From positions 5,394,001 through 5,458,000 of the forward strand of contig NZ_CP133671.1 of NCBI RefSeq assembly GCF_031326345.1: a stretch of DNA of 64,000 bases, read 5' to 3'. The DNA comes from Aureispira sp. CCB-E (GTDB lineage: Bacteria > Bacteroidota > Bacteroidia > Chitinophagales > Saprospiraceae). Below, in pieces: positions 1 to 64,000 of this stretch (within the stretch, counting starts at the first letter, position 1; each line of letters starts with the position of its first letter). The position numbers were made by a program, and so were the translations under genes. The notes under the pieces were generated by a model, which saw nothing but the letters and a program-made list of their open reading frames with translations, did no database searches and was not told the DNA's origin.

Positions 1-1787
1 GTTCCATTCACCCATGGAGTTGATCCTACTCCACCGTTTACAGTACTTGTATTGGTTAATGTCGCAATGGTCGTATATCCTCCACCTGTCGAAATTTGCA
101 CTTCTGCTGTTTCCCGTTGCAAATCAGCAAAAGCGTGGTCAAACGTTAAAGTTGCCGAAGTATAAGCACCTGCCAAACTAAATACAGGCGACCTTAAACG
201 ATCGTTTGCCTTATCACAATTACAATTGTCATCGTTAGAATAGGCAAATTGTGTATTATTGGTGTTGGCAATCGTCCAATAAGGACTACTGGCATTAGCG
301 GCATTGGCTACTAAAAAACGATCTGATCCATTGTTACCTTGTGCAGTAAATGGCGCCAAACCAGTTTCAAAATCTTGATTTAACAACGTTACGGTTCCCC
401 CTCCTGTTGGGGGAATATCATCGTCATTAATCGTTAAATCATGATCTGCTAAATCTCCACTAGCAGCAACAGCATCTCCTGTTGTTGCTACATTAAAAGC
501 AAGCAACAAAGTTTCTACACTTTCTACGACTCCATCATCATAAATGCGAACTCGAACCTGTTGAGTTGGAGTAGCTCCTGCTGGAAATGTCATTGTTGCA
601 GGGCTAATATCATAATCAATGCCATTAGCAGCTGTTCCAGAGGTTGTAAATGTCACTGTTGCAGCCGCAGAAGGAGCCATTGTAATATTGACATCTAACA
701 ATACATCTTGAAAATTACACCCTGTTCCTTCATTAACAATTGTACCACCTCCACTAACAAAACCTATTGTTGGGACAGGAACACCACATTTTGTTGAATT
801 GGGCAAACTTACTCGCCTAGGAGAAGCCGCCATCACAGCACGAACTCGCGCTTTTTGGTCTGCTGTAAAAACATCCATGCAAGCATCGTTGGTATAATCC
901 ATATAATTTTCTACCATATCTCGAGTCCCACAAGAGTTGTGATTCGGACATCCTCCATTAGAAGCATCGGATTCAGGAGTATCGGCACAAAAATCGTCTA
1001 CACCGCAACCGCCATCTCCCCAAATATGCCTTAATCCAACCCAATGCCCAACTTCATGTGTTAATGTTCTTCCCAAGTTATAAGGAGCAGAAGGACCTGG
1101 ATTGGCAACAGAACCAATTGTTCCAGCTCCAACAACAACCCCGTCTGTATTGGCAGCACCGCCATTAGCGTTTAAGCCTGCCAAACCAGAGTTACTTGGG
1201 AATTGTGCCCAACCCAACAAGCCCCCAGATAAGTTGGCACTCCATATATTCATATAATCATTAGGATCCCACTGCGTAGCGGGCTTAATTGTTCCATCTA
1301 CAAAATTACTTGTAAAAGGACCATCTCCATAGGTTGTTATTCTATTGATGCCAGGTTCTGCCATAAGATTATCAGAAGGATCTAAAGTTGCTAGACAAAA
1401 TTGCACTTCTACATCGGCAGCAGCAGGATCTGTACTTCCTGACAAATTTCTAAAATCAAGATTTAATTGATCTAATTGTGCTTGTATCAATGCAGCTGAA
1501 ACATTGTCAATTCCTGCACCGTCTGTAATCACATGAAAAACGACAGGAATAGTTAAAACAGGGGCTCGATACCCTGCACTGACATTCGCTTTATAGGCAT
1601 CTACCAAAGGTGCAAGCCAACGTTCAAACTCTTCTAAAGTTCCTTCTTCAGGATGGTGTTGCCTGTGGTAAGCATCTATCTCCATAGTAGCACATCGAGT
1701 ATCGTGGATATGGAGCGGTGTTTTTTGTGCACTAATTGTTGCACTAAACATAAAAATAATCAGTAAACTCAAGTAGATTTGTTGCAT
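1..1787 (-). CDS. Secreted M43 (pappalysin-like) metalloprotease with Calx-beta region, 3' end cut by window
   Basis: The reading frame is open from ATG at 1787 leftward to base 1, so the C-terminus lies outside the window. It starts with a signal peptide (MQQIYLSLLIIFMFSATISAQ). A zincin motif HEVGHWVGLRH begins at about residue 244, the HEXXHXXGXXH form of metzincins, and is followed by Cys-rich loops (GGCGVDDFCADTPESD) and a Met-turn-like NYMDYTND, as in peptidase family M43. Around residues 365-440 lies a Calx-beta-like segment (YDDGVVESVETLLLAFNV), then a jelly-roll-like region (FETGLAPFTAQGN). Most such proteins in this phylum end in a T9SS sorting domain, but that part is not visible. 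It is probably a secreted or surface protease. It is transcribed divergently from tyrS. The family call is firm; the substrate is unknown. Confidence 0.88.
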   Translation of the reverse strand, partial: MQQIYLSLLIIFMFSATISAQKTPLHIHDTRCATMEIDAYHRQHHPEEGTLEEFERWLAPLVDAYKANVSAGYRAPVLTIPVVFHVITDGAGIDNVSAALIQAQLDQLNLDFRNLSGSTDPAAADVEVQFCLATLDPSDNLMAEPGINRITTYGDGPFTSNFVDGTIKPATQWDPNDYMNIWSANLSGGLLGWAQFPSNSGLAGLNANGGAANTDGVVVGAGTIGSVANPGPSAPYNLGRTLTHEVGHWVGLRHIWGDGGCGVDDFCADTPESDASNGGCPNHNSCGTRDMVENYMDYTNDACMDVFTADQKARVRAVMAASPRRVSLPNSTKCGVPVPTIGFVSGGGTIVNEGTGCNFQDVLLDVNITMAPSAAATVTFTTSGTAANGIDYDISPATMTFPAGATPTQQVRVRIYDDGVVESVETLLLAFNVATTGDAVAASGDLADHDLTINDDDIPPTGGGTVTLLNQDFETGLAPFTAQGNNGSDRFLVANAANASSPYWTIANTNNTQFAYSNDDNCNCDKANDRLRSPVFSLAGAYTSATLTFDHAFADLQRETAEVQISTGGGYTTIATLTNTSTVNGGVGSTPWVNG

Positions 1788-2338
1788 AACCTTTTTTTTA
1801 ACAGTTAGATATTTTTTTCAACGTTTACAATAGTTTTAACTAAACATTGCGTTCTCTAGCTGGGGGATAATTATATTTGGCTATGAGGCGAATTACAATA
1901 ATAATAATTTTAATCCATTATAAAACATAGAATTATTCTTTTCTGAAGAAGAAAATTTCCATAAATAAGGTTTCTAGTTTTATAGCCTTTTCGCAACTTG
2001 CGGAAGTTTCCTATCCATATTTTTTATTTTTTTTCGGCTTTGTGGAACTTCCTTTGTTAAGGAATAGTTGTGTAATCAAGATTTTTAAGAGAAAAACATA
2101 CGAAAACACAATATATACTCCATAGATCTAGTAGTTCTAAACAATATTTCTTGTCCCTATTAAATCTTCTTGGTGATATTACAGGAAACCTTACTATTTT
2201 CATCGCATTTTATTTCATACATACATTGGATTGTGTATTTTGTGGCCTCGTAAAAAACAGTTGTTCGACTCTATTTTACTTGACAATTCTAAAATAAGCT
2301 TAAACCGTCAATAAGTCCGAACACTAAAAAACTAGATT
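1788..2338. other. Divergent intergenic region, M43 protease / tyrS
   Basis: This AT-rich stretch of about 550 bp lies between two divergent genes and must hold both promoters. I see no convincing ORF, tRNA or T-box-like element upstream of tyrS, and no clear terminator. No promoter could be placed with confidence. Confidence 0.5.
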
Positions 2339-3844
2339 ATGAACTTTATAGAAGAACTTACTTGGAGAGGACTGTTAAAAAACAAGTCTGAAGGATTAGA
2401 AGAAGCATTGCAAAAAGGTCCTATAAAAGCCTATATAGGGTACGACCCTACAGCCCCATCGCTTACTATTGGAAACTTAGTAACTATGATGTTGTTGAAA
2501 CACTTGCAGCTGCACGGTCATCAGCCCATTGTTTTGATGGGAGGTGCTACCGGAAAAATTGGTGACCCATCGGGAAAAGATGCCGAGCGTCAATTACTTA
2601 GTTATGATGTTATCAATTCAAACATAGCGCGTTTTAAAAAGCAATTTCGCAACCACTTGGATTTTGAAGGAGACAATGCAGCCATTGTGCTCAACAATGC
2701 CGATTTTTATGACGGCATGGATGTCTTTACTTTTTTAAGAGATATTGGAAAAAACATTACGGTCAATTATATGATGGCCAAAGATTCGGTCAAAAATCGT
2801 ATTAATGATAGAGAACAAGGTCTCTCTTTCACGGAATTTTCGTACCAACTAATTCAAGGGTACGATTTCCAATACCTATACAAAAACTATGGTTGTGTCT
2901 TAGAAATGGGGGGTTCTGACCAATGGGGGAATATTACAACAGGTACGCACTTTGTTGGTAAAGCAGGTGGGAAAGCCTATGGTTTAACCTGCCCTCTATT
3001 AACCAATTCAGATGGTTCGAAGATTGGAAAATCGGCAGGAGGCACACTTTGGTTGGCAGCTGACATGACAAGTCCTTATAAGTTCTACCAATACTGGATT
3101 GACAAAATTAGTGACGAAGATATTGCCAAAGTATTTAAAATTTTCTCTTTAAAATCTAGAGCAGAGATTGAGGCTTTATTGGAAGAACACTTGGAAAGCA
3201 ATCCTAGATTTTTGTTGCAAACACTTGCTGAGGAATTAACCATTCGTGTACATTCCAAAGAAGCTTGTGATGCTGTAAAAAGAGCAACAGAAATTACGTT
3301 TAATAGTAAAATTAAGCCTGATTTTTTGAAAAGCCTTTCTCCTGATGATTTTGATATTTTGAGAGAAGAACTTCCAACATTCTACATTGACTTATTTTTG
3401 CTAAACAATGGCATTCAGATTGATGACTTGTTGGTCAATAGTAATGAAACATTGCCATCTAAAGGAAAAATTCGTAGTGCCATCAAAGGCAATGCCCTAG
3501 CTATTAATGCTGTAAAAGCTAAAAGTCATTCAGATATGATTACGGCTAGTGATTTGATCCATGGAACTGTTTTGTTTGTTCAAAATGGTAAGAAAAATAA
3601 ATTCTTAGGAATTCCTTATGCGACAAGTGAACAGGATGAAATCGTATTAAAGACATACTACGAACATCATTTAACAGTAGAACAAGCAGCAGAAGATACT
3701 GAAGTTCCTAGCGTTGTTTTGGATGCTAACTTAAAAGAGGTGGTTGCCAATTTGATTGAAAAGGGGTACCTAGAACACAATGGCAACGATACAGTTCTAA
3801 CAGTAAAAGGACTATTGTTTTCTAAAACAAAATTTGGGACTTAA
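2339..3844 (+). CDS. tyrS: Tyrosyl-tRNA synthetase with C-terminal extension
   Basis: TyrRS charges tRNA-Tyr in the cytoplasm. The class I signature appears as DPTAPSLTIGN (residues 36-46; HIGH-like) and the KMSKS loop as KIGKS (229-233). The tyrosine pocket is visible in YQLIQGYDF and GGSDQWGNI. An S4 RNA-binding domain runs from about 360 to FVQNGKKNKFLGI, ending near residue 425, where bacterial TyrRS proteins (about 420-430 aa) normally stop. A further 76 residues follow, with predicted helices and a strand pair (LTVEQAAEDTEV, VVANLIEKGYLEHNGNDTVL) that resemble a winged-helix fold. The gene stands alone and ends in a hairpin terminator. Function is certain; the role of the extension is not known. 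Confidence 0.96.
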   Translation: MNFIEELTWRGLLKNKSEGLEEALQKGPIKAYIGYDPTAPSLTIGNLVTMMLLKHLQLHGHQPIVLMGGATGKIGDPSGKDAERQLLSYDVINSNIARFKKQFRNHLDFEGDNAAIVLNNADFYDGMDVFTFLRDIGKNITVNYMMAKDSVKNRINDREQGLSFTEFSYQLIQGYDFQYLYKNYGCVLEMGGSDQWGNITTGTHFVGKAGGKAYGLTCPLLTNSDGSKIGKSAGGTLWLAADMTSPYKFYQYWIDKISDEDIAKVFKIFSLKSRAEIEALLEEHLESNPRFLLQTLAEELTIRVHSKEACDAVKRATEITFNSKIKPDFLKSLSPDDFDILREELPTFYIDLFLLNNGIQIDDLLVNSNETLPSKGKIRSAIKGNALAINAVKAKSHSDMITASDLIHGTVLFVQNGKKNKFLGIPYATSEQDEIVLKTYYEHHLTVEQAAEDTEVPSVVLDANLKEVVANLIEKGYLEHNGNDTVLTVKGLLFSKTKFGT

Positions 3845-3925
3845 ATAAAAGATAAGGTAGAAATACTTTATTTATACAATAAGTAGCAGTGTTACTATTA
3901 CGCAAGCACTGTTTTCAAAGAATAG

Positions 3926-3955
3926 AGGGAATGTACACTGGCACATTCCCTTTTT
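3926..3955 (+). terminator. Rho-independent terminator after tyrS
   Basis: A perfect 9-bp inverted repeat (AGGGAATGT at 3926-3934, ACATTCCCT at 3943-3951) with an 8-nt loop is followed by a short T-run. It lies 80 bp after tyrS in the gap before the convergent protease gene. Confidence 0.85.
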
Positions 3956-3977
3956 CTATTAACAAACTACTGCACTA

Positions 3978-5504
3978 TTAATGCTGTATCAGTACTTTCT
4001 TTGTTGCTATTCTATCCTGCATTTGAACAACCATCATATACACTCCTGAGGTTAAATCTTGTGTATTCAATTGATAATATTGCTGCCCGCTTGAAAGGTT
4101 TTGCTCTTCCAATTGCACTATTATTCTTCCATTGACATCTACCAATTGTATCGTTACATCGCCTAAGTTTTCTAAATCAAATAGGACATCCAAACGATGG
4201 TTGGCTGGATTAGGAAAACATTGTAGCTTATTGGTAGTCGAAGGTTCTGCATCTATTTCGGTGGACAATTCTACCGTAGGCATTCCACTATGACCATGCA
4301 TTGGCGACACATAAATAGCACTAGAACTTGTACAAGAAGCAAAGGAACAACCTTGCATTTGAGTCTTAAAAATACCTCCTAATTCTATCTTAAATCCTGG
4401 TTCCAAATGAATGGATTGACCAGCTTGGTAGCTTACATTCGCATTGCTAGATACTATGTTCTTAGCATTAATAACTTGATTCGCAGCAACCGTAGATAGA
4501 TTGGTTATAGTAGCCCATATAGATATATTTTCTTTGCACCCCACATAATCTACTTCCTCAAAAATCCAGCTATTGGGTTCATTCTCGCAAGGGCAAGGCT
4601 GATTTCTATGGGCATAAATTGCCGCTCTATCATTTTGCAACACGGTTAGCATTCGCTGTGCTTGATCCTCCGAGAAGACATTTCGACAATCATCGTTAGT
4701 ATACGACATGACATTAAATATATTGGGAACAAATAAATCTCCATTTAAGTCATAAAAAGGATTTCCTGAATAGGTACAATTATTACCTTGCCCATCGCTA
4801 GACACACGCCCTCCTAAACCATGATCTGCGGGAGTATCACACATCCCATCTCCTCTTGTTGTACACCCTGTACCATCTACATATTCCACTGCATTTGCAT
4901 CGTGGTTATTAGGAATTCCATCTGCCAACAGATAAGTTCGTTCGTGTGTATGCAGCAAACCCAAATAATGCCCAATTTCATGCGCTAATGTATTCCCAGT
5001 AGACATTGCGTTATGCATGATAATACAATCCCCTGTCATCCAAGGAAAATAAGCCCAAGACGCAATAAAACCATCTGTCGTTGGATTGGTAATCGGTGCA
5101 TAAAAAACATCAATGGCATAAGAAACTCTACTAGGAAAAAAGAAGTCATTTAATACAATTGAATCCACCTCATTCGTATACAATGTTGTATTGTCAATAT
5201 AATGGATATCTGGACAAATTTTGAATGTCAAATCCATTGCTTGTTGATAATGCGTATTTGCATTTTCTACGCCAGCCAATATTTCTTCTGCTGAGATTCC
5301 TCCCGAACCATCAGAACGCCGTACAATATGTATTTTTAATAAAATTTCTATGGCTTGATTGGAGGAGCGTGTATAAAGTTGTTTTTGCTGAACTTGTTGC
5401 AGCCATCCTCTTGGTGGAGTGATATATTTTGTTCCACAACTTTGCCCATAATGTTCTCCAATGATAAAGAAACAAAATAGTAAGCTACTTAATAATATTT
5501 TCAT
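3978..5504 (-). CDS. Secreted M43 metalloprotease with T9SS type A sorting domain
   Basis: A second M43-type zinc protease. ATG at 5504 starts a good signal peptide (MKILLSSLLFCFFIIGEHYGQS); the longer frame opens only with TTG at 5537 and adds an unlikely leader. The zinc motif HEIGHYLGLLH begins at about residue 175, with GDGMCDTPADHG and the Met-turn-like NVMSYTND downstream. Near residues 340-390 there is a segment like the Bacteroidota 3-coathanger stack domain (YQAGQSIHLEPGFKIELGG). The last 80 residues (CFPNPANHRLDVLF to GVYMMVVQMQD and KKVLIQH) are a typical T9SS type A signal, so the protein is probably exported by T9SS and surface-attached or released. It starts 33 bp after the S74-domain gene and is probably co-transcribed with it. 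Confidence 0.93.
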   Translation of the reverse strand: MKILLSSLLFCFFIIGEHYGQSCGTKYITPPRGWLQQVQQKQLYTRSSNQAIEILLKIHIVRRSDGSGGISAEEILAGVENANTHYQQAMDLTFKICPDIHYIDNTTLYTNEVDSIVLNDFFFPSRVSYAIDVFYAPITNPTTDGFIASWAYFPWMTGDCIIMHNAMSTGNTLAHEIGHYLGLLHTHERTYLLADGIPNNHDANAVEYVDGTGCTTRGDGMCDTPADHGLGGRVSSDGQGNNCTYSGNPFYDLNGDLFVPNIFNVMSYTNDDCRNVFSEDQAQRMLTVLQNDRAAIYAHRNQPCPCENEPNSWIFEEVDYVGCKENISIWATITNLSTVAANQVINAKNIVSSNANVSYQAGQSIHLEPGFKIELGGIFKTQMQGCSFASCTSSSAIYVSPMHGHSGMPTVELSTEIDAEPSTTNKLQCFPNPANHRLDVLFDLENLGDVTIQLVDVNGRIIVQLEEQNLSSGQQYYQLNTQDLTSGVYMMVVQMQDRIATKKVLIQH

Positions 5505-5537
5505 AACATTTAGATTTTTTGTCAGTGAACGAATCAA

Positions 5538-6572
5538 TTACTTTTGCTCTAGACGCTCTAAACGTTGGTGGAGCTGTTTAATTAGTTGTTGCTGTTGCTC
5601 AATTAACTCCTGTTGCTCTTGAACTGCTTTTACCAAAATTGGAGTTAATCCTATGTAGTTGACACTTTTGATTGACTGTAGCTGTTCTCCTTCCTCTTTC
5701 AGTTCTTTGGGATGCACTACTTCTACATTTTTGACTAATGTTGGGAATACTTGTTCTAAATCTTGTGCAATAAATCCATACTGCTCCCCTGTAGGCAAAT
5801 TCAAACTTGGAATCGTTTTATAACTATAGGACTTAGGCGTTAATTTATCAATCATAGCCAATGCACCATCTACCTCTTTAATGTTTTCTTTTGTTGCCAG
5901 ATCCGAAGACTGAGTGACAACACCAGAAACATAGACATCCCCTGCAAAATATCCTGCCTCTCCTATGGATGAAGCGGTAAAAGAATAAATGCCTTTCCCT
6001 GTTCCATTATTGCTATTGTACATAAAATTATAGATGCCATAATTAGAACTTCCTGCTCCACCATTATAATAATTGTAAATACCTCGACCGCTTCCTTCAC
6101 TAGAAACGCTGTTGTTAATACCATATGCCATTCCTGTCCCATCATTAGTTATTTCATTATAAACACCATAACGAGCACCACTGCCATCGTGCTTTATTTT
6201 ATTATAAAGTCCATAAGCTTTACTGCTTCCATTTCCCAACACATAACTATATGCCCCATAGGCATGCTGCGAAGAAGAAGCACTTGCATTTTGTTGAACA
6301 AAGTTATGGATTCCGTACTTTAAGCCATTTCCTCCACTAAACACTTGGTTTCGCAACCCATATTTTGAGCCTGTCGCATTCCTACTATTGGCTAACATCA
6401 AGCTAGCTCCTTGATTGGATTGAAAAATATTCAATTGAGCAGACGAAACGGTAGAATTTCCCACAGCCACTCTACCATCTGACCGAACTTCTATTTGAGA
6501 AAAAGTGCTTGGCAAAAAAACATACATAAAAAAAGCCATAACAGCCACGGGGAATAATCTTGGATTGTTCAT
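5538..6572 (-). CDS. Secreted repeat protein with C-terminal S74 intramolecular chaperone domain
   Basis: The protein has a signal peptide (MNNPRLFPVAVMAFFMYVFLPSTFS), then about 160 residues of loose repeats, each carrying a YG(L/I/V)xN core (YGLRN, YGIHN, YGLYN, YGVYN, YGINN, YGIYN) roughly every 18-25 residues, which suggests a beta-solenoid or fibre. The C-terminal 120 residues match the Peptidase_S74 chaperone of endosialidase-type tail fibres: SSDLATKENIKEV, LTPKSYSYK, YGFIAQDLEQVFP and VNYIGLTPILVKAVQEQ, then a Gln-rich coiled coil. In that family the domain trimerises the fibre and cuts itself off just before an S/D pair. It is probably a trimeric surface or secreted fibre. It lies upstream of the M43 protease in the same direction. 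Confidence 0.85.
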   Translation of the reverse strand: MNNPRLFPVAVMAFFMYVFLPSTFSQIEVRSDGRVAVGNSTVSSAQLNIFQSNQGASLMLANSRNATGSKYGLRNQVFSGGNGLKYGIHNFVQQNASASSSQHAYGAYSYVLGNGSSKAYGLYNKIKHDGSGARYGVYNEITNDGTGMAYGINNSVSSEGSGRGIYNYYNGGAGSSNYGIYNFMYNSNNGTGKGIYSFTASSIGEAGYFAGDVYVSGVVTQSSDLATKENIKEVDGALAMIDKLTPKSYSYKTIPSLNLPTGEQYGFIAQDLEQVFPTLVKNVEVVHPKELKEEGEQLQSIKSVNYIGLTPILVKAVQEQQELIEQQQQLIKQLHQRLERLEQK

Positions 6573-6727
6573 AAATTTGATTTTTAAATTGTTTGAGTAT
6601 AATAATTTTCTTTTTCCAATGCATTAAAAAATATATACACAAATATCATTTAATCTACCTCCAGATACAATCCGTGCAACAACGATACTTTTGCGGGATT
6701 TCCCTACTCTTATTTAGGGGATAGCAC

Positions 6728-6766
6728 AAAAAAGAGGGCATTGACTCAAGCAAGCCAATACCCTCT
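6728..6766 (-). terminator. Rho-independent terminator after riboflavin synthase
   Basis: An inverted repeat with arms at 6733-6743 (AGAGGGCATTG) and 6756-6766 (CAATACCCTCT) is preceded on the plus strand by an A-run, which is a U-run in the minus-strand transcript. It lies 60 bp downstream of the riboflavin synthase stop. Confidence 0.8.
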
Positions 6767-6827
6767 CCCTAATAGATACTCTCTGATTAATTATATCTTA
6801 CTATGCTACTTTCTAAATAGTCAAAAC

Positions 6828-7427
6828 TTATAGTTTCCCCGCATATAACTTTGCATATTTAGCAATGTATTTTCCTAAAATATCAAATTCTAAATTAACA
6901 GCATCTCCAACTTTCATATTCCTAAACACCGTTTCTTCGAACGTATAGGGAATAATAGCGACTGAAAAACTATTGGGTGCAGGATCTACAACAGTAAGAC
7001 TGGTACCATTTACACAAATCGACCCCTTATCGACTACCAAATGCTCTTCTGTTTCTTCGTATTCAAATGTAAAATACCAACTACCGTCTACTTCTTTGAT
7101 ATGGGTACACGTTCCCGTTTTATCGACATGACCTTGTATAATGTGACCATCCAAACGAGCATTAAAAACCATAGCGCGCTCCAAATTAACTTCTGTTCCA
7201 ACGATCCAATCGCCCAAATTCGTCTTTAACATCGTCTCTTCAATAGCCGTAACCGTATATTGATTGCCATCAATAGCAACAACTGTCAAACAAACCCCAT
7301 TATGTGCCACACTTTCATCAATTTTTAGCTCTTTGGTCATTTCAGCCTCGATTGTAATGTGAATGTTGCTACCTTCTTTTTCTATTTTTTGAACAACTCC
7401 TAATTCTTTGATAATTCCTGTAAACAT
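6828..7427 (-). CDS. ribE: Riboflavin synthase, alpha subunit
   Basis: This enzyme dismutates two 6,7-dimethyl-8-ribityllumazine molecules to riboflavin and a pyrimidine. The N-terminal MFTGIIKELG is diagnostic. Two lumazine-binding barrel repeats are visible: the first with VAHNGVCLTVVAI and LERAMVFNARLDGHIIQGHVD, the second with DKGSICVNGTSLTVVDPAPNSF and VNLEFDILGKYIAKY. Length 199 aa is normal. The partner enzyme, lumazine synthase, is also in this window at 62026-62547, far away, so the pathway is not clustered. No FMN riboswitch was recognised in the 130 bp upstream. Confidence 0.97.
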   Translation of the reverse strand: MFTGIIKELGVVQKIEKEGSNIHITIEAEMTKELKIDESVAHNGVCLTVVAIDGNQYTVTAIEETMLKTNLGDWIVGTEVNLERAMVFNARLDGHIIQGHVDKTGTCTHIKEVDGSWYFTFEYEETEEHLVVDKGSICVNGTSLTVVDPAPNSFSVAIIPYTFEETVFRNMKVGDAVNLEFDILGKYIAKYAKLYAGKL

Positions 7428-7560
7428 ATTTTATATTGTATTGTTTCTTAGATTATTACCAACCATTTTGCACCAACTAATAATAATTTGTGATTTGCCT
7501 TTTAACAAGCCAAACACATACACTAAAGTACTAGCAATATGGTTAATCGTATCTTTGTAA

Positions 7561-9066
7561 TCATTGTTTTATAATATATTTTTCCAATTGAGAAGCGATG
7601 TTTCTATTGTCAGACAACCGAGGTACTTTATTTTGTCCTCCAAGTTTGCCAATTGATTTCATATAATTCCTAAAAGCATCTCTATGCAGCGGTCGAATTT
7701 TTAACGTTTGCAACACTTTCCCCTCAATTAAATCCTTGTAATAAATGTTTTGTGCCTGCATTTTTTTGTCTACTGTTTGAGCAAAAGCCTCTAAATTATC
7801 AGGCACAACATCAAATGCCACCAACCACTCATGATAAGGCAAAGCTTGATGAGGTGGTTGCACTTGAGGCGCAACCGTAAACTCTATGATTTTTGCACCA
7901 TACAAAGCTGCGGCTTCCAAGATGGCAGTTTCTACCTCTTTGGCAATGACATGCTCGCCAAAAGCAGAGATAAAATGTTTAACACGTCCTGTAACCTTGA
8001 TTCGATAAGGATTTGTTGATACAAATTCTACCGTATCTCCTATTTTATATCCCCACAGTCCTGCATTGGTATTCAGTACAACAGCATACTGTACTCCTAG
8101 TTCAACTTCTTCCAAAGATAATCGTTTAGGAACCTCTTTTCCCATTTCGCTCAATGGAACAAATTCAAAGAAAATCCCAGAATTAACATTCAACAACAAA
8201 CCATCATCCTCTTGTTGATCTTGAAACGCCAAAAAACCTTCTGATGCAGGATATGTTTCTACACTTGGAATTTTTGCACCAACCAAAGCCTCTAGTTTAG
8301 CACGATAAGGTTCAAAGTTTACCCCACCATATACAAACATAGAAAAATTGGGAAAGACATCCAATACTGTTTTTTTGCCCGTATATTCTAACAATCGCTC
8401 ATAATACATTTGCACCCAAGGAGGAATGCCGCTAATTAAACGCATATCTTCCTTTGCTGTTTCTAAGACAATTTTATCTAGTTTTTGTTCCCAATCCTCT
8501 ATACAATTTGTTGTATAAGTTGGCATTTGGCTTTTTTTTAGCCAAGCAGGAATCAAGTGATTGGAAATTCCTGACAGGCGTCCTGTTGGTATATTGTAAT
8601 GCTCTTCTAGAGTTGGGCTTCCTGAAAGAAACATCATTTTACCATCCATAAAATCGGTTCTTCCTGTTGTTGCCATATAATGAAAAATAGCATTTCTAGC
8701 TGTTCCAAAATGATTGGGAATGCTTTCTTTAGTCAAAGGAATATATTTGGCGCCCGAAGTTGTTCCAGATGTTTTGGCATAATATTGAGGTTTGCCCTTC
8801 CACAAAACATTAGATTGCCCCGCATTAATTCGGTAGATATAAGGTTTTAAATCCTCATAATCAGCTAAAGGAATTTGCATTTTAAAATCTTGATAAGACT
8901 TAATTTTGTCCATATTATGCTCCTTACCAAAAAATGTCCTTCGCCCTACCTGTATTAATTGTTCTCGTATTTTTGCCTGATAACGAAGTGCATTAGAAGC
9001 ATCTCGCTCCACTTTTTTAGAGATAAACTTGGCTATTGGATAAACGATCTTTGTTTTTAATGACAT
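7561..9066 (-). CDS. GH3 auxin-responsive-promoter family protein
   Basis: The 501-aa protein matches the GH3 family, acyl-adenylating enzymes that in plants join amino acids to jasmonate or auxin. Visible markers: KTSGTTSGAKYIPLT (ATP/AMP P-loop motif, about residues 100-115), YPASEGFLAFQD, an YAVVLNTNAGLWGYKIGDTV stretch and GRVKHFISAFGEHV. Bacteroidota commonly carry one such gene; its acyl and amine substrates are not established. No signal peptide, so cytoplasmic. It is on the same strand as ribE, 134 bp upstream of it; co-transcription is possible but not shown. Confidence 0.9.
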   Translation of the reverse strand: MSLKTKIVYPIAKFISKKVERDASNALRYQAKIREQLIQVGRRTFFGKEHNMDKIKSYQDFKMQIPLADYEDLKPYIYRINAGQSNVLWKGKPQYYAKTSGTTSGAKYIPLTKESIPNHFGTARNAIFHYMATTGRTDFMDGKMMFLSGSPTLEEHYNIPTGRLSGISNHLIPAWLKKSQMPTYTTNCIEDWEQKLDKIVLETAKEDMRLISGIPPWVQMYYERLLEYTGKKTVLDVFPNFSMFVYGGVNFEPYRAKLEALVGAKIPSVETYPASEGFLAFQDQQEDDGLLLNVNSGIFFEFVPLSEMGKEVPKRLSLEEVELGVQYAVVLNTNAGLWGYKIGDTVEFVSTNPYRIKVTGRVKHFISAFGEHVIAKEVETAILEAAALYGAKIIEFTVAPQVQPPHQALPYHEWLVAFDVVPDNLEAFAQTVDKKMQAQNIYYKDLIEGKVLQTLKIRPLHRDAFRNYMKSIGKLGGQNKVPRLSDNRNIASQLEKYIIKQ

Positions 9067-9210
9067 TGGTCTTAATCTTAGAATTTGATGAGCACAAAAA
9101 TAAGCTTAAAGTCATAAATTGTACTATTTTATGGATTCTAATTTCGTTTCAAATAAGATATTACTTGCAACAATTCTTAATCCCAAAATCAATCTCATCT
9201 AGCTAAAAAC

Positions 9211-9245
9211 AAAAAACTCTTCCAACTATCACTAGAAGGAAGAGT
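9211..9245 (-). terminator. Terminator-like hairpin upstream of the GH3 gene
   Basis: ACTCTTCC at 9216-9223 pairs perfectly with GGAAGAGT at 9238-9245. A-rich sequence on the left gives a U-tract in the minus-strand transcript. It would stop transcription arriving from the ADP-ribosylglycohydrolase gene before the GH3 gene. Confidence 0.6.
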
Positions 9246-9421
9246 CCTAAAAACCCAAACAAATAAACACAAAGATATAACGAAGATAAACATATTTTTC
9301 AGAACTTTTAAAGAGTACCACAAAATTTTATGCTTTTTTTTGAAAATTCAAAGTATTTTTTAAGTAATAACTTCGTTTTCAGCTCAAACAAGCCTACAAA
9401 AGGGCTTCATTCTATTTTAAT

Positions 9422-9640
9422 AATACTCCGTTGATTACCTGCGGTGCTACTTCGTGGTAGCTCCCTGCGGTCGTGAGATCGCTATCGCTTAGTTTTTTAG
9501 TTTTCCTACGAACCCGTAGGCTCACGAAGTAAAAACGTAAAAAAGCATCTTGCATTAGTTTGATTACCACTTTTAGCATAAAGGTTAACAAAGAACATCT
9601 TACTGATAATCAAACTAATACAATTTTTCAACGGAGTAAT
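9422..9640. repeat. MITE-like element with terminal inverted repeats
   Basis: AATACTCCGTTG (9422-9433) and CAACGGAGTAAT (9629-9640) are inverted repeats (11 of 12). Inside lie further pairs: TTAGTTTGATTA near 9555 with TAATCAAACTAA near 9607, ACTTCGTG near 9450 with CACGAAGT near 9523, and the hairpin CCTACG-AACC-CGTAGG near 9505. TTTTAA flanks both ends (9415-9420 and 9642-9647), a possible target duplication. No ORF of note is inside. A related end, AATACTCCATTGATTAC, occurs at 44482. It is probably a small non-autonomous mobile element or a structured intergenic repeat. Confidence 0.5.
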
Positions 9641-9643
9641 GTT

Positions 9644-10459
9644 TTAAATAAGGTTATAATTTATATTATATTTATCTTCAAAGGTCTGTAAAACATGCCA
9701 CAAATGTTCATCTAAATATTTTTTGGTATTATCGTAAATATATATTGGTATTGCTTGATAATAAGCCAATGCAATTCCTCCCGATATTGCGGCCATCGTA
9801 TCGGTATCTCCTCCTAACGAAATGGCAAGACGAATAGCATCCTCTACATTATCAGATGCTAAAAAACAACAAATAGATTGAGGTACTGATCCTTGACAAG
9901 TGACATCAAATGTATAACTAGTTCGTATGGTTTCAATATCTTGCTCCAAATTATACATCATTTTTTCTTGAATTCGCTGCTTAATAACTTCTTTAGAAGC
10001 TCCGTTTCTAGCTAAAAATATAGCTAATGCAACTGCTTGTGCTCCTTTTATTCCCTCTGAATGATTGTGCGTAGGTAAGGCCGTTTTTTGGGCTTCTTCC
10101 AAGACCTTTTGTTCTGTATCAAAAGCCCACCCAATCGCCCCTACTCTCATAGCCGATCCATTTCCAAAACTCCCATAAGGAACACATTTTTCAAAAGGCG
10201 TTTGCAACCATTTTTTAAAATTTCCACCATATCCTACTCCCCAATATTGGTTTCCATAATCATGCAAACACCTTCCATAGTTTTGCCCCTTCAATAAAGC
10301 ATCCGCAATTGCTAATGACATTGTTGTATCATCTGTAAAGCGACTCTTAGGCTGAAAAAGTTCAAAATTCTTATAAGGCTTTTCTTTTGTCCATGTTCCT
10401 TTGTAAAAAGGGTATTCGTAAACCGAACCTATGATATCACCAGCTATTATACCAATCAT
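9644..10459 (-). CDS. ADP-ribosylglycohydrolase family protein
   Basis: The family removes ADP-ribose from proteins or small molecules using two magnesium ions. Expected metal-site motifs are present: MIGIIAGDIIGSVYE at the N-terminus, SRFTDDTTMSLAIADALL (about residues 38-55), HNHSEGIKGAQAVA, and LGGDTDTMAAISGGIALAYY near the C-terminus. Length (271 aa) is typical and there is no signal peptide. The stop codon lies inside the possible target duplication of the element at 9422-9640, so an insertion may have reached the very end of the gene. No partner ADP-ribosyltransferase is recognisable nearby. Exact substrate is unknown. Confidence 0.92.
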   Translation of the reverse strand: MIGIIAGDIIGSVYEYPFYKGTWTKEKPYKNFELFQPKSRFTDDTTMSLAIADALLKGQNYGRCLHDYGNQYWGVGYGGNFKKWLQTPFEKCVPYGSFGNGSAMRVGAIGWAFDTEQKVLEEAQKTALPTHNHSEGIKGAQAVALAIFLARNGASKEVIKQRIQEKMMYNLEQDIETIRTSYTFDVTCQGSVPQSICCFLASDNVEDAIRLAISLGGDTDTMAAISGGIALAYYQAIPIYIYDNTKKYLDEHLWHVLQTFEDKYNINYNLI

Positions 10460-10693
10460 CCTACTTCATTTTATTATTAAACAAAGTCCTTTAACAGGAG
10501 TGTTTCTTAAAAAGTTCCCTATTTTTAATTACTTTCACTTGATGTATTTCTTTAACTATTTTCTTATGAGTAGTTTATTTCAAGTAAATAAACTAAATAA
10601 TTACAAAACCAAATAAGATAACTTTTTTGAGAACATTATTATAACTACATCGTATAAATGCTAAGAAACATTTAATCAACCATACTACTATTT

Positions 10694-11437
10694 ATGCTCA
10701 ACAATATTGATTTAACCAATGTCCTTGTTTTGGACATAGAAACTGTATCTGGACACAAAAGTTATGCTGATTTAAATCCTACCATGCAAAAACTATGGGA
10801 TATCAAATCAACACAAATACAGGCACGAAAACCAGAAGAAGAACGTTTAGAACCAGCAGAGTCTTACACAGAATTTGCGGGGATTTATGCAGAGTTTGGA
10901 AAGATTGTTTGTATATCTGTTGGCGTTTTTCGCCCCGATGCACAAGGCGCTTTGAACTTTCATCTAAAATCGTACTACGATCACGATGAAAAGAAATTAC
11001 TAGAGGAATTTTCAGAGTTATTAACCAAGCATTACAACAATCCACGAAAACATTTTATTTGTGGGCATAATATCAAAGAATTCGATGTTCCTTATACCTG
11101 CCGAAGAATGGTTATACAAGGCTTAGAATTTCCCGAAATGCTAAACTTACCAGGCAAAAAACCATGGGAGTTGACGCATCTACTCGATACCATGACTGTT
11201 TGGAAGTTTGGAGACTTTAAGAGCTATACGGCATTAAAATTGCTGTGTGGTGTCTTTAACATTCCTACACCAAAGGATGATATTGATGGTAGTGAAGTTG
11301 GCAAAACCTATTGGGAAACCAACGATTTAGATCGTATTGAGGTATATTGCAAAAAAGATGTTTTGGCTACTGCTCGCCTACTCATGGCTTACAAAGGGAT
11401 GCCCTTGATTGAAGATGACAAAGTGCATAATTTATAA
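10694..11437 (+). CDS. PolB-like 3'-5' exonuclease (predicted)
   Basis: The 247-aa protein is an RNase H-fold DEDDy exonuclease of the 'related to PolB exonuclease domain' family. Exo I is VLDIETVSG (residues 12-20; D and E), Exo II is HNIKEFDVPYTCRRM, and Exo III is YCKKDVLATARLL with the YxxxD pattern of DEDDy enzymes. It carries no polymerase domain. Its likely role is trimming of single-stranded DNA or RNA ends in the cytoplasm; the physiological substrate is unknown. It stands alone, divergent from the ADP-ribosylglycohydrolase gene. Confidence 0.88.
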   Translation: MLNNIDLTNVLVLDIETVSGHKSYADLNPTMQKLWDIKSTQIQARKPEEERLEPAESYTEFAGIYAEFGKIVCISVGVFRPDAQGALNFHLKSYYDHDEKKLLEEFSELLTKHYNNPRKHFICGHNIKEFDVPYTCRRMVIQGLEFPEMLNLPGKKPWELTHLLDTMTVWKFGDFKSYTALKLLCGVFNIPTPKDDIDGSEVGKTYWETNDLDRIEVYCKKDVLATARLLMAYKGMPLIEDDKVHNL

Positions 11438-11605
11438 GAGTAAGGGGTTTAAAGTGGCACCAACACTCATTTTAAACTCCTTAAAAACGATAACTAAGAA
11501 ACTTTTTGAACGAAATTGTTTCCTAAAAAGATGTAACATTAATCATTTCCTTGAAAACTAAAATTATAAATGATTAACTACTAAGCAAATAACCATTGTT
11601 ATTTC

Positions 11606-12379
11606 TTGTCAGGGGTTGAAGCTTTGGCAAAATTTAGTCCAGAACAAATTTTTGGAGGAAAGGATTCTATCATTACAGGTCCTTTTGATACAGGGGATAA
11701 GCTTCATTATATTGTAAAATTATATGTACCAGACGAGCGTTCAGAAACAGGAAACAAAAGAATACCTATCAAAGTAAAACCTACATTTGTCCGAAAAAAA
11801 GTAGTAAAAAAGAAAGCACAAAGTACAGGAGTTGATGACAAAGATATAAAGGATGAAACATACTTTGCAAAAGCAGGAACAGCAACAGAAGAGATTTGGG
11901 TACAGTTGCTAGAGAAAGCTTTAGCTCAGTTGGAAGGCTCTTTTGCTGAACTTGATTCAGAGGATGAAAATCTAAACTTAGCTAAACAAGAAGACGCTTT
12001 TCAACTATTAACAGGAAAAAAGATTTCTTCTTTTGATTTGCCTTCGGAATTAAATGCAGCCTTAGCAACACTCTTTCAAGTATACAATAATGGGAATAAT
12101 AAATTACCAAAGGCTCGTTTTGTGACGAGGAAAGATTTTGGAAACAATGAGGAGCTTGCCGTTTCTGAATCGGGCGAAAAAAGTATCCATCTTAAAAAAA
12201 GAGGTTATTTATATGCCAATCACGAGTATTCTTTAGGAGGCATAGAAAATATTGAGCAATTAGGAAAAGAGTCTTTTGAACTGCAAAACCCACACAGCTC
12301 AGATTATCAAGGTGGTGAGAAAATTGTAGTAACAAGAGCAGAACTTCAACAGTATTTTAAAAAGATTATCATTGGCTAA
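11606..12379 (+). pseudogene. Calpain-like (C2) cysteine protease remnant lacking the N-terminal catalytic Cys region
   Basis: An open frame of 257 codons has no ATG anywhere; an in-frame stop sits at 11582-11584 and the first possible start is TTG at 11606. Residues 95-137 (EEIWVQLLEKALAQLEGSF, EDAFQLLTG) resemble the 'lWpaLlEKAya ... LTGG' part of calpain protease domains. Residues 200-230 (YLYANHEYSL, FELQNPH) resemble the His and Asn catalytic segments (hAYsv, RNPW), with H206 and N228 as candidates. The Cys segment (about QGxxGDCWFLA) is missing here and in the 168 bp upstream. The simplest reading is a 5'-truncated gene; expression from TTG as a non-catalytic protein cannot be excluded. 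The stop is 3 bp before the next gene's ATG. Confidence 0.6.
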
Positions 12380-12382
12380 TTC

Positions 12383-13663
12383 ATGAAAACTATCCTCTAT
12401 CTATTTTGTTTCTTTATTCCAATTCTTTCTACTGCCCAAAAAGTTAGATTAAGTGGCGAGGAGTGGCTAAGTTTTCCTGATTCCATCTGTGAATTAACCA
12501 ATACCAAAATTTTAGTTTTGGTAGATACTAAAGTTGATGTTTTACCTTCATGCATTGGAGAAATGACCAGCTTGAAGCATCTCCTCTTATCTGCCAACAA
12601 ACTAAGAAGATTGCCTTCTTCTATTAAAAACCTAAAGGAGTTAGAATGGTTATACGTTGATGAAAATAACTTATTTACATTACCTACTAGTATTGGAGAA
12701 TTGAGTCAGTTGACAAGATTGGATTTGTCTGATAATGGTCTTTGTAAATTACCTAAAACGATAGGAAAGTTAAAAAACCTGAAAGAGTTGAATTTGGCTT
12801 TTAATTATTTAGATGTTTTACCATCAAGTATAGGAGACTTGACTTCATTGGAAAAGCTAAATTTAACAAGAATTGGTCTGGATTCACTTCCTGAATCTAT
12901 AGGGAATTTAAGTGCTTTAAAGGAGCTTAAATTAAGTTATTTTAATTATTTCAAATCCCTACCAAACTCGATTGGAAAGCTCAGATCTTTGGAATACCTA
13001 GATTTAAGCATGAACAGATTAGAAAGTCTTCCTGGGTCCATTGGGAACTTGTCCAAATTAAAGTTTTTAGATTTAGGACACAATGATCTTAAGTCGATTC
13101 CTACATCTATTAATAAATTGATTGAATTAGAACACTTAAATTTAAAATTTAATGATTATAATTCCTTGCCAGAGGGACTTGGGAACTTAAAAAAACTTCG
13201 CTATTTAAATTTAAATGTATCTCCCCCATACGCTTTACCCAAGCCCCCTCTTTGGGTTTTTGAATTGAAAAAACTAGAAGAGTTGTATCTGATTAATCAA
13301 AAGAGTAGCCGCAAGTGCTTTATGGATAGCTTAGTAGCGTTGAAAGCACTTCGTGTTTTAGATTTAGGAAGAGGAGGGCATAGAAAATTTCCTTCCTTAG
13401 ATGTACTTCAAGAATTGAAACATTTAGAAGAACTTTATTTGGAGGGAAATAAAATAAGGAAACTTCCAAAATCAATTCAACAGTTAACGGCACTTAAGAA
13501 ATTGAATATAGAAAATACCAAAATCTCAAGATTTCCCAAAGATTTAAGTGGGTGGCAGCAGTTACAGGAGTTGTATATTTCTAAACAGCACAACTTTCCA
13601 GAGAAGGAGTTAAAGCGTTTCCAAGAACAAATGCCCAACTGTCAATTGATTTTTGTTAACTAA
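12383..13663 (+). CDS. Secreted leucine-rich-repeat protein
   Basis: A signal peptide (MKTILYLFCFFIPILSTAQ) precedes about fifteen leucine-rich repeats of about 23 residues, mostly of the plant-like/ROCO consensus LPxSIGxLxxLxxLxLxxN (LPTSIGELSQLTRLDLSDN, LPKTIGKLKNLKELNLAFN). No kinase, TIR or ROC domain and no T9SS sorting signal is attached. LRR solenoids bind proteins; the partner here is unknown, and an outer-envelope or periplasmic location is expected. It starts 3 bp after the calpain-like remnant and may be translated from the same message. Confidence 0.85.
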   Translation: MKTILYLFCFFIPILSTAQKVRLSGEEWLSFPDSICELTNTKILVLVDTKVDVLPSCIGEMTSLKHLLLSANKLRRLPSSIKNLKELEWLYVDENNLFTLPTSIGELSQLTRLDLSDNGLCKLPKTIGKLKNLKELNLAFNYLDVLPSSIGDLTSLEKLNLTRIGLDSLPESIGNLSALKELKLSYFNYFKSLPNSIGKLRSLEYLDLSMNRLESLPGSIGNLSKLKFLDLGHNDLKSIPTSINKLIELEHLNLKFNDYNSLPEGLGNLKKLRYLNLNVSPPYALPKPPLWVFELKKLEELYLINQKSSRKCFMDSLVALKALRVLDLGRGGHRKFPSLDVLQELKHLEELYLEGNKIRKLPKSIQQLTALKKLNIENTKISRFPKDLSGWQQLQELYISKQHNFPEKELKRFQEQMPNCQLIFVN

Positions 13664-13971
13664 AAATGATTTTTTACAATTCACCACTCCTTAAAAAACA
13701 GTATCACTATCAACAGAATAGACTGTTGGCAGCTAAAGCTAAATTATGCATTTCACCTCTATTGGGGCTTTAATCTAGTTTTTCATTCCTTTGAACTTTC
13801 TCATAAAATATTGTAATTTTGACATTCATAATCTATCAAAAATTGTTATTCATTACGTTCGTGAGAGCACAAGTTTAGCGTTTTAGTGTATCAAAAAGCT
13901 AATTTACGAGTTCTTTCTTACTATTTTGGTTTCAAACATTTTTATAGGCACCCCTTTTAAATAAAAGTAAG
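13664..13971. other. Intergenic region without recognisable gene
   Basis: About 300 bp of AT-rich sequence. I see no ORF with coding character and no strong terminator; the promoter of the following hydroxylase gene should lie here. Confidence 0.5.
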
Positions 13972-14946
13972 ATGATGGAGGGCTATATAGAATGGTTATC
14001 TCCTTTTTGTGAGGCCATAACAACGGGATTAGGTTCTTTTTTAGATCCTAAAAAACGCATTTATTTTCCCTACCTTTTGTCAGCCCTTCTGCTAAGTTTG
14101 ATTTATCTGAAATTCATCAATCCAAAGACTCGTTCTCTATCTTTGGCACAGTATATAAAATATTTATTCTCCCCAAAAATATGGAGACATCCTTCTGCCA
14201 TAGTTGATTATAAACTTCTATTTTTTAATCATCTGATTAAAATTTTATTTATAACGCCCTATTTATTAGCCCATACTGCCTTCGCTTATATCGTTGTACA
14301 GGCGTGGGAAGCCAGCATAGGCATTCAAGATACTATTTTGTGGAATAGTACAGCCATTAATATTAGCTACACAATTAGTTTTTTAATTATCTCTGATTTT
14401 AGTCGCTTTATATTACATTATGCGCTGCACAAAATCCCTTTTTTATGGGAGTTTCACAAGGTACACCATGCTGCAGAGGTTTTAACCCCCATCACTCTCT
14501 ATCGAGTTCACCCTATTGAGTTTTTCTTGTTTCGCTTAAGGAGCTTGCTTGTTTTTGGTAGCATCACAGGATCGTTTTTCTTTTGGTTTCGAACAGGAAT
14601 TGAGCCACTAAGTATTTTAAAAATACATGCAGGCATTTTTCTTTTCAATCTAATTGGTGCCAACCTTCGACATTCTCATATCCCAATATCGTTTGGCAGC
14701 ACAATGGAACGAATCTTTATTTCGCCTTCGCAACACCAAATTCATCACAGTGTAGAAGAACAACATTATGATAAAAACTTTGGTAGTATTTTTTCTATTT
14801 GGGACGGTTTATTTGGTTCTTTGTTCATCAGCCAACCCAACAAAAAGCTTGCTTTTGGGATTGAAAAAGAAGAACAAACACGATTTCAGAGTTTGTGGCA
14901 GAATTTATTTATTCCTTTTAAGAATATTTTTCGAAAACTTCGATAA
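13972..14946 (+). CDS. Sterol desaturase / fatty acid hydroxylase family membrane protein
   Basis: This is an integral membrane di-iron oxygenase-like protein of 324 aa. Several hydrophobic helices are visible (YLLSALLLSLIYLKF, LIKILFITPYLLAHTAFAYI, ISYTISFLIISDF, FFFWF). The histidine clusters of the family are present: HYALHKIPFLWEFHKVHH (HxxxH and HxxHH, about residues 161-178), RHSHIP and HQIHHSVEEQHYDKNFG. The family hydroxylates or desaturates lipids such as sterols, fatty acids or carotenoids; the substrate here cannot be told. A second in-frame ATG is at 13975. Monocistronic by position. Confidence 0.9.
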   Translation: MMEGYIEWLSPFCEAITTGLGSFLDPKKRIYFPYLLSALLLSLIYLKFINPKTRSLSLAQYIKYLFSPKIWRHPSAIVDYKLLFFNHLIKILFITPYLLAHTAFAYIVVQAWEASIGIQDTILWNSTAINISYTISFLIISDFSRFILHYALHKIPFLWEFHKVHHAAEVLTPITLYRVHPIEFFLFRLRSLLVFGSITGSFFFWFRTGIEPLSILKIHAGIFLFNLIGANLRHSHIPISFGSTMERIFISPSQHQIHHSVEEQHYDKNFGSIFSIWDGLFGSLFISQPNKKLAFGIEKEEQTRFQSLWQNLFIPFKNIFRKLR

Positions 14947-15413
14947 AAAAAGCCCTACAACAAATTTGCTGTAGAGCTACGGTTAACTCAGGGACGAAGT
15001 TAATCCGCGTGTTGACCTCGAAGGTCGGTATATTAATGCCTGTCCTTTCTACTTTTTGGAAAAGCAAAAGGAGGACAACTAGCTTCTAATTTAATGGGGG
15101 TTGCTTTGTTTGGGGTAGTAGGGTTATTGTGCATAAAAAATCTACTAAATAGATTTTTATAGTTGTTTTATCAGAATACTTAGCAGCTTGATTACTATAT
15201 AATAATATACACAATGAAGAAGGACTTCTATGGGGTATTTACATTTTTGTACTTGCAAGATAAAACTATAATTAGTAATAACAAAAAAAACAAGTTATTA
15301 AAAACTGTATATCACTAAATTAACCCAAAAAAATTCTACACATTGTTATTTTTGCAATATTTTAAAGGCATCTCAACCCTTTCCTTATTCTAAATTTAAT
15401 TGATGTTAATAGT
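14947..15413. other. Intergenic region between convergent genes, with two hairpins
   Basis: No gene is seen in this 467-bp gap. AGCCCTACA (14951-14959) pairs with TGTAGAGCT (14970-14978) with one mismatch and has an A-run to its left, so it could end minus-strand transcripts. AAAAATCTA (15136-15144) pairs perfectly with TAGATTTTT (15150-15158), an AT-only hairpin that could act in either direction. Confidence 0.55.
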
Positions 15414-15902
15414 TTAAATATTCAGTACCTTAACTAATACAGTGAAATACGCTATTTTATTTCTATCTTTTTCAAGGTAAGCATCCCCATTCTCTCTCTT
15501 CTGCTCTGCATTTGCAAACATAGTGATGGAAAGGGTATAATTGGGATGTTTCTGTTGCAATGAACTGTTTTTAATTTGCCCTGCTTTTCCATTTTTTGGT
15601 TCCCAACCACAACAAGTGAATGTTAACCTTCCTAATCCATACTTTTCGACTAAAAATGCTTCTGCAACTTCTGAGTCTTCTCCTCGGACTTTGTATGTAG
15701 CTTTCAATACGACTTGCCCTTCTCCTACCGAACAATCAACAAAGTTGAATATTGGTTGTTTTTCTCCATATCTAGCCAATAAATCGCCACATTCTAAAGA
15801 TGCGGGATTGGATGGAGATAAGACCTTAAAATCAGCCTTGCTATTTTGGGAGATGATAAATAATAATAAAATAAAGGTTGTAGCTCTTATTACGAGGTTC
15901 AT
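15414..15902 (-). CDS. Secreted hypothetical protein, Cys-containing
   Basis: A 162-aa protein with a signal peptide (MNLVIRATTFILLLFIISQNSKA). The mature part has about 138 residues with four cysteines: one in LECGDLLARYGEKQP, one in FNFVDCSVGEGQ and two adjacent in LTFTCCGWEPKNG. It looks like a compact beta-rich periplasmic domain and weakly recalls the DUF4952 family, which I cannot confirm. Function unknown. It lies 43 bp downstream of the DUF4291 gene on the same strand, so the two may share a transcript. Confidence 0.72.
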   Translation of the reverse strand: MNLVIRATTFILLLFIISQNSKADFKVLSPSNPASLECGDLLARYGEKQPIFNFVDCSVGEGQVVLKATYKVRGEDSEVAEAFLVEKYGLGRLTFTCCGWEPKNGKAGQIKNSSLQQKHPNYTLSITMFANAEQKRENGDAYLEKDRNKIAYFTVLVKVLNI

Positions 15903-15945
15903 AAGATATTATTGATTGAATTTATAATTGCAGCTAATTTATGCT

Positions 15946-16593
15946 CTATTCAAGAGGCGATAAAGCAATCATTTCTCGTGCTTTAGAACTTTTAACATGA
16001 TATACGGCTTCATCCATAACCTGTAAGGCATTCAATTCTCCTGCCTTTACCTTTGCCCCTTGTTCTAGTACAAATGGTGTAATATCTTGAATGGAAATTA
16101 TCCAATCTGTTGCAAAAGCACGTAAAATTTCGCCACGCAACCCAAGTTGTACTCCTCGACGATCCAGTTTTGCTCCATAAGGATCATGGTCAGGATCCCA
16201 TTGCAAGCGCACGGAAGAAGTTTCTAAAGCCCTTTTCCAGTTTTCTTGGGCTTGGTAAATAGTTGGCTTATAAGAAGAAAAAACTGCTTCCTCTAAAATG
16301 GATTCAAAATTAGCTTTAGAAATTTCAATGGCTAATACCCGTTTCTGTGCTTCTTTGGTTGCCCATCCACAACGATACATCATCCACAAAAAGTTGGGCT
16401 TAATCCAACTCATTCTCGAAAAGCGATAATGTGCCCCACCAAATGCTTGATTGGCAACGGCATAACGAGCAATATTAGGATTGAATGCCTGATAAACAAT
16501 AATATTATCATTGGAATATTGCGCTAAAATATGTTGCCCTTTTTGTGGCAAGTCTTTCTCATACTCTCTATAAGGTATAGTTTTTAAATTCAT
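15946..16593 (-). CDS. DUF4291 family protein
   Basis: A 215-aa cytoplasmic protein. The family pattern is clear: IPYREYEKDLPQ, IIVYQAFNPNIARYAVANQ, FSRMSWIKPNFLWMMYRCGW and LQWDPDHDPYGAKLDRRGVQ. DUF4291 proteins occur across bacteria and fungi and have no established activity; the invariant R, W, D and H residues suggest an enzyme, which is inference. Its gene is followed closely by the small secreted protein at 15414. Confidence 0.88.
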   Translation of the reverse strand: MNLKTIPYREYEKDLPQKGQHILAQYSNDNIIVYQAFNPNIARYAVANQAFGGAHYRFSRMSWIKPNFLWMMYRCGWATKEAQKRVLAIEISKANFESILEEAVFSSYKPTIYQAQENWKRALETSSVRLQWDPDHDPYGAKLDRRGVQLGLRGEILRAFATDWIISIQDITPFVLEQGAKVKAGELNALQVMDEAVYHVKSSKAREMIALSPLE

Positions 16594-16958
16594 AGTAATA
16601 GGGGTTTTGATAATTTGCTGATAATTTCGCTGTTACTGCGTGGTTTCAACAAACTATTGAAGTTATTTAATTTACATTATTAAAGTATCACCTTATCTAA
16701 CCTTTACTGGTATAAAATAATTCATCCTTCGCTGATAAATAATCAAAAAATATATAAAATATGCGTCTTCACTAAATTTACATTCATAAAAGGCATAAGC
16801 TATCATTAAGAAAAACTTATATTTACAGTGGTCAAAAAACACTAACTTTATATTGACTGTAATATCCCCATCCAAATTTCTTAGCTATACAATATTCCTT
16901 TTATTCTCATCTATATAATTTTAGTGGTCCGCTAATCAAATTATAAGCCCTTGAATAC
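16594..16958. other. Divergent intergenic region with a dispersed repeat
   Basis: About 365 bp between the DUF4291 gene and the TraB-family gene. It holds a copy of a dispersed intergenic motif, TTTCAACAAACTATTGAA at 16644-16661, preceded by GTTACTGCG. No convincing gene is present. Confidence 0.5.
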
Positions 16959-19900
16959 ATGACGATTTTAAAACAACAACTGCTTTTTTTATTATTTATG
17001 CTGCCCTTATTCACTTTGGCGCAAGATAGTGTGCAGTACAATTTATTATGGAGAATAGAAGGTAAGCATCTAAAGCATCCATCTTATTTGTTCGGAACCA
17101 TGCATGTTAACGATGCTAGAGCCTTTAATTTTAGTGATTCTGTTATGCTTGCACTAGAACGTTGTGAGGCTTTTGCTCTAGAAGTGCACCCCGATACAAT
17201 GATGCGCAGTATGTTTCAGGAACTTTTTAATGGCTCCAAAGGCAATACCCTAATGGATGCTTTGACAGAAGAAGAGTATCAACAACTCAAACAAAAATTT
17301 GAGGAACACAGCACCTTAAACTTGGACGAAATTAACATTCAAAGTCCTTCTATGTTAAGCTCTATGATGGAACCCGACGAGGATAAAGCTGATGATAAAG
17401 CAACCTTTGTTGATGCCTATTTATTTGGCATCGCACGTACTTTAAATAAGTCTATTTGGGGTTTGGAAAGCATGAAAGATCATACTGATGCCTTTTCCAA
17501 TTATAACAAAGAGCAACAACGTGAATTTTTATTGGGACTAATTGATGAAAACTACGAGAAGGAATATCAAGAAATGTTGGATCAATTTGTTGAGGTTTAT
17601 AAAGAAGGGAACATTACTAAAATAGGCACTATGGCCAATGTCTTTGCTGCTACAGATTCTCAATTAATTCGAAGGAATTTCATCATGGCTCAAAGCATGG
17701 AAACCTTGATGGCGCAGCACTCCTTATTCGCCGCTGTTGGAACGGCTCATCTGCCAGGTCAAGACGGTATTATTAATATTTTGATCCAAAAAGGTTATCA
17801 AGTTGTTCCTGTATCGGCTACTTTTACGGGTATCGCTCAACAATATGCTATTGATTATGATCAAATGCAATGGTATACTCAAGTAGACAGCAATCTAGGT
17901 TTTTCTATTGATTTTCCTGGTCAACCGACACCACTTGATTTGTTTGAAGGACTGAATACTTTATTATATGTTGATTTGACCAATGAGATTTTTCTGGCTT
18001 CCTACAATATTGATTTGCGTGGTCGAACAGCTCAAGACAAAGAAGAATTAATCAACAATACAGTCAATCGTTACCTTCAACAAAGCAATCATGAGCTGTT
18101 GGAAAGAAAAGATATTTCGATGAATGGAATTGATCGTACAGAAGTCATTGTAGCTCAAGACTCTAGTAAACAACTCCGTATGCAGTTTATATATGCCAAC
18201 AATATCTTGTATTATTTTATGATTGGCAACGATGCGCAGCAAATTAAAAGTTCTTATGCACAACGCTATTACGAATCGTTGCAATTGTTTGAACCTAGAC
18301 CTAAAGTTGATACAGGCTGGACTGTAAGTCACTTATCTCAAGCTGCGGTATCTATAGCCTTTCCGTACACTCCATCTTATCAAATAGAAAAAAGTGATTC
18401 CAAATCGAATACACCCGCTTATACTTATCACAACTATACCGCCAATGATTATAGTTCCATGAGTTCTTATACACTGCGGTATTTTGATCAGCCAATCGGA
18501 TATACCCGTACAACTAGCAAGTCGCAAGTTTTCAATTATATTGCCCAGAATTTTCGAAATCGCAATATTACAATCAGAAAAACGGATACAATCTTTTTAG
18601 AAGGCATTGAAGGAAGAACATATGACTTAGCAATTAACAATAAACATTATGTACGTTGCAAAGTTTACCTAAGAGGTGCCCGAGCATATTATTTGTTTCA
18701 TCAAAACTTAACGGAAGGAGACAGTATCATTCAAGATGATGCCTTCTTTCAATCGTTTTCGTTCAAAGCCTACCAATCGCCCCGCTTTGAGACCTTTGTA
18801 TCTCAAGATAGTAGCTTTTCAATTGATTTTTTTGGAAAGCCCCACATTGAAAAAGATACATTAAATGGCTATTATACGCATGTTACTAATTACTATAGTG
18901 ACAATCCTAATTCGGGAATGTTACATCATTTTCAAGTAGCAAAAATTAGTAACTATCTTTCTATTGATCACTTAGATAGCTTTTACAATATGTTGACTAC
19001 CCTAAGTTATGGTGATTCCCTAATAAGTACCCAAACAATTACGATAGATACAATACTAGGCAAAGAAACTGTTTTTTATCAACGCTATCAAGATAGAATT
19101 ATCCGACAGTGTGTTTGGTTAGATCAACAACGAGTATATATTTCTCAAATTTACATTGATGACGATAGTACCTATAGTTCTTATGCCAATCATTGCATCA
19201 ATTCGTTTCAATCTAACCAAGCCCTTCCCTTCTTTAATCCATTTCAATCTAAAGCCAAGCAGTTGTTAAAAGATTTGCAGTCTCCTGATAGCCTCATTCG
19301 CTACCAAGCCAATAGAGCTTTGGATTTTTATGACTTTGATACTTCTGATGTAAATCCCCTTCTTCTTGCCCTTGACATTACCTACCCCCAAGATAGCTTA
19401 ACGACTGCTTTGCTAGTACAAGCTTTGCAAGAAGTTGCCGATTCTAGTGTTATCAAAAACTTGACTGAATTATATTATCAAAAAAATACGAATACAGCTG
19501 CTAGAGTTGCTATTCTAAAAACAATTCCTAAACTTGATACCATAAAAGGCATTGCTACCTATATTGATTTATTACAAGATCCAACATTTATTTCTTCTGC
19601 CTATGACTACCATGTTTTTGGTTTACTGCATCAATATCCTCGTCAATTTAGCTCTAAGTATGAGCGTATTTTAGCCTTAGCTAAGTATGAACCTTATCGG
19701 TACTATATCATTGATTTTAGCAATGCTATGGCTCAAAAAGATTCTTTATTTGCACAACAAATGCAAAGCTATTTTTCTAATTGGTTGCCTTATTTTAATG
19801 TTGATTTGGAGAACTATGAAACGCCTACAAAGGAATTTTGGCAAGATAATAGTCCACTCATTTACAAGTATCTAAATTTCTTTTCCATTTCAAATGACAA

Positions 19901-20429
19901 ACCGTTTATAGAAAATATAACCGAACAAGTGCTTCGACAAACGATCAATCCTCGTATCAAGGCAAAAGCTTTGTCTATCCGCCTAGAAAAAGGATTGAGC
20001 CCTTATTGGTCAAAAAGTATGATTCGCCAACTTTTAAAAAAGCCATCTTATCGCCCTTATTTGTTGCCAGTCTTATTTCAACACGAAGCACTAAATCTAA
20101 TTCCTAGAGTATACAAGTATGCGCCTAAAGTAGCTAAATACCTTTTTTATGATTATATACGAGATGAAGATGCCATTGATTTTGTAAAAGAATTGGGTAA
20201 AATCAAAACCGCAAAAGGTATTTTTTACGTTTATGAGTATCGTTTCTTAGAAGAAGAAACTTCTTTTGTGGGCATTGCGGGTCCCTTTGTTATAGGAAAA
20301 CCCATTGAAACATATAATTATTATAATACGACCTACACCAATCAAACGCCATTATCCAAGGACTGGAAAAAAGATGGTCTCCAATTAATTAAGGATTTTG
20401 AATCCTATAATGCTGCTTATTGGGATTGA
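16959..20429 (+). CDS. Large TraB/GumN-family protein with internal repeats and HEAT-like C-terminus
   Basis: A 1156-aa exported protein (signal peptide MTILKQQLLFLLFMLPLFTLAQ). Residues 28-290 are a TraB/GumN (Tiki-like) domain: LLWRIEGKHLKHPSYLFGTM with the GTMH motif, ALEVHPD, and near 262 AAVGTAHLPGQDGI carrying the second conserved GxxH. Members of this fold include metal-dependent proteases such as Tiki. Three related segments follow, each opening with a strand like 'SIDFPGQP' (about 300-450, 455-600, 603-755). The remaining 400 residues are helical pairs resembling HEAT repeats (LLKDLQSPDSLIRYQANRAL). Ordinary TraB/GumN proteins have about 300 residues, so this is nearly four times the usual length. 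Monocistronic; function unknown. Confidence 0.82.
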   Translation: MTILKQQLLFLLFMLPLFTLAQDSVQYNLLWRIEGKHLKHPSYLFGTMHVNDARAFNFSDSVMLALERCEAFALEVHPDTMMRSMFQELFNGSKGNTLMDALTEEEYQQLKQKFEEHSTLNLDEINIQSPSMLSSMMEPDEDKADDKATFVDAYLFGIARTLNKSIWGLESMKDHTDAFSNYNKEQQREFLLGLIDENYEKEYQEMLDQFVEVYKEGNITKIGTMANVFAATDSQLIRRNFIMAQSMETLMAQHSLFAAVGTAHLPGQDGIINILIQKGYQVVPVSATFTGIAQQYAIDYDQMQWYTQVDSNLGFSIDFPGQPTPLDLFEGLNTLLYVDLTNEIFLASYNIDLRGRTAQDKEELINNTVNRYLQQSNHELLERKDISMNGIDRTEVIVAQDSSKQLRMQFIYANNILYYFMIGNDAQQIKSSYAQRYYESLQLFEPRPKVDTGWTVSHLSQAAVSIAFPYTPSYQIEKSDSKSNTPAYTYHNYTANDYSSMSSYTLRYFDQPIGYTRTTSKSQVFNYIAQNFRNRNITIRKTDTIFLEGIEGRTYDLAINNKHYVRCKVYLRGARAYYLFHQNLTEGDSIIQDDAFFQSFSFKAYQSPRFETFVSQDSSFSIDFFGKPHIEKDTLNGYYTHVTNYYSDNPNSGMLHHFQVAKISNYLSIDHLDSFYNMLTTLSYGDSLISTQTITIDTILGKETVFYQRYQDRIIRQCVWLDQQRVYISQIYIDDDSTYSSYANHCINSFQSNQALPFFNPFQSKAKQLLKDLQSPDSLIRYQANRALDFYDFDTSDVNPLLLALDITYPQDSLTTALLVQALQEVADSSVIKNLTELYYQKNTNTAARVAILKTIPKLDTIKGIATYIDLLQDPTFISSAYDYHVFGLLHQYPRQFSSKYERILALAKYEPYRYYIIDFSNAMAQKDSLFAQQMQSYFSNWLPYFNVDLENYETPTKEFWQDNSPLIYKYLNFFSISNDKPFIENITEQVLRQTINPRIKAKALSIRLEKGLSPYWSKSMIRQLLKKPSYRPYLLPVLFQHEALNLIPRVYKYAPKVAKYLFYDYIRDEDAIDFVKELGKIKTAKGIFYVYEYRFLEEETSFVGIAGPFVIGKPIETYNYYNTTYTNQTPLSKDWKKDGLQLIKDFESYNAAYWD

Positions 20430-20501
20430 TCAATTATTCATCATTTTATTAATAAATTCATTGTCTATTGAAATGAAGACACTAAGTTTCGTAAACCTTA
20501 C

Positions 20502-21158
20502 TTACACAGCAAGATAACCTTCTTTCTGTAACGTTTCCAATATTTCAGAAAACTCATTCAGCATCATAGCCGTAGCTCCCCAAACGATTTTTTCTTTTAA
20601 ATCAAAATAAGGGACATCCCTCAAGATCAGTCCACTAGATGTTTTTATTTTGGTTAACTTTCTTAATGTGGGGTCAATCAAATCTTCGATTCTAACCTCA
20701 ATTACTTCAGCGACTTCTTTGGGGTCGGGCGTATAAACAGGAGCCTCTTTTAAGTAACCAACAAAAGGATGTACTAAGTATCGGCTGACTGGAATATACA
20801 ATTGGCTCAAACGACCGATTATAGTAACATCTTCTCTAGGAATTCCAAATTCCTCTTCTGTTTCTCGCAGTGCTGCTGCTTCTAAAGTAGCATCTGACGC
20901 TTCCAATCCTCCACCAGGAAAGCTAATTTGTTTGCTATGAGCATAGGGCGTTTCAGGGCGTTCCATCAATGCAGTATGCCAAATTCCTTCCTTTTGGAAT
21001 AAAAGCAATAATACACAAGCTTTTCTTGCATCCTTAGCTGCCTTCACATACATGTCTGGATCATTCTTTCGAAGTCCACTACTCATCATTTTTAGCTGTG
21101 CGTCTATGCCTGGCAAAGGATTTAATAAATGTTCTTTTAGTTTTGGTATAAATAACAT
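20502..21158 (-). CDS. Nudix hydrolase, CoA pyrophosphatase type
   Basis: A 218-aa Nudix protein with a full Nudix box: GGGLEASDATLEAAALRE continuing TEEEFGI, preceded by RPETPYAHSKQISFPGG. The combination of HSKQISFPGG with the box at this position is characteristic of the CoA diphosphatase (NudL / UPF0035) branch, which cleaves CoA to phosphopantetheine and 3',5'-ADP. The later segment YIPVSRYLVHPFVGYL also fits that branch. No signal peptide. It is convergent with the TraB gene and probably monocistronic. Confidence 0.9.
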   Translation of the reverse strand: MLFIPKLKEHLLNPLPGIDAQLKMMSSGLRKNDPDMYVKAAKDARKACVLLLLFQKEGIWHTALMERPETPYAHSKQISFPGGGLEASDATLEAAALRETEEEFGIPREDVTIIGRLSQLYIPVSRYLVHPFVGYLKEAPVYTPDPKEVAEVIEVRIEDLIDPTLRKLTKIKTSSGLILRDVPYFDLKEKIVWGATAMMLNEFSEILETLQKEGYLAV

Positions 21159-21282
21159 AAGTGATCGTTTATTGGCTTATTTATGGTACTAATTCCCAGC
21201 GATTCTGTTGGTCTAACAATTATGTGCCCAAATAGTTCTAAAAAGAAAGTAACTCCCCTCAGCCATTAGGACTTCAACCTAT

Positions 21283-22095
21283 TTATACAATAAACAACAT
21301 ACGCTCTAGCAATTGCCTCATTTTATTTGGCGTAATTCGTTCTATAATTTCCCCCCCCCTCGCATAAGAGATATTGCCCGTTTCTTCAGATATTACAAAA
21401 ACCATAATATTGGTATTCTCACTAATCCCGACCGCTGCACGATGTCTCAGTCCCAAACGTTGAGGAATGTTAGGACGATCTGAGACAGGTAATACACAAC
21501 TAGCCGCTATTATTTTTTGGTCTTTCAAAATCATCGCCCCATCATGAAGCGGGCTTTCTTTATTAAAAATACTTAAAATCAACTGTGAAGAAATATCCGC
21601 ATTAACCATTACTCCAGAACTATATAGACCTTCTAAATTAGGGGCACTAGAAAACACCATTAATGCCCCTGTTTTTCTCTTAGACATAGCTTCCGAAGCT
21701 TTAATAATGGCTTGTATGGTTTTTTCTTTTAATATTTTTTTATTTTCAGACAATTGGTTTTGCTTAAAAAATCGTTGCAAGAATTTAAACCTTGTTTGTA
21801 GAGAACCTTGTCCCACAAATAATAAAAATCGACGTACTTCGGGCTGAAATAAAATCAAAAGAGCAATCATCCCAACACTTACAAACTGCCCCAAAATAGA
21901 AGATAAAAGGGGCATCTCTAGAACAGAAACCAACCTCCAGGCAATATACACGAGTACAAGCCCTATAAATATGTTAAATCCTAGGCTTCCTTTTAATAAT
22001 TTGTAAATCTGAAAAAGGATAAATCCAACAATAAAAATATCTAGGGCATCCCAGATCGTAATGGTAAAAAAGCCTATTTGTATTAGATATAGCAT
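21283..22095 (-). CDS. cdaA: Diadenylate cyclase CdaA
   Basis: CdaA condenses two ATP to cyclic di-AMP at the inner membrane. Three N-terminal membrane helices are visible (IWDALDIFIVGFILFQIY, FNIFIGLVLVYIAW, FVSVGMIALLILFQPEV), then the DAC domain with the catalytic LHDGAMIL and RHRAAVGISE motifs and the SEETGNISYARGGEI strand. The usual partner CdaR is absent, as is normal in Bacteroidota. The codons for RGGE near the 3' end hold a run of nine G on the coding strand (C at 21351-21359), unusual in such AT-rich DNA. Confidence 0.95.
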   Translation of the reverse strand: MLYLIQIGFFTITIWDALDIFIVGFILFQIYKLLKGSLGFNIFIGLVLVYIAWRLVSVLEMPLLSSILGQFVSVGMIALLILFQPEVRRFLLFVGQGSLQTRFKFLQRFFKQNQLSENKKILKEKTIQAIIKASEAMSKRKTGALMVFSSAPNLEGLYSSGVMVNADISSQLILSIFNKESPLHDGAMILKDQKIIAASCVLPVSDRPNIPQRLGLRHRAAVGISENTNIMVFVISEETGNISYARGGEIIERITPNKMRQLLERMLFIV

Positions 22096-22285
22096 GCCGT
22101 GTATTTAGTTAGGAGTCTGCTAATTTCTTATTGGTATACATTCTCAACAAAAACTATTAAGCAATAAATAACAGACTATTGTTATTAATACTTTGTGAGC
22201 AAGTAATAGCTATAAAAGTAGCTTGCAAAATACAACTTTTAAAGGAACAACTTATGATTAACAAAATAGTTTTTGATAGGCAAAG

Positions 22286-22960
22286 TTAGAACTTATTGAT
22301 GCTAGCTGTTTGTCGCATCAACATAGGAGCATCCATATAATGAAAAATCACGTTCTTCCCCTTATAGTTTTTATCATAAATATCCATTTGGGTTCCCTTA
22401 GCATCAAACACAAAATGAAAAAACAAGCCGTCAAATGGTGCCATAGGGTTGTCGAAAGCACAGATTTGATTTTCTATAGTTTTTAATTCATAACTACCAT
22501 CTTTGTTTTTAACAATGTAGTTTCCACAACCATCATTCATTAAGTCGTCTAGTTGTTGTTTTTTGTACGGATGTTTTTCTTTCCATTGTAGCAACAACTT
22601 TTTATTATTCGGTTCTTTCCACGAATAACAATCCACCCACAAGGTATCATTCTCAAAAGACTTGATATGAAAAATTTTCTCCCCCATTGGTTGTTCTGGG
22701 AAATTGGGTTGATACCATCCTATCGACATCCAGTAATCATTTTTTTTATGTGTCCATATTCGAAAAGCCCTAATTTCAGACAATCGAAGTAAGGGGTTTT
22801 GAGTTGTGTCTGCTTGTGCTTTATTGTTGTATACACCAGATGCTTTTTTGATAAAATCTTGGATACGTTTATGTCCTTCCTTATTCAAAGAGCTGAGCTG
22901 TCCTAATAAAGTGTTCTGATAAGAACATGATAATAAAAGTAATAAAATAAATAATCTCAT
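22286..22960 (-). CDS. Secreted CpcT/CpeT-like protein
   Basis: A 224-aa protein with a signal peptide or lipoprotein-like leader (MRLFILLLLLSCSYQNTLLGQ). The mature part resembles CpcT/CpeT proteins (DUF1001): FIKKASGVYNNKAQADT, IRAFRIWTHKKNDYWMSIGW, and DGCGNYIVKNKDGSYELKT followed by a second Cys (IENQICAFD). In cyanobacteria CpcT attaches bilins to phycobiliproteins, but related proteins occur in many non-phototrophs with unknown roles. Nothing here suggests a bilin pathway. It sits between cdaA and lepB on the same strand and is separated from lepB by a strong terminator. Confidence 0.6.
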   Translation of the reverse strand: MRLFILLLLLSCSYQNTLLGQLSSLNKEGHKRIQDFIKKASGVYNNKAQADTTQNPLLRLSEIRAFRIWTHKKNDYWMSIGWYQPNFPEQPMGEKIFHIKSFENDTLWVDCYSWKEPNNKKLLLQWKEKHPYKKQQLDDLMNDGCGNYIVKNKDGSYELKTIENQICAFDNPMAPFDGLFFHFVFDAKGTQMDIYDKNYKGKNVIFHYMDAPMLMRQTASINKF

Positions 22961-23147
22961 TTTTAAATTGTTTCAAATTCAGATGGCGATTGATTAGGAT
23001 TTTTTTTACTAATATGAGCATAACCTCTCCTATTGCAACCGCATCACTAGAAGCTGTTTCTTGAAATTCGCCCACAAATTTACAGTATGAAATAATATTC
23101 AAAGGAAAATTATTTGCCATAGAAGAACCCTTTCTTGCCATAAAAGA

Positions 23148-23184
23148 AAAAAAGTTAATAAGGTTCGCCCTTATTAACTTTTTT
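23148..23184 (-). terminator. Strong Rho-independent terminator after lepB
   Basis: A perfect 16-bp inverted repeat (AAAAAAGTTAATAAGG at 23148-23163, CCTTATTAACTTTTTT at 23169-23184) with a 5-nt loop. Its A and T ends let it work in either direction; it lies about 40 bp after the lepB stop. Confidence 0.9.
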
Positions 23185-23224
23185 AGCAAGAAGTTGTTCT
23201 CAACAACCGTTATTTTTTGATTAT

Positions 23225-24871
23225 TTATCTTCCTGAAGCCCCCATAAATAAACGATCCCATCTAACACCACCATTCTTGAGGCTACCGTTTTTCAGAGAC
23301 AACCAAACAAACAATGGTTTTCCTACAATATGATCCTCAGGCACAAAGCCCCAAGATCGAGAATCTGCCGAATTATTGCGGTTATCTCCCATCATCCAAT
23401 AATAATCTAACTTCGGCGTATAAGTAGTCGTTGCTTCTCCATTAATATAGATTTTTCCATTTTCAATCTTCAAATCATTCCCTTCATAAGCCGCAATCAA
23501 ACGAGTGTATAACTCTATATTATCCATAGATAAGTTGATTGTTGTTCCTTTTTTAGGGATTGTAATAGGACCATAATGGTCAATATTCCAAGGATATTTT
23601 TCTCCATTATAAGGGAACGTTCCAGGTGTGTATCCCTTGGGTTTTAACCGACGTTCTATTTGATCTACTCCTGGCAAATCTTTTACCATTTGAGCAGCAA
23701 CATCTGGGTGCATATAAGCAATGGAACGGACTACATTATTAGGATTTCTAGGATCTTTATAAAAAGTAACTCGATAGTTCTCTTCCAAAGTAGGTACTTC
23801 TAGTGTATTCACTTTCTGACCAATCAACTGGTACTCATATTGTACCCCCTTGATATCTTCTGCCTCTTTATCATTGACATACAAGACACCATTTTTCACC
23901 TCAATCTTATCTCCAGGAATTCCAACACAACGCTTGATATAGTGTGTTCGTTTATCAACAGGGCGATAAACCATTCGATCTGCAAACCGTACCAATAGTT
24001 TTTGGCGAAGGGCTTTTCTATCTTTAGGTGGTACTGCTTTTAACTGATTGTGGTATTGTAATTCATACGGAAACAAAGAACCATCTGCCTCCAAGCCTCC
24101 AACAGCCGTATCATCTTCTGGATAATTAAACACCACAGGGTCATAACGTTCTACATTTTGAATTCTAGGTGCTCGACTATAACCCCATTTTACCGCCTTA
24201 CTGTACGATTCGCCACCAGAGAAAGGCAACATATTATGAATTAAAGGAAAAGCCAGTGGTGTCATAGGCATTCTAGAACCATAATGTACTTTGCTTACAA
24301 ACAAAAAATCACCAACCAATAAAGAGCCTTCCATAGAAGGTGTCGGAATGGTATATGCTTCGATTAAAAACATTCGAATAAAATGCGCTGCAAACACAGC
24401 AAAAATAATAGATTCCGACCATTCTCTTACCTTTGATTTTTTTGGGAATGGGTTTTCTTTTTCCAAACGACGCATTTCTGATTTGCTATCAGATTTTGCA
24501 GCTGCTTTAAAACGTTTGCGAAGATCATTTTGAACTGCCCATGCTTGATGAACGTATTCTGGATTTTTAGTCGTCAAATAAGGGTAATAAATATAAGGTA
24601 GAATAATTGCGGCTGCATTATCAATAAATTTGTACTGCCCAAACGATTTGTTAAATTCAATCAACATCCCTGCAATAATAAAGAAATGTACGACAGGGAT
24701 CAACATAGCAGCAACCCACCATTTGGGAGCGCCCACAATTTTTACCACAACAAAAGCATTGTAAAAAGGAACCAAAGCAGCCCATCCTGGCTCTCCTGCC
24801 TTTTCAAAAAGCTTATACATTCCTACAAATGGCAGCCAATAAAAACAAATAATATATAGTAACCAATTCAT
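23225..24871 (-). CDS. lepB: Signal peptidase I, large Bacteroidota type
   Basis: This S26 serine peptidase removes signal peptides at the inner membrane. About 120 N-terminal residues contain membrane helices (WLLYIICFYWLPFVGMYKLF, WWVAAMLIPVVHFFIIAGML), followed by another helix near 155. The catalytic Ser is in TPSMEGSLLVGDFLFVSK (about residues 176-193); the catalytic Lys region is YIKRCVGIPGDKIEVKNG; box E is MMGDNRNNSADSRSWGFVPE. Long insertions between the boxes give 548 aa, against about 320 in E. coli, as is usual in this phylum. The gene follows the glycosyltransferase gene at 24938 on the same strand, 66 bp apart. Confidence 0.95.
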   Translation of the reverse strand: MNWLLYIICFYWLPFVGMYKLFEKAGEPGWAALVPFYNAFVVVKIVGAPKWWVAAMLIPVVHFFIIAGMLIEFNKSFGQYKFIDNAAAIILPYIYYPYLTTKNPEYVHQAWAVQNDLRKRFKAAAKSDSKSEMRRLEKENPFPKKSKVREWSESIIFAVFAAHFIRMFLIEAYTIPTPSMEGSLLVGDFLFVSKVHYGSRMPMTPLAFPLIHNMLPFSGGESYSKAVKWGYSRAPRIQNVERYDPVVFNYPEDDTAVGGLEADGSLFPYELQYHNQLKAVPPKDRKALRQKLLVRFADRMVYRPVDKRTHYIKRCVGIPGDKIEVKNGVLYVNDKEAEDIKGVQYEYQLIGQKVNTLEVPTLEENYRVTFYKDPRNPNNVVRSIAYMHPDVAAQMVKDLPGVDQIERRLKPKGYTPGTFPYNGEKYPWNIDHYGPITIPKKGTTINLSMDNIELYTRLIAAYEGNDLKIENGKIYINGEATTTYTPKLDYYWMMGDNRNNSADSRSWGFVPEDHIVGKPLFVWLSLKNGSLKNGGVRWDRLFMGASGR

Positions 24872-24937
24872 TTTTTTATACTTTAACGTAACGTTTCAAC
24901 TGTTTTTTATCCATTTAAAAGTTGAAATTGTAAATAA

Positions 24938-25669
24938 TTATCGTTTATAACTCATTGTCCAACCTTTCCAACGCATCTTTAGCACTCCAAAAAATGCTTC
25001 GTTAAAAATATCAGAACTCATTTTTGAAGATCCCTTTTCTCTATCTTTGAAAATAATTGGTACTTCTTCTATTTTATATCCAAGCTGCCATACAGCAAAC
25101 TTCATTTCAATTTGAAATGCATAGCCTTTGAATTCAATTTTATCAAAATCTAGCTGCTCTAAAAACGAACGTTTGTAACAGACAAAACCTGCGGTAGCAT
25201 CTGCTACAGGCATCCAAGTAATCAAACGAACATAAATTGAAGCACCTCTTGACATCAACAAACGATTGAATGGCCAATTGACTACTTTCCCCCCTTTGGT
25301 ATAGCGAGACCCTACCGAAACCCCTACCTGATCTTTCTGGCAGGCTTCAAATAAACGAGGCAAATCGTTAGGGTTGTGTGAAAAGTCGGCATCCATCTCA
25401 AATATATACTGGTAAGTGGACTCTAAGGCCCATTTAAAACCATGTATATAGGCCGTTCCGAGACCTTGTTTGCTTTGCCGTTCCTCAACAAACAAACGAC
25501 CTGCAAATTCATTTTGCAAATTTTTGACAAGACCTGCGGTACCATCAGGAGAACCATCATCTACAATAAGCAAATGAAAGCTAGGCTCCAAAGCCATTAC
25601 AGCTCGGATAATATTTTCTATGTTTTCCTTTTCGTTATAGGTAGGTATAATAACTAAACGTTCTGACAA
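24938..25669 (-). CDS. Polyprenol monophosphomannose synthase-like GT2 glycosyltransferase
   Basis: A 243-aa GT-A transferase of the Dpm1-like branch of GT2: IIPTYNEKENIENII (residues 7-21), LLIVDDGSPDGT, and the metal-binding DADFSHNPNDLPRL. It lacks the C-terminal membrane helices of longer homologues. It is expected to transfer mannose or another sugar from a nucleotide sugar to a polyprenyl phosphate, for glycan or glycoprotein assembly. The start must be TTG at 25669: the in-frame codons back to the stop at 25706-25708 include no ATG or GTG, and the first internal ATG falls after the IIPTYNE motif. It lies just upstream of lepB and may be co-transcribed. Confidence 0.9.
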   Translation of the reverse strand: MSERLVIIPTYNEKENIENIIRAVMALEPSFHLLIVDDGSPDGTAGLVKNLQNEFAGRLFVEERQSKQGLGTAYIHGFKWALESTYQYIFEMDADFSHNPNDLPRLFEACQKDQVGVSVGSRYTKGGKVVNWPFNRLLMSRGASIYVRLITWMPVADATAGFVCYKRSFLEQLDFDKIEFKGYAFQIEMKFAVWQLGYKIEEVPIIFKDREKGSSKMSSDIFNEAFFGVLKMRWKGWTMSYKR

Positions 25670-26064
25670 AACTCTGACTGCTTTAGTGGTGGTATAGAGT
25701 AATTTTTAATTTTGACTAACTTGATTTTGGGTGCACTTCATATTCTATAACTATTTTGCAGCTTAGAAAGCTATCTTAACACACAAAAATACTTCAAGTC
25801 ACATATTAGGGTAAAAGTCGTAAAAATAATAGACTTATTTAGTATTAGACCTCTTTTCATTTTTTACTTTTTTACTAAAAAATGTTCTCTTGTACTAAAT
25901 TACCCTTCTAAAATCAGCTATTTACTCTTAAAAATAATTCAATATAGAGTTTTGAGTGTCAAAAAGCAAACCCTTACCAGTACCTTAACGCATTCTAACA
26001 TTAATTAACTAAAAGTATAGTTCTAATAATACATTCTGCTCCCAACCCTATGCTCATTTAAGGA
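25670..26064. other. Intergenic region
   Basis: About 395 bp between the M42 peptidase stop and the glycosyltransferase start, both genes on the minus strand. Very AT-rich; no ORF or clear terminator recognised. Confidence 0.45.
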
Positions 26065-27087
26065 TTATAATGCTTTGAACTTAGATTCGATATAAGCCAT
26101 ACACAAATCAATCGTAGCTTGAATGCCTTTTTGATGTGTTCGTTCTACTCCATGTGATGCAGAGACTCCTGGACCAATCAAACCTACTCGATAATCATTG
26201 CCAGCTCTTAATGCAGCCGAGCCATCCGAACCATAAAATGGATAGACATCTAAACGATAAGGAATTGCGTATTTTTGAGCTAATTGAACCAATTGTTTAC
26301 GCATACCATAATCGTATGGACCAGAACTATCTTTGGCACAAATAGAACAGGCGGTTTCTTCACCAGCCGTACCATCTCCAACAACCCCCATATCAATGAC
26401 TAATAACTCTTCAACGGAAGGCGCATAACCACAAGTACCACCATGTCCGACCTCTTCATAGTTAGAGAAGAAGATTTGTACTGGCACATCCCATCCCTTT
26501 GCTTTTATTTGGCGGGCAAGTTCAAACAACACAAAACATCCTGCCTTATTATCCATAAATCGAGATTTGATGTAACCACTTGGCAATTCTTGGTAATTTG
26601 TTTCAAAACAAATAAAGTCACCTACATTTATCCCCAAGGCTTCTATGTCTTTTTTTGATTCAACTTCTTCATCCAAACGAATGTGCATATTGTATAAGCT
26701 TCGTTGTGCACTATTCAAATCCTTGTTGACATGAGCTGCGGGGTTATCTAATAACAAAGTACCTGTGTATACCTTCCCCTCCAAGGTATGTATTCTACAA
26801 TATCCCCCTTCAAAACCATTTAGAGACAAACCACCTACTTTAGAAATTCTTAGTGTTCCATTTTTAGCAATGTCAGAAATAACAGCTCCTAAGGTATCTA
26901 CATGGGCTGCAATTGCCAAAGTTGGAGCTTGACTTCCCAACGTGCAACGCACAGCTCCTTTATTAGTATAGTCGGGACTCCAACCATATTCTGTTAACAA
27001 GTGATGTATATATTGACTTGCTCTTTCTGTAAATCCACTTGGCGAGTCTATAGCTACTAATGCTTGTAGTGTAGAGTAATCTTTCAT
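26065..27087 (-). CDS. M42 family metallopeptidase (glutamyl aminopeptidase / endoglucanase-like)
   Basis: M42 enzymes are cytoplasmic dinuclear zinc or cobalt aminopeptidases that form large tetrahedral complexes. Metal ligands are visible: AAHVDTLGAVISD, RFMDNKAGCFVLFELA, NYEEVGHGGTCG (catalytic E and ligand), VIDMGVVGDG and ASHGVERTHQKGI. ATG at 27087 (MKDYSTLQALVAIDSPSGF) matches the family N-terminus; a frame open to 27168 would add 27 residues that do not look like this family. About 340 residues, normal length. Monocistronic by spacing. Confidence 0.92.
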   Translation of the reverse strand: MKDYSTLQALVAIDSPSGFTERASQYIHHLLTEYGWSPDYTNKGAVRCTLGSQAPTLAIAAHVDTLGAVISDIAKNGTLRISKVGGLSLNGFEGGYCRIHTLEGKVYTGTLLLDNPAAHVNKDLNSAQRSLYNMHIRLDEEVESKKDIEALGINVGDFICFETNYQELPSGYIKSRFMDNKAGCFVLFELARQIKAKGWDVPVQIFFSNYEEVGHGGTCGYAPSVEELLVIDMGVVGDGTAGEETACSICAKDSSGPYDYGMRKQLVQLAQKYAIPYRLDVYPFYGSDGSAALRAGNDYRVGLIGPGVSASHGVERTHQKGIQATIDLCMAYIESKFKAL

Positions 27088-27262
27088 TGTTGATAATTTT
27101 GATTCGTATAAATTAGTATAATATATCTTCCCGCCGCAAATATACAATAGTTCATTTAATTTGAGCATAAGAACCCCAACAAGATACTATATCATATTAT
27201 AATTATAAAATTATATTTGCTCTCCGCAAAATATCCATCCACATCCCTCCAAGGATATACAC

Positions 27263-27297
27263 AAAAAAAGATCATTCTCGAATTAATCGGAATGATC
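27263..27297 (-). terminator. Rho-independent terminator after the PD40/OmpA gene
   Basis: GATCATTC (27270-27277) pairs with GAATGATC (27290-27297). The run of seven A to its left gives a U-tract for minus-strand transcripts. It is 28 bp past the stop of the gene at 27325. Confidence 0.85.
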
Positions 27298-27324
27298 TAA
27301 GTATATCGATAACTTGTAAAACAC

Positions 27325-29421
27325 CTACTCTTGTTGTAATTCAACAACAATAAAATTAACTCGTCGTTGGCTTGCCGCCTCTACACTATAAATAGAATTT
27401 CGTGGATCATCAATATCGTCACTAATTCCCGCAGGAGCTTTTCCTTCCCCCAAAGGAAGTTCCTTCAAAGAAAGCTGTCCATTATCCAAGTATTTTTTGA
27501 GCCCCCCCTCTTTGTATGCCAGCATATCCTTCATAACACTCACGATGCGACGATTTGCTAGTGCTTTGTTATAAGCAGCAGAGGCACGAGGAGAGGTATA
27601 GCCTTGAATGGCAATTTCTAATTTAAAATCATTTTCCATTGCAGTAATTAACTCATCAAAAAACAAGTGCATTTTTTTATAGTTTCCTTGTACCTTATTA
27701 TCAAAGAAATCGTCAATATTATCTGCAATTTGTTCTTGAATTGATTTGTTGTATTGAGGTACGTGTTCTTTTTTATACTTACTTCGCATTCCTGCATACT
27801 TGGTATACGTACTAGAATAAGACGTTTCTAAATCTCTTGGTTCGTTATTATGAAAATACAAAGCCAAAGGCAATAGCTTATTCAATTCATCCAAAGTAAC
27901 TTGAACCGTTTCTTCTATAACTGTCTCTACTGGCTCTGGTGTTGGTACTGGGATTGGGATCGGCTCTGGCTCTACAATAGACACTGGTTCTGGCTCTGGC
28001 GTTGGGTCAGATAAGACCAAAGGTGGTTCAGGTTCTGGCTTTGGACGAACAGGAGGAAACTCTGGCAATTTCAATTCGTAAATATCATTGCAACAAGACT
28101 CGCCTGTCAGTATCTGCGATCCAGGGCGGTTACTAGCAAAATACCCTGTAGAATCATCAGGATTAATAATAAAATAAATATCATTGGCGGCACTATTCAG
28201 AGGAATACCGATGTTAATTGGTTCATCAAACTCTCCGTCAATTATATTAGCATGAAAAACATCGAAGCCTCCTAAACCTGGGCGATGCGAAGAGCTAAAA
28301 TAAAGGGATTGTGTTGTATTGTGAAAGAATGGAGATACTTCATCCCCTATTGTATTGATATTTTCTCCTAAGTTTCGAGCTTCTCCGTATTCATTTTCGC
28401 CCAAAACTTCAGCCATCCAAATATCTTTTTTGCCGACTCCTCCTTTTCGTTCAGATACAAAATACAAAACCTCTTTGTTGCGCACGCTATCAAAACCAAT
28501 AGCAGGATGTGTACACGTCACCCCTTCTACATTGATATTTTCAGGTAACTTAACGGCTTCTCCCCAATCATTTTTCCCTTTTTTGGGGCAATAATATATT
28601 TGGCAAATCATTTTTTCCTTCCGTTCATCGTAGTCGCACTTAGTCAGATATAACTTCGTACCATCCAAATTCAAGTTGGAATTTCCTGAATTTTCATATT
28701 TTAAGTTAAGATTTTTGTTTTTGGATTGTTCAAAACGGCTTTGTCCTCTATTATCAGCAGTCATAATTTTGCCCACTAGTGTTTGCCCTTTTCCAACTAC
28801 TTTTCCTCGTGTCAATTCACGTTCAAACCTCAAAGAAGAATAATACAGTGTCTCTCCTACCAAATGAGGCGAAAAATCAGAATATTTTGTATTAACATCT
28901 CCACTCAGATGAATAATTTTAGAGGTTCGGTCTGGGTTTTCTACCAATTCTAGGGCTAAATAACACCCTTTTAATTCATGGTCTGCTTCCAATTGCAAAT
29001 ACGTTAACTCTATCCCCTTCACCTCCATTGCCAAAAACTCTTTGAAATACTTTATAGCCTCTTCATACTTTCCGTTGTGTTTCAAACAATAAGCGTAATA
29101 ATAATCTATCTCAGGGTATTTGTCAGCATATTCTCCTGTTGCCACCAAGCCATAGTACTCCTGTGCTCTAGCATAGTTATAACTTCTTCGACAACTTTCT
29201 GCATAATAAAATTGATGCATGGCTAACTTGCTGCCTGACAATTTTAAATCTTTAGCAGAGAAAACGGCTTTATAAATATCTGCTGCTTCGTAATAATCTT
29301 TGGATTTGTATTCTTTTTCTGCGGCGGCTGGTGTTCTGACCTTTTTTTGAGCCAATAAAAGAACTTGGCTCATGAGCAGCAAACTAGTTGCCAATAATTT
29401 TGGATAAATGGATACTTGCAT
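27325..29421 (-). CDS. OmpA-family outer-membrane protein with TPR and PD40 beta-propeller
   Basis: A 698-aa exported protein (signal peptide MQVSIYPKLLATSLLLMSQVLLLAQ). Residues about 35-165 are TPR-like helices, 180-450 a PD40/WD40-like propeller (YYSSLRFEREL, YFVSERKGGVGKKDIWMAE, LYFSSSHRPGLGGFDVFHA, GYFASNRPGS), then a Pro/Glu-rich linker (455-510) and an OmpA/MotB peptidoglycan-binding domain (LEIAIQGYTSPRASAAYN, LANRRIVSVMKDML, RRVNFIVVEL). This architecture is common in Bacteroidota and includes the T9SS component PorE and other envelope anchors. PorE-like function is possible but cannot be assigned from sequence alone. Transcribed alone, with its own terminator. Confidence 0.88.
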   Translation of the reverse strand: MQVSIYPKLLATSLLLMSQVLLLAQKKVRTPAAAEKEYKSKDYYEAADIYKAVFSAKDLKLSGSKLAMHQFYYAESCRRSYNYARAQEYYGLVATGEYADKYPEIDYYYAYCLKHNGKYEEAIKYFKEFLAMEVKGIELTYLQLEADHELKGCYLALELVENPDRTSKIIHLSGDVNTKYSDFSPHLVGETLYYSSLRFERELTRGKVVGKGQTLVGKIMTADNRGQSRFEQSKNKNLNLKYENSGNSNLNLDGTKLYLTKCDYDERKEKMICQIYYCPKKGKNDWGEAVKLPENINVEGVTCTHPAIGFDSVRNKEVLYFVSERKGGVGKKDIWMAEVLGENEYGEARNLGENINTIGDEVSPFFHNTTQSLYFSSSHRPGLGGFDVFHANIIDGEFDEPINIGIPLNSAANDIYFIINPDDSTGYFASNRPGSQILTGESCCNDIYELKLPEFPPVRPKPEPEPPLVLSDPTPEPEPVSIVEPEPIPIPVPTPEPVETVIEETVQVTLDELNKLLPLALYFHNNEPRDLETSYSSTYTKYAGMRSKYKKEHVPQYNKSIQEQIADNIDDFFDNKVQGNYKKMHLFFDELITAMENDFKLEIAIQGYTSPRASAAYNKALANRRIVSVMKDMLAYKEGGLKKYLDNGQLSLKELPLGEGKAPAGISDDIDDPRNSIYSVEAASQRRVNFIVVELQQE

Positions 29422-29820
29422 CGTAATTATTTAATAGTTTGGGATTCGATTTAAAGTTCAATAACTAACCTCAAAATACAGTCGTTCACTAATTGCATTC
29501 CTTGGTGAACATAGGGTGCTGTATTCCATACAATTCTCCTCTATTTGGCTATACGTTATAAGCCATTATATTTGAAGTATACTGACTACTTGATATAGTA
29601 GTTGATAGTTATTGCTGATTTATTCTTTTGCAAAAATAATGCAAAAAAAACAATCAAACATCTATTAATCAATTTATTCCAACTCCAATCTCTTTTTAGC
29701 CTTTCTGAATAACAGTAGCGAACTGCGCTGCGTGTTTTCAACAAACGATTGTCTAAATGACAATTGTCTTTTGTAGACACTATATAGTCGTTCACGACGC
29801 TTAGGAACAAAGTTCCTTAT
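29422..29820. other. Intergenic region with a dispersed repeat copy
   Basis: About 400 bp between same-strand genes. It contains TTTCAACAAACGATTG at 29736-29751, preceded by GAACTGCGCTGCG, a copy of the dispersed motif also seen at 16644, 30277 and 42033. A 74-codon minus-strand frame here lacks coding character. Confidence 0.5.
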
Positions 29821-30081
29821 TTATTTAGCCAAAACTTTAGCTATAAAAAGTACTACAATAGCACCAAAAGTAGAGCTAACGATATCCATTAAAATAGAAC
29901 CACTTCGAATTCCCAAAACACCTCCATCTACTTGCAATACCTTAAACAAAAAAGTACCAACAAAAGCGCCGATAATTCCTAAAATAATATTCATCAAAAT
30001 TCCCATACCACGACCTTTCATTAAGCTGCTAGCAATCCATCCTGCCAAGCCACCAATAATCAATGTATACAACAAACTCAT
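29821..30081 (-). CDS. GlsB/YeaQ/YmgE family small membrane protein
   Basis: An 86-aa hydrophobic protein with three predicted helices. The family motifs are obvious: LYTLIIGGLAGWIASSLMKG, GMGILMNIILGIIGAFVGT and STFGAIVVLFIAKVL, with Gly-rich helix packing. These transglycosylase-associated family proteins are linked to stress responses in several bacteria, but the molecular role is unsettled. The gene is short, isolated and without a clear terminator. Confidence 0.92.
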   Translation of the reverse strand: MSLLYTLIIGGLAGWIASSLMKGRGMGILMNIILGIIGAFVGTFLFKVLQVDGGVLGIRSGSILMDIVSSTFGAIVVLFIAKVLAK

Positions 30082-30264
30082 AATAATTCTTTTTTTTGTT
30101 ATTATAATAGTCTAACTAATGCTTGCGTTCCTAAAATCGTTATCGCTTAGTTACCAAAAAGATAAAAACACATTCATATTCAACTGATAATCAAAGCTTA
30201 AAGCAAAACACAACAAAAGTACAATTTATTAATTATCAACTATGTAGCACTCACAAAATACCAC

Positions 30265-30290
30265 ATAGTAGCAGCGCAACGAACTATTGA
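30265..30290 (+). repeat. Copy of a dispersed intergenic repeat
   Basis: ATAGTAGCAGCGCA (30265-30278), overlapping CAACGAACTATTGA (30277-30290). The first 14 bases recur exactly, inverted, at 62604-62617; the second part matches the cores at 16644, 29736, 42033 and 63875. Confidence 0.5.
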
Positions 30291-30338
30291 CTTTTAAGGA
30301 GTTAAGAATTAAATACAAAGCCCCACAAAGTATCAAGG

Positions 30339-30917
30339 TTAATACAATCCATTTTTAGATTCTCTAAACTTGGTATAAATATCCATATCGTAAAAAACAC
30401 CTTCAAAATACATTCTATCCTTAAAATGACCTTCTCGTACAAAGCCCAATTGTTCTAATAAAAATACAGCGCTACGATTGTTAGAATCTACCTTTGCTTC
30501 AATAGTATGCAATCCAAGTTCCTTGAATCCATAATCAATAATCTGTTTAACAGCTTCATAGGCAACTCCTACTCCCCAATATCTAGGACTCAAAGCACCT
30601 CCAATTTCAGCTCTTAAATTATCCTTTTCTATTCGATTAAAACCACAGGTTCCTATGATTTTGTCACCATCTCGAATAACCGCTGCCCAACATAGCATTT
30701 CTTGTTTTTTATAGGCATCCTCAATGTGTTGAATCAAACTTTCAACTTCTTCCAACGAAGTTGGCTTTTTCTTGGCAATATATCGCAATACCAAATCATC
30801 GGTTTGCATATCAAAAATCTGTGGTGCATCGCCCATTTCAATTGGGCGCATTGTTAGTCGTTTGCTTTTTAAAATGGGGAACTCGACAAAAGGGGCTTCG
30901 TTAATTTTTTTAGTCAT
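30339..30917 (-). CDS. GNAT N-acetyltransferase, RimJ/RimL type
   Basis: A 192-aa GNAT protein of the Acetyltransf_3 branch: LKSKRLTMRPIEMGDAPQIF at the start, GDKIIGTCGFNRIEKDN in the middle, the acetyl-CoA loop RYWGVGVAYEAVKQIIDYGF (the R/Q-x-x-G-x-A variant), and VDSNNRSAVFLLEQLGFVRE near the end. Such enzymes acetylate ribosomal protein N-termini, other proteins or small molecules; which one cannot be told. Divergent from trmD. Confidence 0.9.
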   Translation of the reverse strand: MTKKINEAPFVEFPILKSKRLTMRPIEMGDAPQIFDMQTDDLVLRYIAKKKPTSLEEVESLIQHIEDAYKKQEMLCWAAVIRDGDKIIGTCGFNRIEKDNLRAEIGGALSPRYWGVGVAYEAVKQIIDYGFKELGLHTIEAKVDSNNRSAVFLLEQLGFVREGHFKDRMYFEGVFYDMDIYTKFRESKNGLY

Positions 30918-31217
30918 GTATATATCTGTGACTTTCTTTGTTTATAGGTGTTTTGCCTGATAGGCTGTTTAATATCGCTTTTATACGTTTAAAGTTACCA
31001 AATAGATTATGAATAGTTCATTTAAAACCCAAAATATTACTTTAAAATTCCCTATTCTTTCACATCTTATCTTTTTTCTATAATTTTGTGGTTGGTTTCT
31101 CAAACAATGATTTGCTACAACCATCCATGTTAGTAGTATCTGTGCCCAATAAGTAATTGAGTACAATATATTCCTAGCATTAACAACACCAGACAATTTT
31201 CATCAAAACAAAACATC

Positions 31218-31892
31218 ATGCGTATAGATATCATTTCTGCCGTTCCTAGCCTAATGGAAAGTCCATTTGCTCACTCAATCATGCAACGCGCACAGGATAA
31301 AGGCTTGCTAGAAATTGTTTTACATGACTTAAGAACGTATGGAATTGGCAAGCACAAGCAAATTGATGATTATCAATTTGGAGGCGGAGCAGGTATGGTT
31401 ATGATGGTAGAACCAATCGCCAATGTCATTGAATCGCTAAAAGCAGAGCGAGACTATGACGAAATTATCTATATGACACCTGATGGAGAACGCTTGGAGC
31501 AAAAACATTGTAATCAATTGTCTCTCAAAGAGAATTTAATCATTTTATGTGGTCATTACAAAGGAGTAGATCAAAGGGTTAGAGACTTGTATATTACCAA
31601 AGAAATCTCCATCGGTGATTTTGTGCTATCGGGAGGAGAATTGCCCGCAGCTGTCTTGGTTGATTCTATAGGTCGTCTCTTGCCTGGCGTACTTAATGAT
31701 GAATCGTCGGCTTTGTTTGATTCTTTTCAAGACAATTTGTTAGCGCCACCTGTTTACACACGCCCTGCGGATTATAAAGGGCATAAAATTCCAGATATTT
31801 TATTATCTGGTCACAAACGAAAGATTGAAGACTGGCGAGACGAACAAGCTTATTTAAGAACTCAAAAGCTACGTCCTGACCTATTAGACTAA
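31218..31892 (+). CDS. trmD: tRNA (guanine-N1-)-methyltransferase
   Basis: TrmD methylates G37 of tRNAs with SAM, preventing frameshifts. The SPOUT trefoil-knot markers are present: [28 protein letters not shown] and [16 protein letters not shown], with [19 protein letters not shown] near the C-terminus. 224 aa is close to the usual length. It is not in the common rpsP-rimM-trmD-rplS operon; neighbours are unrelated. Confidence 0.97.
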
Positions 31893-32184
31893 TAGGTTAA
31901 GACAAGAATACAAACAACTATTTTATAATAATTTATCCACAACAAAACATTCCATACAGCGTACAAAAGTACACTATTTATGGTATGACAGTATTTAATT
32001 TTTGATATTTATCTGAGGCATTATTAGAAAGAAGTCAAGGGGTAACTTTTAACAATTTTTCTTTTTAATTCTTCATTTCAACAAAATTCATGTAATTTGC
32101 CTTTCCAGATAAGATTAATTCAGACAATAAGCTATATCATTGTTAATAACACTTAATCACAAAGACACTTTCTTAGAAGAATAA

Positions 32185-32970
32185 ATGAATGTTGTAACCC
32201 TAACAACGGATTTTGGATGGCGGGACTACTGCGTGGGAGTTATAAAGGGTAACATCCTATCACAAGGCATACCTGTTATTTTCGCAGATATTACACATGA
32301 TATTGAAAACTACAATATCGTGCAGGCATCCTATATTCTAAAAAATGCCTATAAAAGCTTTCCTAAAGGTACAATTCATTTGATTTCGGTCAACAATTTT
32401 TATAAAAAACACCCTCGATTTTTAGCTATCTTACACGATGGTCATTATTTCATAGGACCTGATAATGGCATTTTCTCACTTATGTTTTCAACGCCTCTTC
32501 AACAGGTTTATGAGTTAGATTACTCTATTGGTAACGCTGTTTTTGGAGTGAAAGAAATTTTTGCTAAAGCCATTGGTTTTATTTTAAAAGGCAAGCCATT
32601 CAAAGACATTGGCAAACCAGCCAAAGATATCTTAGAACGTTTATCCTTGCGCCCAATTACAGGAAAAGATCAAATTAGAGGCTCGGTCATCCATATTGAT
32701 AATTACAAAAATGTTATCCTGAATATAGATCGACCACTTTTTGACCGAATTCGACAAAAGCGTGATTTTGAGATTTACTTTAAGCGATACGATCCAATTA
32801 CCACGATTAGCAAAAATTATGCGGATGTTCCTGTTGGTGAAGTCCTTTGCTTGTTTAACTCGTCAGGCTTACTGGAAATTGCTGTGAATATGGATAAAGC
32901 AGCGACTTTGTTTGGACTAGAAGTAGACGAAGCCATTCAAATTGATTTTCTTATCCCTGAAATTGATTGA
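32185..32970 (+). CDS. S-adenosyl-L-methionine hydrolase (SAM hydroxide adenosyltransferase, DUF62)
   Basis: A 261-aa member of the fluorinase/duf62 family, which in most bacteria hydrolyses SAM to adenosine and methionine. The N-terminal VTLTTDFGWRDYCVGVIKG has the conserved Asp and the second Asp before VG; FADITHDIENYNIVQASYIL and FPKGTIHLISV follow. GPDNGIFSLMF and the C-terminal beta-barrel with VIHIDNYKNVILNI are typical. It lacks the loop that marks halogenases as far as can be seen. Monocistronic by spacing. Confidence 0.9.
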   Translation: MNVVTLTTDFGWRDYCVGVIKGNILSQGIPVIFADITHDIENYNIVQASYILKNAYKSFPKGTIHLISVNNFYKKHPRFLAILHDGHYFIGPDNGIFSLMFSTPLQQVYELDYSIGNAVFGVKEIFAKAIGFILKGKPFKDIGKPAKDILERLSLRPITGKDQIRGSVIHIDNYKNVILNIDRPLFDRIRQKRDFEIYFKRYDPITTISKNYADVPVGEVLCLFNSSGLLEIAVNMDKAATLFGLEVDEAIQIDFLIPEID

Positions 32971-33324
32971 TAAGAACTTCCCTTTCTATCCTTCATCCTA
33001 AAGCTATCTTAGTAGTTGCAATCCTTGTAGATTAGGTACTCTATAATAGAAATCTAAATCCTAAGAACACTTCCTCAAAAATAATAATTGTTTAATCTTT
33101 GCGGCATTTAATCTACTGACAATAAACAAACTGTATCAGATACACTTTATTTTTAAGTTCTTGTCTTTATCAAAAACCTTACCAAGTAGGACAATAAAGT
33201 CAAAAAAAAATGTATTTTTAGGCTTATAATGGTAACTTTTAAATGCTATTCTGCGTTTAACAAATAACACCACGCTAAAAAAAACTCAGATAACAAGTCC
33301 TACTCAATTAAAAACTACAGTTTT
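32971..33324. other. Intergenic region upstream of rpoN
   Basis: About 350 bp without a gene. AATCTTTG at 33094-33101 resembles the Bacteroidota -7 element (TAnnTTTG), but I could not find a matching -33 TTTG, so a promoter is only possible. Confidence 0.4.
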
Positions 33325-34869
33325 ATGTTAAAGCAAAATCTTTCACAAAAACAGATACAAAAGTTATCTCCTCAACAAATACAGTTGATGAAGTTACTTC
33401 AGGTACCAACCGTCATGCTTGAACAAAGAATTCAAGAAGAGTTGGAGGCTAATCCTGCCTTGGAAGATTCAAAAGATGATTTGAACAAAGAGGAAGAAGA
33501 AGCACTAACTGATGATTTTATTGATGATGAAGCTTATGGTACTGACAAAAACGATAAAGACGAAGACATCAACGAGGAAGCAGAACGTCAAGAAGATAAC
33601 TCTCTAGAGGAATATTTAGAGGATTATATGAACGATGACGAGCCTTCTTATAAATATGAAATTAACAATCATTCGGCAGATGATGAGGAAAAAACCATTC
33701 CTATTGCTATTGAAAGTTCTTTTCACGAACACATGGAACGCCAATTGGGGTTGCTAGACTTGGATGAAGAAGAGGAAAAAATTGCCGATCAAATTATTGG
33801 GAGTATTGATGAAGATGGCTACTTGAGAAGGGAACCGATTGCGATTACAGACGATTTGGCATTTGCTCACAACCTTATCGTCTCTGAAGAGGATGTTTTA
33901 AAAGTGCTAAAAAAAGTTCAAACATTCGAACCTGCTGGAATTGGAGCACAAAATTTACAAGAATGCTTAATGCTTCAATTAGAACGCAAGATCTTGTCTA
34001 GAGATGTTACCGAAAACTATAGTGAAGAGGATGTAAAATATCTGCAATTAGCACACACTATTATTGACAAATACTTTGAAGAGTTTTCTAAAAAACATTA
34101 TAATAAATTATTGCGTCAACTTTCTCTCTATCGAGATGATCTTAGATTGGCAACAGAAGAAATTCTAAAATTAAATCCCAAACCTGGGGCTGTCTATGCG
34201 CCGTCTTCTAATCTAAAAAAACAATACATTGTTCCTGATTTTATCATTGAGACCAAAAACGGAGAACTAGAATTGTCTCTAAATAATAGAAATGCTCCTG
34301 AATTGCGTGTTAACAATCAGTACAAAGAAATGTTAAGTGCTTATAGCGCTGACAAGAAAAATAAAGTTCAACGGGAAGCAGCCATGTTTGTCAAACAAAA
34401 AATCGATGCCGCCCGATGGTTCATTGATGCCATTAAACAACGTCAGAATACCATGATGAAAACGATGTACACCATCATGCAATATCAATATGATTTCTTT
34501 CTGACTGGCGATGAAAAGCGTCTTCGTCCAATGATTTTAAAAGACATTGCAGAAATTACAGGTTTAGATATTTCTACGGTTTCTCGTGTTGCGAATAGCA
34601 AATATGTTCAAACAGAATTTGGAACAAAAAGCTTAAAAGAGTTTTTCTCAGAATCACTGCAAACAACGTCAGGAGAAGAGGTTTCTACAAGAGAAGTTAA
34701 AAAGATTTTGACAGAAATTATTTCTACAGAAAACAAGCGCAAACCATTTTCTGACGAGAAATTAAAAAATATGCTGCAAGCAAAGGGTTACAATATAGCT
34801 CGTCGTACTGTTGCTAAATATAGAGAACAACTAGGCATCCCTGTTGCCCGTTTGCGCAAAGAAATTTAA
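33325..34869 (+). CDS. rpoN: RNA polymerase sigma-54 factor
   Basis: RpoN directs RNA polymerase to -24/-12 promoters that need an activator ATPase. Region I is Gln/Leu-rich (LSQKQIQKLSPQQIQLMKLL), followed by the acidic region II (about residues 48-125). The core-binding domain includes LREPIAITDD-like and QTFEPAGIGAQNLQECL motifs, then the HTH DIAEITGLDISTVSRVANSKY and the C-terminal RpoN box ARRTVAKYREQLGIP. Length 514 aa is typical. No activator of the NtrC type is in this window. A 15-bp hairpin lies just downstream. Confidence 0.96.
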   Translation: MLKQNLSQKQIQKLSPQQIQLMKLLQVPTVMLEQRIQEELEANPALEDSKDDLNKEEEEALTDDFIDDEAYGTDKNDKDEDINEEAERQEDNSLEEYLEDYMNDDEPSYKYEINNHSADDEEKTIPIAIESSFHEHMERQLGLLDLDEEEEKIADQIIGSIDEDGYLRREPIAITDDLAFAHNLIVSEEDVLKVLKKVQTFEPAGIGAQNLQECLMLQLERKILSRDVTENYSEEDVKYLQLAHTIIDKYFEEFSKKHYNKLLRQLSLYRDDLRLATEEILKLNPKPGAVYAPSSNLKKQYIVPDFIIETKNGELELSLNNRNAPELRVNNQYKEMLSAYSADKKNKVQREAAMFVKQKIDAARWFIDAIKQRQNTMMKTMYTIMQYQYDFFLTGDEKRLRPMILKDIAEITGLDISTVSRVANSKYVQTEFGTKSLKEFFSESLQTTSGEEVSTREVKKILTEIISTENKRKPFSDEKLKNMLQAKGYNIARRTVAKYREQLGIPVARLRKEI

Positions 34870-34895
34870 CCCTCCTTTCCAATACTAGTTAATTA

Positions 34896-34934
34896 ATATT
34901 GTCCGCTAAAATGTTATCCTTTAGCGGACAATAT
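34896..34934. terminator. Perfect 15-bp inverted repeat after rpoN
   Basis: ATATTGTCCGCTAAA (34896-34910) and TTTAGCGGACAATAT (34920-34934) pair perfectly around a 9-nt loop, 27 bp after the rpoN stop and 57 bp before the AraC-family start. No T-run follows on either strand, so it is an atypical terminator or possibly a regulator binding site. Confidence 0.55.
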
Positions 34935-34990
34935 ACGTTCCTTGCTTGATTTTGGCAAACTACTTTAATATAAGTACTATATTTTAGCCA

Positions 34991-35929
34991 ATGCTTATTT
35001 CTCAATTTCCCAATATAAATTGGCTCAAACGTCAAATCAAACATCAATTCCAAAACCAAAAAGGTCCCAATGGTGTTCACCTCCCGACGGCAGGATGGCC
35101 AACCGTTTTGTTGCATACAACAGCCTCAAAAACAATTCGTGAAGATATTGAAGGTCCTCTTTCAATTTTCATGAATGTACAAGGGCAATCTATTATTCGC
35201 GTTGAGAAACATCAAGTTTTGATTAAGGACAATGCCTACGTTCTGACCAATAACAAAGCACGCTACGATTTGATTCTTCCTAATAGGAATGCGACGGAGG
35301 TTTTTAACATCCATTTTGGAACTCAATTCCTAAAAGATGCTAGTTCTTGGTTGTATCACACTTCAGGCAGATTACTAGATGATCCTTTTGACTCTAATAC
35401 TCCTCTTCCTTCTTTCCAATTAAAAGCGACTTGGCGTAGCTCAACATTTAATCGATTGGTAACTCAACTACAAAAACTATATCTAATTGACACAACACCC
35501 ACTGAAGCAAAGGAAGTGGCATTGTTGGCACTTTTTGAATACATTGTTTTAAACCAACAACAGCAGGATAAGTCCATTCAATTCCTAAAAAACACTAAAA
35601 AAAGTACTAAGGTCGAACTTCTAAGGCGATTGTATCTGGCGGTTGATTACATTTATGCTTATTATAACGCTCCTCTTCAATTAGAAGAACTTGCTCAAAT
35701 TAGTTGCTTATCCAAATATCATTTTTTGCGTTCGTTCAAACAAGCTTTTGGAGTGGCACCTCACCAATTTATTCAACAAATTAGATTTCAAAAAGCATTG
35801 TATTTATTACAAAACAGTTCTGCTAACCTCCAAGAAATTGCCTTTGCAATTGGTTTAGAAAATGCTAGTTCCCTAAGTAGGATGGTTTATAAGATAAGTG
35901 GTTCTTACCCCAGTACGCACAGAAAATAG
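34991..35929 (+). CDS. AraC family transcriptional regulator
   Basis: A 312-aa protein. The N-terminal about 200 residues look like a cupin-type sensor (VHLPTAGWPTVLLHTT, FMNVQGQSIIRVEKHQVL, YDLILPNRNATEVFNIHF). The C-terminal pair of helix-turn-helices is clear: LQLEELAQISCLSKYHFLRS, FKQAFGVAPHQFIQQIRFQK and LQEIAFAIGLENASSLSRMV. The ligand is unknown. The membrane-protein gene at 36125 follows in the same direction and may be its target or part of its unit; the perfect palindrome at 34896-34934 lies in its upstream region. Confidence 0.92.
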   Translation: MLISQFPNINWLKRQIKHQFQNQKGPNGVHLPTAGWPTVLLHTTASKTIREDIEGPLSIFMNVQGQSIIRVEKHQVLIKDNAYVLTNNKARYDLILPNRNATEVFNIHFGTQFLKDASSWLYHTSGRLLDDPFDSNTPLPSFQLKATWRSSTFNRLVTQLQKLYLIDTTPTEAKEVALLALFEYIVLNQQQQDKSIQFLKNTKKSTKVELLRRLYLAVDYIYAYYNAPLQLEELAQISCLSKYHFLRSFKQAFGVAPHQFIQQIRFQKALYLLQNSSANLQEIAFAIGLENASSLSRMVYKISGSYPSTHRK

Positions 35930-36124
35930 TAGTCTAATCCCCTGCCTTAGAGCTTTCTTAGTTTTAATCCATTCATCAAAAATAGCAATTTTGGTCATGG
36001 TCTCTTTCTGCCAATTGGTCGATATTTGTAGTATTAACTTAGTACTCTGTAATAATGAAAAAAACTTACGTTACAGGGCACTTAGTATTGTTAATCATTT
36101 TTTTTATAAAAAAACAAATACGCG

Positions 36125-36835
36125 ATGACTTATCTTTTTGCAGCACAGCTAGGCTTTATAGCACTAACTATTATTTGGCTAATTTTAATTTATATTCAAC
36201 TAAAAAAAAGCAGCGCCCATTTGGGAACAGAAATACAGCAAAACATTTTAAGAAAATATAGTATCGGCATTAGCGTATGGTTCCTCTTCATATCCACATT
36301 ATCTATCCTAGGTGTTTTTTCTGATTTTTCGACTCTTCCCCCTCGACTTCCTTTTGCTCTAGCATTTCCTATATTAGTTCTTATATATTTGCTAATGCGC
36401 TTCGAGCATCTAGATAGTATTCTAAAACATACGCCTCCTAAATGGTTTCTAAACATTCAGTTCTTTCGATTTTTTGTAGAAATTCTATTGTGGTTTTTAT
36501 TCTTAGCAGAAACGTTGCCGCAACGAATGACATTTGAAGGATATAACTTCGATATCATAGCTGGTGTAACTGGACCTATTTTTGCCTATTGGTGTTTTGC
36601 CAACCAACGACAAAAACAACAACTAGCCATTATTTGGAATATTCTAGGCTTGTTATTCCTAATCAATATTGTATCCATTGCCTTAATGACAATGCCAACT
36701 CCTTTACAAGTATTCCAAGAAGATAATACAATCATAGGTACTTTTCCAATGCCTCTGTTACCGACTATTTTAGTTCCTATTGCCTATTATATGCATGTTT
36801 TTTCTTTGCGACAACTCTTAAAAACAGCTCGTTGA
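36125..36835 (+). CDS. Conserved multi-pass membrane protein, unknown function
   Basis: A 236-aa protein with six or seven predicted membrane helices, including LGFIALTIIWLILIYIQL, GISVWFLFISTLSILGVF, LPFALAFPILVLIYLLM, FFVEILLWFLFLAETL, IIWNILGLLFLINIVSIAL and PLLPTILVPIAYYMHVF. I recognise no catalytic or transport motif. It follows the AraC-family gene by about 195 bp on the same strand and ends before a strong terminator. Confidence 0.75.
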   Translation: MTYLFAAQLGFIALTIIWLILIYIQLKKSSAHLGTEIQQNILRKYSIGISVWFLFISTLSILGVFSDFSTLPPRLPFALAFPILVLIYLLMRFEHLDSILKHTPPKWFLNIQFFRFFVEILLWFLFLAETLPQRMTFEGYNFDIIAGVTGPIFAYWCFANQRQKQQLAIIWNILGLLFLINIVSIALMTMPTPLQVFQEDNTIIGTFPMPLLPTILVPIAYYMHVFSLRQLLKTAR

Positions 36836-36940
36836 GATCGATCAATAGTGAACTAGTTAGCCCTAGTAATACAAAAGTCATAAATTACGAGCGTAGTAGG
36901 ATAGCAGATTAGTACTTGAAGAAAACAGAGCATTTTTAGA

Positions 36941-36987
36941 AAAGCAATTATTTTGGATTCATTCAAAATAATTGCTTTATTTTTTTA
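36941..36987 (+). terminator. Strong Rho-independent terminator
   Basis: A perfect 15-bp inverted repeat, AAAGCAATTATTTTG (36941-36955) and CAAAATAATTGCTTT (36964-36978), with an 8-nt loop and a T-run on the plus strand. It ends the transcript of the membrane-protein gene. Confidence 0.9.
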
Positions 36988-37079
36988 CATATTTCTACAA
37001 TCGCTCTAAATAAAGCATCTCAAATACTTTGTTAAGGAATTGTAAACTTCATTTAACAAATTAAAAATATAGTTTTCAT

Positions 37080-37108
37080 TTTGAGTTTATAATCAAACTG
37101 TTTCTTTG
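37080..37108 (+). promoter_or_regulatory. Candidate Bacteroidota-type promoter for the beta-helix lipoprotein
   Basis: TTTG at 37080-37083 and TTTCTTTG at 37101-37108 (consensus TAnnTTTG) are 17 bp apart and 97 bp before the ATG at 37205. The spacing is near the 19 bp usual for this phylum, and the site lies just past the previous terminator. Inferred by pattern only. Confidence 0.4.
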
Positions 37109-37204
37109 CACCAAATTAAGGCTTGAGGTAAATACAACACGAGCCCCTTTTTAAACAAAATATACTATTAGTCAACAAGTTATTAATTATTCAAACAAAA
37201 CAAA

Positions 37205-38761
37205 ATGGGAAATCTTAAAAATCTATTTGCGTTTTTAACTTTAGCAATCGCCGTTAGTTTTACGGCTTGTACGCCCGAAGCAACTACTGTAAATATCAGT
37301 GGAAAAGTTACGGACGGTACAAATGGACTAGACGGTGTTATGGTTACAGCTTCTAGTGGTGAAACAGCAACTACTGGAACATCTGGTGACTATACAATTA
37401 CTGCTGCAAAAGACGGTACACTTACTTTCAAAGCTGCTGGTTATACTTCTAAAACAATGGATATTAATAGCCAAACATCAATTGATGTAACGTTGACAGA
37501 AGACCCATGGGTAGCATCTTTTGCTGGAAATGGAAACAGCGTAACAGATCCTCAGTTTCCAATTAACTCTATCGTTCCTAGTGTAACATTGAGTGCAACA
37601 GCATCTTCTGATACTTGGTTTTCTCAAACAGCAAACTTCAAAGGAGCTGTAGCTTCTGCTTTTGGTTCTCCTTGGTACGACAACTGGTCTTTTTATAGCC
37701 GTATCGTTGCAGGAACAACTACTTCTGCTGCATTAAACACAAGTGGTAAAACAGTAGTAAACGTAACAGATACATGGATGCAAGCACAAGGAAATACAGT
37801 AACATGGACTTCTAATAACATCTATGTTTTAGACGGATTTGTATTTGTTGAGGCTGGTCAAACATTGAATATTGATGCTGGTACAATCGTTCAAGGAAAA
37901 GCAGGAACTGGTGCCAATGCTTCTGCTCTTATCGTTGCTAGAGGTGGTGTTATCAATGCTACTGGTACTGCTAGTGATCCTATCGTATTTACTTATGAAG
38001 GTGACAACGGAAACTCTTCTGCTACTGACCGTGGTAAATGGGGTGGTTTGATCATCTTGGGTAAAGCTGGCTTGAACTCTACTCCTGGTGAAACTCAAAT
38101 CGAAGGTATTCCAACTTCTGAAACTCGTGGTTTGTACGGTGGTTCTGACAACGCTGACAACTCTGGTACGTTGCGTTATGTTTCTATCCGTCACGGTGGT
38201 TCTAACATTGGTAACGATAACGAAATTAACGGTTTGACTCTAGGTGGTGTTGGTTCTGGTACTACATTAGAATATATCGAGATTATTGCCAACAAAGACG
38301 ATGGTATTGAGTGGTTCGGAGGAACTGCAAATGCTAAGTATTTAATTTCTGCTTACTGTGGTGACGATGCTTTGGACTACGACGAAGGTTATAGAGGTAA
38401 AAATCAATTTATCATCATTCACCAAGATCCAAGCTCTACAGCAGCTGACCGTGGTGGTGAGCACGATGGTGGAACATCTCCTGAAACAGGAACTCCATTT
38501 GCTACACCTCAGTTCTGGAATGTAACGTCAACTGGAAATCCTACTAGCAAAGCGATTACTTTCCGTGATAATGCTGGTGGAGAATACCACAACTCTATTT
38601 TCGTAAACTACGGAAAAGGAATTGATATTGAAGATTTGGAAGGTCAAGACCAAGATTCATACAAACAATTTACTGATGGTAACCTAAAAATTGCTAACTG
38701 TGTGTTCTTTAACATTGCAGCAGGTACTACAAGCAAAGAATTGTTTACCGTTTCTAACTAA
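37205..38761 (+). CDS. Surface lipoprotein with carboxypeptidase-regulatory-like and parallel beta-helix domains
   Basis: A 518-aa protein with a lipoprotein signal (LTLAIAVSFTACTPE; lipidated Cys about residue 22). Residues 28-98 form a carboxypeptidase-regulatory-like beta-sandwich (ISGKVTDGTNGLDGVMVTAS, TFKAAGYTSKTMDI). The rest is a right-handed beta-helix-like region: DGFVFVEAGQTLNIDAGTIV, GKWGGLIILGKAGLNS, GGSDNADNSGTLRYVSIRHG, DDGIEWFGGTANAKYLISAY. Similar proteins recur in Bacteroidota next to a TonB-dependent receptor, as here (38914). A role in capturing a ligand for the receptor is likely but inferred. The gene uses a noticeably restricted codon set (GGT, ACT, TCT), which suggests high expression. 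Confidence 0.82.
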   Translation: MGNLKNLFAFLTLAIAVSFTACTPEATTVNISGKVTDGTNGLDGVMVTASSGETATTGTSGDYTITAAKDGTLTFKAAGYTSKTMDINSQTSIDVTLTEDPWVASFAGNGNSVTDPQFPINSIVPSVTLSATASSDTWFSQTANFKGAVASAFGSPWYDNWSFYSRIVAGTTTSAALNTSGKTVVNVTDTWMQAQGNTVTWTSNNIYVLDGFVFVEAGQTLNIDAGTIVQGKAGTGANASALIVARGGVINATGTASDPIVFTYEGDNGNSSATDRGKWGGLIILGKAGLNSTPGETQIEGIPTSETRGLYGGSDNADNSGTLRYVSIRHGGSNIGNDNEINGLTLGGVGSGTTLEYIEIIANKDDGIEWFGGTANAKYLISAYCGDDALDYDEGYRGKNQFIIIHQDPSSTAADRGGEHDGGTSPETGTPFATPQFWNVTSTGNPTSKAITFRDNAGGEYHNSIFVNYGKGIDIEDLEGQDQDSYKQFTDGNLKIANCVFFNIAAGTTSKELFTVSN

Positions 38762-38772
38762 TAATAATATTC

Positions 38773-38810
38773 AAAACGAGGCAATAAAAATTTGTTGCCT
38801 CGTTTTCTTA
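38773..38810 (+). terminator. Rho-independent terminator between lipoprotein and TonB receptor genes
   Basis: A 12-bp perfect stem, AAAACGAGGCAA (38773-38784) and TTGCCTCGTTTT (38795-38806), ending in T-rich sequence, 12 bp after the lipoprotein stop. It would reduce read-through into the receptor gene, giving more lipoprotein than receptor. Confidence 0.85.
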
Positions 38811-38913
38811 TACCTAAAAATTGTTTGAACATACCCACTGTCACCCAACAGCTTGTTCAAAAATTCTCATAAAAATTTCATTCTAACAATCGTATATAAT
38901 TAACAACGGAGTC

Positions 38914-41808
38914 ATGAAAACAATTGCAACTATTGCATTTTTATTTGTAATCCTACCCTTATTCTCTATCGCTCAAACTGGTTCTATTTCAGGAACGGCT
39001 ATTGATGGAGAAACTAAAGAACCAATCATGTTTGGTAATGTTGTCATTGAAGGCACTGGTCAAGGTGTTAGCACAGACATGGACGGTAAATACAAATTTG
39101 AAAATCTAAAAGCAGGTACTTACTCTATCAAGTTTAGCTACCTTGGCTTAAAAGACAAATTAGTTGAAAACATCGAAGTAAAAGCAGGTGAAAATACTGT
39201 TGTCGATGTAAAAATGGGAGAAGATCCTGTTGTACTAGAATTAGGTGCAACCATATCTGCAGAACGTATTACCAATACTGAAACAGCTGTTCTTTCTATG
39301 AAAAAAGAATCGACATCTGTCTTGGATGGTGTCTCTGCCAAAGAAATTTCTAAAAGCGGTGACAATGACGCTGCTGCTGCTGTTAAACGTATATCTGGTG
39401 TTACTGTAGAAGGTGGCAAATACGTTTATGTTCGTGGTCTTGGAGATCGCTACAGCAAAACAACTCTAAATGGAGCAGACATTCCTGGTCTAGATCCAAA
39501 CAAAAATACCGTCCAAATGGACTTGTTTCCTACCAATTTATTAGACAACATCTTAGTTTACAAAACATTTACACCTAATCTTCCGGGTGACTTTACTGGT
39601 GGATACATTGATGTTGTTACTAAAAACTTTCCTAGTAGTTTTACCGTAGATGCCAGTGCTTCTATGTCTTACAATACACAAACTACTTTTAACAAAAACT
39701 TCTTGACTCAACAAAGAGGTTCTACTGACTGGTTGGGCTTTGACGATGGTTCTCGCGCCTTGCCTTCTATCGTTGCTAACTCAACTGAAATTCCTGCTCT
39801 ACAAAATAACAATTCTGCTAATTTTGATCCTAATGACGCTCAAAAACTAGTGGATATGACAGGTTCTTTTAAAAATACATGGCAACAAGTTCGCCAATCT
39901 GTTCCTTTTAATCATAGCTTTTCTTTTGGTATTGGTAATCGTTTTAAATTTGATAACCAAAGCGAATTAGGAATCATTGGAGCCTTGTCTTACAATCGCA
40001 ACTACAGCTTCTACGAAAATGGTACTTATGGTATTTACCAGTTGACAGGCATGTATGATAATGTCAATACATTAACTTCTAACTTGGCATTGAGTGACAC
40101 AAAAGGTGTAGACGATGTTCTATGGGGAGGAATGGTTAATATTGCTTATAAAATTAAAGCATCGCATACCTTTAATTTTATGGTGATGCACAACCAAAGT
40201 GCTACCACGACAGCAAGATACTTAGAAGGAATTAAAGACGATGATAGAGATGAAATCTTTCAAACTCAATCTTCTAGATTTTTACAACGTGGTCTAACAA
40301 CCTTCCAATTAGGTGGGAAACACACTTTCTTGAAGTTTAATAATATCGAAGTCAACTGGAAAAGCTCTTATGCTCGTTCGACTCAAAAAGATCCAGACTT
40401 GCGTTACTTTACCAACCGTTATGACGAAGAATACGATATTTATAGAATCAAACCTTCTAGTGACCGTACTCCTTCTCGTTTCTACCGAGATATGGCACAA
40501 GGCAACTGGTCCAACAAAATTGACTTTACAATGCCTTTGATTCACTGGTCTAATGATGTCAAAGAAAAAATTAAAATTAAAGCGGGCTTTGCACACGCTG
40601 CCAAAGATAGAACATTCAAAGAAAATAGATATAGCTTTGAAAATCAACAAATCAACTACAACGGAGATTTAAACACATACTTTGCTCCTTCTAACTTAAT
40701 CGCAACAACAGAAAATGGAGGTTATTTGAATAATGGTAATGGTGTTTATATTGAAAATGCCTTGGATTCTGCCAATATTTATGATGCGAGCCAAAGTCTT
40801 TATGCTGGATACGCAATGGTTGAACTGCCTTTGATTAGTGGCTTGAACTTGATTACAGGTGCTCGTATCGAATATACTTCTGTTCGCTTGAAAACATACA
40901 GCTATAAAGTGCTGACTGCTTATCCTGATCTAGATGGGAAACAAAATATTTTGAACAATTTAGATATCTTACCAGCCCTTAGTTTGAACTATGAGCCTTC
41001 TAAAAAAATGAAAATACGTGCTGCTTACTCTCGCACCTTGGCTCGTCCATCATTTAGAGAGCTAGCTCCATTTACTTCTTTTGATGTTGAAGGTGGATAT
41101 GCGTTTGTTGGAAACCCAAACCTAGAGCGTACGATTACAGACAATGCTGATTTGCGTTGGGAATTCTACCCTACTAATAAAGAATTGATTTCTGTTAGTG
41201 CCTTCTACAAAAACTTTACGAATCCAATTGAACGTACTTTCAACCCTAAAGCATTAAATCCAGAGTTGACGTACAGAAATGTTGACAATGCATTTTTGGC
41301 AGGTGTTGAGTTGGAAGTTCGCAAAAACTTAGGTTTTATTACTCCTGTATTAGAGGATTTACAAATTGGGGCTAACTTCTCCTACATTTATTCTCAAACA
41401 ACTATTGATGAACAAGAGTTAAAAGCTATTCGCGCAGAGAATCCTAACGCTGGTAATACTCGTGAGATGTACGGTCAATCTCCTTACTCTTTAAATGCTT
41501 TGTTGTCTTACAAAAACGATTCTTTAGGTTTATCGGCTAACGTTGTATTTAATGTCTCTGGACCTAAAATTTCATTTATTTCAATTGGAGGAACACCAAA
41601 TACTTATGTACAACCTCGTCCATCATTGAACTTTAACATTAGCAAAACAATTGTCAAAGGATTTTCTATCAAGTTGGCTGTTAATAATATCTTGATGAGT
41701 CCTTATCGTGAAAGCATTGAATTCAAAGGAAAATCATACGATGTTTCTTACTACGAACCTGGTATGAATATTTCTTTAGGAATTAAGTACAATTTTGAAA
41801 AACAATAA
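38914..41808 (+). CDS. TonB-dependent outer-membrane receptor
   Basis: A 964-aa receptor: signal peptide (MKTIATIAFLFVILPLFSIAQ), then a CarboxypepD_reg-like domain (GSISGTAIDGETKEPIMFGN, residues 24-110), a plug domain (SGDNDAAAAVKRISGVTVEG, YVYVRGLGDRYSKTTLNGAD, PGDFTGGYIDVVTKNFP), and a 22-strand-type barrel ending in the C-terminal aromatic motif (GMNISLGIKYNFEKQ). It lacks a SusD partner, and the adjacent beta-helix lipoprotein is the likely surface partner. The imported substrate (metal chelate, phosphate compound, glycan or peptide) cannot be deduced. Codon use is as restricted as in the lipoprotein gene. Confidence 0.93.
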   Translation: MKTIATIAFLFVILPLFSIAQTGSISGTAIDGETKEPIMFGNVVIEGTGQGVSTDMDGKYKFENLKAGTYSIKFSYLGLKDKLVENIEVKAGENTVVDVKMGEDPVVLELGATISAERITNTETAVLSMKKESTSVLDGVSAKEISKSGDNDAAAAVKRISGVTVEGGKYVYVRGLGDRYSKTTLNGADIPGLDPNKNTVQMDLFPTNLLDNILVYKTFTPNLPGDFTGGYIDVVTKNFPSSFTVDASASMSYNTQTTFNKNFLTQQRGSTDWLGFDDGSRALPSIVANSTEIPALQNNNSANFDPNDAQKLVDMTGSFKNTWQQVRQSVPFNHSFSFGIGNRFKFDNQSELGIIGALSYNRNYSFYENGTYGIYQLTGMYDNVNTLTSNLALSDTKGVDDVLWGGMVNIAYKIKASHTFNFMVMHNQSATTTARYLEGIKDDDRDEIFQTQSSRFLQRGLTTFQLGGKHTFLKFNNIEVNWKSSYARSTQKDPDLRYFTNRYDEEYDIYRIKPSSDRTPSRFYRDMAQGNWSNKIDFTMPLIHWSNDVKEKIKIKAGFAHAAKDRTFKENRYSFENQQINYNGDLNTYFAPSNLIATTENGGYLNNGNGVYIENALDSANIYDASQSLYAGYAMVELPLISGLNLITGARIEYTSVRLKTYSYKVLTAYPDLDGKQNILNNLDILPALSLNYEPSKKMKIRAAYSRTLARPSFRELAPFTSFDVEGGYAFVGNPNLERTITDNADLRWEFYPTNKELISVSAFYKNFTNPIERTFNPKALNPELTYRNVDNAFLAGVELEVRKNLGFITPVLEDLQIGANFSYIYSQTTIDEQELKAIRAENPNAGNTREMYGQSPYSLNALLSYKNDSLGLSANVVFNVSGPKISFISIGGTPNTYVQPRPSLNFNISKTIVKGFSIKLAVNNILMSPYRESIEFKGKSYDVSYYEPGMNISLGIKYNFEKQ

Positions 41809-41893
41809 GCTGTTTTCTCAAAGTAGAATGCTTTGCACGTTCTGAATTTAGCAATTACCATTGTAATTATATACATTGATCTTAGAAGATCTT

Positions 41894-41930
41894 AAACGCT
41901 TGGGATGGGTACCCAAGCGTTTTTCTTTAT
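41894..41930 (+). terminator. Rho-independent terminator after the TonB receptor
   Basis: AAACGCTTGGG (41894-41904) pairs with CCCAAGCGTTT (41912-41922), a perfect 11-bp stem with a 7-nt loop and a T-run, about 85 bp past the receptor stop. Confidence 0.9.
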
Positions 41931-42032
41931 CTTATACCAAGCTATATTTTGATAATGGATTCGCATAATTTTTTTCAATCAATACTTTCATGTACTTTGT
42001 TATTCCATGTAATCATAACGTTGTTACTAAAA

Positions 42033-42050
42033 TTCGATAGTTCGTTGAAA
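42033..42050 (-). repeat. Copy of a dispersed intergenic repeat
   Basis: On the minus strand this reads TTTCAACGAACTATCGAA and matches TTTCAACAAACTATTGAA at 16644-16661 in 16 of 18 bases; it is preceded by CTGTTACTAGGAGG. Confidence 0.5.
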
Positions 42051-42103
42051 CCTCCTAGTAACAGTATGGCTAATTACTAGAAATTATAACAAGCACTAAA
42101 AAG

Positions 42104-42802
42104 ATGAAGCACCAACTACTTTTATTTTGTTTTATTGTAATTACAATTAATAGCTGCACCATACCTCCTTCTTCCCTTCAAAGAACACAAGATAAACCAG
42201 CAGCATTAAGTTATCTAGCACTAGGAGACTCTTATACTATTGGTGAGTCTGTTACCTCAAATCAACGTTGGCCTATTTTATTAACTGAGGCGCTACAAAC
42301 TAAAGGTTACACCTTTCAAACTCCTGATATTATAGCACAAACAGGTTGGCGAACGGATCATTTGCTAAATGCAATGCAAGAACAATTGTCCTCGTCTCAA
42401 CAATACGATTTGGTGTCTATTCTTATTGGGGTTAACAATCAATTTCAAAATACGTCTATTCAAAAGTATGAGCAAGATTTAAAAATTCTTTTTGATCAAG
42501 CTATTTCACAGTGCAAAACAGGACGAAATGGCGTTTTTGTGTTGAGTATCCCAGACTACGGAGCAACTCCTTATGGGTTGCCTAGAGCCAAACAAATCGG
42601 AAAAGCTATTGATGAATGGAATGCTGTCTATCAAAAAATTGCCACTATGTATCAACTACCTTGGTTTGATATTACACCAATTTCTAGAACAGCAACAAAA
42701 GAGAAAGAATTAATTGCCAAAGATGGATTACATCCTAGTGGCAAGATGTACCAACTTTGGGTAGATGCGATAGTGGAAAAAGTAATTGACTGCTTAAAAT
42801 AA
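42104..42802 (+). CDS. SGNH/GDSL-family lipoprotein hydrolase
   Basis: A 232-aa protein with a lipoprotein leader (HQLLLFCFIVITINSC; Cys about residue 18). Block I is LALGDSYTIGESV with the catalytic Ser, block III is ILIGVNNQFQ with GxxN, and block V is KDGLHPSGKMYQLW with the catalytic DxxH pair. It is therefore an SGNH esterase, likely at the envelope. Substrate (lysophospholipid, acyl-sugar or other ester) unknown. It is convergent with the SPOR gene, and a shared terminator lies between. Confidence 0.92.
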   Translation: MKHQLLLFCFIVITINSCTIPPSSLQRTQDKPAALSYLALGDSYTIGESVTSNQRWPILLTEALQTKGYTFQTPDIIAQTGWRTDHLLNAMQEQLSSSQQYDLVSILIGVNNQFQNTSIQKYEQDLKILFDQAISQCKTGRNGVFVLSIPDYGATPYGLPRAKQIGKAIDEWNAVYQKIATMYQLPWFDITPISRTATKEKELIAKDGLHPSGKMYQLWVDAIVEKVIDCLK

Positions 42803-42803
42803 A

Positions 42804-42839
42804 AATTTGGTAACAGACTACAGCGTCTATTACCAAATT
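42804..42839. terminator. Bidirectional terminator between convergent genes
   Basis: AATTTGGTAA (42804-42813) pairs with TTACCAAATT (42830-42839), with an inner AGAC/GTCT pair. A-run on the left and T-rich sequence on the right suit both the SGNH gene and the SPOR gene. Confidence 0.75.
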
Positions 42840-42868
42840 CAAATTGTAATTTTTTATGAAAGGAATGC

Positions 42869-44431
42869 TTATTTCAAATAAGCTGCTAAGTTTCCTCCTA
42901 CTGTTTCCTTTAATATTTTTAGCCCCAATGAACGCGCTTCGATACCAGGCATTCCTTTAAACATAAAGTGTGTTTCTAAGCTTTGAAGGGCATCGTAGTA
43001 AGAAAAACGCAATAAACTATACATATTTTGTTGCAATGGACTGCCCGTTTCTAATGTTTTTAGATTTTTCCACAATCTTCCGTTCCATTTTTCCAATTCT
43101 TCAATTTCTTGGTGTGGGATTGGCTGTGGCAAAACATACAGTTGGTTGATAGAATGTAGCTCTTTTAAAGTACCTTTATTCTCTGAAAATTCTTCAGAAA
43201 CTAAAGACAAAATACGTAATTCTTCAAGATCCATAAAACTACCACAATCGCTCGAAACAGTATAATCATCTCTCCTATTTTGCCAATAAGGCTGAAAAGC
43301 TTCTTTCATTAATTTGGGATGACGCTCAAACATCCAACAAGGGACATCAGGGCGTTCTTTTAACACCTCATACATCGCCTTCATGTGTTGAATCAGCTGC
43401 CCGATTTCTTCGTAAGAGTATCTCATGCTAAAATCATAACGTGTTTCGCCTCTATATCCTTTAAAAACTCTTTCTAATGAGTTGTTCATTAATTCATTTA
43501 CTTTAGCCGTTTTATTAGCAATCCTCACATCTTCATTCAAATAAATATAGGCTAGAAAAACTTTAGAAATTGGATTTTTGAATTGCTCCAACCCAGCAGC
43601 AGCAGTAACTGCATCTTCAGGAATCATATTAATATAATATTGCAATGTATATTCCTCTATAGCATTGTTCAAATCCATTTCTTCTGCCATTTTGCGGTGC
43701 AACAAATAATGCTTGTTGGTCTTTTTATATCGAATCATGGCAGATTTTGTAGTTGGTGTTAACACCCCATTAGAGGCAACATCATATAATTTTTCTTGGA
43801 TTAACAACTCCTGCAAAGCTTTTACAGAAAGACGCACACCTCCCGAATTCTGTCCGTAACTAGCAGAGCGTTCCAAGTCAAATTTTTCTACTTTGTGCAG
43901 TACTTTTTCGCTTACTTTTTTAATAAAAATATCTTTAGGACCACGTCTTTGGACTCTCGCTTGCACTTCTTCGGCTTCTGCTCTAGTATAATACGGTCCG
44001 ATAGCCACACGCACTTTATTATCGCTTAACTGTGCTACTAATTGAGGAGAAAGACGCTGCCAGTCTGGCCAATAGATATCTGCTTGTTGGTCGTAGGTTG
44101 CCAACTGAACAATATAAACTGCATCTGTCTCTTTTAGTTCTTTTTTAACCAAGAAGGCATCTTTAAATCCTTTTCTTTGAATCAACCTTAGTTTATCTTT
44201 TGCTGTGCTTTTGCTAGTGTACGTCCCCATCATAATTCTATACAAACTGTTGTCCATTTCCACAGAATAAACATATCCTATAGAATGCAAAGGCTTAAAT
44301 TTCTTGTACTCAGGCGTTGCATAAATAGCCAATTGAATTTCGTAGACATAATCTTGCGCTTGCGCAGACAAGAAGCACAATAAAAAGAAAGGTAAAACAA
44401 ATAAATTTTGAAGTTTTTTTCTCATGTTCAT
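42869..44431 (-). CDS. Secreted SPOR-domain protein
   Basis: ATG at 44431 (or 44425) opens a clear signal peptide (MRKKLQNLFVLPFFLLCFLSAQAQ); the frame extends to a GTG at 44452 that adds seven unlikely residues. Two SPOR-like repeats bind denuded peptidoglycan in known proteins: YVYEIQLAIYATPEYKKFKP to FKDAFLVKKE, and AVYIVQLATYDQQADIYWPD to PKDIFIKKVS. A segment resembling a peptidoglycan-binding-1 fold follows (LSVKALQELLIQEKLYDVAS, GVLTPTTKSAMIRYKKTN). The C-terminal half (about 300 residues) is helical with no family I recognise. Probably periplasmic, acting at the cell wall; the specific role is unknown. Confidence 0.8.
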   Translation of the reverse strand: MNMRKKLQNLFVLPFFLLCFLSAQAQDYVYEIQLAIYATPEYKKFKPLHSIGYVYSVEMDNSLYRIMMGTYTSKSTAKDKLRLIQRKGFKDAFLVKKELKETDAVYIVQLATYDQQADIYWPDWQRLSPQLVAQLSDNKVRVAIGPYYTRAEAEEVQARVQRRGPKDIFIKKVSEKVLHKVEKFDLERSASYGQNSGGVRLSVKALQELLIQEKLYDVASNGVLTPTTKSAMIRYKKTNKHYLLHRKMAEEMDLNNAIEEYTLQYYINMIPEDAVTAAAGLEQFKNPISKVFLAYIYLNEDVRIANKTAKVNELMNNSLERVFKGYRGETRYDFSMRYSYEEIGQLIQHMKAMYEVLKERPDVPCWMFERHPKLMKEAFQPYWQNRRDDYTVSSDCGSFMDLEELRILSLVSEEFSENKGTLKELHSINQLYVLPQPIPHQEIEELEKWNGRLWKNLKTLETGSPLQQNMYSLLRFSYYDALQSLETHFMFKGMPGIEARSLGLKILKETVGGNLAAYLK

Positions 44432-44479
44432 TGTTATAATTTCAGCCTCCACACAGGAGATAAGGTTATATAATATAAA

Positions 44480-44606
44480 TTAATACTCCATTGATTACGC
44501 ATAAAACATAGTAATAGTTTTACGACCAACGCAAACTCAGTGGATTACTAACAACATGTTTGGAGTTTTTAGCTTGGTAAGATACATATTTGATTGGAGT
44601 ATTTAA
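44480..44606. repeat. Second copy-like element with AATACTCC ends
   Basis: AATACTCCATTGATTAC at 44482-44498 matches AATACTCCGTTGATTAC at 9422-9438 in 16 of 17 bases. TGATTGGAGTATTTAA at 44591-44606 is an imperfect inverted counterpart. The inside has no ORF and differs from the first element. Confidence 0.4.
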
Positions 44607-44720
44607 AAAATTGATTTTTTTTTTTCAATTCACTAGACATTATCATCATACCTTACAGTTAAGGCAGAAATAACAAGCAAAAAACAGGGCTCTACCCAAT
44701 AAATAAAATCTTACTAGACT

Positions 44721-44825
44721 ATGTTTTTTGCAAACAAAAAGCCATCCATGCTTGCATTCCTTTTAAGTTTTCTATTTTTGTTCTCTTTAAGTCATGCAAA
44801 TCAAGGGTTAATTTACCTCAAATAG
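44721..44825 (+). CDS. Possible 34-residue signal-peptide-like ORF
   Basis: ATG at 44721, TAG at 44823-44825. The peptide MFFANKKPSMLAFLLSFLFL continues FSLSHANQGLIYLK: basic start, long hydrophobic core and an SHA-like cleavage site with nine residues after it. It ends 74 bp before the ATG of the large exported protein at 44900. It may be a small secreted peptide, a leader, or the remnant of a duplicated gene start. Short length makes chance possible. Confidence 0.3.
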   Translation: MFFANKKPSMLAFLLSFLFLFSLSHANQGLIYLK

Positions 44826-44899
44826 ATAAAAAACAAGGGTCACACTCTAGTAAATCCTCGACAAATGATTTTTGAGTATTGATCCAAAGGGATTTTTTT

Positions 44900-47068
44900 A
44901 TGAAAAAACAATTATTTTTAATTTTTATAATTTCTTTTTTAGGAATGCCCATTACATATGGAATTAATGGCATTTCTATTTTAGCTAGTCGTTCTCTTTT
45001 AGAGAATAGACTGGTTCAAAAATCAGTAGACGATTGTGTCATTTTATTAAAAAAAGCATGCCAATGTGAAGTTAAAATCAACGATCGCTCTCAAGAAATT
45101 CTTTTATTCTTGCCCGATATTGATACCAACAATGTTGCTTCTTATTCTACTTATGCCAACAAAAGGTTAGCGTATCCCATGATTGACTACCCTGTTCATG
45201 AATATACTTGGACTTCTAAACGTGTTCAACAACAAATTCACTTAGAATTGAGCACACCAAGTTTTTTAGGTGTTAGTTTTGGACTATATGGTTTGCTGCA
45301 AGAACAATTATGGTTTTCGTTTTACCATACTAAAGAAACGATTATTCCCGACTTAAAGTTTTGGCCTTTGACAGAAAACTTTTCTTGGACGGCTACCCCT
45401 CGTTTTGGGAAAAAAGGTTTTCACTTACATACCATGCACCCTTTAGAACTTACCGAACCCTTACTAAACCCAAGCTGTCCAAATGGTATTCAACAGATTA
45501 AAGAATATATTGATTGGTTGGTACGCAACCAACAAAACTATTTTGAATTTAATTTACTAGAACAAGAAGATTTAGAACATTGGGTGCAGTATATCAAACC
45601 TGCTGTGGACTATGCGCATTCTAGAGGAATTTTAGTTGGTCTAGATTTAAGTTTGCACATGACACAGCAAAAAGCTTTTATGCTATACAAGAACTTTCCA
45701 GCTTCTTTCCAAAGTGCCAAACAACAAATTGCTAAAAATCTGGAAATATTATTTATTTGTCCGTGGGATGTGATTGCCATGGAAGCCTCTACCACAGAAT
45801 TCACCCAAGGTAACGCTTCCAAAGTTCAAGAACTACAATTGTATGTAACCGATCTTATCAAAAACAAACACCACGCACATTTGGCTGGTCGCCAACATGT
45901 TGTCAAACAGGATAAGATGCTTAGTAAAGCTACATCTACAGATAGCCTTACCCCAACGCAACAAGCACTTGATGCCAATAGAGCTACTTTCATTCATACG
46001 GTCATGTTTTATGGCTTGGTTGACAAAAAAGCTCCTGTATATGAAAATGAAAATTTGCTACACTTACTAGACTTGCTTCAAGAAGAACAAAAAGTCCGTG
46101 AAACTTGGTATTACCCCGAATCTGCATATTGGATTACTTTTGACAATTCAGTGCCAATGCTACTCACACCTTATTTAGAAACAAGATTAGCAGATATTTT
46201 GTTGATGGATTCCCTAAATGTTGAGGGACATCTAACCTTTAGTTCTGGCTGGGAATGGGGCTATTGGTTGATTGATTGGAGTATAGCAAGATGGTCTTGG
46301 GAACATACTTTTAATGAAAGAGTTATTCAACCTAGACCCACTCAGTTTTTAGCGGATATTTTTCAAAATCAAGCTATTGTAGATCATTTAAACACACTAA
46401 ATAGACTACAAACAAACTATATTAAAGAGCAAGAACTAATTCGCTACATGGTAGCGCAAACCGTCACGGACGAGCTACCCGATTTCCTAGCATTGGAGTT
46501 GCATCCACGCCCCGAAAAAAGTTATCGATGGATGCGAAAAAAAGCCAATAAGGATGATATTCGCATTCTTCACAAAAAAGCTATTGATCCACTATTAGAA
46601 TTTGCAACACTTAGTGATGCGATTATCACAGACCTAAGTTCTAATAAATACTTATTAAGTCCTGCACAAAATAAGTTGCTACAAGAATTGACATATGGAC
46701 TAAGTATTACTAGTCTTAGAGCAAAACACAAAGCTCATACCTTGTCCTTTCTATTGGGTAAACGCCAAGAAATGTTAGATAAAGAGAGCCTTCCTAATCT
46801 CCAAGATTATATAGAACAAGCCCAAACAATTCGACTTGAAGCACAAGCCTTGGTCAATAAACAAGAGCAACATTACCGTTATCCACTAGAATATATTGCT
46901 CGCCCAATAGACCATGGAGGGAGTACCGCTTATGACTTTGGTTATTTATACCCTGTTAGTAATCTACATTTTTGGAAACGAGAAGAAGAACAAATTATTC
47001 AAAATAAGTATGGTCCTTTTTTCATGTCCATCTGGGATGTTCCTAGAATTCTAGGTATCGTAGATTAA
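44900..47068 (+). CDS. Large secreted protein, glycoside-hydrolase-like, specificity unknown
   Basis: ATG at 44900 starts a signal peptide (MKKQLFLIFIISFLGMPITYG); the upstream ATT-initiated extension is rejected. The first 130 residues look like the small alpha/beta domain found before the TIM barrel in GH20, GH67 and GH115 enzymes (ILLFLPDIDT, LGVSFGLYGLLQEQLWFSFY). A barrel-like part follows with GFHLHTMHPLELTEP, QNYFEFNLLEQEDL and YAHSRGILVGLDLSLHM, then long helices containing ETWYYPESAYWITFDNSVPM and SSGWEWGYWLIDWSIARWSW. Many acidic and aromatic residues suit carbohydrate binding. I cannot place it in a named family, and no catalytic pair is proven. No polysaccharide-utilisation genes surround it. 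Confidence 0.6.
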   Translation: MKKQLFLIFIISFLGMPITYGINGISILASRSLLENRLVQKSVDDCVILLKKACQCEVKINDRSQEILLFLPDIDTNNVASYSTYANKRLAYPMIDYPVHEYTWTSKRVQQQIHLELSTPSFLGVSFGLYGLLQEQLWFSFYHTKETIIPDLKFWPLTENFSWTATPRFGKKGFHLHTMHPLELTEPLLNPSCPNGIQQIKEYIDWLVRNQQNYFEFNLLEQEDLEHWVQYIKPAVDYAHSRGILVGLDLSLHMTQQKAFMLYKNFPASFQSAKQQIAKNLEILFICPWDVIAMEASTTEFTQGNASKVQELQLYVTDLIKNKHHAHLAGRQHVVKQDKMLSKATSTDSLTPTQQALDANRATFIHTVMFYGLVDKKAPVYENENLLHLLDLLQEEQKVRETWYYPESAYWITFDNSVPMLLTPYLETRLADILLMDSLNVEGHLTFSSGWEWGYWLIDWSIARWSWEHTFNERVIQPRPTQFLADIFQNQAIVDHLNTLNRLQTNYIKEQELIRYMVAQTVTDELPDFLALELHPRPEKSYRWMRKKANKDDIRILHKKAIDPLLEFATLSDAIITDLSSNKYLLSPAQNKLLQELTYGLSITSLRAKHKAHTLSFLLGKRQEMLDKESLPNLQDYIEQAQTIRLEAQALVNKQEQHYRYPLEYIARPIDHGGSTAYDFGYLYPVSNLHFWKREEEQIIQNKYGPFFMSIWDVPRILGIVD

Positions 47069-47214
47069 CTTTCTATTTAGAATCAATTTAAAGATGGATA
47101 GATGTCTGTCTTTATAAAGTGAAAAATCGAGTATTTTTCTTATTTTAACCTCCAAATTCAAAATCAATCAATCGTGCAGTTTATTTTATTTGCACAAAAC
47201 ATAAGAAATCAATC

Positions 47215-48009
47215 ATGGATAATAAGAAATTGAATGTGCCAATTATGGCAGATTTGCATGCAGAAGGAAAGAAACCAGAAGTCTTGTTTTGGGTAGGTTG
47301 TGCAGGAAGTTTTGATCAAAGAGCTCAAAAAATTACCGTAGCATTCTGTAAAATTTTAAATGAGTTGAATATTAACTACGCGATCTTGGGCAAAGAGGAG
47401 TCTTGCACGGGCGATCCAGCACGTCGAGCAGGAAACGAATTTGCCTTTCAAATGAAGGCACAAGAAAATATCATGGTTCTAAACACTTATGAAGTGAGTA
47501 GAATTGTAACCACTTGCCCACACTGTTTTAATATTTTGAAAAATGAATATCCTAAAATAGGAATGTACGATGCTCAAGTAATGCACCATTCCCAATATCT
47601 ACAACAATTGATAGACAATGGTCAATTAAAAGTAGATGGCGGTGCCTTCCAAGGTAAAACCATTACGTATCACGATTCTTGTTATTTAGGCCGCGCCAAT
47701 GAGGTTTACGAAGCGCCTCGAAATGTTTTAAAAGAATTGGATGCCAACTTAGCAGAAATGGCTGACAACAAATCAAAAGGTCTTTGTTGTGGTGCTGGTG
47801 GTGCCCAAATGTTTAAAGAAGATGAAAAAGGCGACCGACGCATTAATTCTGCTCGTACCGACCAAGTTTTAGATACAAATCCTAATATTGTAGCTGCCAA
47901 TTGTCCATTCTGTATTACTATGTTGCAAGATGGCTTAAAAGAACGCGAAAAACAAGATGTAATGGTACTTGATTTGTCGGAATTGATTGTTCAATCTAAT
48001 AATTTGTAA
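47215..48009 (+). CDS. (Fe-S)-binding protein with two CCG domains (HdrD/LutA-like)
   Basis: A 264-aa cytoplasmic protein with two cysteine-rich CCG domains of the kind found in heterodisulfide reductase subunit D, GlpC and LutA. Visible motifs: LFWVGCAGSFDQRAQK, LGKEESCTGDPARRAGNEF, VTTCPHCFNILKNEYP in the first half; YHDSCYLGRANEVYEAPRNV, GLCCGAGGAQMF and NCPFCITMLQDGL in the second. It lacks the N-terminal ferredoxin-type 4Fe-4S domain of full-length homologues. In Bacteroidota this gene usually sits next to a membrane-bound 4Fe-4S protein, not seen here, and the small protein encoded 3 bp downstream. An electron-transfer role is likely; the partners are unknown. Confidence 0.9.
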   Translation: MDNKKLNVPIMADLHAEGKKPEVLFWVGCAGSFDQRAQKITVAFCKILNELNINYAILGKEESCTGDPARRAGNEFAFQMKAQENIMVLNTYEVSRIVTTCPHCFNILKNEYPKIGMYDAQVMHHSQYLQQLIDNGQLKVDGGAFQGKTITYHDSCYLGRANEVYEAPRNVLKELDANLAEMADNKSKGLCCGAGGAQMFKEDEKGDRRINSARTDQVLDTNPNIVAANCPFCITMLQDGLKEREKQDVMVLDLSELIVQSNNL

Positions 48010-48012
48010 ACA

Positions 48013-48495
48013 ATGGTTGACTATCAAGAATTACCAACAACATCTAGAGTATGGATTTATCAATCCAACCGTGCTTTTTCAGATGCTCAAACGCAGGAAA
48101 TAGAAAAAAAACTACATCAATTTGTAGCTCATTGGCAAAGCCACGGCGCCGCCGTTAAAGCTTGGGCGGGCATTCGTTACAATCGCTTTGTCATTTTCGT
48201 AGTAGATGAAGCTCACGAAGCACCAAGCGGTTGTTCTATTGATTCGTCAGTTGCCATTATCAAAGAGATTGAGCAGGCAATGGAGGTCAATATGTTTGAT
48301 CGCCTTAATTTTGCTTATAAAGTAGATGACTCTACGGTAGAATCCGCTGATAGAGAGGATTTTTCTGTTCTATATCAAAGTAATAAAATTAATGATTCTA
48401 CCATTGTCTTTAATAATTTGGTGACGACCAAAGCCGACTTAGAAAGCAAATGGGAAGTTGCTCTTGGAACATCTTGGCACGCTAATATGGTTTAA
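48013..48495 (+). CDS. Conserved hypothetical protein of the Bacteroidota 'ABC transporter ATPase' misnamed family
   Basis: A 160-aa soluble protein starting 3 bp after the CCG-domain gene stop, so almost surely co-translated. It contains RVWIYQSNRAFSDAQTQEIE, FVAHWQSHGAAVKAWAGIRY, RFVIFVVDEAHEAPSGCSID and a C-terminal WEVALGTSWHANMV. It has no Walker A, Walker B or signature motif; homologues are often labelled 'ABC transporter ATPase' in databases, which this sequence does not support. DEAHEAPSGCSIDSS may be an active or ligand site because it groups acidic, His, Cys and Ser residues. Function unknown; a link with the Fe-S protein is likely. Confidence 0.8.
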   Translation: MVDYQELPTTSRVWIYQSNRAFSDAQTQEIEKKLHQFVAHWQSHGAAVKAWAGIRYNRFVIFVVDEAHEAPSGCSIDSSVAIIKEIEQAMEVNMFDRLNFAYKVDDSTVESADREDFSVLYQSNKINDSTIVFNNLVTTKADLESKWEVALGTSWHANMV

Positions 48496-48536
48496 AAAAT
48501 CTTTCTTTCTTTAGAAATATTAATAAAAGTTGAAAG

Positions 48537-48573
48537 GCTCAATATCTTAGATGATGTTGAGCTTTTTTATTTT
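48537..48573 (+). terminator. Rho-independent terminator after the CCG / 160-aa gene pair
   Basis: GCTCAA (48537-48542) pairs with TTGAGC (48557-48562), extended by a weaker inner pairing, followed by a run of six T and TATTTTT. It lies about 40 bp after the stop. Confidence 0.85.
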
Positions 48574-48794
48574 TAGCTGCTTTAGTTATCCAAATTTTAT
48601 ATCGAAAAAATTAAAAAAGTCATTTATTACCATCAAAAAAAACTTTTTTTGCGTTAAAAAAACTTTAAATCTGCCTAAAATTTAAACTTTTATTTCACAC
48701 AAAAAACCCGTTCAAAAATAAAATAAACCTTTGCATTTTTCTTGATTATCAATTACATTTTACATCTATTCAAAACAAAACTACACCCACTGCT

Positions 48795-48905
48795 ATGTCA
48801 CAAATGCAATACAAAAAACTAAAAGCAAGCGGTAATACTTTTGTTTTTCTTCCATTAATTGGTGTAATTACAAAATGTAAGAAAAAAATTAAATTATTTA
48901 TTTAA
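48795..48905 (+). CDS. Possible 36-residue ORF in the leader of the CHAT locus
   Basis: ATG at 48795, TAA at 48903-48905. Encodes MSQMQYKKLKASGNTFVFLP followed by LIGVITKCKKKIKLFI: a hydrophobic middle with basic ends, like a small membrane-active or regulatory peptide. It lies about 70 bp before the first small partner gene, in the same direction. Chance is a real possibility in such AT-rich DNA. Confidence 0.2.
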   Translation: MSQMQYKKLKASGNTFVFLPLIGVITKCKKKIKLFI

Positions 48906-48973
48906 CGAATAGGTAACAAGGAACACACACCAATACATTTCGTCCCCGTTGCCTTACAAACCCCTAATAAGTT

Positions 48974-49657
48974 ATGGCTATTCAACGTCGTGGAAGGTTA
49001 AGAAAATCACTTACAAATCCAAGTAAGTATAAAGTTGTTATTATTGTTGGCGATGACTCTGAAGAGGATATAGTAAAGACTGTAGATGTCTCTATTCCTA
49101 CTATAGAAAATCAACCCATTCCCTCTCCTAATGAAATGACATTACCTCTAAAAGTCACTAAAGAAAATGGAGATAAAAAATTTGTGTTCAGCGACTTAAC
49201 ATTTAGTGACAATGCTGTAAACTTTTCATATCCTGTAACTAGTGTTATGAAAGATGTCAACAACAAACAAGTTGGAGAACCATTAACCGTAACACTACAA
49301 GTAGAAGATAGTCGAGATGCTAGAGTTCGAAATGTCACTATCAGAGAAGTAAAACCTGAACAATTTAGATTAAGATTGGTCGTTGTTGGTGATCACGAAG
49401 ATAATATTGTTTCTGCAGAGGTTATTTTTTCTGACTATTCTGGTCCAGAACCAATTCCTACAGAACTTTTGCTAACAGATCCTATTATAAAGGATAGCAA
49501 AAAAATCTTTAAAGACAATACTTTAAATTTTGATGATCCCTCTGCTGCTGCGGATCAAATCTATTATTTAGTAGTTGATTTAAAGGATGCCGAAGGCAAT
49601 TCACTTGGCTCTACAGAATACACCGTAGTAGTTGAAGGTTTAGAAGTAGAAGCATAA
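48974..49657 (+). CDS. Two-repeat beta-sandwich-like protein, candidate partner of CHAT protease 1
   Basis: A 227-aa protein with no signal peptide and a very basic start (MAIQRRGRLRKSLTNPSKYK). Two tandem domains of about 95 residues follow: repeat A (21-112: VVIIVGDDSEEDIV, DVSIPTIENQPIPSP, LTFSDNAVNFSYPV, GEPLTVTLQVE) and repeat B (about 131-227: LVVVGDHEDNIVS, EPIPTELLLTD, NTLNFDDPSAAADQ, GSTEYTVVVEG). The alternating hydrophobic strands suggest an Ig-like or fibronectin-like fold. The single-domain protein at 53531 is clearly homologous to repeat A. Both precede a TPR-CHAT gene. A substrate, inhibitor or sensor role for the CHAT protein is inferred from this repeated arrangement. I know no named family for it. 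Confidence 0.75.
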   Translation: MAIQRRGRLRKSLTNPSKYKVVIIVGDDSEEDIVKTVDVSIPTIENQPIPSPNEMTLPLKVTKENGDKKFVFSDLTFSDNAVNFSYPVTSVMKDVNNKQVGEPLTVTLQVEDSRDARVRNVTIREVKPEQFRLRLVVVGDHEDNIVSAEVIFSDYSGPEPIPTELLLTDPIIKDSKKIFKDNTLNFDDPSAAADQIYYLVVDLKDAEGNSLGSTEYTVVVEGLEVEA

Positions 49658-49681
49658 ACTATTCTTCAAACAAAAAATACG

Positions 49682-49722
49682 AAAAGCCATCTCTACCATA
49701 AAATAGGGATGGCTTTTTTTGT
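49682..49722 (+). terminator. Terminator between the small gene and CHAT gene 1
   Basis: AAAAGCCATCTCTA (49682-49695) pairs with TAGGGATGGCTTTT (49704-49717), 14 bp with one G-U pair and an 8-nt loop, followed by further T. It lies 25 bp after the small gene and about 130 bp before the protease gene. Confidence 0.88.
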
Positions 49723-49846
49723 TATTTTATACAGAAAGTAAGTATTTTGCTCCTCTTCTACTAAATTTTTTTATTAGAATTTAACATTCTTGCAATTTTA
49801 TGTATTTTTCATAAATCATTCCTGTAGCACTACAAATACCCACTCT

Positions 49847-52800
49847 ATGAATATGCAGATTAAAATAAGTATTACTTTCATCTTTTTTTTCTTGGTTATT
49901 AGTAGCATTTACTCTTTTCAAGAATCCCCTTATACTCCAGAGCTACAAAAAAAATTAACCGTTGAGAAAAAAAAAGCAGAGGAATTGATGGATAAAGGTT
50001 TATGGGATGAATCTATCCAAGCATATAAATCAGTCCAACAAAAATACTTCAGCTTGGGATTAAAGTCAATTGCTACTGATGTATATGAGGACATTTTAAT
50101 CGTTATTGTTCTACGAGATGATTTGGATATAGCAGAAAAACGTGAGATAATAGAAAATATAAAACGTAATGACTCTAATCCTAATCTAACAGGCATCTAC
50201 TATGGTGCTTTAGCCCATTTATTTACTTTTTATGGTGAAATAGATTCCATAAATTCATACTATGAAAAAGCCTCTCTATTATATCAACAACAGAAACGTT
50301 ATATATTAGAAGGTAATCTGAATACAACTTTAGCTTTTGAGTTTTACATGTTGGACAATTTACAGCAATCTGAATTATTTTTAAAAAAAGCAGAAAAAAT
50401 TTTAAATAAAAAGCTAAAACCCAATAATCTAGATTTGTTAACAATCTATAACGTTCAAACTATGGTTTACCATGGTCTTGCCAAATACGATAAAGCATTA
50501 AAAGCAAATCTTACTAGTATCAAAACATTAAAAAGTGCCCCATCTACCACTCCTTTGATTTTAGCTTATGAATATAACAACCTTGCTACAATTTATGGCG
50601 CATTAAAGGATTATAACAATTCTCTAGACTACTATCAGAAAGCTCTTAATTTAATTAAATCAGGCAATTACCCCCCCGAAGAATTAGCCATCTATGTATT
50701 TAATATTGGAGCTACATACGCAGAGCAAGAAAAATTTTCTCTAGCAAAAGAGGCTTTTCTAGAATCCTTATCTTACCTTAATTCCTCCAAAGAAAGAAAC
50801 AAAGATATTTTAGTCGACTATATCAATAATTACCATCAAATTGCCGTTTGTTATCAACAAGATAATAACTTAGATTCCGCATTATTTTATATACAAAAAG
50901 CTGAAGATATTAATCAAAAGTATCCCTATAGAATATCAGCTACATATAAAATATTAAGTCAAATTGCCCTAGCCCAAAAGGAATTTGGCAAAGCAAAAGA
51001 ATATGCCTTAAAATCAATACAGAAAAGTAAAGAAGCCTATGGTGAAAAAAATACTATTTTAAATATTTCATACAACACGCTAAGTGACATAAATATAGCC
51101 GAAAACAACTACCAAGAAGCTCTGTTCAATACCCAAAAAGCATTAGAAGCCATTAGCTTAAATTTTTCGGATCCCAAAGGAGTGAGTAATCCTAAATTGG
51201 CAGATGTTTTAAACAAAGGAGAATTATTGTCTACCTTAAGAAGGAAACTCAGTATCCTCAAACAACTTTACAAGCAAGGCGATCCTTTGGTAACAGGAGA
51301 TGATGTTTTTGGGACGGCTAAATTGACCGCAGAAGCCTTGGAGCAAATGAACCGAAAGATGAAAGATGTTAATTCTAAACGAGGTTCATTAAATCGACAA
51401 GCTTTGCCTTTATTTGAAGCGGCTATTTCTTCTGCCTTGGAAGTTGCCAATAAAACAGGTGATGAAAAATACATTAACGAGGCATTTATGCTATCAGAAC
51501 GTAGTAAGTCTATGTTAATGGCTGATGCCATGCAAGGAGCGATTGCCTCTAGTTTGGGTGGTATCCCTGATAGCTTGTTAAAAAAATTGGATGACCTGCA
51601 AGAAGCGTTGGCAGATGCCGAAAAACAACGTTTTGAAGCTAAAACAGCGGGGAATACAGCCAAAGAAAAAGAAATGGAAGCTGCTGTTTTTGACTGTAAA
51701 CACCACTTAAATTTACTAGAACATAGTTTAGAGGAGCAGTACCCTAAGTACAAAACGTTAAAAATGAAATCTTCTGTGGCATCTGTTCAAGATATCCAAG
51801 ATGTCCTAAGTCCTAAAACTATCTTCATTGAGTATTTTGAAGGAGAAAATGATATCTACGCCTTTGCCATTACTAAAAAAGGAGTGTCTGTAGAAGTCAT
51901 TGCCAAAGAGGAAGATTTTAAATTAAATATTTTCAGCTTCCAGAAGTCGTTGATGGACATCAAAGCTTTTACTGCTCAACCTGGCATTGTCTACAATGCA
52001 TTTGTCAAAAAATCGCACTATTTTTATTCCAAACTAATTCAAAATGCCGTTAAAGAAACAGCAGAAAGATTGATTATTGTCCCTGACGGGCAGTTGGGAT
52101 ATTTGCCATTTGAGGTGTTGATTACTCAAGAAATGCCTCTATTAAAACAAGGAACCGACCAAGGAGCTGACTTTTCTACCCTTCCTTATTTGCTGCGTGA
52201 TTATAAGGTTAGTTACAACTATTCAGGGACGCTTCTAATGGCTCAACAGGCTAAAAAAGAAAATATTATCAATGGCAATATTCTGGCATTGGCTCCTTCC
52301 TACGCCCCTACTGAAATGCCCAATTGGCGTGAAAAAAGAGAAGTAGAATTGAGAAAAACATTGATCGAGCTTCCTGGTGCTGTTAATGAAGTCAGCAAAT
52401 TGGAAGAATTATATGCTGGTCAATTTTATATTGGTCAACAAGCCAATGAGACGATATTCAAAACATCTGCGCCTAAACATGGTATTTTACATTTGGCCAT
52501 GCATGGCTTGGTGGATCAAAAAGACCCAGAGTATTCAGGCTTAGCATTAACCGAAGACCAAAGCAAAGAGGAAGATAATTTTTTGTATGCCTATGAAATT
52601 AAACAATTAGGACTTCAAGCAGGCTTGGTTGTCTTGAGTGCTTGTGAAACAGGAATTGGCAAATACCAACGTGGTGAAGGAGTCGTTAGTATTGGTCGTG
52701 GATTTATGTATGCTGGCGCCCCCTCTTTGTTGATGACATTATGGAGTTTGAACGATCAATCTGGCGCTGCTATTATTGAACAATTTTATCACAATTTAAG

Positions 52801-53026
52801 CCAAGGGATGGAAAAAGATGAAGCCATTCGTCAAGCCAAATTATTTTATTTGGACAACTATCCTAATGAATATACCCATCCCTTTATGTGGGCTGCTTTT
52901 GTTCAAGTAGGTGACTACTCTAGCATTAAAATAAATCATAAAAAAAATTGGAACTATTATATAATAGGAACTGTTATATTTTTGTTAATATCATTTTTTT
53001 TACTTATCTTAAAAAAACAGAAATAA
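49847..53026 (+). CDS. Exported TPR-CHAT cysteine protease-like protein 1
   Basis: ATG at 49847 (or 49853) opens a signal peptide (MQIKISITFIFFFLVISSIYSF); the frame reaches back only to a TTG at 49790. Residues about 60-470 are tetratricopeptide-type helix pairs (YNNLATIYGALKDYNNSLDY, IAVCYQQDNNLDSALFYIQK). A helical linker precedes the CHAT domain (about 690-1020). The caspase-like dyad is present: His886 in HLAMHGLVD and Cys933 in LSACETGIG, with the GEGVVSIGRGFMYAGAPSLL and TLWSLNDQS regions. A C-terminal membrane helix (YIIGTVIFLLISFFLLIL) ends in basic residues, placing the TPR and CHAT parts in the periplasm if the signal peptide is used. CHAT proteins are caspase/separase relatives; the substrate is unknown. 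Confidence 0.9.
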   Translation: MNMQIKISITFIFFFLVISSIYSFQESPYTPELQKKLTVEKKKAEELMDKGLWDESIQAYKSVQQKYFSLGLKSIATDVYEDILIVIVLRDDLDIAEKREIIENIKRNDSNPNLTGIYYGALAHLFTFYGEIDSINSYYEKASLLYQQQKRYILEGNLNTTLAFEFYMLDNLQQSELFLKKAEKILNKKLKPNNLDLLTIYNVQTMVYHGLAKYDKALKANLTSIKTLKSAPSTTPLILAYEYNNLATIYGALKDYNNSLDYYQKALNLIKSGNYPPEELAIYVFNIGATYAEQEKFSLAKEAFLESLSYLNSSKERNKDILVDYINNYHQIAVCYQQDNNLDSALFYIQKAEDINQKYPYRISATYKILSQIALAQKEFGKAKEYALKSIQKSKEAYGEKNTILNISYNTLSDINIAENNYQEALFNTQKALEAISLNFSDPKGVSNPKLADVLNKGELLSTLRRKLSILKQLYKQGDPLVTGDDVFGTAKLTAEALEQMNRKMKDVNSKRGSLNRQALPLFEAAISSALEVANKTGDEKYINEAFMLSERSKSMLMADAMQGAIASSLGGIPDSLLKKLDDLQEALADAEKQRFEAKTAGNTAKEKEMEAAVFDCKHHLNLLEHSLEEQYPKYKTLKMKSSVASVQDIQDVLSPKTIFIEYFEGENDIYAFAITKKGVSVEVIAKEEDFKLNIFSFQKSLMDIKAFTAQPGIVYNAFVKKSHYFYSKLIQNAVKETAERLIIVPDGQLGYLPFEVLITQEMPLLKQGTDQGADFSTLPYLLRDYKVSYNYSGTLLMAQQAKKENIINGNILALAPSYAPTEMPNWREKREVELRKTLIELPGAVNEVSKLEELYAGQFYIGQQANETIFKTSAPKHGILHLAMHGLVDQKDPEYSGLALTEDQSKEEDNFLYAYEIKQLGLQAGLVVLSACETGIGKYQRGEGVVSIGRGFMYAGAPSLLMTLWSLNDQSGAAIIEQFYHNLSQGMEKDEAIRQAKLFYLDNYPNEYTHPFMWAAFVQVGDYSSIKINHKKNWNYYIIGTVIFLLISFFLLILKKQK

Positions 53027-53530
53027 TGTATAAGGCAATTTAACCCCTAATTTAAAGTTGCCTGTTTCCCTGTTTAATTTAATACTTCTAAAATTTATCT
53101 TCTCCTTCGTCCACTATTTATATTAGGAAAGATTGATTTTAGAAACTGTTTTGTAATACAAATATATCCCCTATGTTTCTTCTAGACGAGAATCATAACA
53201 CTCCCTTGTTGTTATGGTTGATGAAATATTTTTGGTGTGTTAATCAACAATCACTCAACTCAAGCAGTGCATTGTTTCACTCCATTATACAACAACAACT
53301 TATTTTCTCTACTCGTACCCAACTAAAACTCAATAAGACAATATGCTCATTGGCACCTTCTCTTGTGCCTTATCCACAGATAATACCTCCACTCTATTCA
53401 CAGAGTTGGAGTCGCTTTATGATCATAAACACATCGATTCCAAACCTTATTTTTTCACTTAGTTCTAAAAAATAAAGCTAAGAGCTAAACAAATAAAACA
53501 CATTTAAAAACATAGAAAACTTAAACAATT
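53027..53530. other. Intergenic region between the two CHAT modules
   Basis: About 500 bp. It contains the hairpin at 53033-53063 and a 100-codon plus-strand frame (53173-53475) rich in Ser, Leu and Gln that I do not accept as a gene. A promoter for the second small gene should lie here. Confidence 0.45.
53033..53063 (+). terminator. Hairpin after CHAT gene 1
   Basis: AGGCAATTTAA (53033-53043) and TTTAAAGTTGCCT (53051-53063) pair with a small bulge just after the stop. Only scattered T follow, so it is a weaker terminator candidate. Confidence 0.55.
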
Positions 53531-53875
53531 ATGGCTTACGTACGAAACATGAAAGCAAAAAGAGGGGCTAATACCTCTACCAAAACAAAAGTTACTGTAG
53601 TAGTGGGAGAAGACAATAGCAAGTCTGTAAAATCCGTTCAAGTATACATTCCTACTATTCCAAACCAACCTACTCCTGAACCAGAAAATATTGTCCTTTA
53701 TTTTGAAAGAATGGAAGGAGACGATCGAATTTTTTCTTATGATAATTTGAATTTCAGCTCTGATCCTGTAGATTTTACTTACGAAATGACAGCAACAATG
53801 AAAGATGGTTCTGGTGGTACTATTGGCAGCCCTTATAGCCAAGCCGTTCAGATAGAAGCTGAAGTTCTGGTTTAA
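53531..53875 (+). CDS. One-repeat beta-sandwich-like protein, candidate partner of CHAT protease 2
   Basis: A 114-aa protein with a basic start (MAYVRNMKAKRGANTSTKTK) and no signal peptide. It aligns along its length with repeat A of the 227-aa protein at 48974: VTVVVGEDNSKSVKSVQV with VVIIVGDDSEEDIVKTVDV, YIPTIPNQPTPEPENI with SIPTIENQPIPSPNEM, LNFSSDPVDFTYEM with LTFSDNAVNFSYPV, and MKDGSGGTIGSP with MKDVNNKQVGEP. It sits 199 bp before CHAT gene 2 with a hairpin between, the same layout as the first module. Function unknown; partner of the CHAT protein by inference. Confidence 0.75.
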   Translation: MAYVRNMKAKRGANTSTKTKVTVVVGEDNSKSVKSVQVYIPTIPNQPTPEPENIVLYFERMEGDDRIFSYDNLNFSSDPVDFTYEMTATMKDGSGGTIGSPYSQAVQIEAEVLV

Positions 53876-53955
53876 AATTCAAAAAAATAGTTTGTTAAAA
53901 ATTAGCAATCCTATTTTTCCCTGACTAAGAATAATAAAAATCAAAATAAATATAC

Positions 53956-53995
53956 AAAGCTATCTCCTTTTCAAGAGATAGCTTTATATTTGTAT
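53956..53995 (+). terminator. Hairpin between the small gene and CHAT gene 2
   Basis: AAAGCTATCTC (53956-53966) and GAGATAGCTTT (53975-53985) form a perfect 11-bp stem with an 8-nt loop, followed by TATATTTGT. It lies about 80 bp after the small gene and mirrors the terminator at 49682-49722. Confidence 0.8.
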
Positions 53996-54074
53996 GTATT
54001 ACAGCTTCCCGTTACAGAATTCTAAATTCAAATGCTCTCCCTGTTTCTTTTCATCTAAGTAAAAGTGACTTACT

Positions 54075-57000
54075 ATGCGTTATCGGTTTACAGCTATCCT
54101 CTTTTGTTGTTTTTTTTTTAGTTCCACTAGTTTTGCCTTCCAGTCGCCCCAACCACCTTATATTTTTTCCGTTCCAGAACTCAACCAATTGAGATTGGAT
54201 GCAGAAATACACGTCAGCAATAGCTTACCCCATCAAGCACTAAAGGCCTTTCAAGCCCTACAAGAAAAATGTTGGGAATACCATTTGGATAGTGTTGCCA
54301 TTGATATTTACGAGGATATTTTCATCGCTTGCATCTTATCCGATAATCAAACCTTGGATAAAACTTTGGCTTTTATTGATAGCTGTTACCAACAAGAAAC
54401 CGATAGTAGCATCAATGGGATTTATTATGGAGCTATTGCCCATGCTTATTTGTTTTATGGGGAAATAGATTCTATGGAAAAGTATTACAATCTAGCTATT
54501 TCTATTTATGAGCAACAAAAACGGCACTTACAAGCCGCCCACCTCAATATTAATATAGCTATTGAGTATTTTTTTTTAGAACATTTATCTAATGCCAAAA
54601 AATATTTGCACAAAGCAGAAGCTATTGAAAAAAAACACCTAATCCCTCAACAACTCTATACACCAGCCTTGTATTCAGCTCAAACCTCTATCTACAAAGC
54701 GTTAGGTCTATACGAAAAGGCTATTAAAAGTATGATGAAAGCCATTCGCCATGGCAAAACTAGTCAATCAATGACTCCTTTTTTTTTAGCTTATGAGTAT
54801 GCTCATCTTGCCAATATATACGATGATTTAGAAGATAATAATAATGCCTTAAATTACTATCACAAAGCCCTCAACACCCTAAGAAACGTAACCATAGATG
54901 ATCCAAATGAAATTTCACATTTACTATATAATATAGCATATGTTTTCCACAAACAGGGAAAAATAGCAAAAGCAAAACAATATATCTTTCAATCTATTTC
55001 TTCGATTGAAAAGGCAGATACCCTTAACAAAAACTTACAAGAGAATTTAATTCACAATTACCAATTATTAGTAGATTGCTACTCTGACCAAGACTCTGTT
55101 CTTTATTATATTCATAAAGCACTAGAAGTTCATCATGATAATTCTTATATGATCAATATAACATATAGATATTATGGCTATTACTTCTTTCGAGAACACG
55201 ATTTTAAAAATGCGCAACTATACGGTCAAAAATCGCTAGAAGCAGCTCTAAAAACCTATGGACCGAAACATACTCAAGTTGGGCTGAATTACCTATTACT
55301 GGCTCGAACGGTCTTTGCCAAACGCCATTATACTCAAGGTTTTCAGTATCTACAAGAAGCATTAAGTGCTCTAAGTACAGACTTCTCAGACAAGGACGGA
55401 CTTTCTAATCCTAAATTATTGGATCAACTAACTAATAAAACAACTTTTTTAGCTGTTTTATACGAAAAAATGAAGTATTTGAATATACTTTATAATCAAG
55501 ATTATCCAATTGCTACAGAAAAAATCCTATATCAAACTGCAAAATTAGCTACCCAAACCATAGAATCCATCAATCGAAGTATCAAAAGTCGAGCTTCTCA
55601 ATTAGCTTGGTTGAATAAAGAAGCCATTCCTGCTTTTGAGCAAGCCATACAAATTGCACTAAGCATCTATAAAAAAACAAATAATACGGAATACCTAAGC
55701 GAAGCATTTGCCTTGGCAGAACGCAGCAAATCAATGCTAATGATCAGTACTTTCCAAGAAAATGAGGCTTTTGCGCTTGGCAAAGTCCCTCAAGAGCTGA
55801 TTCACCGTGAGCGAGCTTTGTATCAACTATTATCAGATTCCAAAAAGAAGCATTTTGATGCTACACTCTCCAAGGATGAAGCTATGATGGCTTTTCAAGA
55901 CAGTTTGATTTTTGAGTATACCGATCAAATTATGATGTTATTGCACCAATTTGAATTGGAGTATCCTGAATATTATAAACTAAAATATACCATCAAATCG
56001 ACAGGAATCAAAGCCGTACAAGATCAACTGGATGCTAAGACTGCTTTCATTGAGTATTTTGAAGGCGTATCTAATATCTATGCCTTTAGCATTACCAAGC
56101 AGACAGCTACCGTACACACGATTCCAAGAACAGATTCTTACCACCAAGATGTTGCCGATTTTCAAGCTATTTTAATTGGTTTGGATGAAGCAGCTCAAAA
56201 TACGGCTAAAAGTTACAACCAGTTTCTTGAAACAGCTCATCAATTCTATCTAACATTTTTAAAAAACAGCTTACAAAATACCTCTGTAGAACGATTGATT
56301 ATCATTCCTGATGGGCGATTGAGCTATTTACCTTTTGAAGCTTTTTTAACCAAAGAAGTTCCATTAGATATCAATCAATCCAATAGCAATGCCAATTTTG
56401 CTCCTCTCCCATATCTAATTAGAGATTACAAAATTAACTACAACTATTCTGCTACCTTATGGATTGAACATTTGCTTCAAAAAGAAACTTCTAAAAATGG
56501 TCGTATCTTAGCTTTGGCTCCTAGCTATGCCAACAAAACCGCTCCCAAGTGGAGAAGTCCTTATGAAAAACAGCTTCGAACAGAGCTGGTAGAACTTCCT
56601 GGTGCCATTCGAGAACTAGATTTTTTAAAATGGTCTTTTGATGGTACCTTTTTGGTCAATGGTGCTGCAACCGAAGCCGCTTTCAAAGAAAAAGCTTTAG
56701 ATTACAGCATCTTGCACTTTGCAGTTCATGGCTTAGTTGATACCAAACACCCTGAATTTTCGGGCTTAGCTTTGGCTGAAAACGGCGACAAAATGGAAGA
56801 TAATATCTTGTATACGTATGAGATCAAGCAGTTGGGCTTAAATGCTGATTTGGTAGTTTTATCTGCTTGTGAAACAGGAATTGGAAAGTATCAATTGGGA
56901 GAAGGCATTTTGAGTATTGGACGAGATTTTATGTATGCGGGCGTTCCTAGTATGTTAACGACCTTGTGGAGTCTCAATGATTATTCTAGTTCTATTATCA

Positions 57001-57254
57001 TTGAGAAATTTTACACCAACCTTAGCTTGGGCATGGAAAAGGACGAAGCCATTCAACAGGCCAAACTCTATTATTTGGATAATTACGAAGGCTTATCTAC
57101 TCACCCTGCTTTGTGGGCTTGTTTTGTGCAAGTAGGTGATTACGCTAGCATTCCTATTCACAAAAGCTATCGGACATGGTATATTGCTTTGGCTGTCTTT
57201 GGAGGCTTGTTGCTTCTAAGTAGTTTTGTCTTTTTTAAATTTAGAGCTCGATAG
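54075..57254 (+). CDS. Exported TPR-CHAT cysteine protease-like protein 2
   Basis: A 1059-aa paralogue of the proteins at 49847 and 57293 with the same order of parts: signal peptide (MRYRFTAILFCCFFFSSTSF), TPR-type repeats (about 50-450; YEYAHLANIYDDLEDNNNAL), helical linker, CHAT domain with His885 (HFAVHGLVD) and Cys932 (LSACETGIG), and a C-terminal helix (WYIALAVFGGLLLLSSFVFF) ending KFRAR. LVELPGAIRELDFLKWSFDG and DFMYAGVPSMLTTLWSLNDY are shared with protein 3, its closest relative here. Only 38 bp separate it from CHAT gene 3, so the two are probably co-transcribed. A periplasmic, membrane-anchored protease is inferred. Confidence 0.9.
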   Translation: MRYRFTAILFCCFFFSSTSFAFQSPQPPYIFSVPELNQLRLDAEIHVSNSLPHQALKAFQALQEKCWEYHLDSVAIDIYEDIFIACILSDNQTLDKTLAFIDSCYQQETDSSINGIYYGAIAHAYLFYGEIDSMEKYYNLAISIYEQQKRHLQAAHLNINIAIEYFFLEHLSNAKKYLHKAEAIEKKHLIPQQLYTPALYSAQTSIYKALGLYEKAIKSMMKAIRHGKTSQSMTPFFLAYEYAHLANIYDDLEDNNNALNYYHKALNTLRNVTIDDPNEISHLLYNIAYVFHKQGKIAKAKQYIFQSISSIEKADTLNKNLQENLIHNYQLLVDCYSDQDSVLYYIHKALEVHHDNSYMINITYRYYGYYFFREHDFKNAQLYGQKSLEAALKTYGPKHTQVGLNYLLLARTVFAKRHYTQGFQYLQEALSALSTDFSDKDGLSNPKLLDQLTNKTTFLAVLYEKMKYLNILYNQDYPIATEKILYQTAKLATQTIESINRSIKSRASQLAWLNKEAIPAFEQAIQIALSIYKKTNNTEYLSEAFALAERSKSMLMISTFQENEAFALGKVPQELIHRERALYQLLSDSKKKHFDATLSKDEAMMAFQDSLIFEYTDQIMMLLHQFELEYPEYYKLKYTIKSTGIKAVQDQLDAKTAFIEYFEGVSNIYAFSITKQTATVHTIPRTDSYHQDVADFQAILIGLDEAAQNTAKSYNQFLETAHQFYLTFLKNSLQNTSVERLIIIPDGRLSYLPFEAFLTKEVPLDINQSNSNANFAPLPYLIRDYKINYNYSATLWIEHLLQKETSKNGRILALAPSYANKTAPKWRSPYEKQLRTELVELPGAIRELDFLKWSFDGTFLVNGAATEAAFKEKALDYSILHFAVHGLVDTKHPEFSGLALAENGDKMEDNILYTYEIKQLGLNADLVVLSACETGIGKYQLGEGILSIGRDFMYAGVPSMLTTLWSLNDYSSSIIIEKFYTNLSLGMEKDEAIQQAKLYYLDNYEGLSTHPALWACFVQVGDYASIPIHKSYRTWYIALAVFGGLLLLSSFVFFKFRAR

Positions 57255-57292
57255 TTTTCTTATTTCTTTAAGCACCGAACCAAGCTTTCTAT

Positions 57293-60200
57293 ATGAAGAT
57301 TTTGCCAATCTACTTATCTTTATTATTTGTTTTATTTTCAACTTCTTCTTGGGCATTTCAATCTCCTATAGAGGCATATACCTTTAACATTCCTGAATTG
57401 GATAGTTTGGTAAAAAAAGGGAAACAACAGGCAAATGAAGAAAGATTTAATGCCGCGATCAAAACGTACCAACAATTGCAGCAAAGGTGTTGGGATGTCG
57501 GCTTAGATAGTGTTGCTATTGATTTGTATGAGGATATTTTTGACGTTCATTTTTTAAAAATGCAAGGATTAGCCCATACCTTAGCATTTATTGACAGTTG
57601 CAAACAGCAAGAAGCAGATAGCAGTATATTAGGGATTTATTATGCTGCATTAGCACATAATTATCTGTTTTATGGAGAGCCTGACTCTATGAAAAAATAT
57701 TACACCTTAGCGGTCTCGCTATATACCCAGCAGCAACGGTATATGCAACTGGCTACTCTTTATCTTAATATTGTTAGTGAATTTTATTTTGGGGAACAAA
57801 TTTCTTCAGCCCTAGAATACTTGCAAAAAGCAGAAGATTTAATTGAAAAAAAGCTACGTCCCAAAAATTATTATATTCCTGAGATATATCACCTACAAGC
57901 TTTAATTTATTTCAGCATTAGCAAATATGAAAAAGCTATACAAAGTTCATTGGCAATGATCAAATATGATAAAAATAGTGGTATTGCTTCTGACCATATG
58001 TTAGCATACGAATACAACAACCTTGGTGTAGCATTGGATCGATTAAATGATTATGAAAGTGCCATGGATTATTATCAAGCGGCTTTGTCATTAACTTTAC
58101 AAACACAAACAAAAGATCCCAATAAAATTGCCTATCTATTGATTAATATCGGTACGTCATATGGCTTTCAAAAAAAAAGAACGCAAGAAAGAGATATGTA
58201 CCTCAAAGGATTAGATATTCTACTAGAAATAGACTATTTAGATTTAGAATCTCAAGAAGACTTTATAAATGCTTGCTACTATTTAGCCAATTACTATAGA
58301 ATCAAAAAACAAAGTGACTCCACCATCTATTATATCAATCAAGCTTATAAAATCAACCAAGTTAATGATTATAGAATATACCAAACTTATGAACTGTATG
58401 GTTTATACTTTCTGAATCAGAAAAACATCAGTAAAGCCAATAGTTATGCTTTTAAGATGTTAGAGAACACCATAAAAAAATATAACGTCAACAGCAGTGA
58501 AGTTGGATTATCTTACGAACTACTAGCCACCATATCCAAAGCTGAAAAAAATCACCTAAAAGCCTTAGAATACAACCAAAAAGCTCTAGAAAGCCTATCA
58601 CCAAACTTATCTACTCAAGAAGGTTTTCCCAATCCTATCTTAGCGGATATATCCGATAAAAACCTCTTTTTAGATATTTTAGAGCATAAAATGGATGACC
58701 TTAGAACACTCTATGCTCAACAACACCCCCAAGTTTCACAAAGTGATTTGCATCAAACGGCCAGGTTAGCCACAGAAACCATGGAGTACATTAGCAAAGG
58801 GATAAAAAATAAAAAATCCAAGCAACGGTGGTTGACCGATAGAGCCATCCCCGTTTTTGAACAAGCCATTCAAATTGCATTGCTGCTTTATCAACAAACA
58901 AAACGTAAAGCCTATCTAAATGAAGCATTTTTGTTGGCAGAACGTAGCAAATCAATGCTACTACAAGAAGACTTCCAAACTCAAAAGGCAGTTAACTTAG
59001 GAAGTATCCCCAATCATCTTATCCTACAAGAGCAAAGTTTACAAAAATGCATTGCCGATATTACCAAAAAGCGTTTGGATGCTAAGTTGAGTAATAATTT
59101 TGATCGAATGGAGTCCTTAGACAGCGCACTTTTTGGATACAAGCACCAACTTATTGAGCTATTGCATCATTTTGAATCTGAGTACCCCCTTTATTACCAA
59201 CTAAAACATACCTTTAAAACAACTGGCATTCAAGAAGTTCAAGTAGCTATAGATGAACAAACCATCCTAATCGAATATTTTGAAGGCACTAAAAACATTT
59301 ATGTCTTTAGCATTAGCAAGGATACCGCCTTTGTGAACACCATCCAAAAATCAGATACCTATCAAGCCGACATTGCTAATTTTCGTTCTACGCTTGTAAG
59401 CATTCATGCGACCTCTCAAACTCCCACCAATTATTACAATAAATTTATTGAGAGCGCGCATAAGTTTTATGGTACTTATCTCCAAAACAGTCTAATTCCT
59501 TCTAAACAACGCCTAATTATTATTCCTGATGGTCATTTAAGCTACCTGCCTTTTGAAACCTTCTTGACTCAAGAAGTAGCACCAGAAAGAAATCAAGCCA
59601 GCAAACAAGTTGATTATGGTCAACTACCCTATTTGCTTCTAGATTATAAAATCAGTTATAATTACTCGGCAGATCTCTTAATAGAACGTCAAAATCCAAC
59701 CCCAAACAGCCAACAAGGGCAAATTTTAGGTTTTGCTCCTAGCTATGCTCACCCAATTCTCCATTCTTCTAGAAACCCATATGAACAAACTCTGCGCAAG
59801 CATTTGGTAGACCTACCAGGTGCTTCTAAAGAACTTGAGTTTTTACAATGGCATTTCAAAGGGAGCTTTTGGGGAGGTGAATTGGCTACCGAAGCTCAAC
59901 TAAAGAAAGAAATTTCGGATTATGATATTTTGCACTTTGCGGTTCATGGTTTGGTTGATAACAACTACTCTGATTTTTCGGGGCTGGCATTTGCTGAAGA
60001 TGGTAATGATCAAGAAGATAACATTTTATATGCTTACGAAATCAAACAACTTGACCTCAATGCGAACTTGGTTGTCTTATCTGCCTGTGAAACAGCTACT
60101 GGACAATATCAAGCAGGAGAAGGCATTTTGAGTCTTGGTCGAGATTTTATGTATGCGGGCGTTCCTAGTATTCTTTCTACTCTTTGGAGCTTAAATGATT

Positions 60201-60484
60201 ATTCTAGTGCTTATTTGATTAAGAAATTTTATACCAACTTAAGTCTTGGAATGGATAAAGATGAGGCTATTCGAAAAGCTAAATTAGATTATTTGGGCAA
60301 TCACACAGGCATTTCTACCCACCCTGCTTTGTGGGCTTGTTTTGTTCAAATTGGCAATTATAATCCTATTGAATTAAATCCAACCTACAATAATGCTTGG
60401 CTTTTTGGTTCTATTGCTATTCTTTTAGTAATATTGTCCATTAGCTTTTTATTGTACAAAAAACGCAGTAGAACTGTACTATGA
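57293..60484 (+). CDS. Exported TPR-CHAT cysteine protease-like protein 3
   Basis: A 1063-aa paralogue with signal peptide (MKILPIYLSLLFVLFSTSSW), TPR region, CHAT domain with His885 (HFAVHGLVD) and Cys932 (LSACETATG), and C-terminal helix (AWLFGSIAILLVILSISFLL) followed by YKKRSRTVL. His and Cys fall at the same residue numbers as in protein 2, which supports a recent tandem duplication. Unlike the other two it has no small beta-protein gene directly upstream. Its stop TGA overlaps the ATG of the pseudouridine synthase gene (ATGA), so the two are probably translationally coupled. Substrate unknown. Confidence 0.9.
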   Translation: MKILPIYLSLLFVLFSTSSWAFQSPIEAYTFNIPELDSLVKKGKQQANEERFNAAIKTYQQLQQRCWDVGLDSVAIDLYEDIFDVHFLKMQGLAHTLAFIDSCKQQEADSSILGIYYAALAHNYLFYGEPDSMKKYYTLAVSLYTQQQRYMQLATLYLNIVSEFYFGEQISSALEYLQKAEDLIEKKLRPKNYYIPEIYHLQALIYFSISKYEKAIQSSLAMIKYDKNSGIASDHMLAYEYNNLGVALDRLNDYESAMDYYQAALSLTLQTQTKDPNKIAYLLINIGTSYGFQKKRTQERDMYLKGLDILLEIDYLDLESQEDFINACYYLANYYRIKKQSDSTIYYINQAYKINQVNDYRIYQTYELYGLYFLNQKNISKANSYAFKMLENTIKKYNVNSSEVGLSYELLATISKAEKNHLKALEYNQKALESLSPNLSTQEGFPNPILADISDKNLFLDILEHKMDDLRTLYAQQHPQVSQSDLHQTARLATETMEYISKGIKNKKSKQRWLTDRAIPVFEQAIQIALLLYQQTKRKAYLNEAFLLAERSKSMLLQEDFQTQKAVNLGSIPNHLILQEQSLQKCIADITKKRLDAKLSNNFDRMESLDSALFGYKHQLIELLHHFESEYPLYYQLKHTFKTTGIQEVQVAIDEQTILIEYFEGTKNIYVFSISKDTAFVNTIQKSDTYQADIANFRSTLVSIHATSQTPTNYYNKFIESAHKFYGTYLQNSLIPSKQRLIIIPDGHLSYLPFETFLTQEVAPERNQASKQVDYGQLPYLLLDYKISYNYSADLLIERQNPTPNSQQGQILGFAPSYAHPILHSSRNPYEQTLRKHLVDLPGASKELEFLQWHFKGSFWGGELATEAQLKKEISDYDILHFAVHGLVDNNYSDFSGLAFAEDGNDQEDNILYAYEIKQLDLNANLVVLSACETATGQYQAGEGILSLGRDFMYAGVPSILSTLWSLNDYSSAYLIKKFYTNLSLGMDKDEAIRKAKLDYLGNHTGISTHPALWACFVQIGNYNPIELNPTYNNAWLFGSIAILLVILSISFLLYKKRSRTVL

Positions 60485-61086
60485 CGCCACAATATTATAT
60501 TATATACAAACCCTTTGGCATGCTTTCTCAATTTTCTAGAGAGCACGAAAGTCATCTCACATTAGCAGATTTGAAAATGGATTTTGACAAAGATATTTAT
60601 CCTGTTGGAAGGTTAGACAAGGATAGCGAAGGTTTGTTAATTTTGACCAATGATAAAAAATTGACAGATGCCCTGTTGAATCCTAAAAACAAACACTGGA
60701 GAACCTATTGGGTGCAAGTTGACAATATTCCTACAAAGCAAGCTATTCAACAATTAAATCAAGGTGTTGATATTAAACTAAAGAAAAAAATATATCGTAC
60801 GCAGCCAGCTAAAGTACACTTATTAAATACCGTTCCTAATTTGCCAGAACGTACTCCACCGATTCGTTATCGAAAAGAAATTCCCACGGCTTGGCTTCAG
60901 ATTAGTCTTATCGAAGGTAAAAATAGGCAAGTGCGTCGAATGACGGCAAGTGTTGGTTTCCCAACACTGCGTCTAGTTCGATCCAAAATTGTTGACTTAA
61001 GCCTACAAGATATGGTTCCAGGAGAAGTCCGTCCCTTAGACAAAACAACAATGTATAAACTTTTACAATTGAACAAAGTCCGCTAA
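60481..61086 (+). CDS. 23S rRNA pseudouridine synthase, RluE type
   Basis: A 201-aa RsuA-family enzyme without the S4 domain, the layout of RluE, which makes pseudouridine 2457 in 23S rRNA. The catalytic Asp is in PVGRLDKDSEGLLILTND; YYIIYKPFGMLSQFS is the N-terminal motif and EGKNRQVRRMTASVGFPTLR the C-terminal one. The ATG lies inside the stop region of CHAT gene 3 (4-nt overlap). Its last 24 bp overlap the 3' end of the convergent metallo-beta-lactamase-fold gene. RluE and related single-domain enzymes are hard to tell apart, so the modified position is inferred. Confidence 0.9.
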   Translation: MTPQYYIIYKPFGMLSQFSREHESHLTLADLKMDFDKDIYPVGRLDKDSEGLLILTNDKKLTDALLNPKNKHWRTYWVQVDNIPTKQAIQQLNQGVDIKLKKKIYRTQPAKVHLLNTVPNLPERTPPIRYRKEIPTAWLQISLIEGKNRQVRRMTASVGFPTLRLVRSKIVDLSLQDMVPGEVRPLDKTTMYKLLQLNKVR

Positions 61087-61926
61087 ACGACCTACTTTAT
61101 CAGCTACAATACGCCCCTTTTCGTTGCGCTTGACGGTACAAGCTTCAATTTCTGGCGCATGTTCGAAGAACAAGATATGTTGTTCTTCTACAGCTTTATT
61201 CAAAAACCATTCTTTCTCAGTTAAAGTTTGCAAAGGACGTACATCGTAGCCCATCACATAAGGCATGCTGATGTGGCTTGGAGAAGGCAATAAATCTGCG
61301 CAATAAATAATGGTTCGGTCTTGATACTGAATACGAGGCGTCATCAATGCTTCTGTGTGACCATATGCATAGCCGACTCCAAAGTTAGGCAGCCAATCTA
61401 GCACCTTGTCATAGGGCAATGCTTCTAACATTTTTAATATACCTTCTTCCATCAAAGGAACAAAGTTTTCTTTCAAGAACGAAGCTTTTTCTCTCGCGTT
61501 TGGTGTAAATGCCCAATCGTAGTGTGGTTGATTTGTCCAATAGGTAGCATTTGGAAATGTTGGTATTAATTTCCCAGCTGCATCTTTCAAAACAGCTCCT
61601 CCTACGTGATCAAAGTGTAAATGTGTCAAAAATACGTCTGTAATATCATCTACTGTTAAGCCATTGTTCGCCAAAGACTTTACCAAAGTAGCATCACCAT
61701 GAGGGTGAAAATGTGAAAAGAATTTTTCAGATTGTTTATTTCCGATTCCTGTATCAATGATAATTTTTCGGTCGGCTGTTTCTACTAACAAACAACGCAT
61801 TGCCCAAGTACACAAATTGTGTTCGTCAGGTTGCTCTAATTTTGACCACAAGCTCTTAGGTACCACCCCAAACATAGCACCACCATCTAATTTAAAATAT
61901 CCTGTATCTATAACACTTAGTTTCAT
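61063..61926 (-). CDS. MBL-fold metallo-hydrolase
   Basis: A 287-aa metallo-beta-lactamase-fold enzyme with the di-metal motif THLHFDHVGGAV (about residues 100-112), IIIDTGIGNK, a later His in YGHTEALMTP and the Asp of IYCADLLPS. No signal peptide, so cytoplasmic. It resembles the lactonase/quorum-quenching-type group (MFGVVPKSLW with the metal site), but the family is broad and the substrate cannot be assigned. It overlaps the convergent pseudouridine synthase gene by 24 bp. Confidence 0.9.
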   Translation of the reverse strand: MKLSVIDTGYFKLDGGAMFGVVPKSLWSKLEQPDEHNLCTWAMRCLLVETADRKIIIDTGIGNKQSEKFFSHFHPHGDATLVKSLANNGLTVDDITDVFLTHLHFDHVGGAVLKDAAGKLIPTFPNATYWTNQPHYDWAFTPNAREKASFLKENFVPLMEEGILKMLEALPYDKVLDWLPNFGVGYAYGHTEALMTPRIQYQDRTIIYCADLLPSPSHISMPYVMGYDVRPLQTLTEKEWFLNKAVEEQHILFFEHAPEIEACTVKRNEKGRIVADKVGRLADFVQL

Positions 61927-62025
61927 GAAATCTAATTTTAATATACATTAATGCCTTAAAATTCTATTAAACTGATGATCAACTTAATAAACCTGCTCAT
62001 TATTAAAGACATAGAATAGTCTTTT

Positions 62026-62547
62026 TTATTTGCCGAATCCGATAGAGTTTCCTTCACCTTCTAATTCAGAGCTTAGTCCCGCCATTCTTAGTGCAGTTAC
62101 TGCAGCTTCGACTCCCTTGTTGCCATACTTCCCTCCTGCTCGGTCCAATGCTTGTTCCATGCTATTTGGTGTTAGTACTCCAAAAATAAAAGGCTTACTA
62201 GTTGCTATTGCCATATTTTGTAACCCTTGAGCAACAGACATATTAATATATTCATTGTGGCTTGTTTCTCCTTTGATGACACAACCGATACAAATTGTAG
62301 CATCAACCGTTCTATTTTTATTAAGAATACGGGCACCTTGAGGTAGTTCAAAGGTTCCTGGCACTTGAATGGTATGGATATTTTCAGCTTTCGCCCCATG
62401 TTTTATCAAAGTATCGTAACACCCTTCGTACAAAGCGTGGGTAATTTTTTCGTTCCAATCGGCAACAACAATTCCAAATTTTAACTGCTCTGCGGATGGT
62501 AAAGTACTCTCATCATAAGATGATAAATTTTTGTCTGCGCTACTCAT
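62026..62547 (-). CDS. ribH: 6,7-dimethyl-8-ribityllumazine synthase
   Basis: RibH makes the lumazine precursor that riboflavin synthase (6828-7427) converts to riboflavin. All family markers are present: GIVVADWNEKITHALYEGCY, VPGTFELPQGARIL, CIGCVIKGETSHNEYI (with the catalytic His), SVAQGLQNMA, FGVLTPNSMEQALDRAGG and NKGVEAAVTALRMAGL. 173 aa is normal. Downstream of the membrane TPR gene on the same strand, but a terminator separates them. Confidence 0.97.
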   Translation of the reverse strand: MSSADKNLSSYDESTLPSAEQLKFGIVVADWNEKITHALYEGCYDTLIKHGAKAENIHTIQVPGTFELPQGARILNKNRTVDATICIGCVIKGETSHNEYINMSVAQGLQNMAIATSKPFIFGVLTPNSMEQALDRAGGKYGNKGVEAAVTALRMAGLSSELEGEGNSIGFGK

Positions 62548-62603
62548 TCTTAGGTATATTTTAATAGTTTAATACAACTGATTATTTTTAGTAATAGTTA
62601 GCT

Positions 62604-62617
62604 GCGCTGCTACTATT
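62604..62617 (-). repeat. Copy of a dispersed intergenic repeat
   Basis: TGCGCTGCTACTAT is the exact reverse complement of ATAGTAGCAGCGCA at 30265-30278; both lie in intergenic DNA more than 30 kb apart. Confidence 0.5.
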
Positions 62618-62707
62618 TTAGACAATAGTTTTATTTAGAATAAAATTGGCTACTGCTCAACAACTTTATCCCAACAAACCATCGCAATTCAAATAGCCCC
62701 AAATAAA

Positions 62708-62750
62708 AAAGGTAAGATTAACACTAATTATAATAGCTAATCTTACCTTT
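62708..62750 (-). terminator. Rho-independent terminator after the membrane TPR gene
   Basis: AAAGGTAAGATTA (62708-62720) pairs perfectly with TAATCTTACCTTT (62738-62750). The A-rich left side gives a U-tract for minus-strand transcripts. It lies about 40 bp past the stop at 62792. Confidence 0.88.
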
Positions 62751-62791
62751 TGGTTCTATATTTTTCGAAATAGTACGATTAAATTAGCGAA

Positions 62792-63478
62792 CTATTTTAA
62801 ACGAATCAAATCTTTATCTGCTCCCAATGTTTCTCCTATTTGTTGGTCAGCATTCATAATTTCTTGATAGAATTTTTTAGCCTCTTCTTTATTGCTTTGA
62901 TGCTCCATCAAACGACCTGCTTTGTGCTTAGCATATAAAGCCAATGATAAGTTCTCTGTATTGCTAGCAGCTTGCTTATAATATCCCAAAGCAGCATCAA
63001 AATCATTCAATTCAGAAGCAGCATCTCCCATCATTGTGTATGCTTGTGTTTGAAGCAATTCTTCTCCACTAAAGTTAGAAAGATAATCTAAAGCCAATTG
63101 AGGCTGTCCAATTCTCAAAGAAGAAAGCCCAGCATAATAATGTGCTAAGTTAGCAGCAGGAGTACCACTATAATCTTGAATAATACCGACATAACCAATA
63201 AAGTTGTTGGCTTGACCAGGAACATTTCTTCCTTTTAGTGCAATCGTAAAAGAATCGCGCTTCATTTCTATATTTGCCTTGTATAGCTCCTCTTGTGCTG
63301 AAGCTTCACGAGGGTTCTTATATAATTGAGTATACACATAAAGCGCAACTATCAATATAAGCAGTCCGCCTATAACACCTACTATAAGTGTTTTATTTTC
63401 TTCAAAAACGTTATTTGCTTTTTCTTTTAACTGATCTGCTGTAAGATCCTGAATTTCAGTATATTCTTCGTTTGCCAT
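62792..63478 (-). CDS. Membrane-anchored tetratricopeptide protein (YfgM-like)
   Basis: ATG at 63478 (MANEEYTEIQDLTADQLKEK) is preferred; the open frame extends 21 codons further but that leader is basic and unlike the family. One membrane helix (LIVGVIGGLLILIVALYVY) near residues 32-50 is followed by TPR-like helix pairs: NLAHYYAGLSSLRIGQPQLA, AYTMMGDAASELNDFDAALG, YAKHKAGRLMEHQSNKEEAK. This layout matches YfgM, an ancillary SecYEG/chaperone-network protein, and other Bacteroidota anchored TPR proteins. Topology would place the TPR part in the periplasm. The exact role is not established. Confidence 0.82.
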   Translation of the reverse strand: MANEEYTEIQDLTADQLKEKANNVFEENKTLIVGVIGGLLILIVALYVYTQLYKNPREASAQEELYKANIEMKRDSFTIALKGRNVPGQANNFIGYVGIIQDYSGTPAANLAHYYAGLSSLRIGQPQLALDYLSNFSGEELLQTQAYTMMGDAASELNDFDAALGYYKQAASNTENLSLALYAKHKAGRLMEHQSNKEEAKKFYQEIMNADQQIGETLGADKDLIRLK

Positions 63479-64000
63479 AATCGTGTTACTGTATCTAAGT
63501 TCTCTTATTCTTAAATTAAATTTGTGTGCAAAGATAAACAAAGTTTTGACCTATTGATTTTTTTTACCCCAAAATTTCCCCTTAATATTAAATTTTATTC
63601 CTTAAACTATATTTATGCATAATTACTCAAAGGCAAACAAAACAGACAAGTCTGCCTATTTTTTGCTTCTTTTACTACTTTTGCTTTATAAAGCATTCAA
63701 AAATCACACAAAATACTATTGAAACAGCAGCTGATCTCTTCTCTAAAAGAGAGTCTCAAAAAAATAGCCAATGTTTCTAACTTGGTTAAATCAACAGCCT
63801 TCTAAAATCCAACAGTTGTTAAATAAGCGCTAGTAGCACAGATAAGTTGTTCACAGAGTAACAGCAAAGCTAATCAACGAACTAATAACATTGATATTTC
63901 TAAACAAACATAGTGACTAGGATGAATTAGAACGTTCATAACTGCACACAATAAAAAACCGATTGAGATTTAAACATCTCAATCGGTTCTCATGCTTTAT
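63479..64000. other. Intergenic region at the right edge
   Basis: About 520 bp without a recognisable gene. It holds CAACGAACTA at 63875-63884 (dispersed repeat core, preceded by AGAGTAACAGC) and a strong terminator at 63951-63988 that belongs to a minus-strand gene beyond the window. Confidence 0.5.
63951..63988 (-). terminator. Terminator of a minus-strand gene lying beyond the right edge
   Basis: AACCGATTGAGAT (63957-63969) pairs perfectly with ATCTCAATCGGTT (63976-63988), a 13-bp stem with a 6-nt loop; the A-run at 63953-63958 becomes a U-tract on the minus strand. Confidence 0.85.

What the first reader, a model, noticed from the sequence alone, without database searches (positions are those of the whole stretch)
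48974..60484. Tandem TPR-CHAT protease locus with a co-occurring small beta-protein family
Seen: three CHAT proteins (1059, 1059, 1063 aa) with intact His and Cys, and two small homologous proteins (227 aa with two repeats, 114 aa with one) each immediately upstream of a CHAT gene in the same direction. Known: TPR-CHAT proteases in other systems act on a dedicated neighbour-encoded protein (for example Csx29 on Csx30). Inference: the small proteins are substrates, inhibitors or triggers of the CHAT proteins. I know no named family for them. A plain tandem duplication of a two-gene unit would explain the layout, but it still implies the pair was kept together.
Basis: partly seen in the sequence, partly recalled or inferred. 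Interest (0 to 1): 0.8.

Follow-up and report, generated by a model that had tools for sequence, protein, structure and literature searches.

The report
Hypervariable protease sensors with linked partner
In a marine bacterium, caspase-like protease genes sit beside a small partner gene, and the sensing half of the protease together with the partner differ strongly between two near-identical strains, as recognition (self/non-self or immune) genes often do.

Summary
In detail: three full-length TPR-CHAT genes with intact His/Cys, and two related small genes (two repeats, one repeat), each upstream of a CHAT gene. The pairing is real. In genus Aureispira, 9 of 9 small genes with a complete downstream neighbour precede a TPR-CHAT gene; two of nine genomes show neither. 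A tenth, in another genus, precedes a TPR gene cut by a contig end. Four distant relatives with export signals lie away from CHAT genes. The 26 other CHAT loci of this genome have no such partner.

Compared with a conspecific strain (98.0-99.8% identical at the 26 other CHAT genes), small1 is 55% identical in protein, and the TPR halves of all three CHAT genes carry divergent blocks, while the protease halves are 99-100% identical. The other strain's small1 groups with another species' copy (77%). So old alleles of the sensing half are exchanged around a constant protease.

Best reading: a polymorphic recognition module. A Csx30-type substrate is less likely: the small proteins lack signal peptides, the proteases look exported, and variation spares the CHAT domain. 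Binding is untested, and only two strains were available.

The parts
48974..49657 (+). small1: leaderless protein of two Ig-like repeats, 227 aa; 54.5% protein identity to the conspecific strain
48901..51000 (.). divergent allelic block (small1 plus TPR half of CHAT1)
49681..49718 (+). terminator-like hairpin between small1 and CHAT1
49847..53026 (+). CHAT1: signal-like N-terminus, TPRs, CHAT protease, C-terminal membrane segment
53531..53875 (+). small2: one Ig-like repeat, 114 aa, predicted seven-strand sandwich
53956..53985 (+). terminator-like hairpin between small2 and CHAT2
54075..57254 (+). CHAT2: TPR-CHAT protein as CHAT1
54501..55500 (.). divergent patch in the TPR half of CHAT2
57293..60484 (+). 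CHAT3: TPR-CHAT protein without a small gene of its own
57701..58000 (.). divergent patch in the TPR half of CHAT3
58201..58600 (.). second divergent patch in the TPR half of CHAT3

Best explanation
A polymorphic recognition module. Each TPR-CHAT protein is a membrane-anchored caspase-like protease (constant effector half) whose TPR superhelix (variable half) reads a protein cue; the leaderless Ig-like small protein encoded next door is the matched specificity partner (ligand, trigger or shield) of that TPR half. Selection keeps old alleles, and recombination moves small gene plus TPR half as a block while protease half and right flank stay the same. Shown: the pairing, the block-wise divergence between two strains, the grouping of small1 with another species, the constant protease half, the hairpins between the genes, the lack of a signal peptide on the small proteins. 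Inferred: balancing selection, binding of small protein to TPR half, protease activation, and the outcome (killing or signalling on meeting non-self cells or a phage).
For: Pairing kept in the genus and probably beyond. In the locus 23 of 76 windows of 300 nt are under 90% identity to the conspecific strain, in the right flank 0 of 18, at 26 other CHAT loci 2 of 821. The 26 other CHAT genes are 98.0-99.8% identical, two only partly covered. dS (own Nei-Gojobori script, near saturation) 1.14 in small1 and 1.35-1.83 in CHAT1 aa 1-370, 0.01-0.03 in the rest of CHAT1: old alleles, not recent point mutation. The ortholog is the best match in each 300-nt window tested, so not conversion from the paralogs; no other donor was found in the own genome for the small1-CHAT1 block. 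small1 of strain G127 is 77% identical to G204 (another species) and 55% to G000 (own species), support 97/99 in a five-row tree, while the pseudouridine synthase of G127 is 77% and 100% identical to the same two.
Against: Only two conspecific genomes, so allele frequencies are unknown. Small gene and TPR half are adjacent, so shared divergence may be hitch-hiking. dN/dS in the blocks is 0.10-0.35, no sign of positive selection by itself. CHAT2 and CHAT3 vary although small2 is 94.7% identical and CHAT3 has no small gene. Variable residues are not enriched on one TPR helix class (A 0.28, B 0.25; 77 of 405 circular shifts reach the difference). Small proteins have no signal peptide while the proteases look exported, so they would have to meet across cells or by an unusual route. 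Distances of small unit 1 correlate with the CHAT domain (r 0.80) nearly as well as with the TPR half (r 0.83). Two other CHAT genes also carry short divergent patches.
Confidence: 0.45

Rival explanations
1. The small protein is the dedicated substrate of its CHAT protease, as Csx30 is of Csx29: activation cuts it and releases an active or inhibitory part.
For: Dedicated neighbour gene kept with the protease; intact His/Cys; Csx30 precedent (PMC10028731, passages).
Against: Predicted different compartments. CHAT half unchanged while small1 differs at about 45% of sites, whereas Csx30 is bound only to the CHAT2 domain. Predicted small2 is one compact domain.
Confidence: 0.2
2. The TPR halves are sensors of phages or rivals under diversifying selection; the small gene is only carried along in the recombined block and has a separate job.
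For: CHAT2 and CHAT3 have divergent TPR patches although small2 is 94.7% identical and CHAT3 has no small gene. Hairpins end the small genes separately.
Against: Small gene and this CHAT clade are found together or not at all in the genus genomes examined; small1 is the most divergent protein of the locus.
Confidence: 0.2
3. Neutral import: one of the strains took up diverged DNA from another Aureispira once or a few times, without selection on recognition.
For: Divergence of the blocks is as high as between species; small1 of G127 resembles G204; dN/dS below 0.4.
Against: At least four separate divergent patches in one 11.5-kb locus, in small genes or TPR halves, with near-identical protease halves between them, against 2 of 821 windows under 90% at 26 other loci.
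Confidence: 0.15

Closest known systems
Craspase: Csx29 (TPR-CHAT) with substrate Csx30, type III-E CRISPR
   Same: TPR plus CHAT protease with a dedicated neighbour-encoded protein
   Different: No PADLOC match among 11 proteins of locus and window; proteases have a signal-like N-terminus and a C-terminal membrane segment; between strains the TPR half varies and the CHAT half does not
Fungal heterokaryon-incompatibility genes, NLRs and protease-gasdermin clusters
   Same: Repeat-domain sensor joined to a protease, CHAT in some, in two-gene clusters (PMC12881547, passages); trans-species alleles with a footprint of a few hundred bases (PMC11138114, abstract)
   Different: Bacterial; the neighbour has no Pfam match, so no gasdermin by that test; no reaction between strains shown
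Retroelement-diversified sensors of multicellular bacteria (PMC10907252)
   Same: Diversified sensor with a protease effector, one with a CHAT domain (passages)
   Different: Here divergence is block-wise, largely synonymous and shared with another species; a reverse transcriptase was not searched for

Membership tests
Craspase (type III-E Csx29/Csx30) | TPR-CHAT protease with His/Cys dyad | tested here: met
Craspase (type III-E Csx29/Csx30) | Cas7-11 and Csx30 at the locus | tested here: inconclusive
   PADLOC: no match for the 5 locus proteins or 6 further window proteins, 11 of 50 listed ORFs of 100 aa or more; whether the library holds Csx30 models was not checked; the rest of the genome was not searched for cas genes
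Craspase (type III-E Csx29/Csx30) | neighbour protein is cut by the protease | not testable with these tools
   needs a cleavage assay
Allorecognition (het-like) locus | old, trans-species alleles in the recognition part | tested here: met
   for small1 only, two conspecific strains and one other species; the CHAT1 of G204 is missing from its assembly, so the TPR half could not be compared
Allorecognition (het-like) locus | balanced allele frequencies within the species | not testable with these tools
   only two conspecific genomes held
Allorecognition (het-like) locus | reaction between unlike strains | not testable with these tools
   needs strain mixing
DGR target | reverse transcriptase and template repeat, changes at template adenines | not tested
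   not searched; high synonymous divergence over whole blocks argues against it
Gasdermin-protease pair | neighbour is a gasdermin | tested here: not met
   no Pfam family for either small protein at E 0.1; small2 predicted as a beta sandwich with only weak Ig-like matches

The most novel reading that the evidence does not exclude
A bacterial self/non-self locus: a membrane-anchored caspase-like receptor whose TPR half reads a leaderless Ig-like protein that reaches it from other cells (by lysis or contact injection), with old alleles of ligand and receptor half kept across Aureispira species and swapped as one haplotype block.
Probability: 0.22. Interest if true: 0.92.

Novelty: new variant of a known kind. 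Interest (0 to 1): 0.72.

Why it matters
This genome holds 29 CHAT-like matches, and what such proteases respond to outside CRISPR is largely unknown to me. Here nature has swapped the sensing half and its neighbour while leaving the protease untouched, which shows where specificity is likely to sit and gives ready-made allele pairs to test what the protease recognises. If it is self/non-self recognition, it would be a bacterial counterpart of fungal incompatibility genes built on the same repeat-plus-protease plan.

Tried and rejected
Gene conversion between the three tandem CHAT genes: rejected for the first 1800 nt scanned, the ortholog is the best match in every 300-nt window. Donor cassettes elsewhere in the own genome: none found with the 3259-nt G127 block; of ten matches one is the locus block itself, seven are a short repeat at the G127 contig end, two are short matches inside CHAT2 (40 of 103 candidates scored). 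CHAT2 and CHAT3 patches were compared only with CHAT genes, not with the whole genome. Fast point mutation: rejected by high dS. Variable residues on one TPR helix class: no support. A named family for the small proteins: none in Pfam, NCBIfam, PADLOC; PHROGs one match at E 0.12; no PDB sequence match. Foldseek: PDB matches weak, generic Ig-like, none counted at E 0.001 or below; two viral models below 0.001, TM-scores 0.50-0.52. Plasmids: no match. First genome-contig scan with one sequence: nothing. Rfam: nothing. Whole CHAT1 from three sequences: mean pLDDT 56.1, only the TPR part usable. Rows set aside as doubtful: G198 (E 0.0065), G851, G807, G665 (E 2.7e-4 to 5.3e-4, partial); no ORF with the LSAC[EQ]T motif was flagged near them.

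Limits of the searches: the first look scores only part of the candidates per genome (for example 11 of 26 in G000), so counts of matching genomes are lower bounds. For the own genome's 26 other CHAT loci I therefore ran an unfiltered profile search on all ORFs of 30 aa or more: only the two locus genes match, next best E 0.45.
Full report
What is there. The window is part of a 7.39-Mb genome. A conspecific genome, handle G127, matches Aureispira sp. CCB-QB1 (contig NZ_JHBV01000011.1 of the same length, 38657), so the window is an Aureispira of that species; its own strain is named by no call. The locus lies between a cysteine-rich CCG protein gene and a 160-aa gene on the left and a pseudouridine synthase gene on the right. 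It holds small1, CHAT1, small2, CHAT2, CHAT3 in one direction. All three CHAT proteins have TPRs and a CHAT domain, the His and Cys motifs, a hydrophobic N-terminus that ends in F-Q (or Y-Q in 1 of the 12 clade members compared) and a hydrophobic C-terminal segment, in these three followed by basic residues. By the positive-inside rule (recalled) the TPR and CHAT parts would face the periplasm; no topology program was run.

The small proteins. small1 has two repeats, small2 one. AlphaFold2 gives small2 as a seven-strand sandwich, best model pLDDT 89.8 and pTM 0.81; the other four models were much poorer (66.0 to 36.5) and the alignment had three rows. Neither protein has a family in Pfam, NCBIfam or PADLOC. 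An in-frame stop lies one or two codons before each start (one and two codons between), and the first 35 residues of the 12 leaderless relatives have no hydrophobic stretch (15-residue maximum 0.79 or less, against 1.9 to 2.3 in three exported relatives), so no signal peptide is expected.

The pairing is real and limited. In the own genome only these two small genes exist among the places examined: profile search of the genome and an unfiltered search of 26 other CHAT loci and the window. 29 places match CHAT2, two of them weakly. In nine genomes of the genus, G000, G127, G199, G200, G202 and G203 carry nine small genes, each followed by a TPR-CHAT gene of this clade. G204 has a small gene 133 nt from a contig end and a clade CHAT gene 192 nt from another contig's end. 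G021 and G201 gave no small match, and their best CHAT match lies in another gene neighbourhood. Of 398 family genomes 11 have a match: seven of the genus; G294, with the small gene 67 nt before a TPR protein that the contig end cuts; G076, with a small gene cut by a contig end while a CHAT1-like gene (46%) begins another contig; G033, a lipoprotein-like copy with no CHAT motif in the 19 kb held; and G198, doubtful. Order: 5 of 396, all seen before. Class: 5 of 395: own, G879 (two copies with signal-like starts, no CHAT motif in the 9.6-kb contig) and three doubtful rows. Phylum: 2 of 390: own and G1296, a lipoprotein-like copy with no CHAT motif in 14 kb. The draws overlap. So the leaderless copies go with TPR-CHAT genes where the neighbour is known, and the exported copies (4 genes in 3 genomes) do not. 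Seven further CHAT loci outside the clade or at its edge (G076 three, G021, G056, G152, G057) showed no small homolog in the flanks held; one of them starts at a contig edge.

Separate units. A terminator-like hairpin follows the small gene in 11 of 11 cases (9 pairs, G294, the G204 contig end), against 1 of 440 dinucleotide shuffles at the same energy limit. Six share the stem AAGCTATCTC. The same scan found one also upstream of small1, and none after CHAT1 or between CHAT2 and CHAT3. This fits small genes that end their own transcript, as many independent genes do, and would allow much more small protein than protease.

Hypervariability. Aligned to G127, the right flank is identical over about 2.9 kb. 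In the locus 27 of 76 windows of 300 nt are under 95% identity, 23 under 90% and 14 under 80%. At 26 other CHAT loci with flanks, 9 of 821 windows are under 95% and 2 under 90%; only stretches aligned by megablast were counted, and in 4 of the 26 loci 300 to 1400 nt stayed unaligned. The 26 other CHAT genes are 98.0 to 99.8% identical, two only partly covered. By protein small1 is 54.5% and small2 94.7% identical, CHAT1, CHAT2 and CHAT3 86.6, 93.0 and 94.7%. CHAT1 aa 1-370 is 47.5 to 70.8% identical with dS 1.35 to 1.83; from aa 370 on it is 99.5 to 100%. CHAT2 and CHAT3 diverge mainly at aa 120-480 (75 to 91% identity, dS 0.16 to 0.56) and are 99.1 to 100% identical from aa 480 on. Other CHAT genes carry a short patch too (44 changes in 450 nt in L035, 25 in 300 nt in L045), so the effect is strongest here but perhaps not unique.

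Origin of the divergence. Synonymous divergence this high means old alleles, not recent mutation. The paralogs are not the source, and the own genome shows no other donor for the small1-CHAT1 block. small1 of G127 is 77% identical to G204, a MAG named uncultured Aureispira, and 55% to G000; the G127-G204 grouping has support 97/99 in a five-row tree with one long row, and the other inner branch is unresolved. The pseudouridine synthase of G127 is 100% identical to G000 and 77% to G204. The CHAT1 partner of the G204 small gene was not found in that assembly, so I could not show that the TPR half travels with it; 133 nt after the gene are 88% identical to G127 and 79% to G000. CHAT1 aa 30-400 is 66% identical between the two conspecific strains and 58% to G199 and G200, while the CHAT domain shows 100% against 79 and 84%.

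How it most likely works. A constant protease and a variable TPR half point to the TPR superhelix as the specificity part. The small gene is the other variable part and is kept with this CHAT clade, so it is the best candidate for what the TPR half reads. The puzzle is location: a leaderless protein and a protease that looks exported. Three ways out: the small protein comes from other cells, it leaves by an unusual route, or the topology guess is wrong. I hold the recognition reading at 0.45 and the cross-cell version as the bold case. Against it stand the two-strain sample, the adjacency of the parts, the variation of CHAT2 and CHAT3 without a matching change in small2, the lack of a pattern on the TPR helices, and the nearly equal correlation of small-protein distances with the CHAT domain.

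Against known systems. Csx30 is bound only to the CHAT2 domain of Csx29 (PMC10028731, passages); here the CHAT part does not vary. Fungal systems join repeats to proteases, CHAT among them (PMC12881547, passages), and Aspergillus het genes show trans-species alleles confined to several hundred bases around the coding sequence (PMC11138114, abstract). Sensors diversified by retroelements are known in multicellular bacteria, one with a CHAT domain (PMC10907252, passages). Full-text searches for CHAT domain with Saprospiraceae (0 papers), TPR-CHAT or Aureispira (30 of 90 listed), CHAT domain with Bacteroidetes and related terms (20 of 216 listed) and CHAT domain with hypervariable or self-recognition terms (10 of 123 listed) showed no title on this locus; I judged from the listings only.

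Noticed in passing
L057, last about 80 nt (G127 C11 contig end, upstream of small1): The G127 contig ends about 110 nt upstream of small1 in a sequence of about 80 nt with seven 99-100% copies in the own genome, probably the end of an insertion element.
   Followed up: partly
window 53173-53475: Stretch with a 100-aa ORF, 99.7% identical in DNA between strains although it lies between divergent blocks; a short piece of it recurs near the start of a G204 contig. Possibly non-coding or a small mobile repeat.
   Followed up: no
own genome, 29 places: 29 TPR-CHAT-like matches in one genome, many with signal-like starts; a large CHAT repertoire.
   Followed up: partly
L035 and L045 CHAT genes against G127: Short divergent patches (44 changes in 450 nt; 25 in 300 nt) inside otherwise about 99%-identical CHAT genes.
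   Followed up: no
L177, reverse complement 9170-9624: Beside the G1296 lipoprotein-like homolog lie two small ORFs with GG-type leader-like starts (motif recalled), possible secreted peptides.
   Followed up: no
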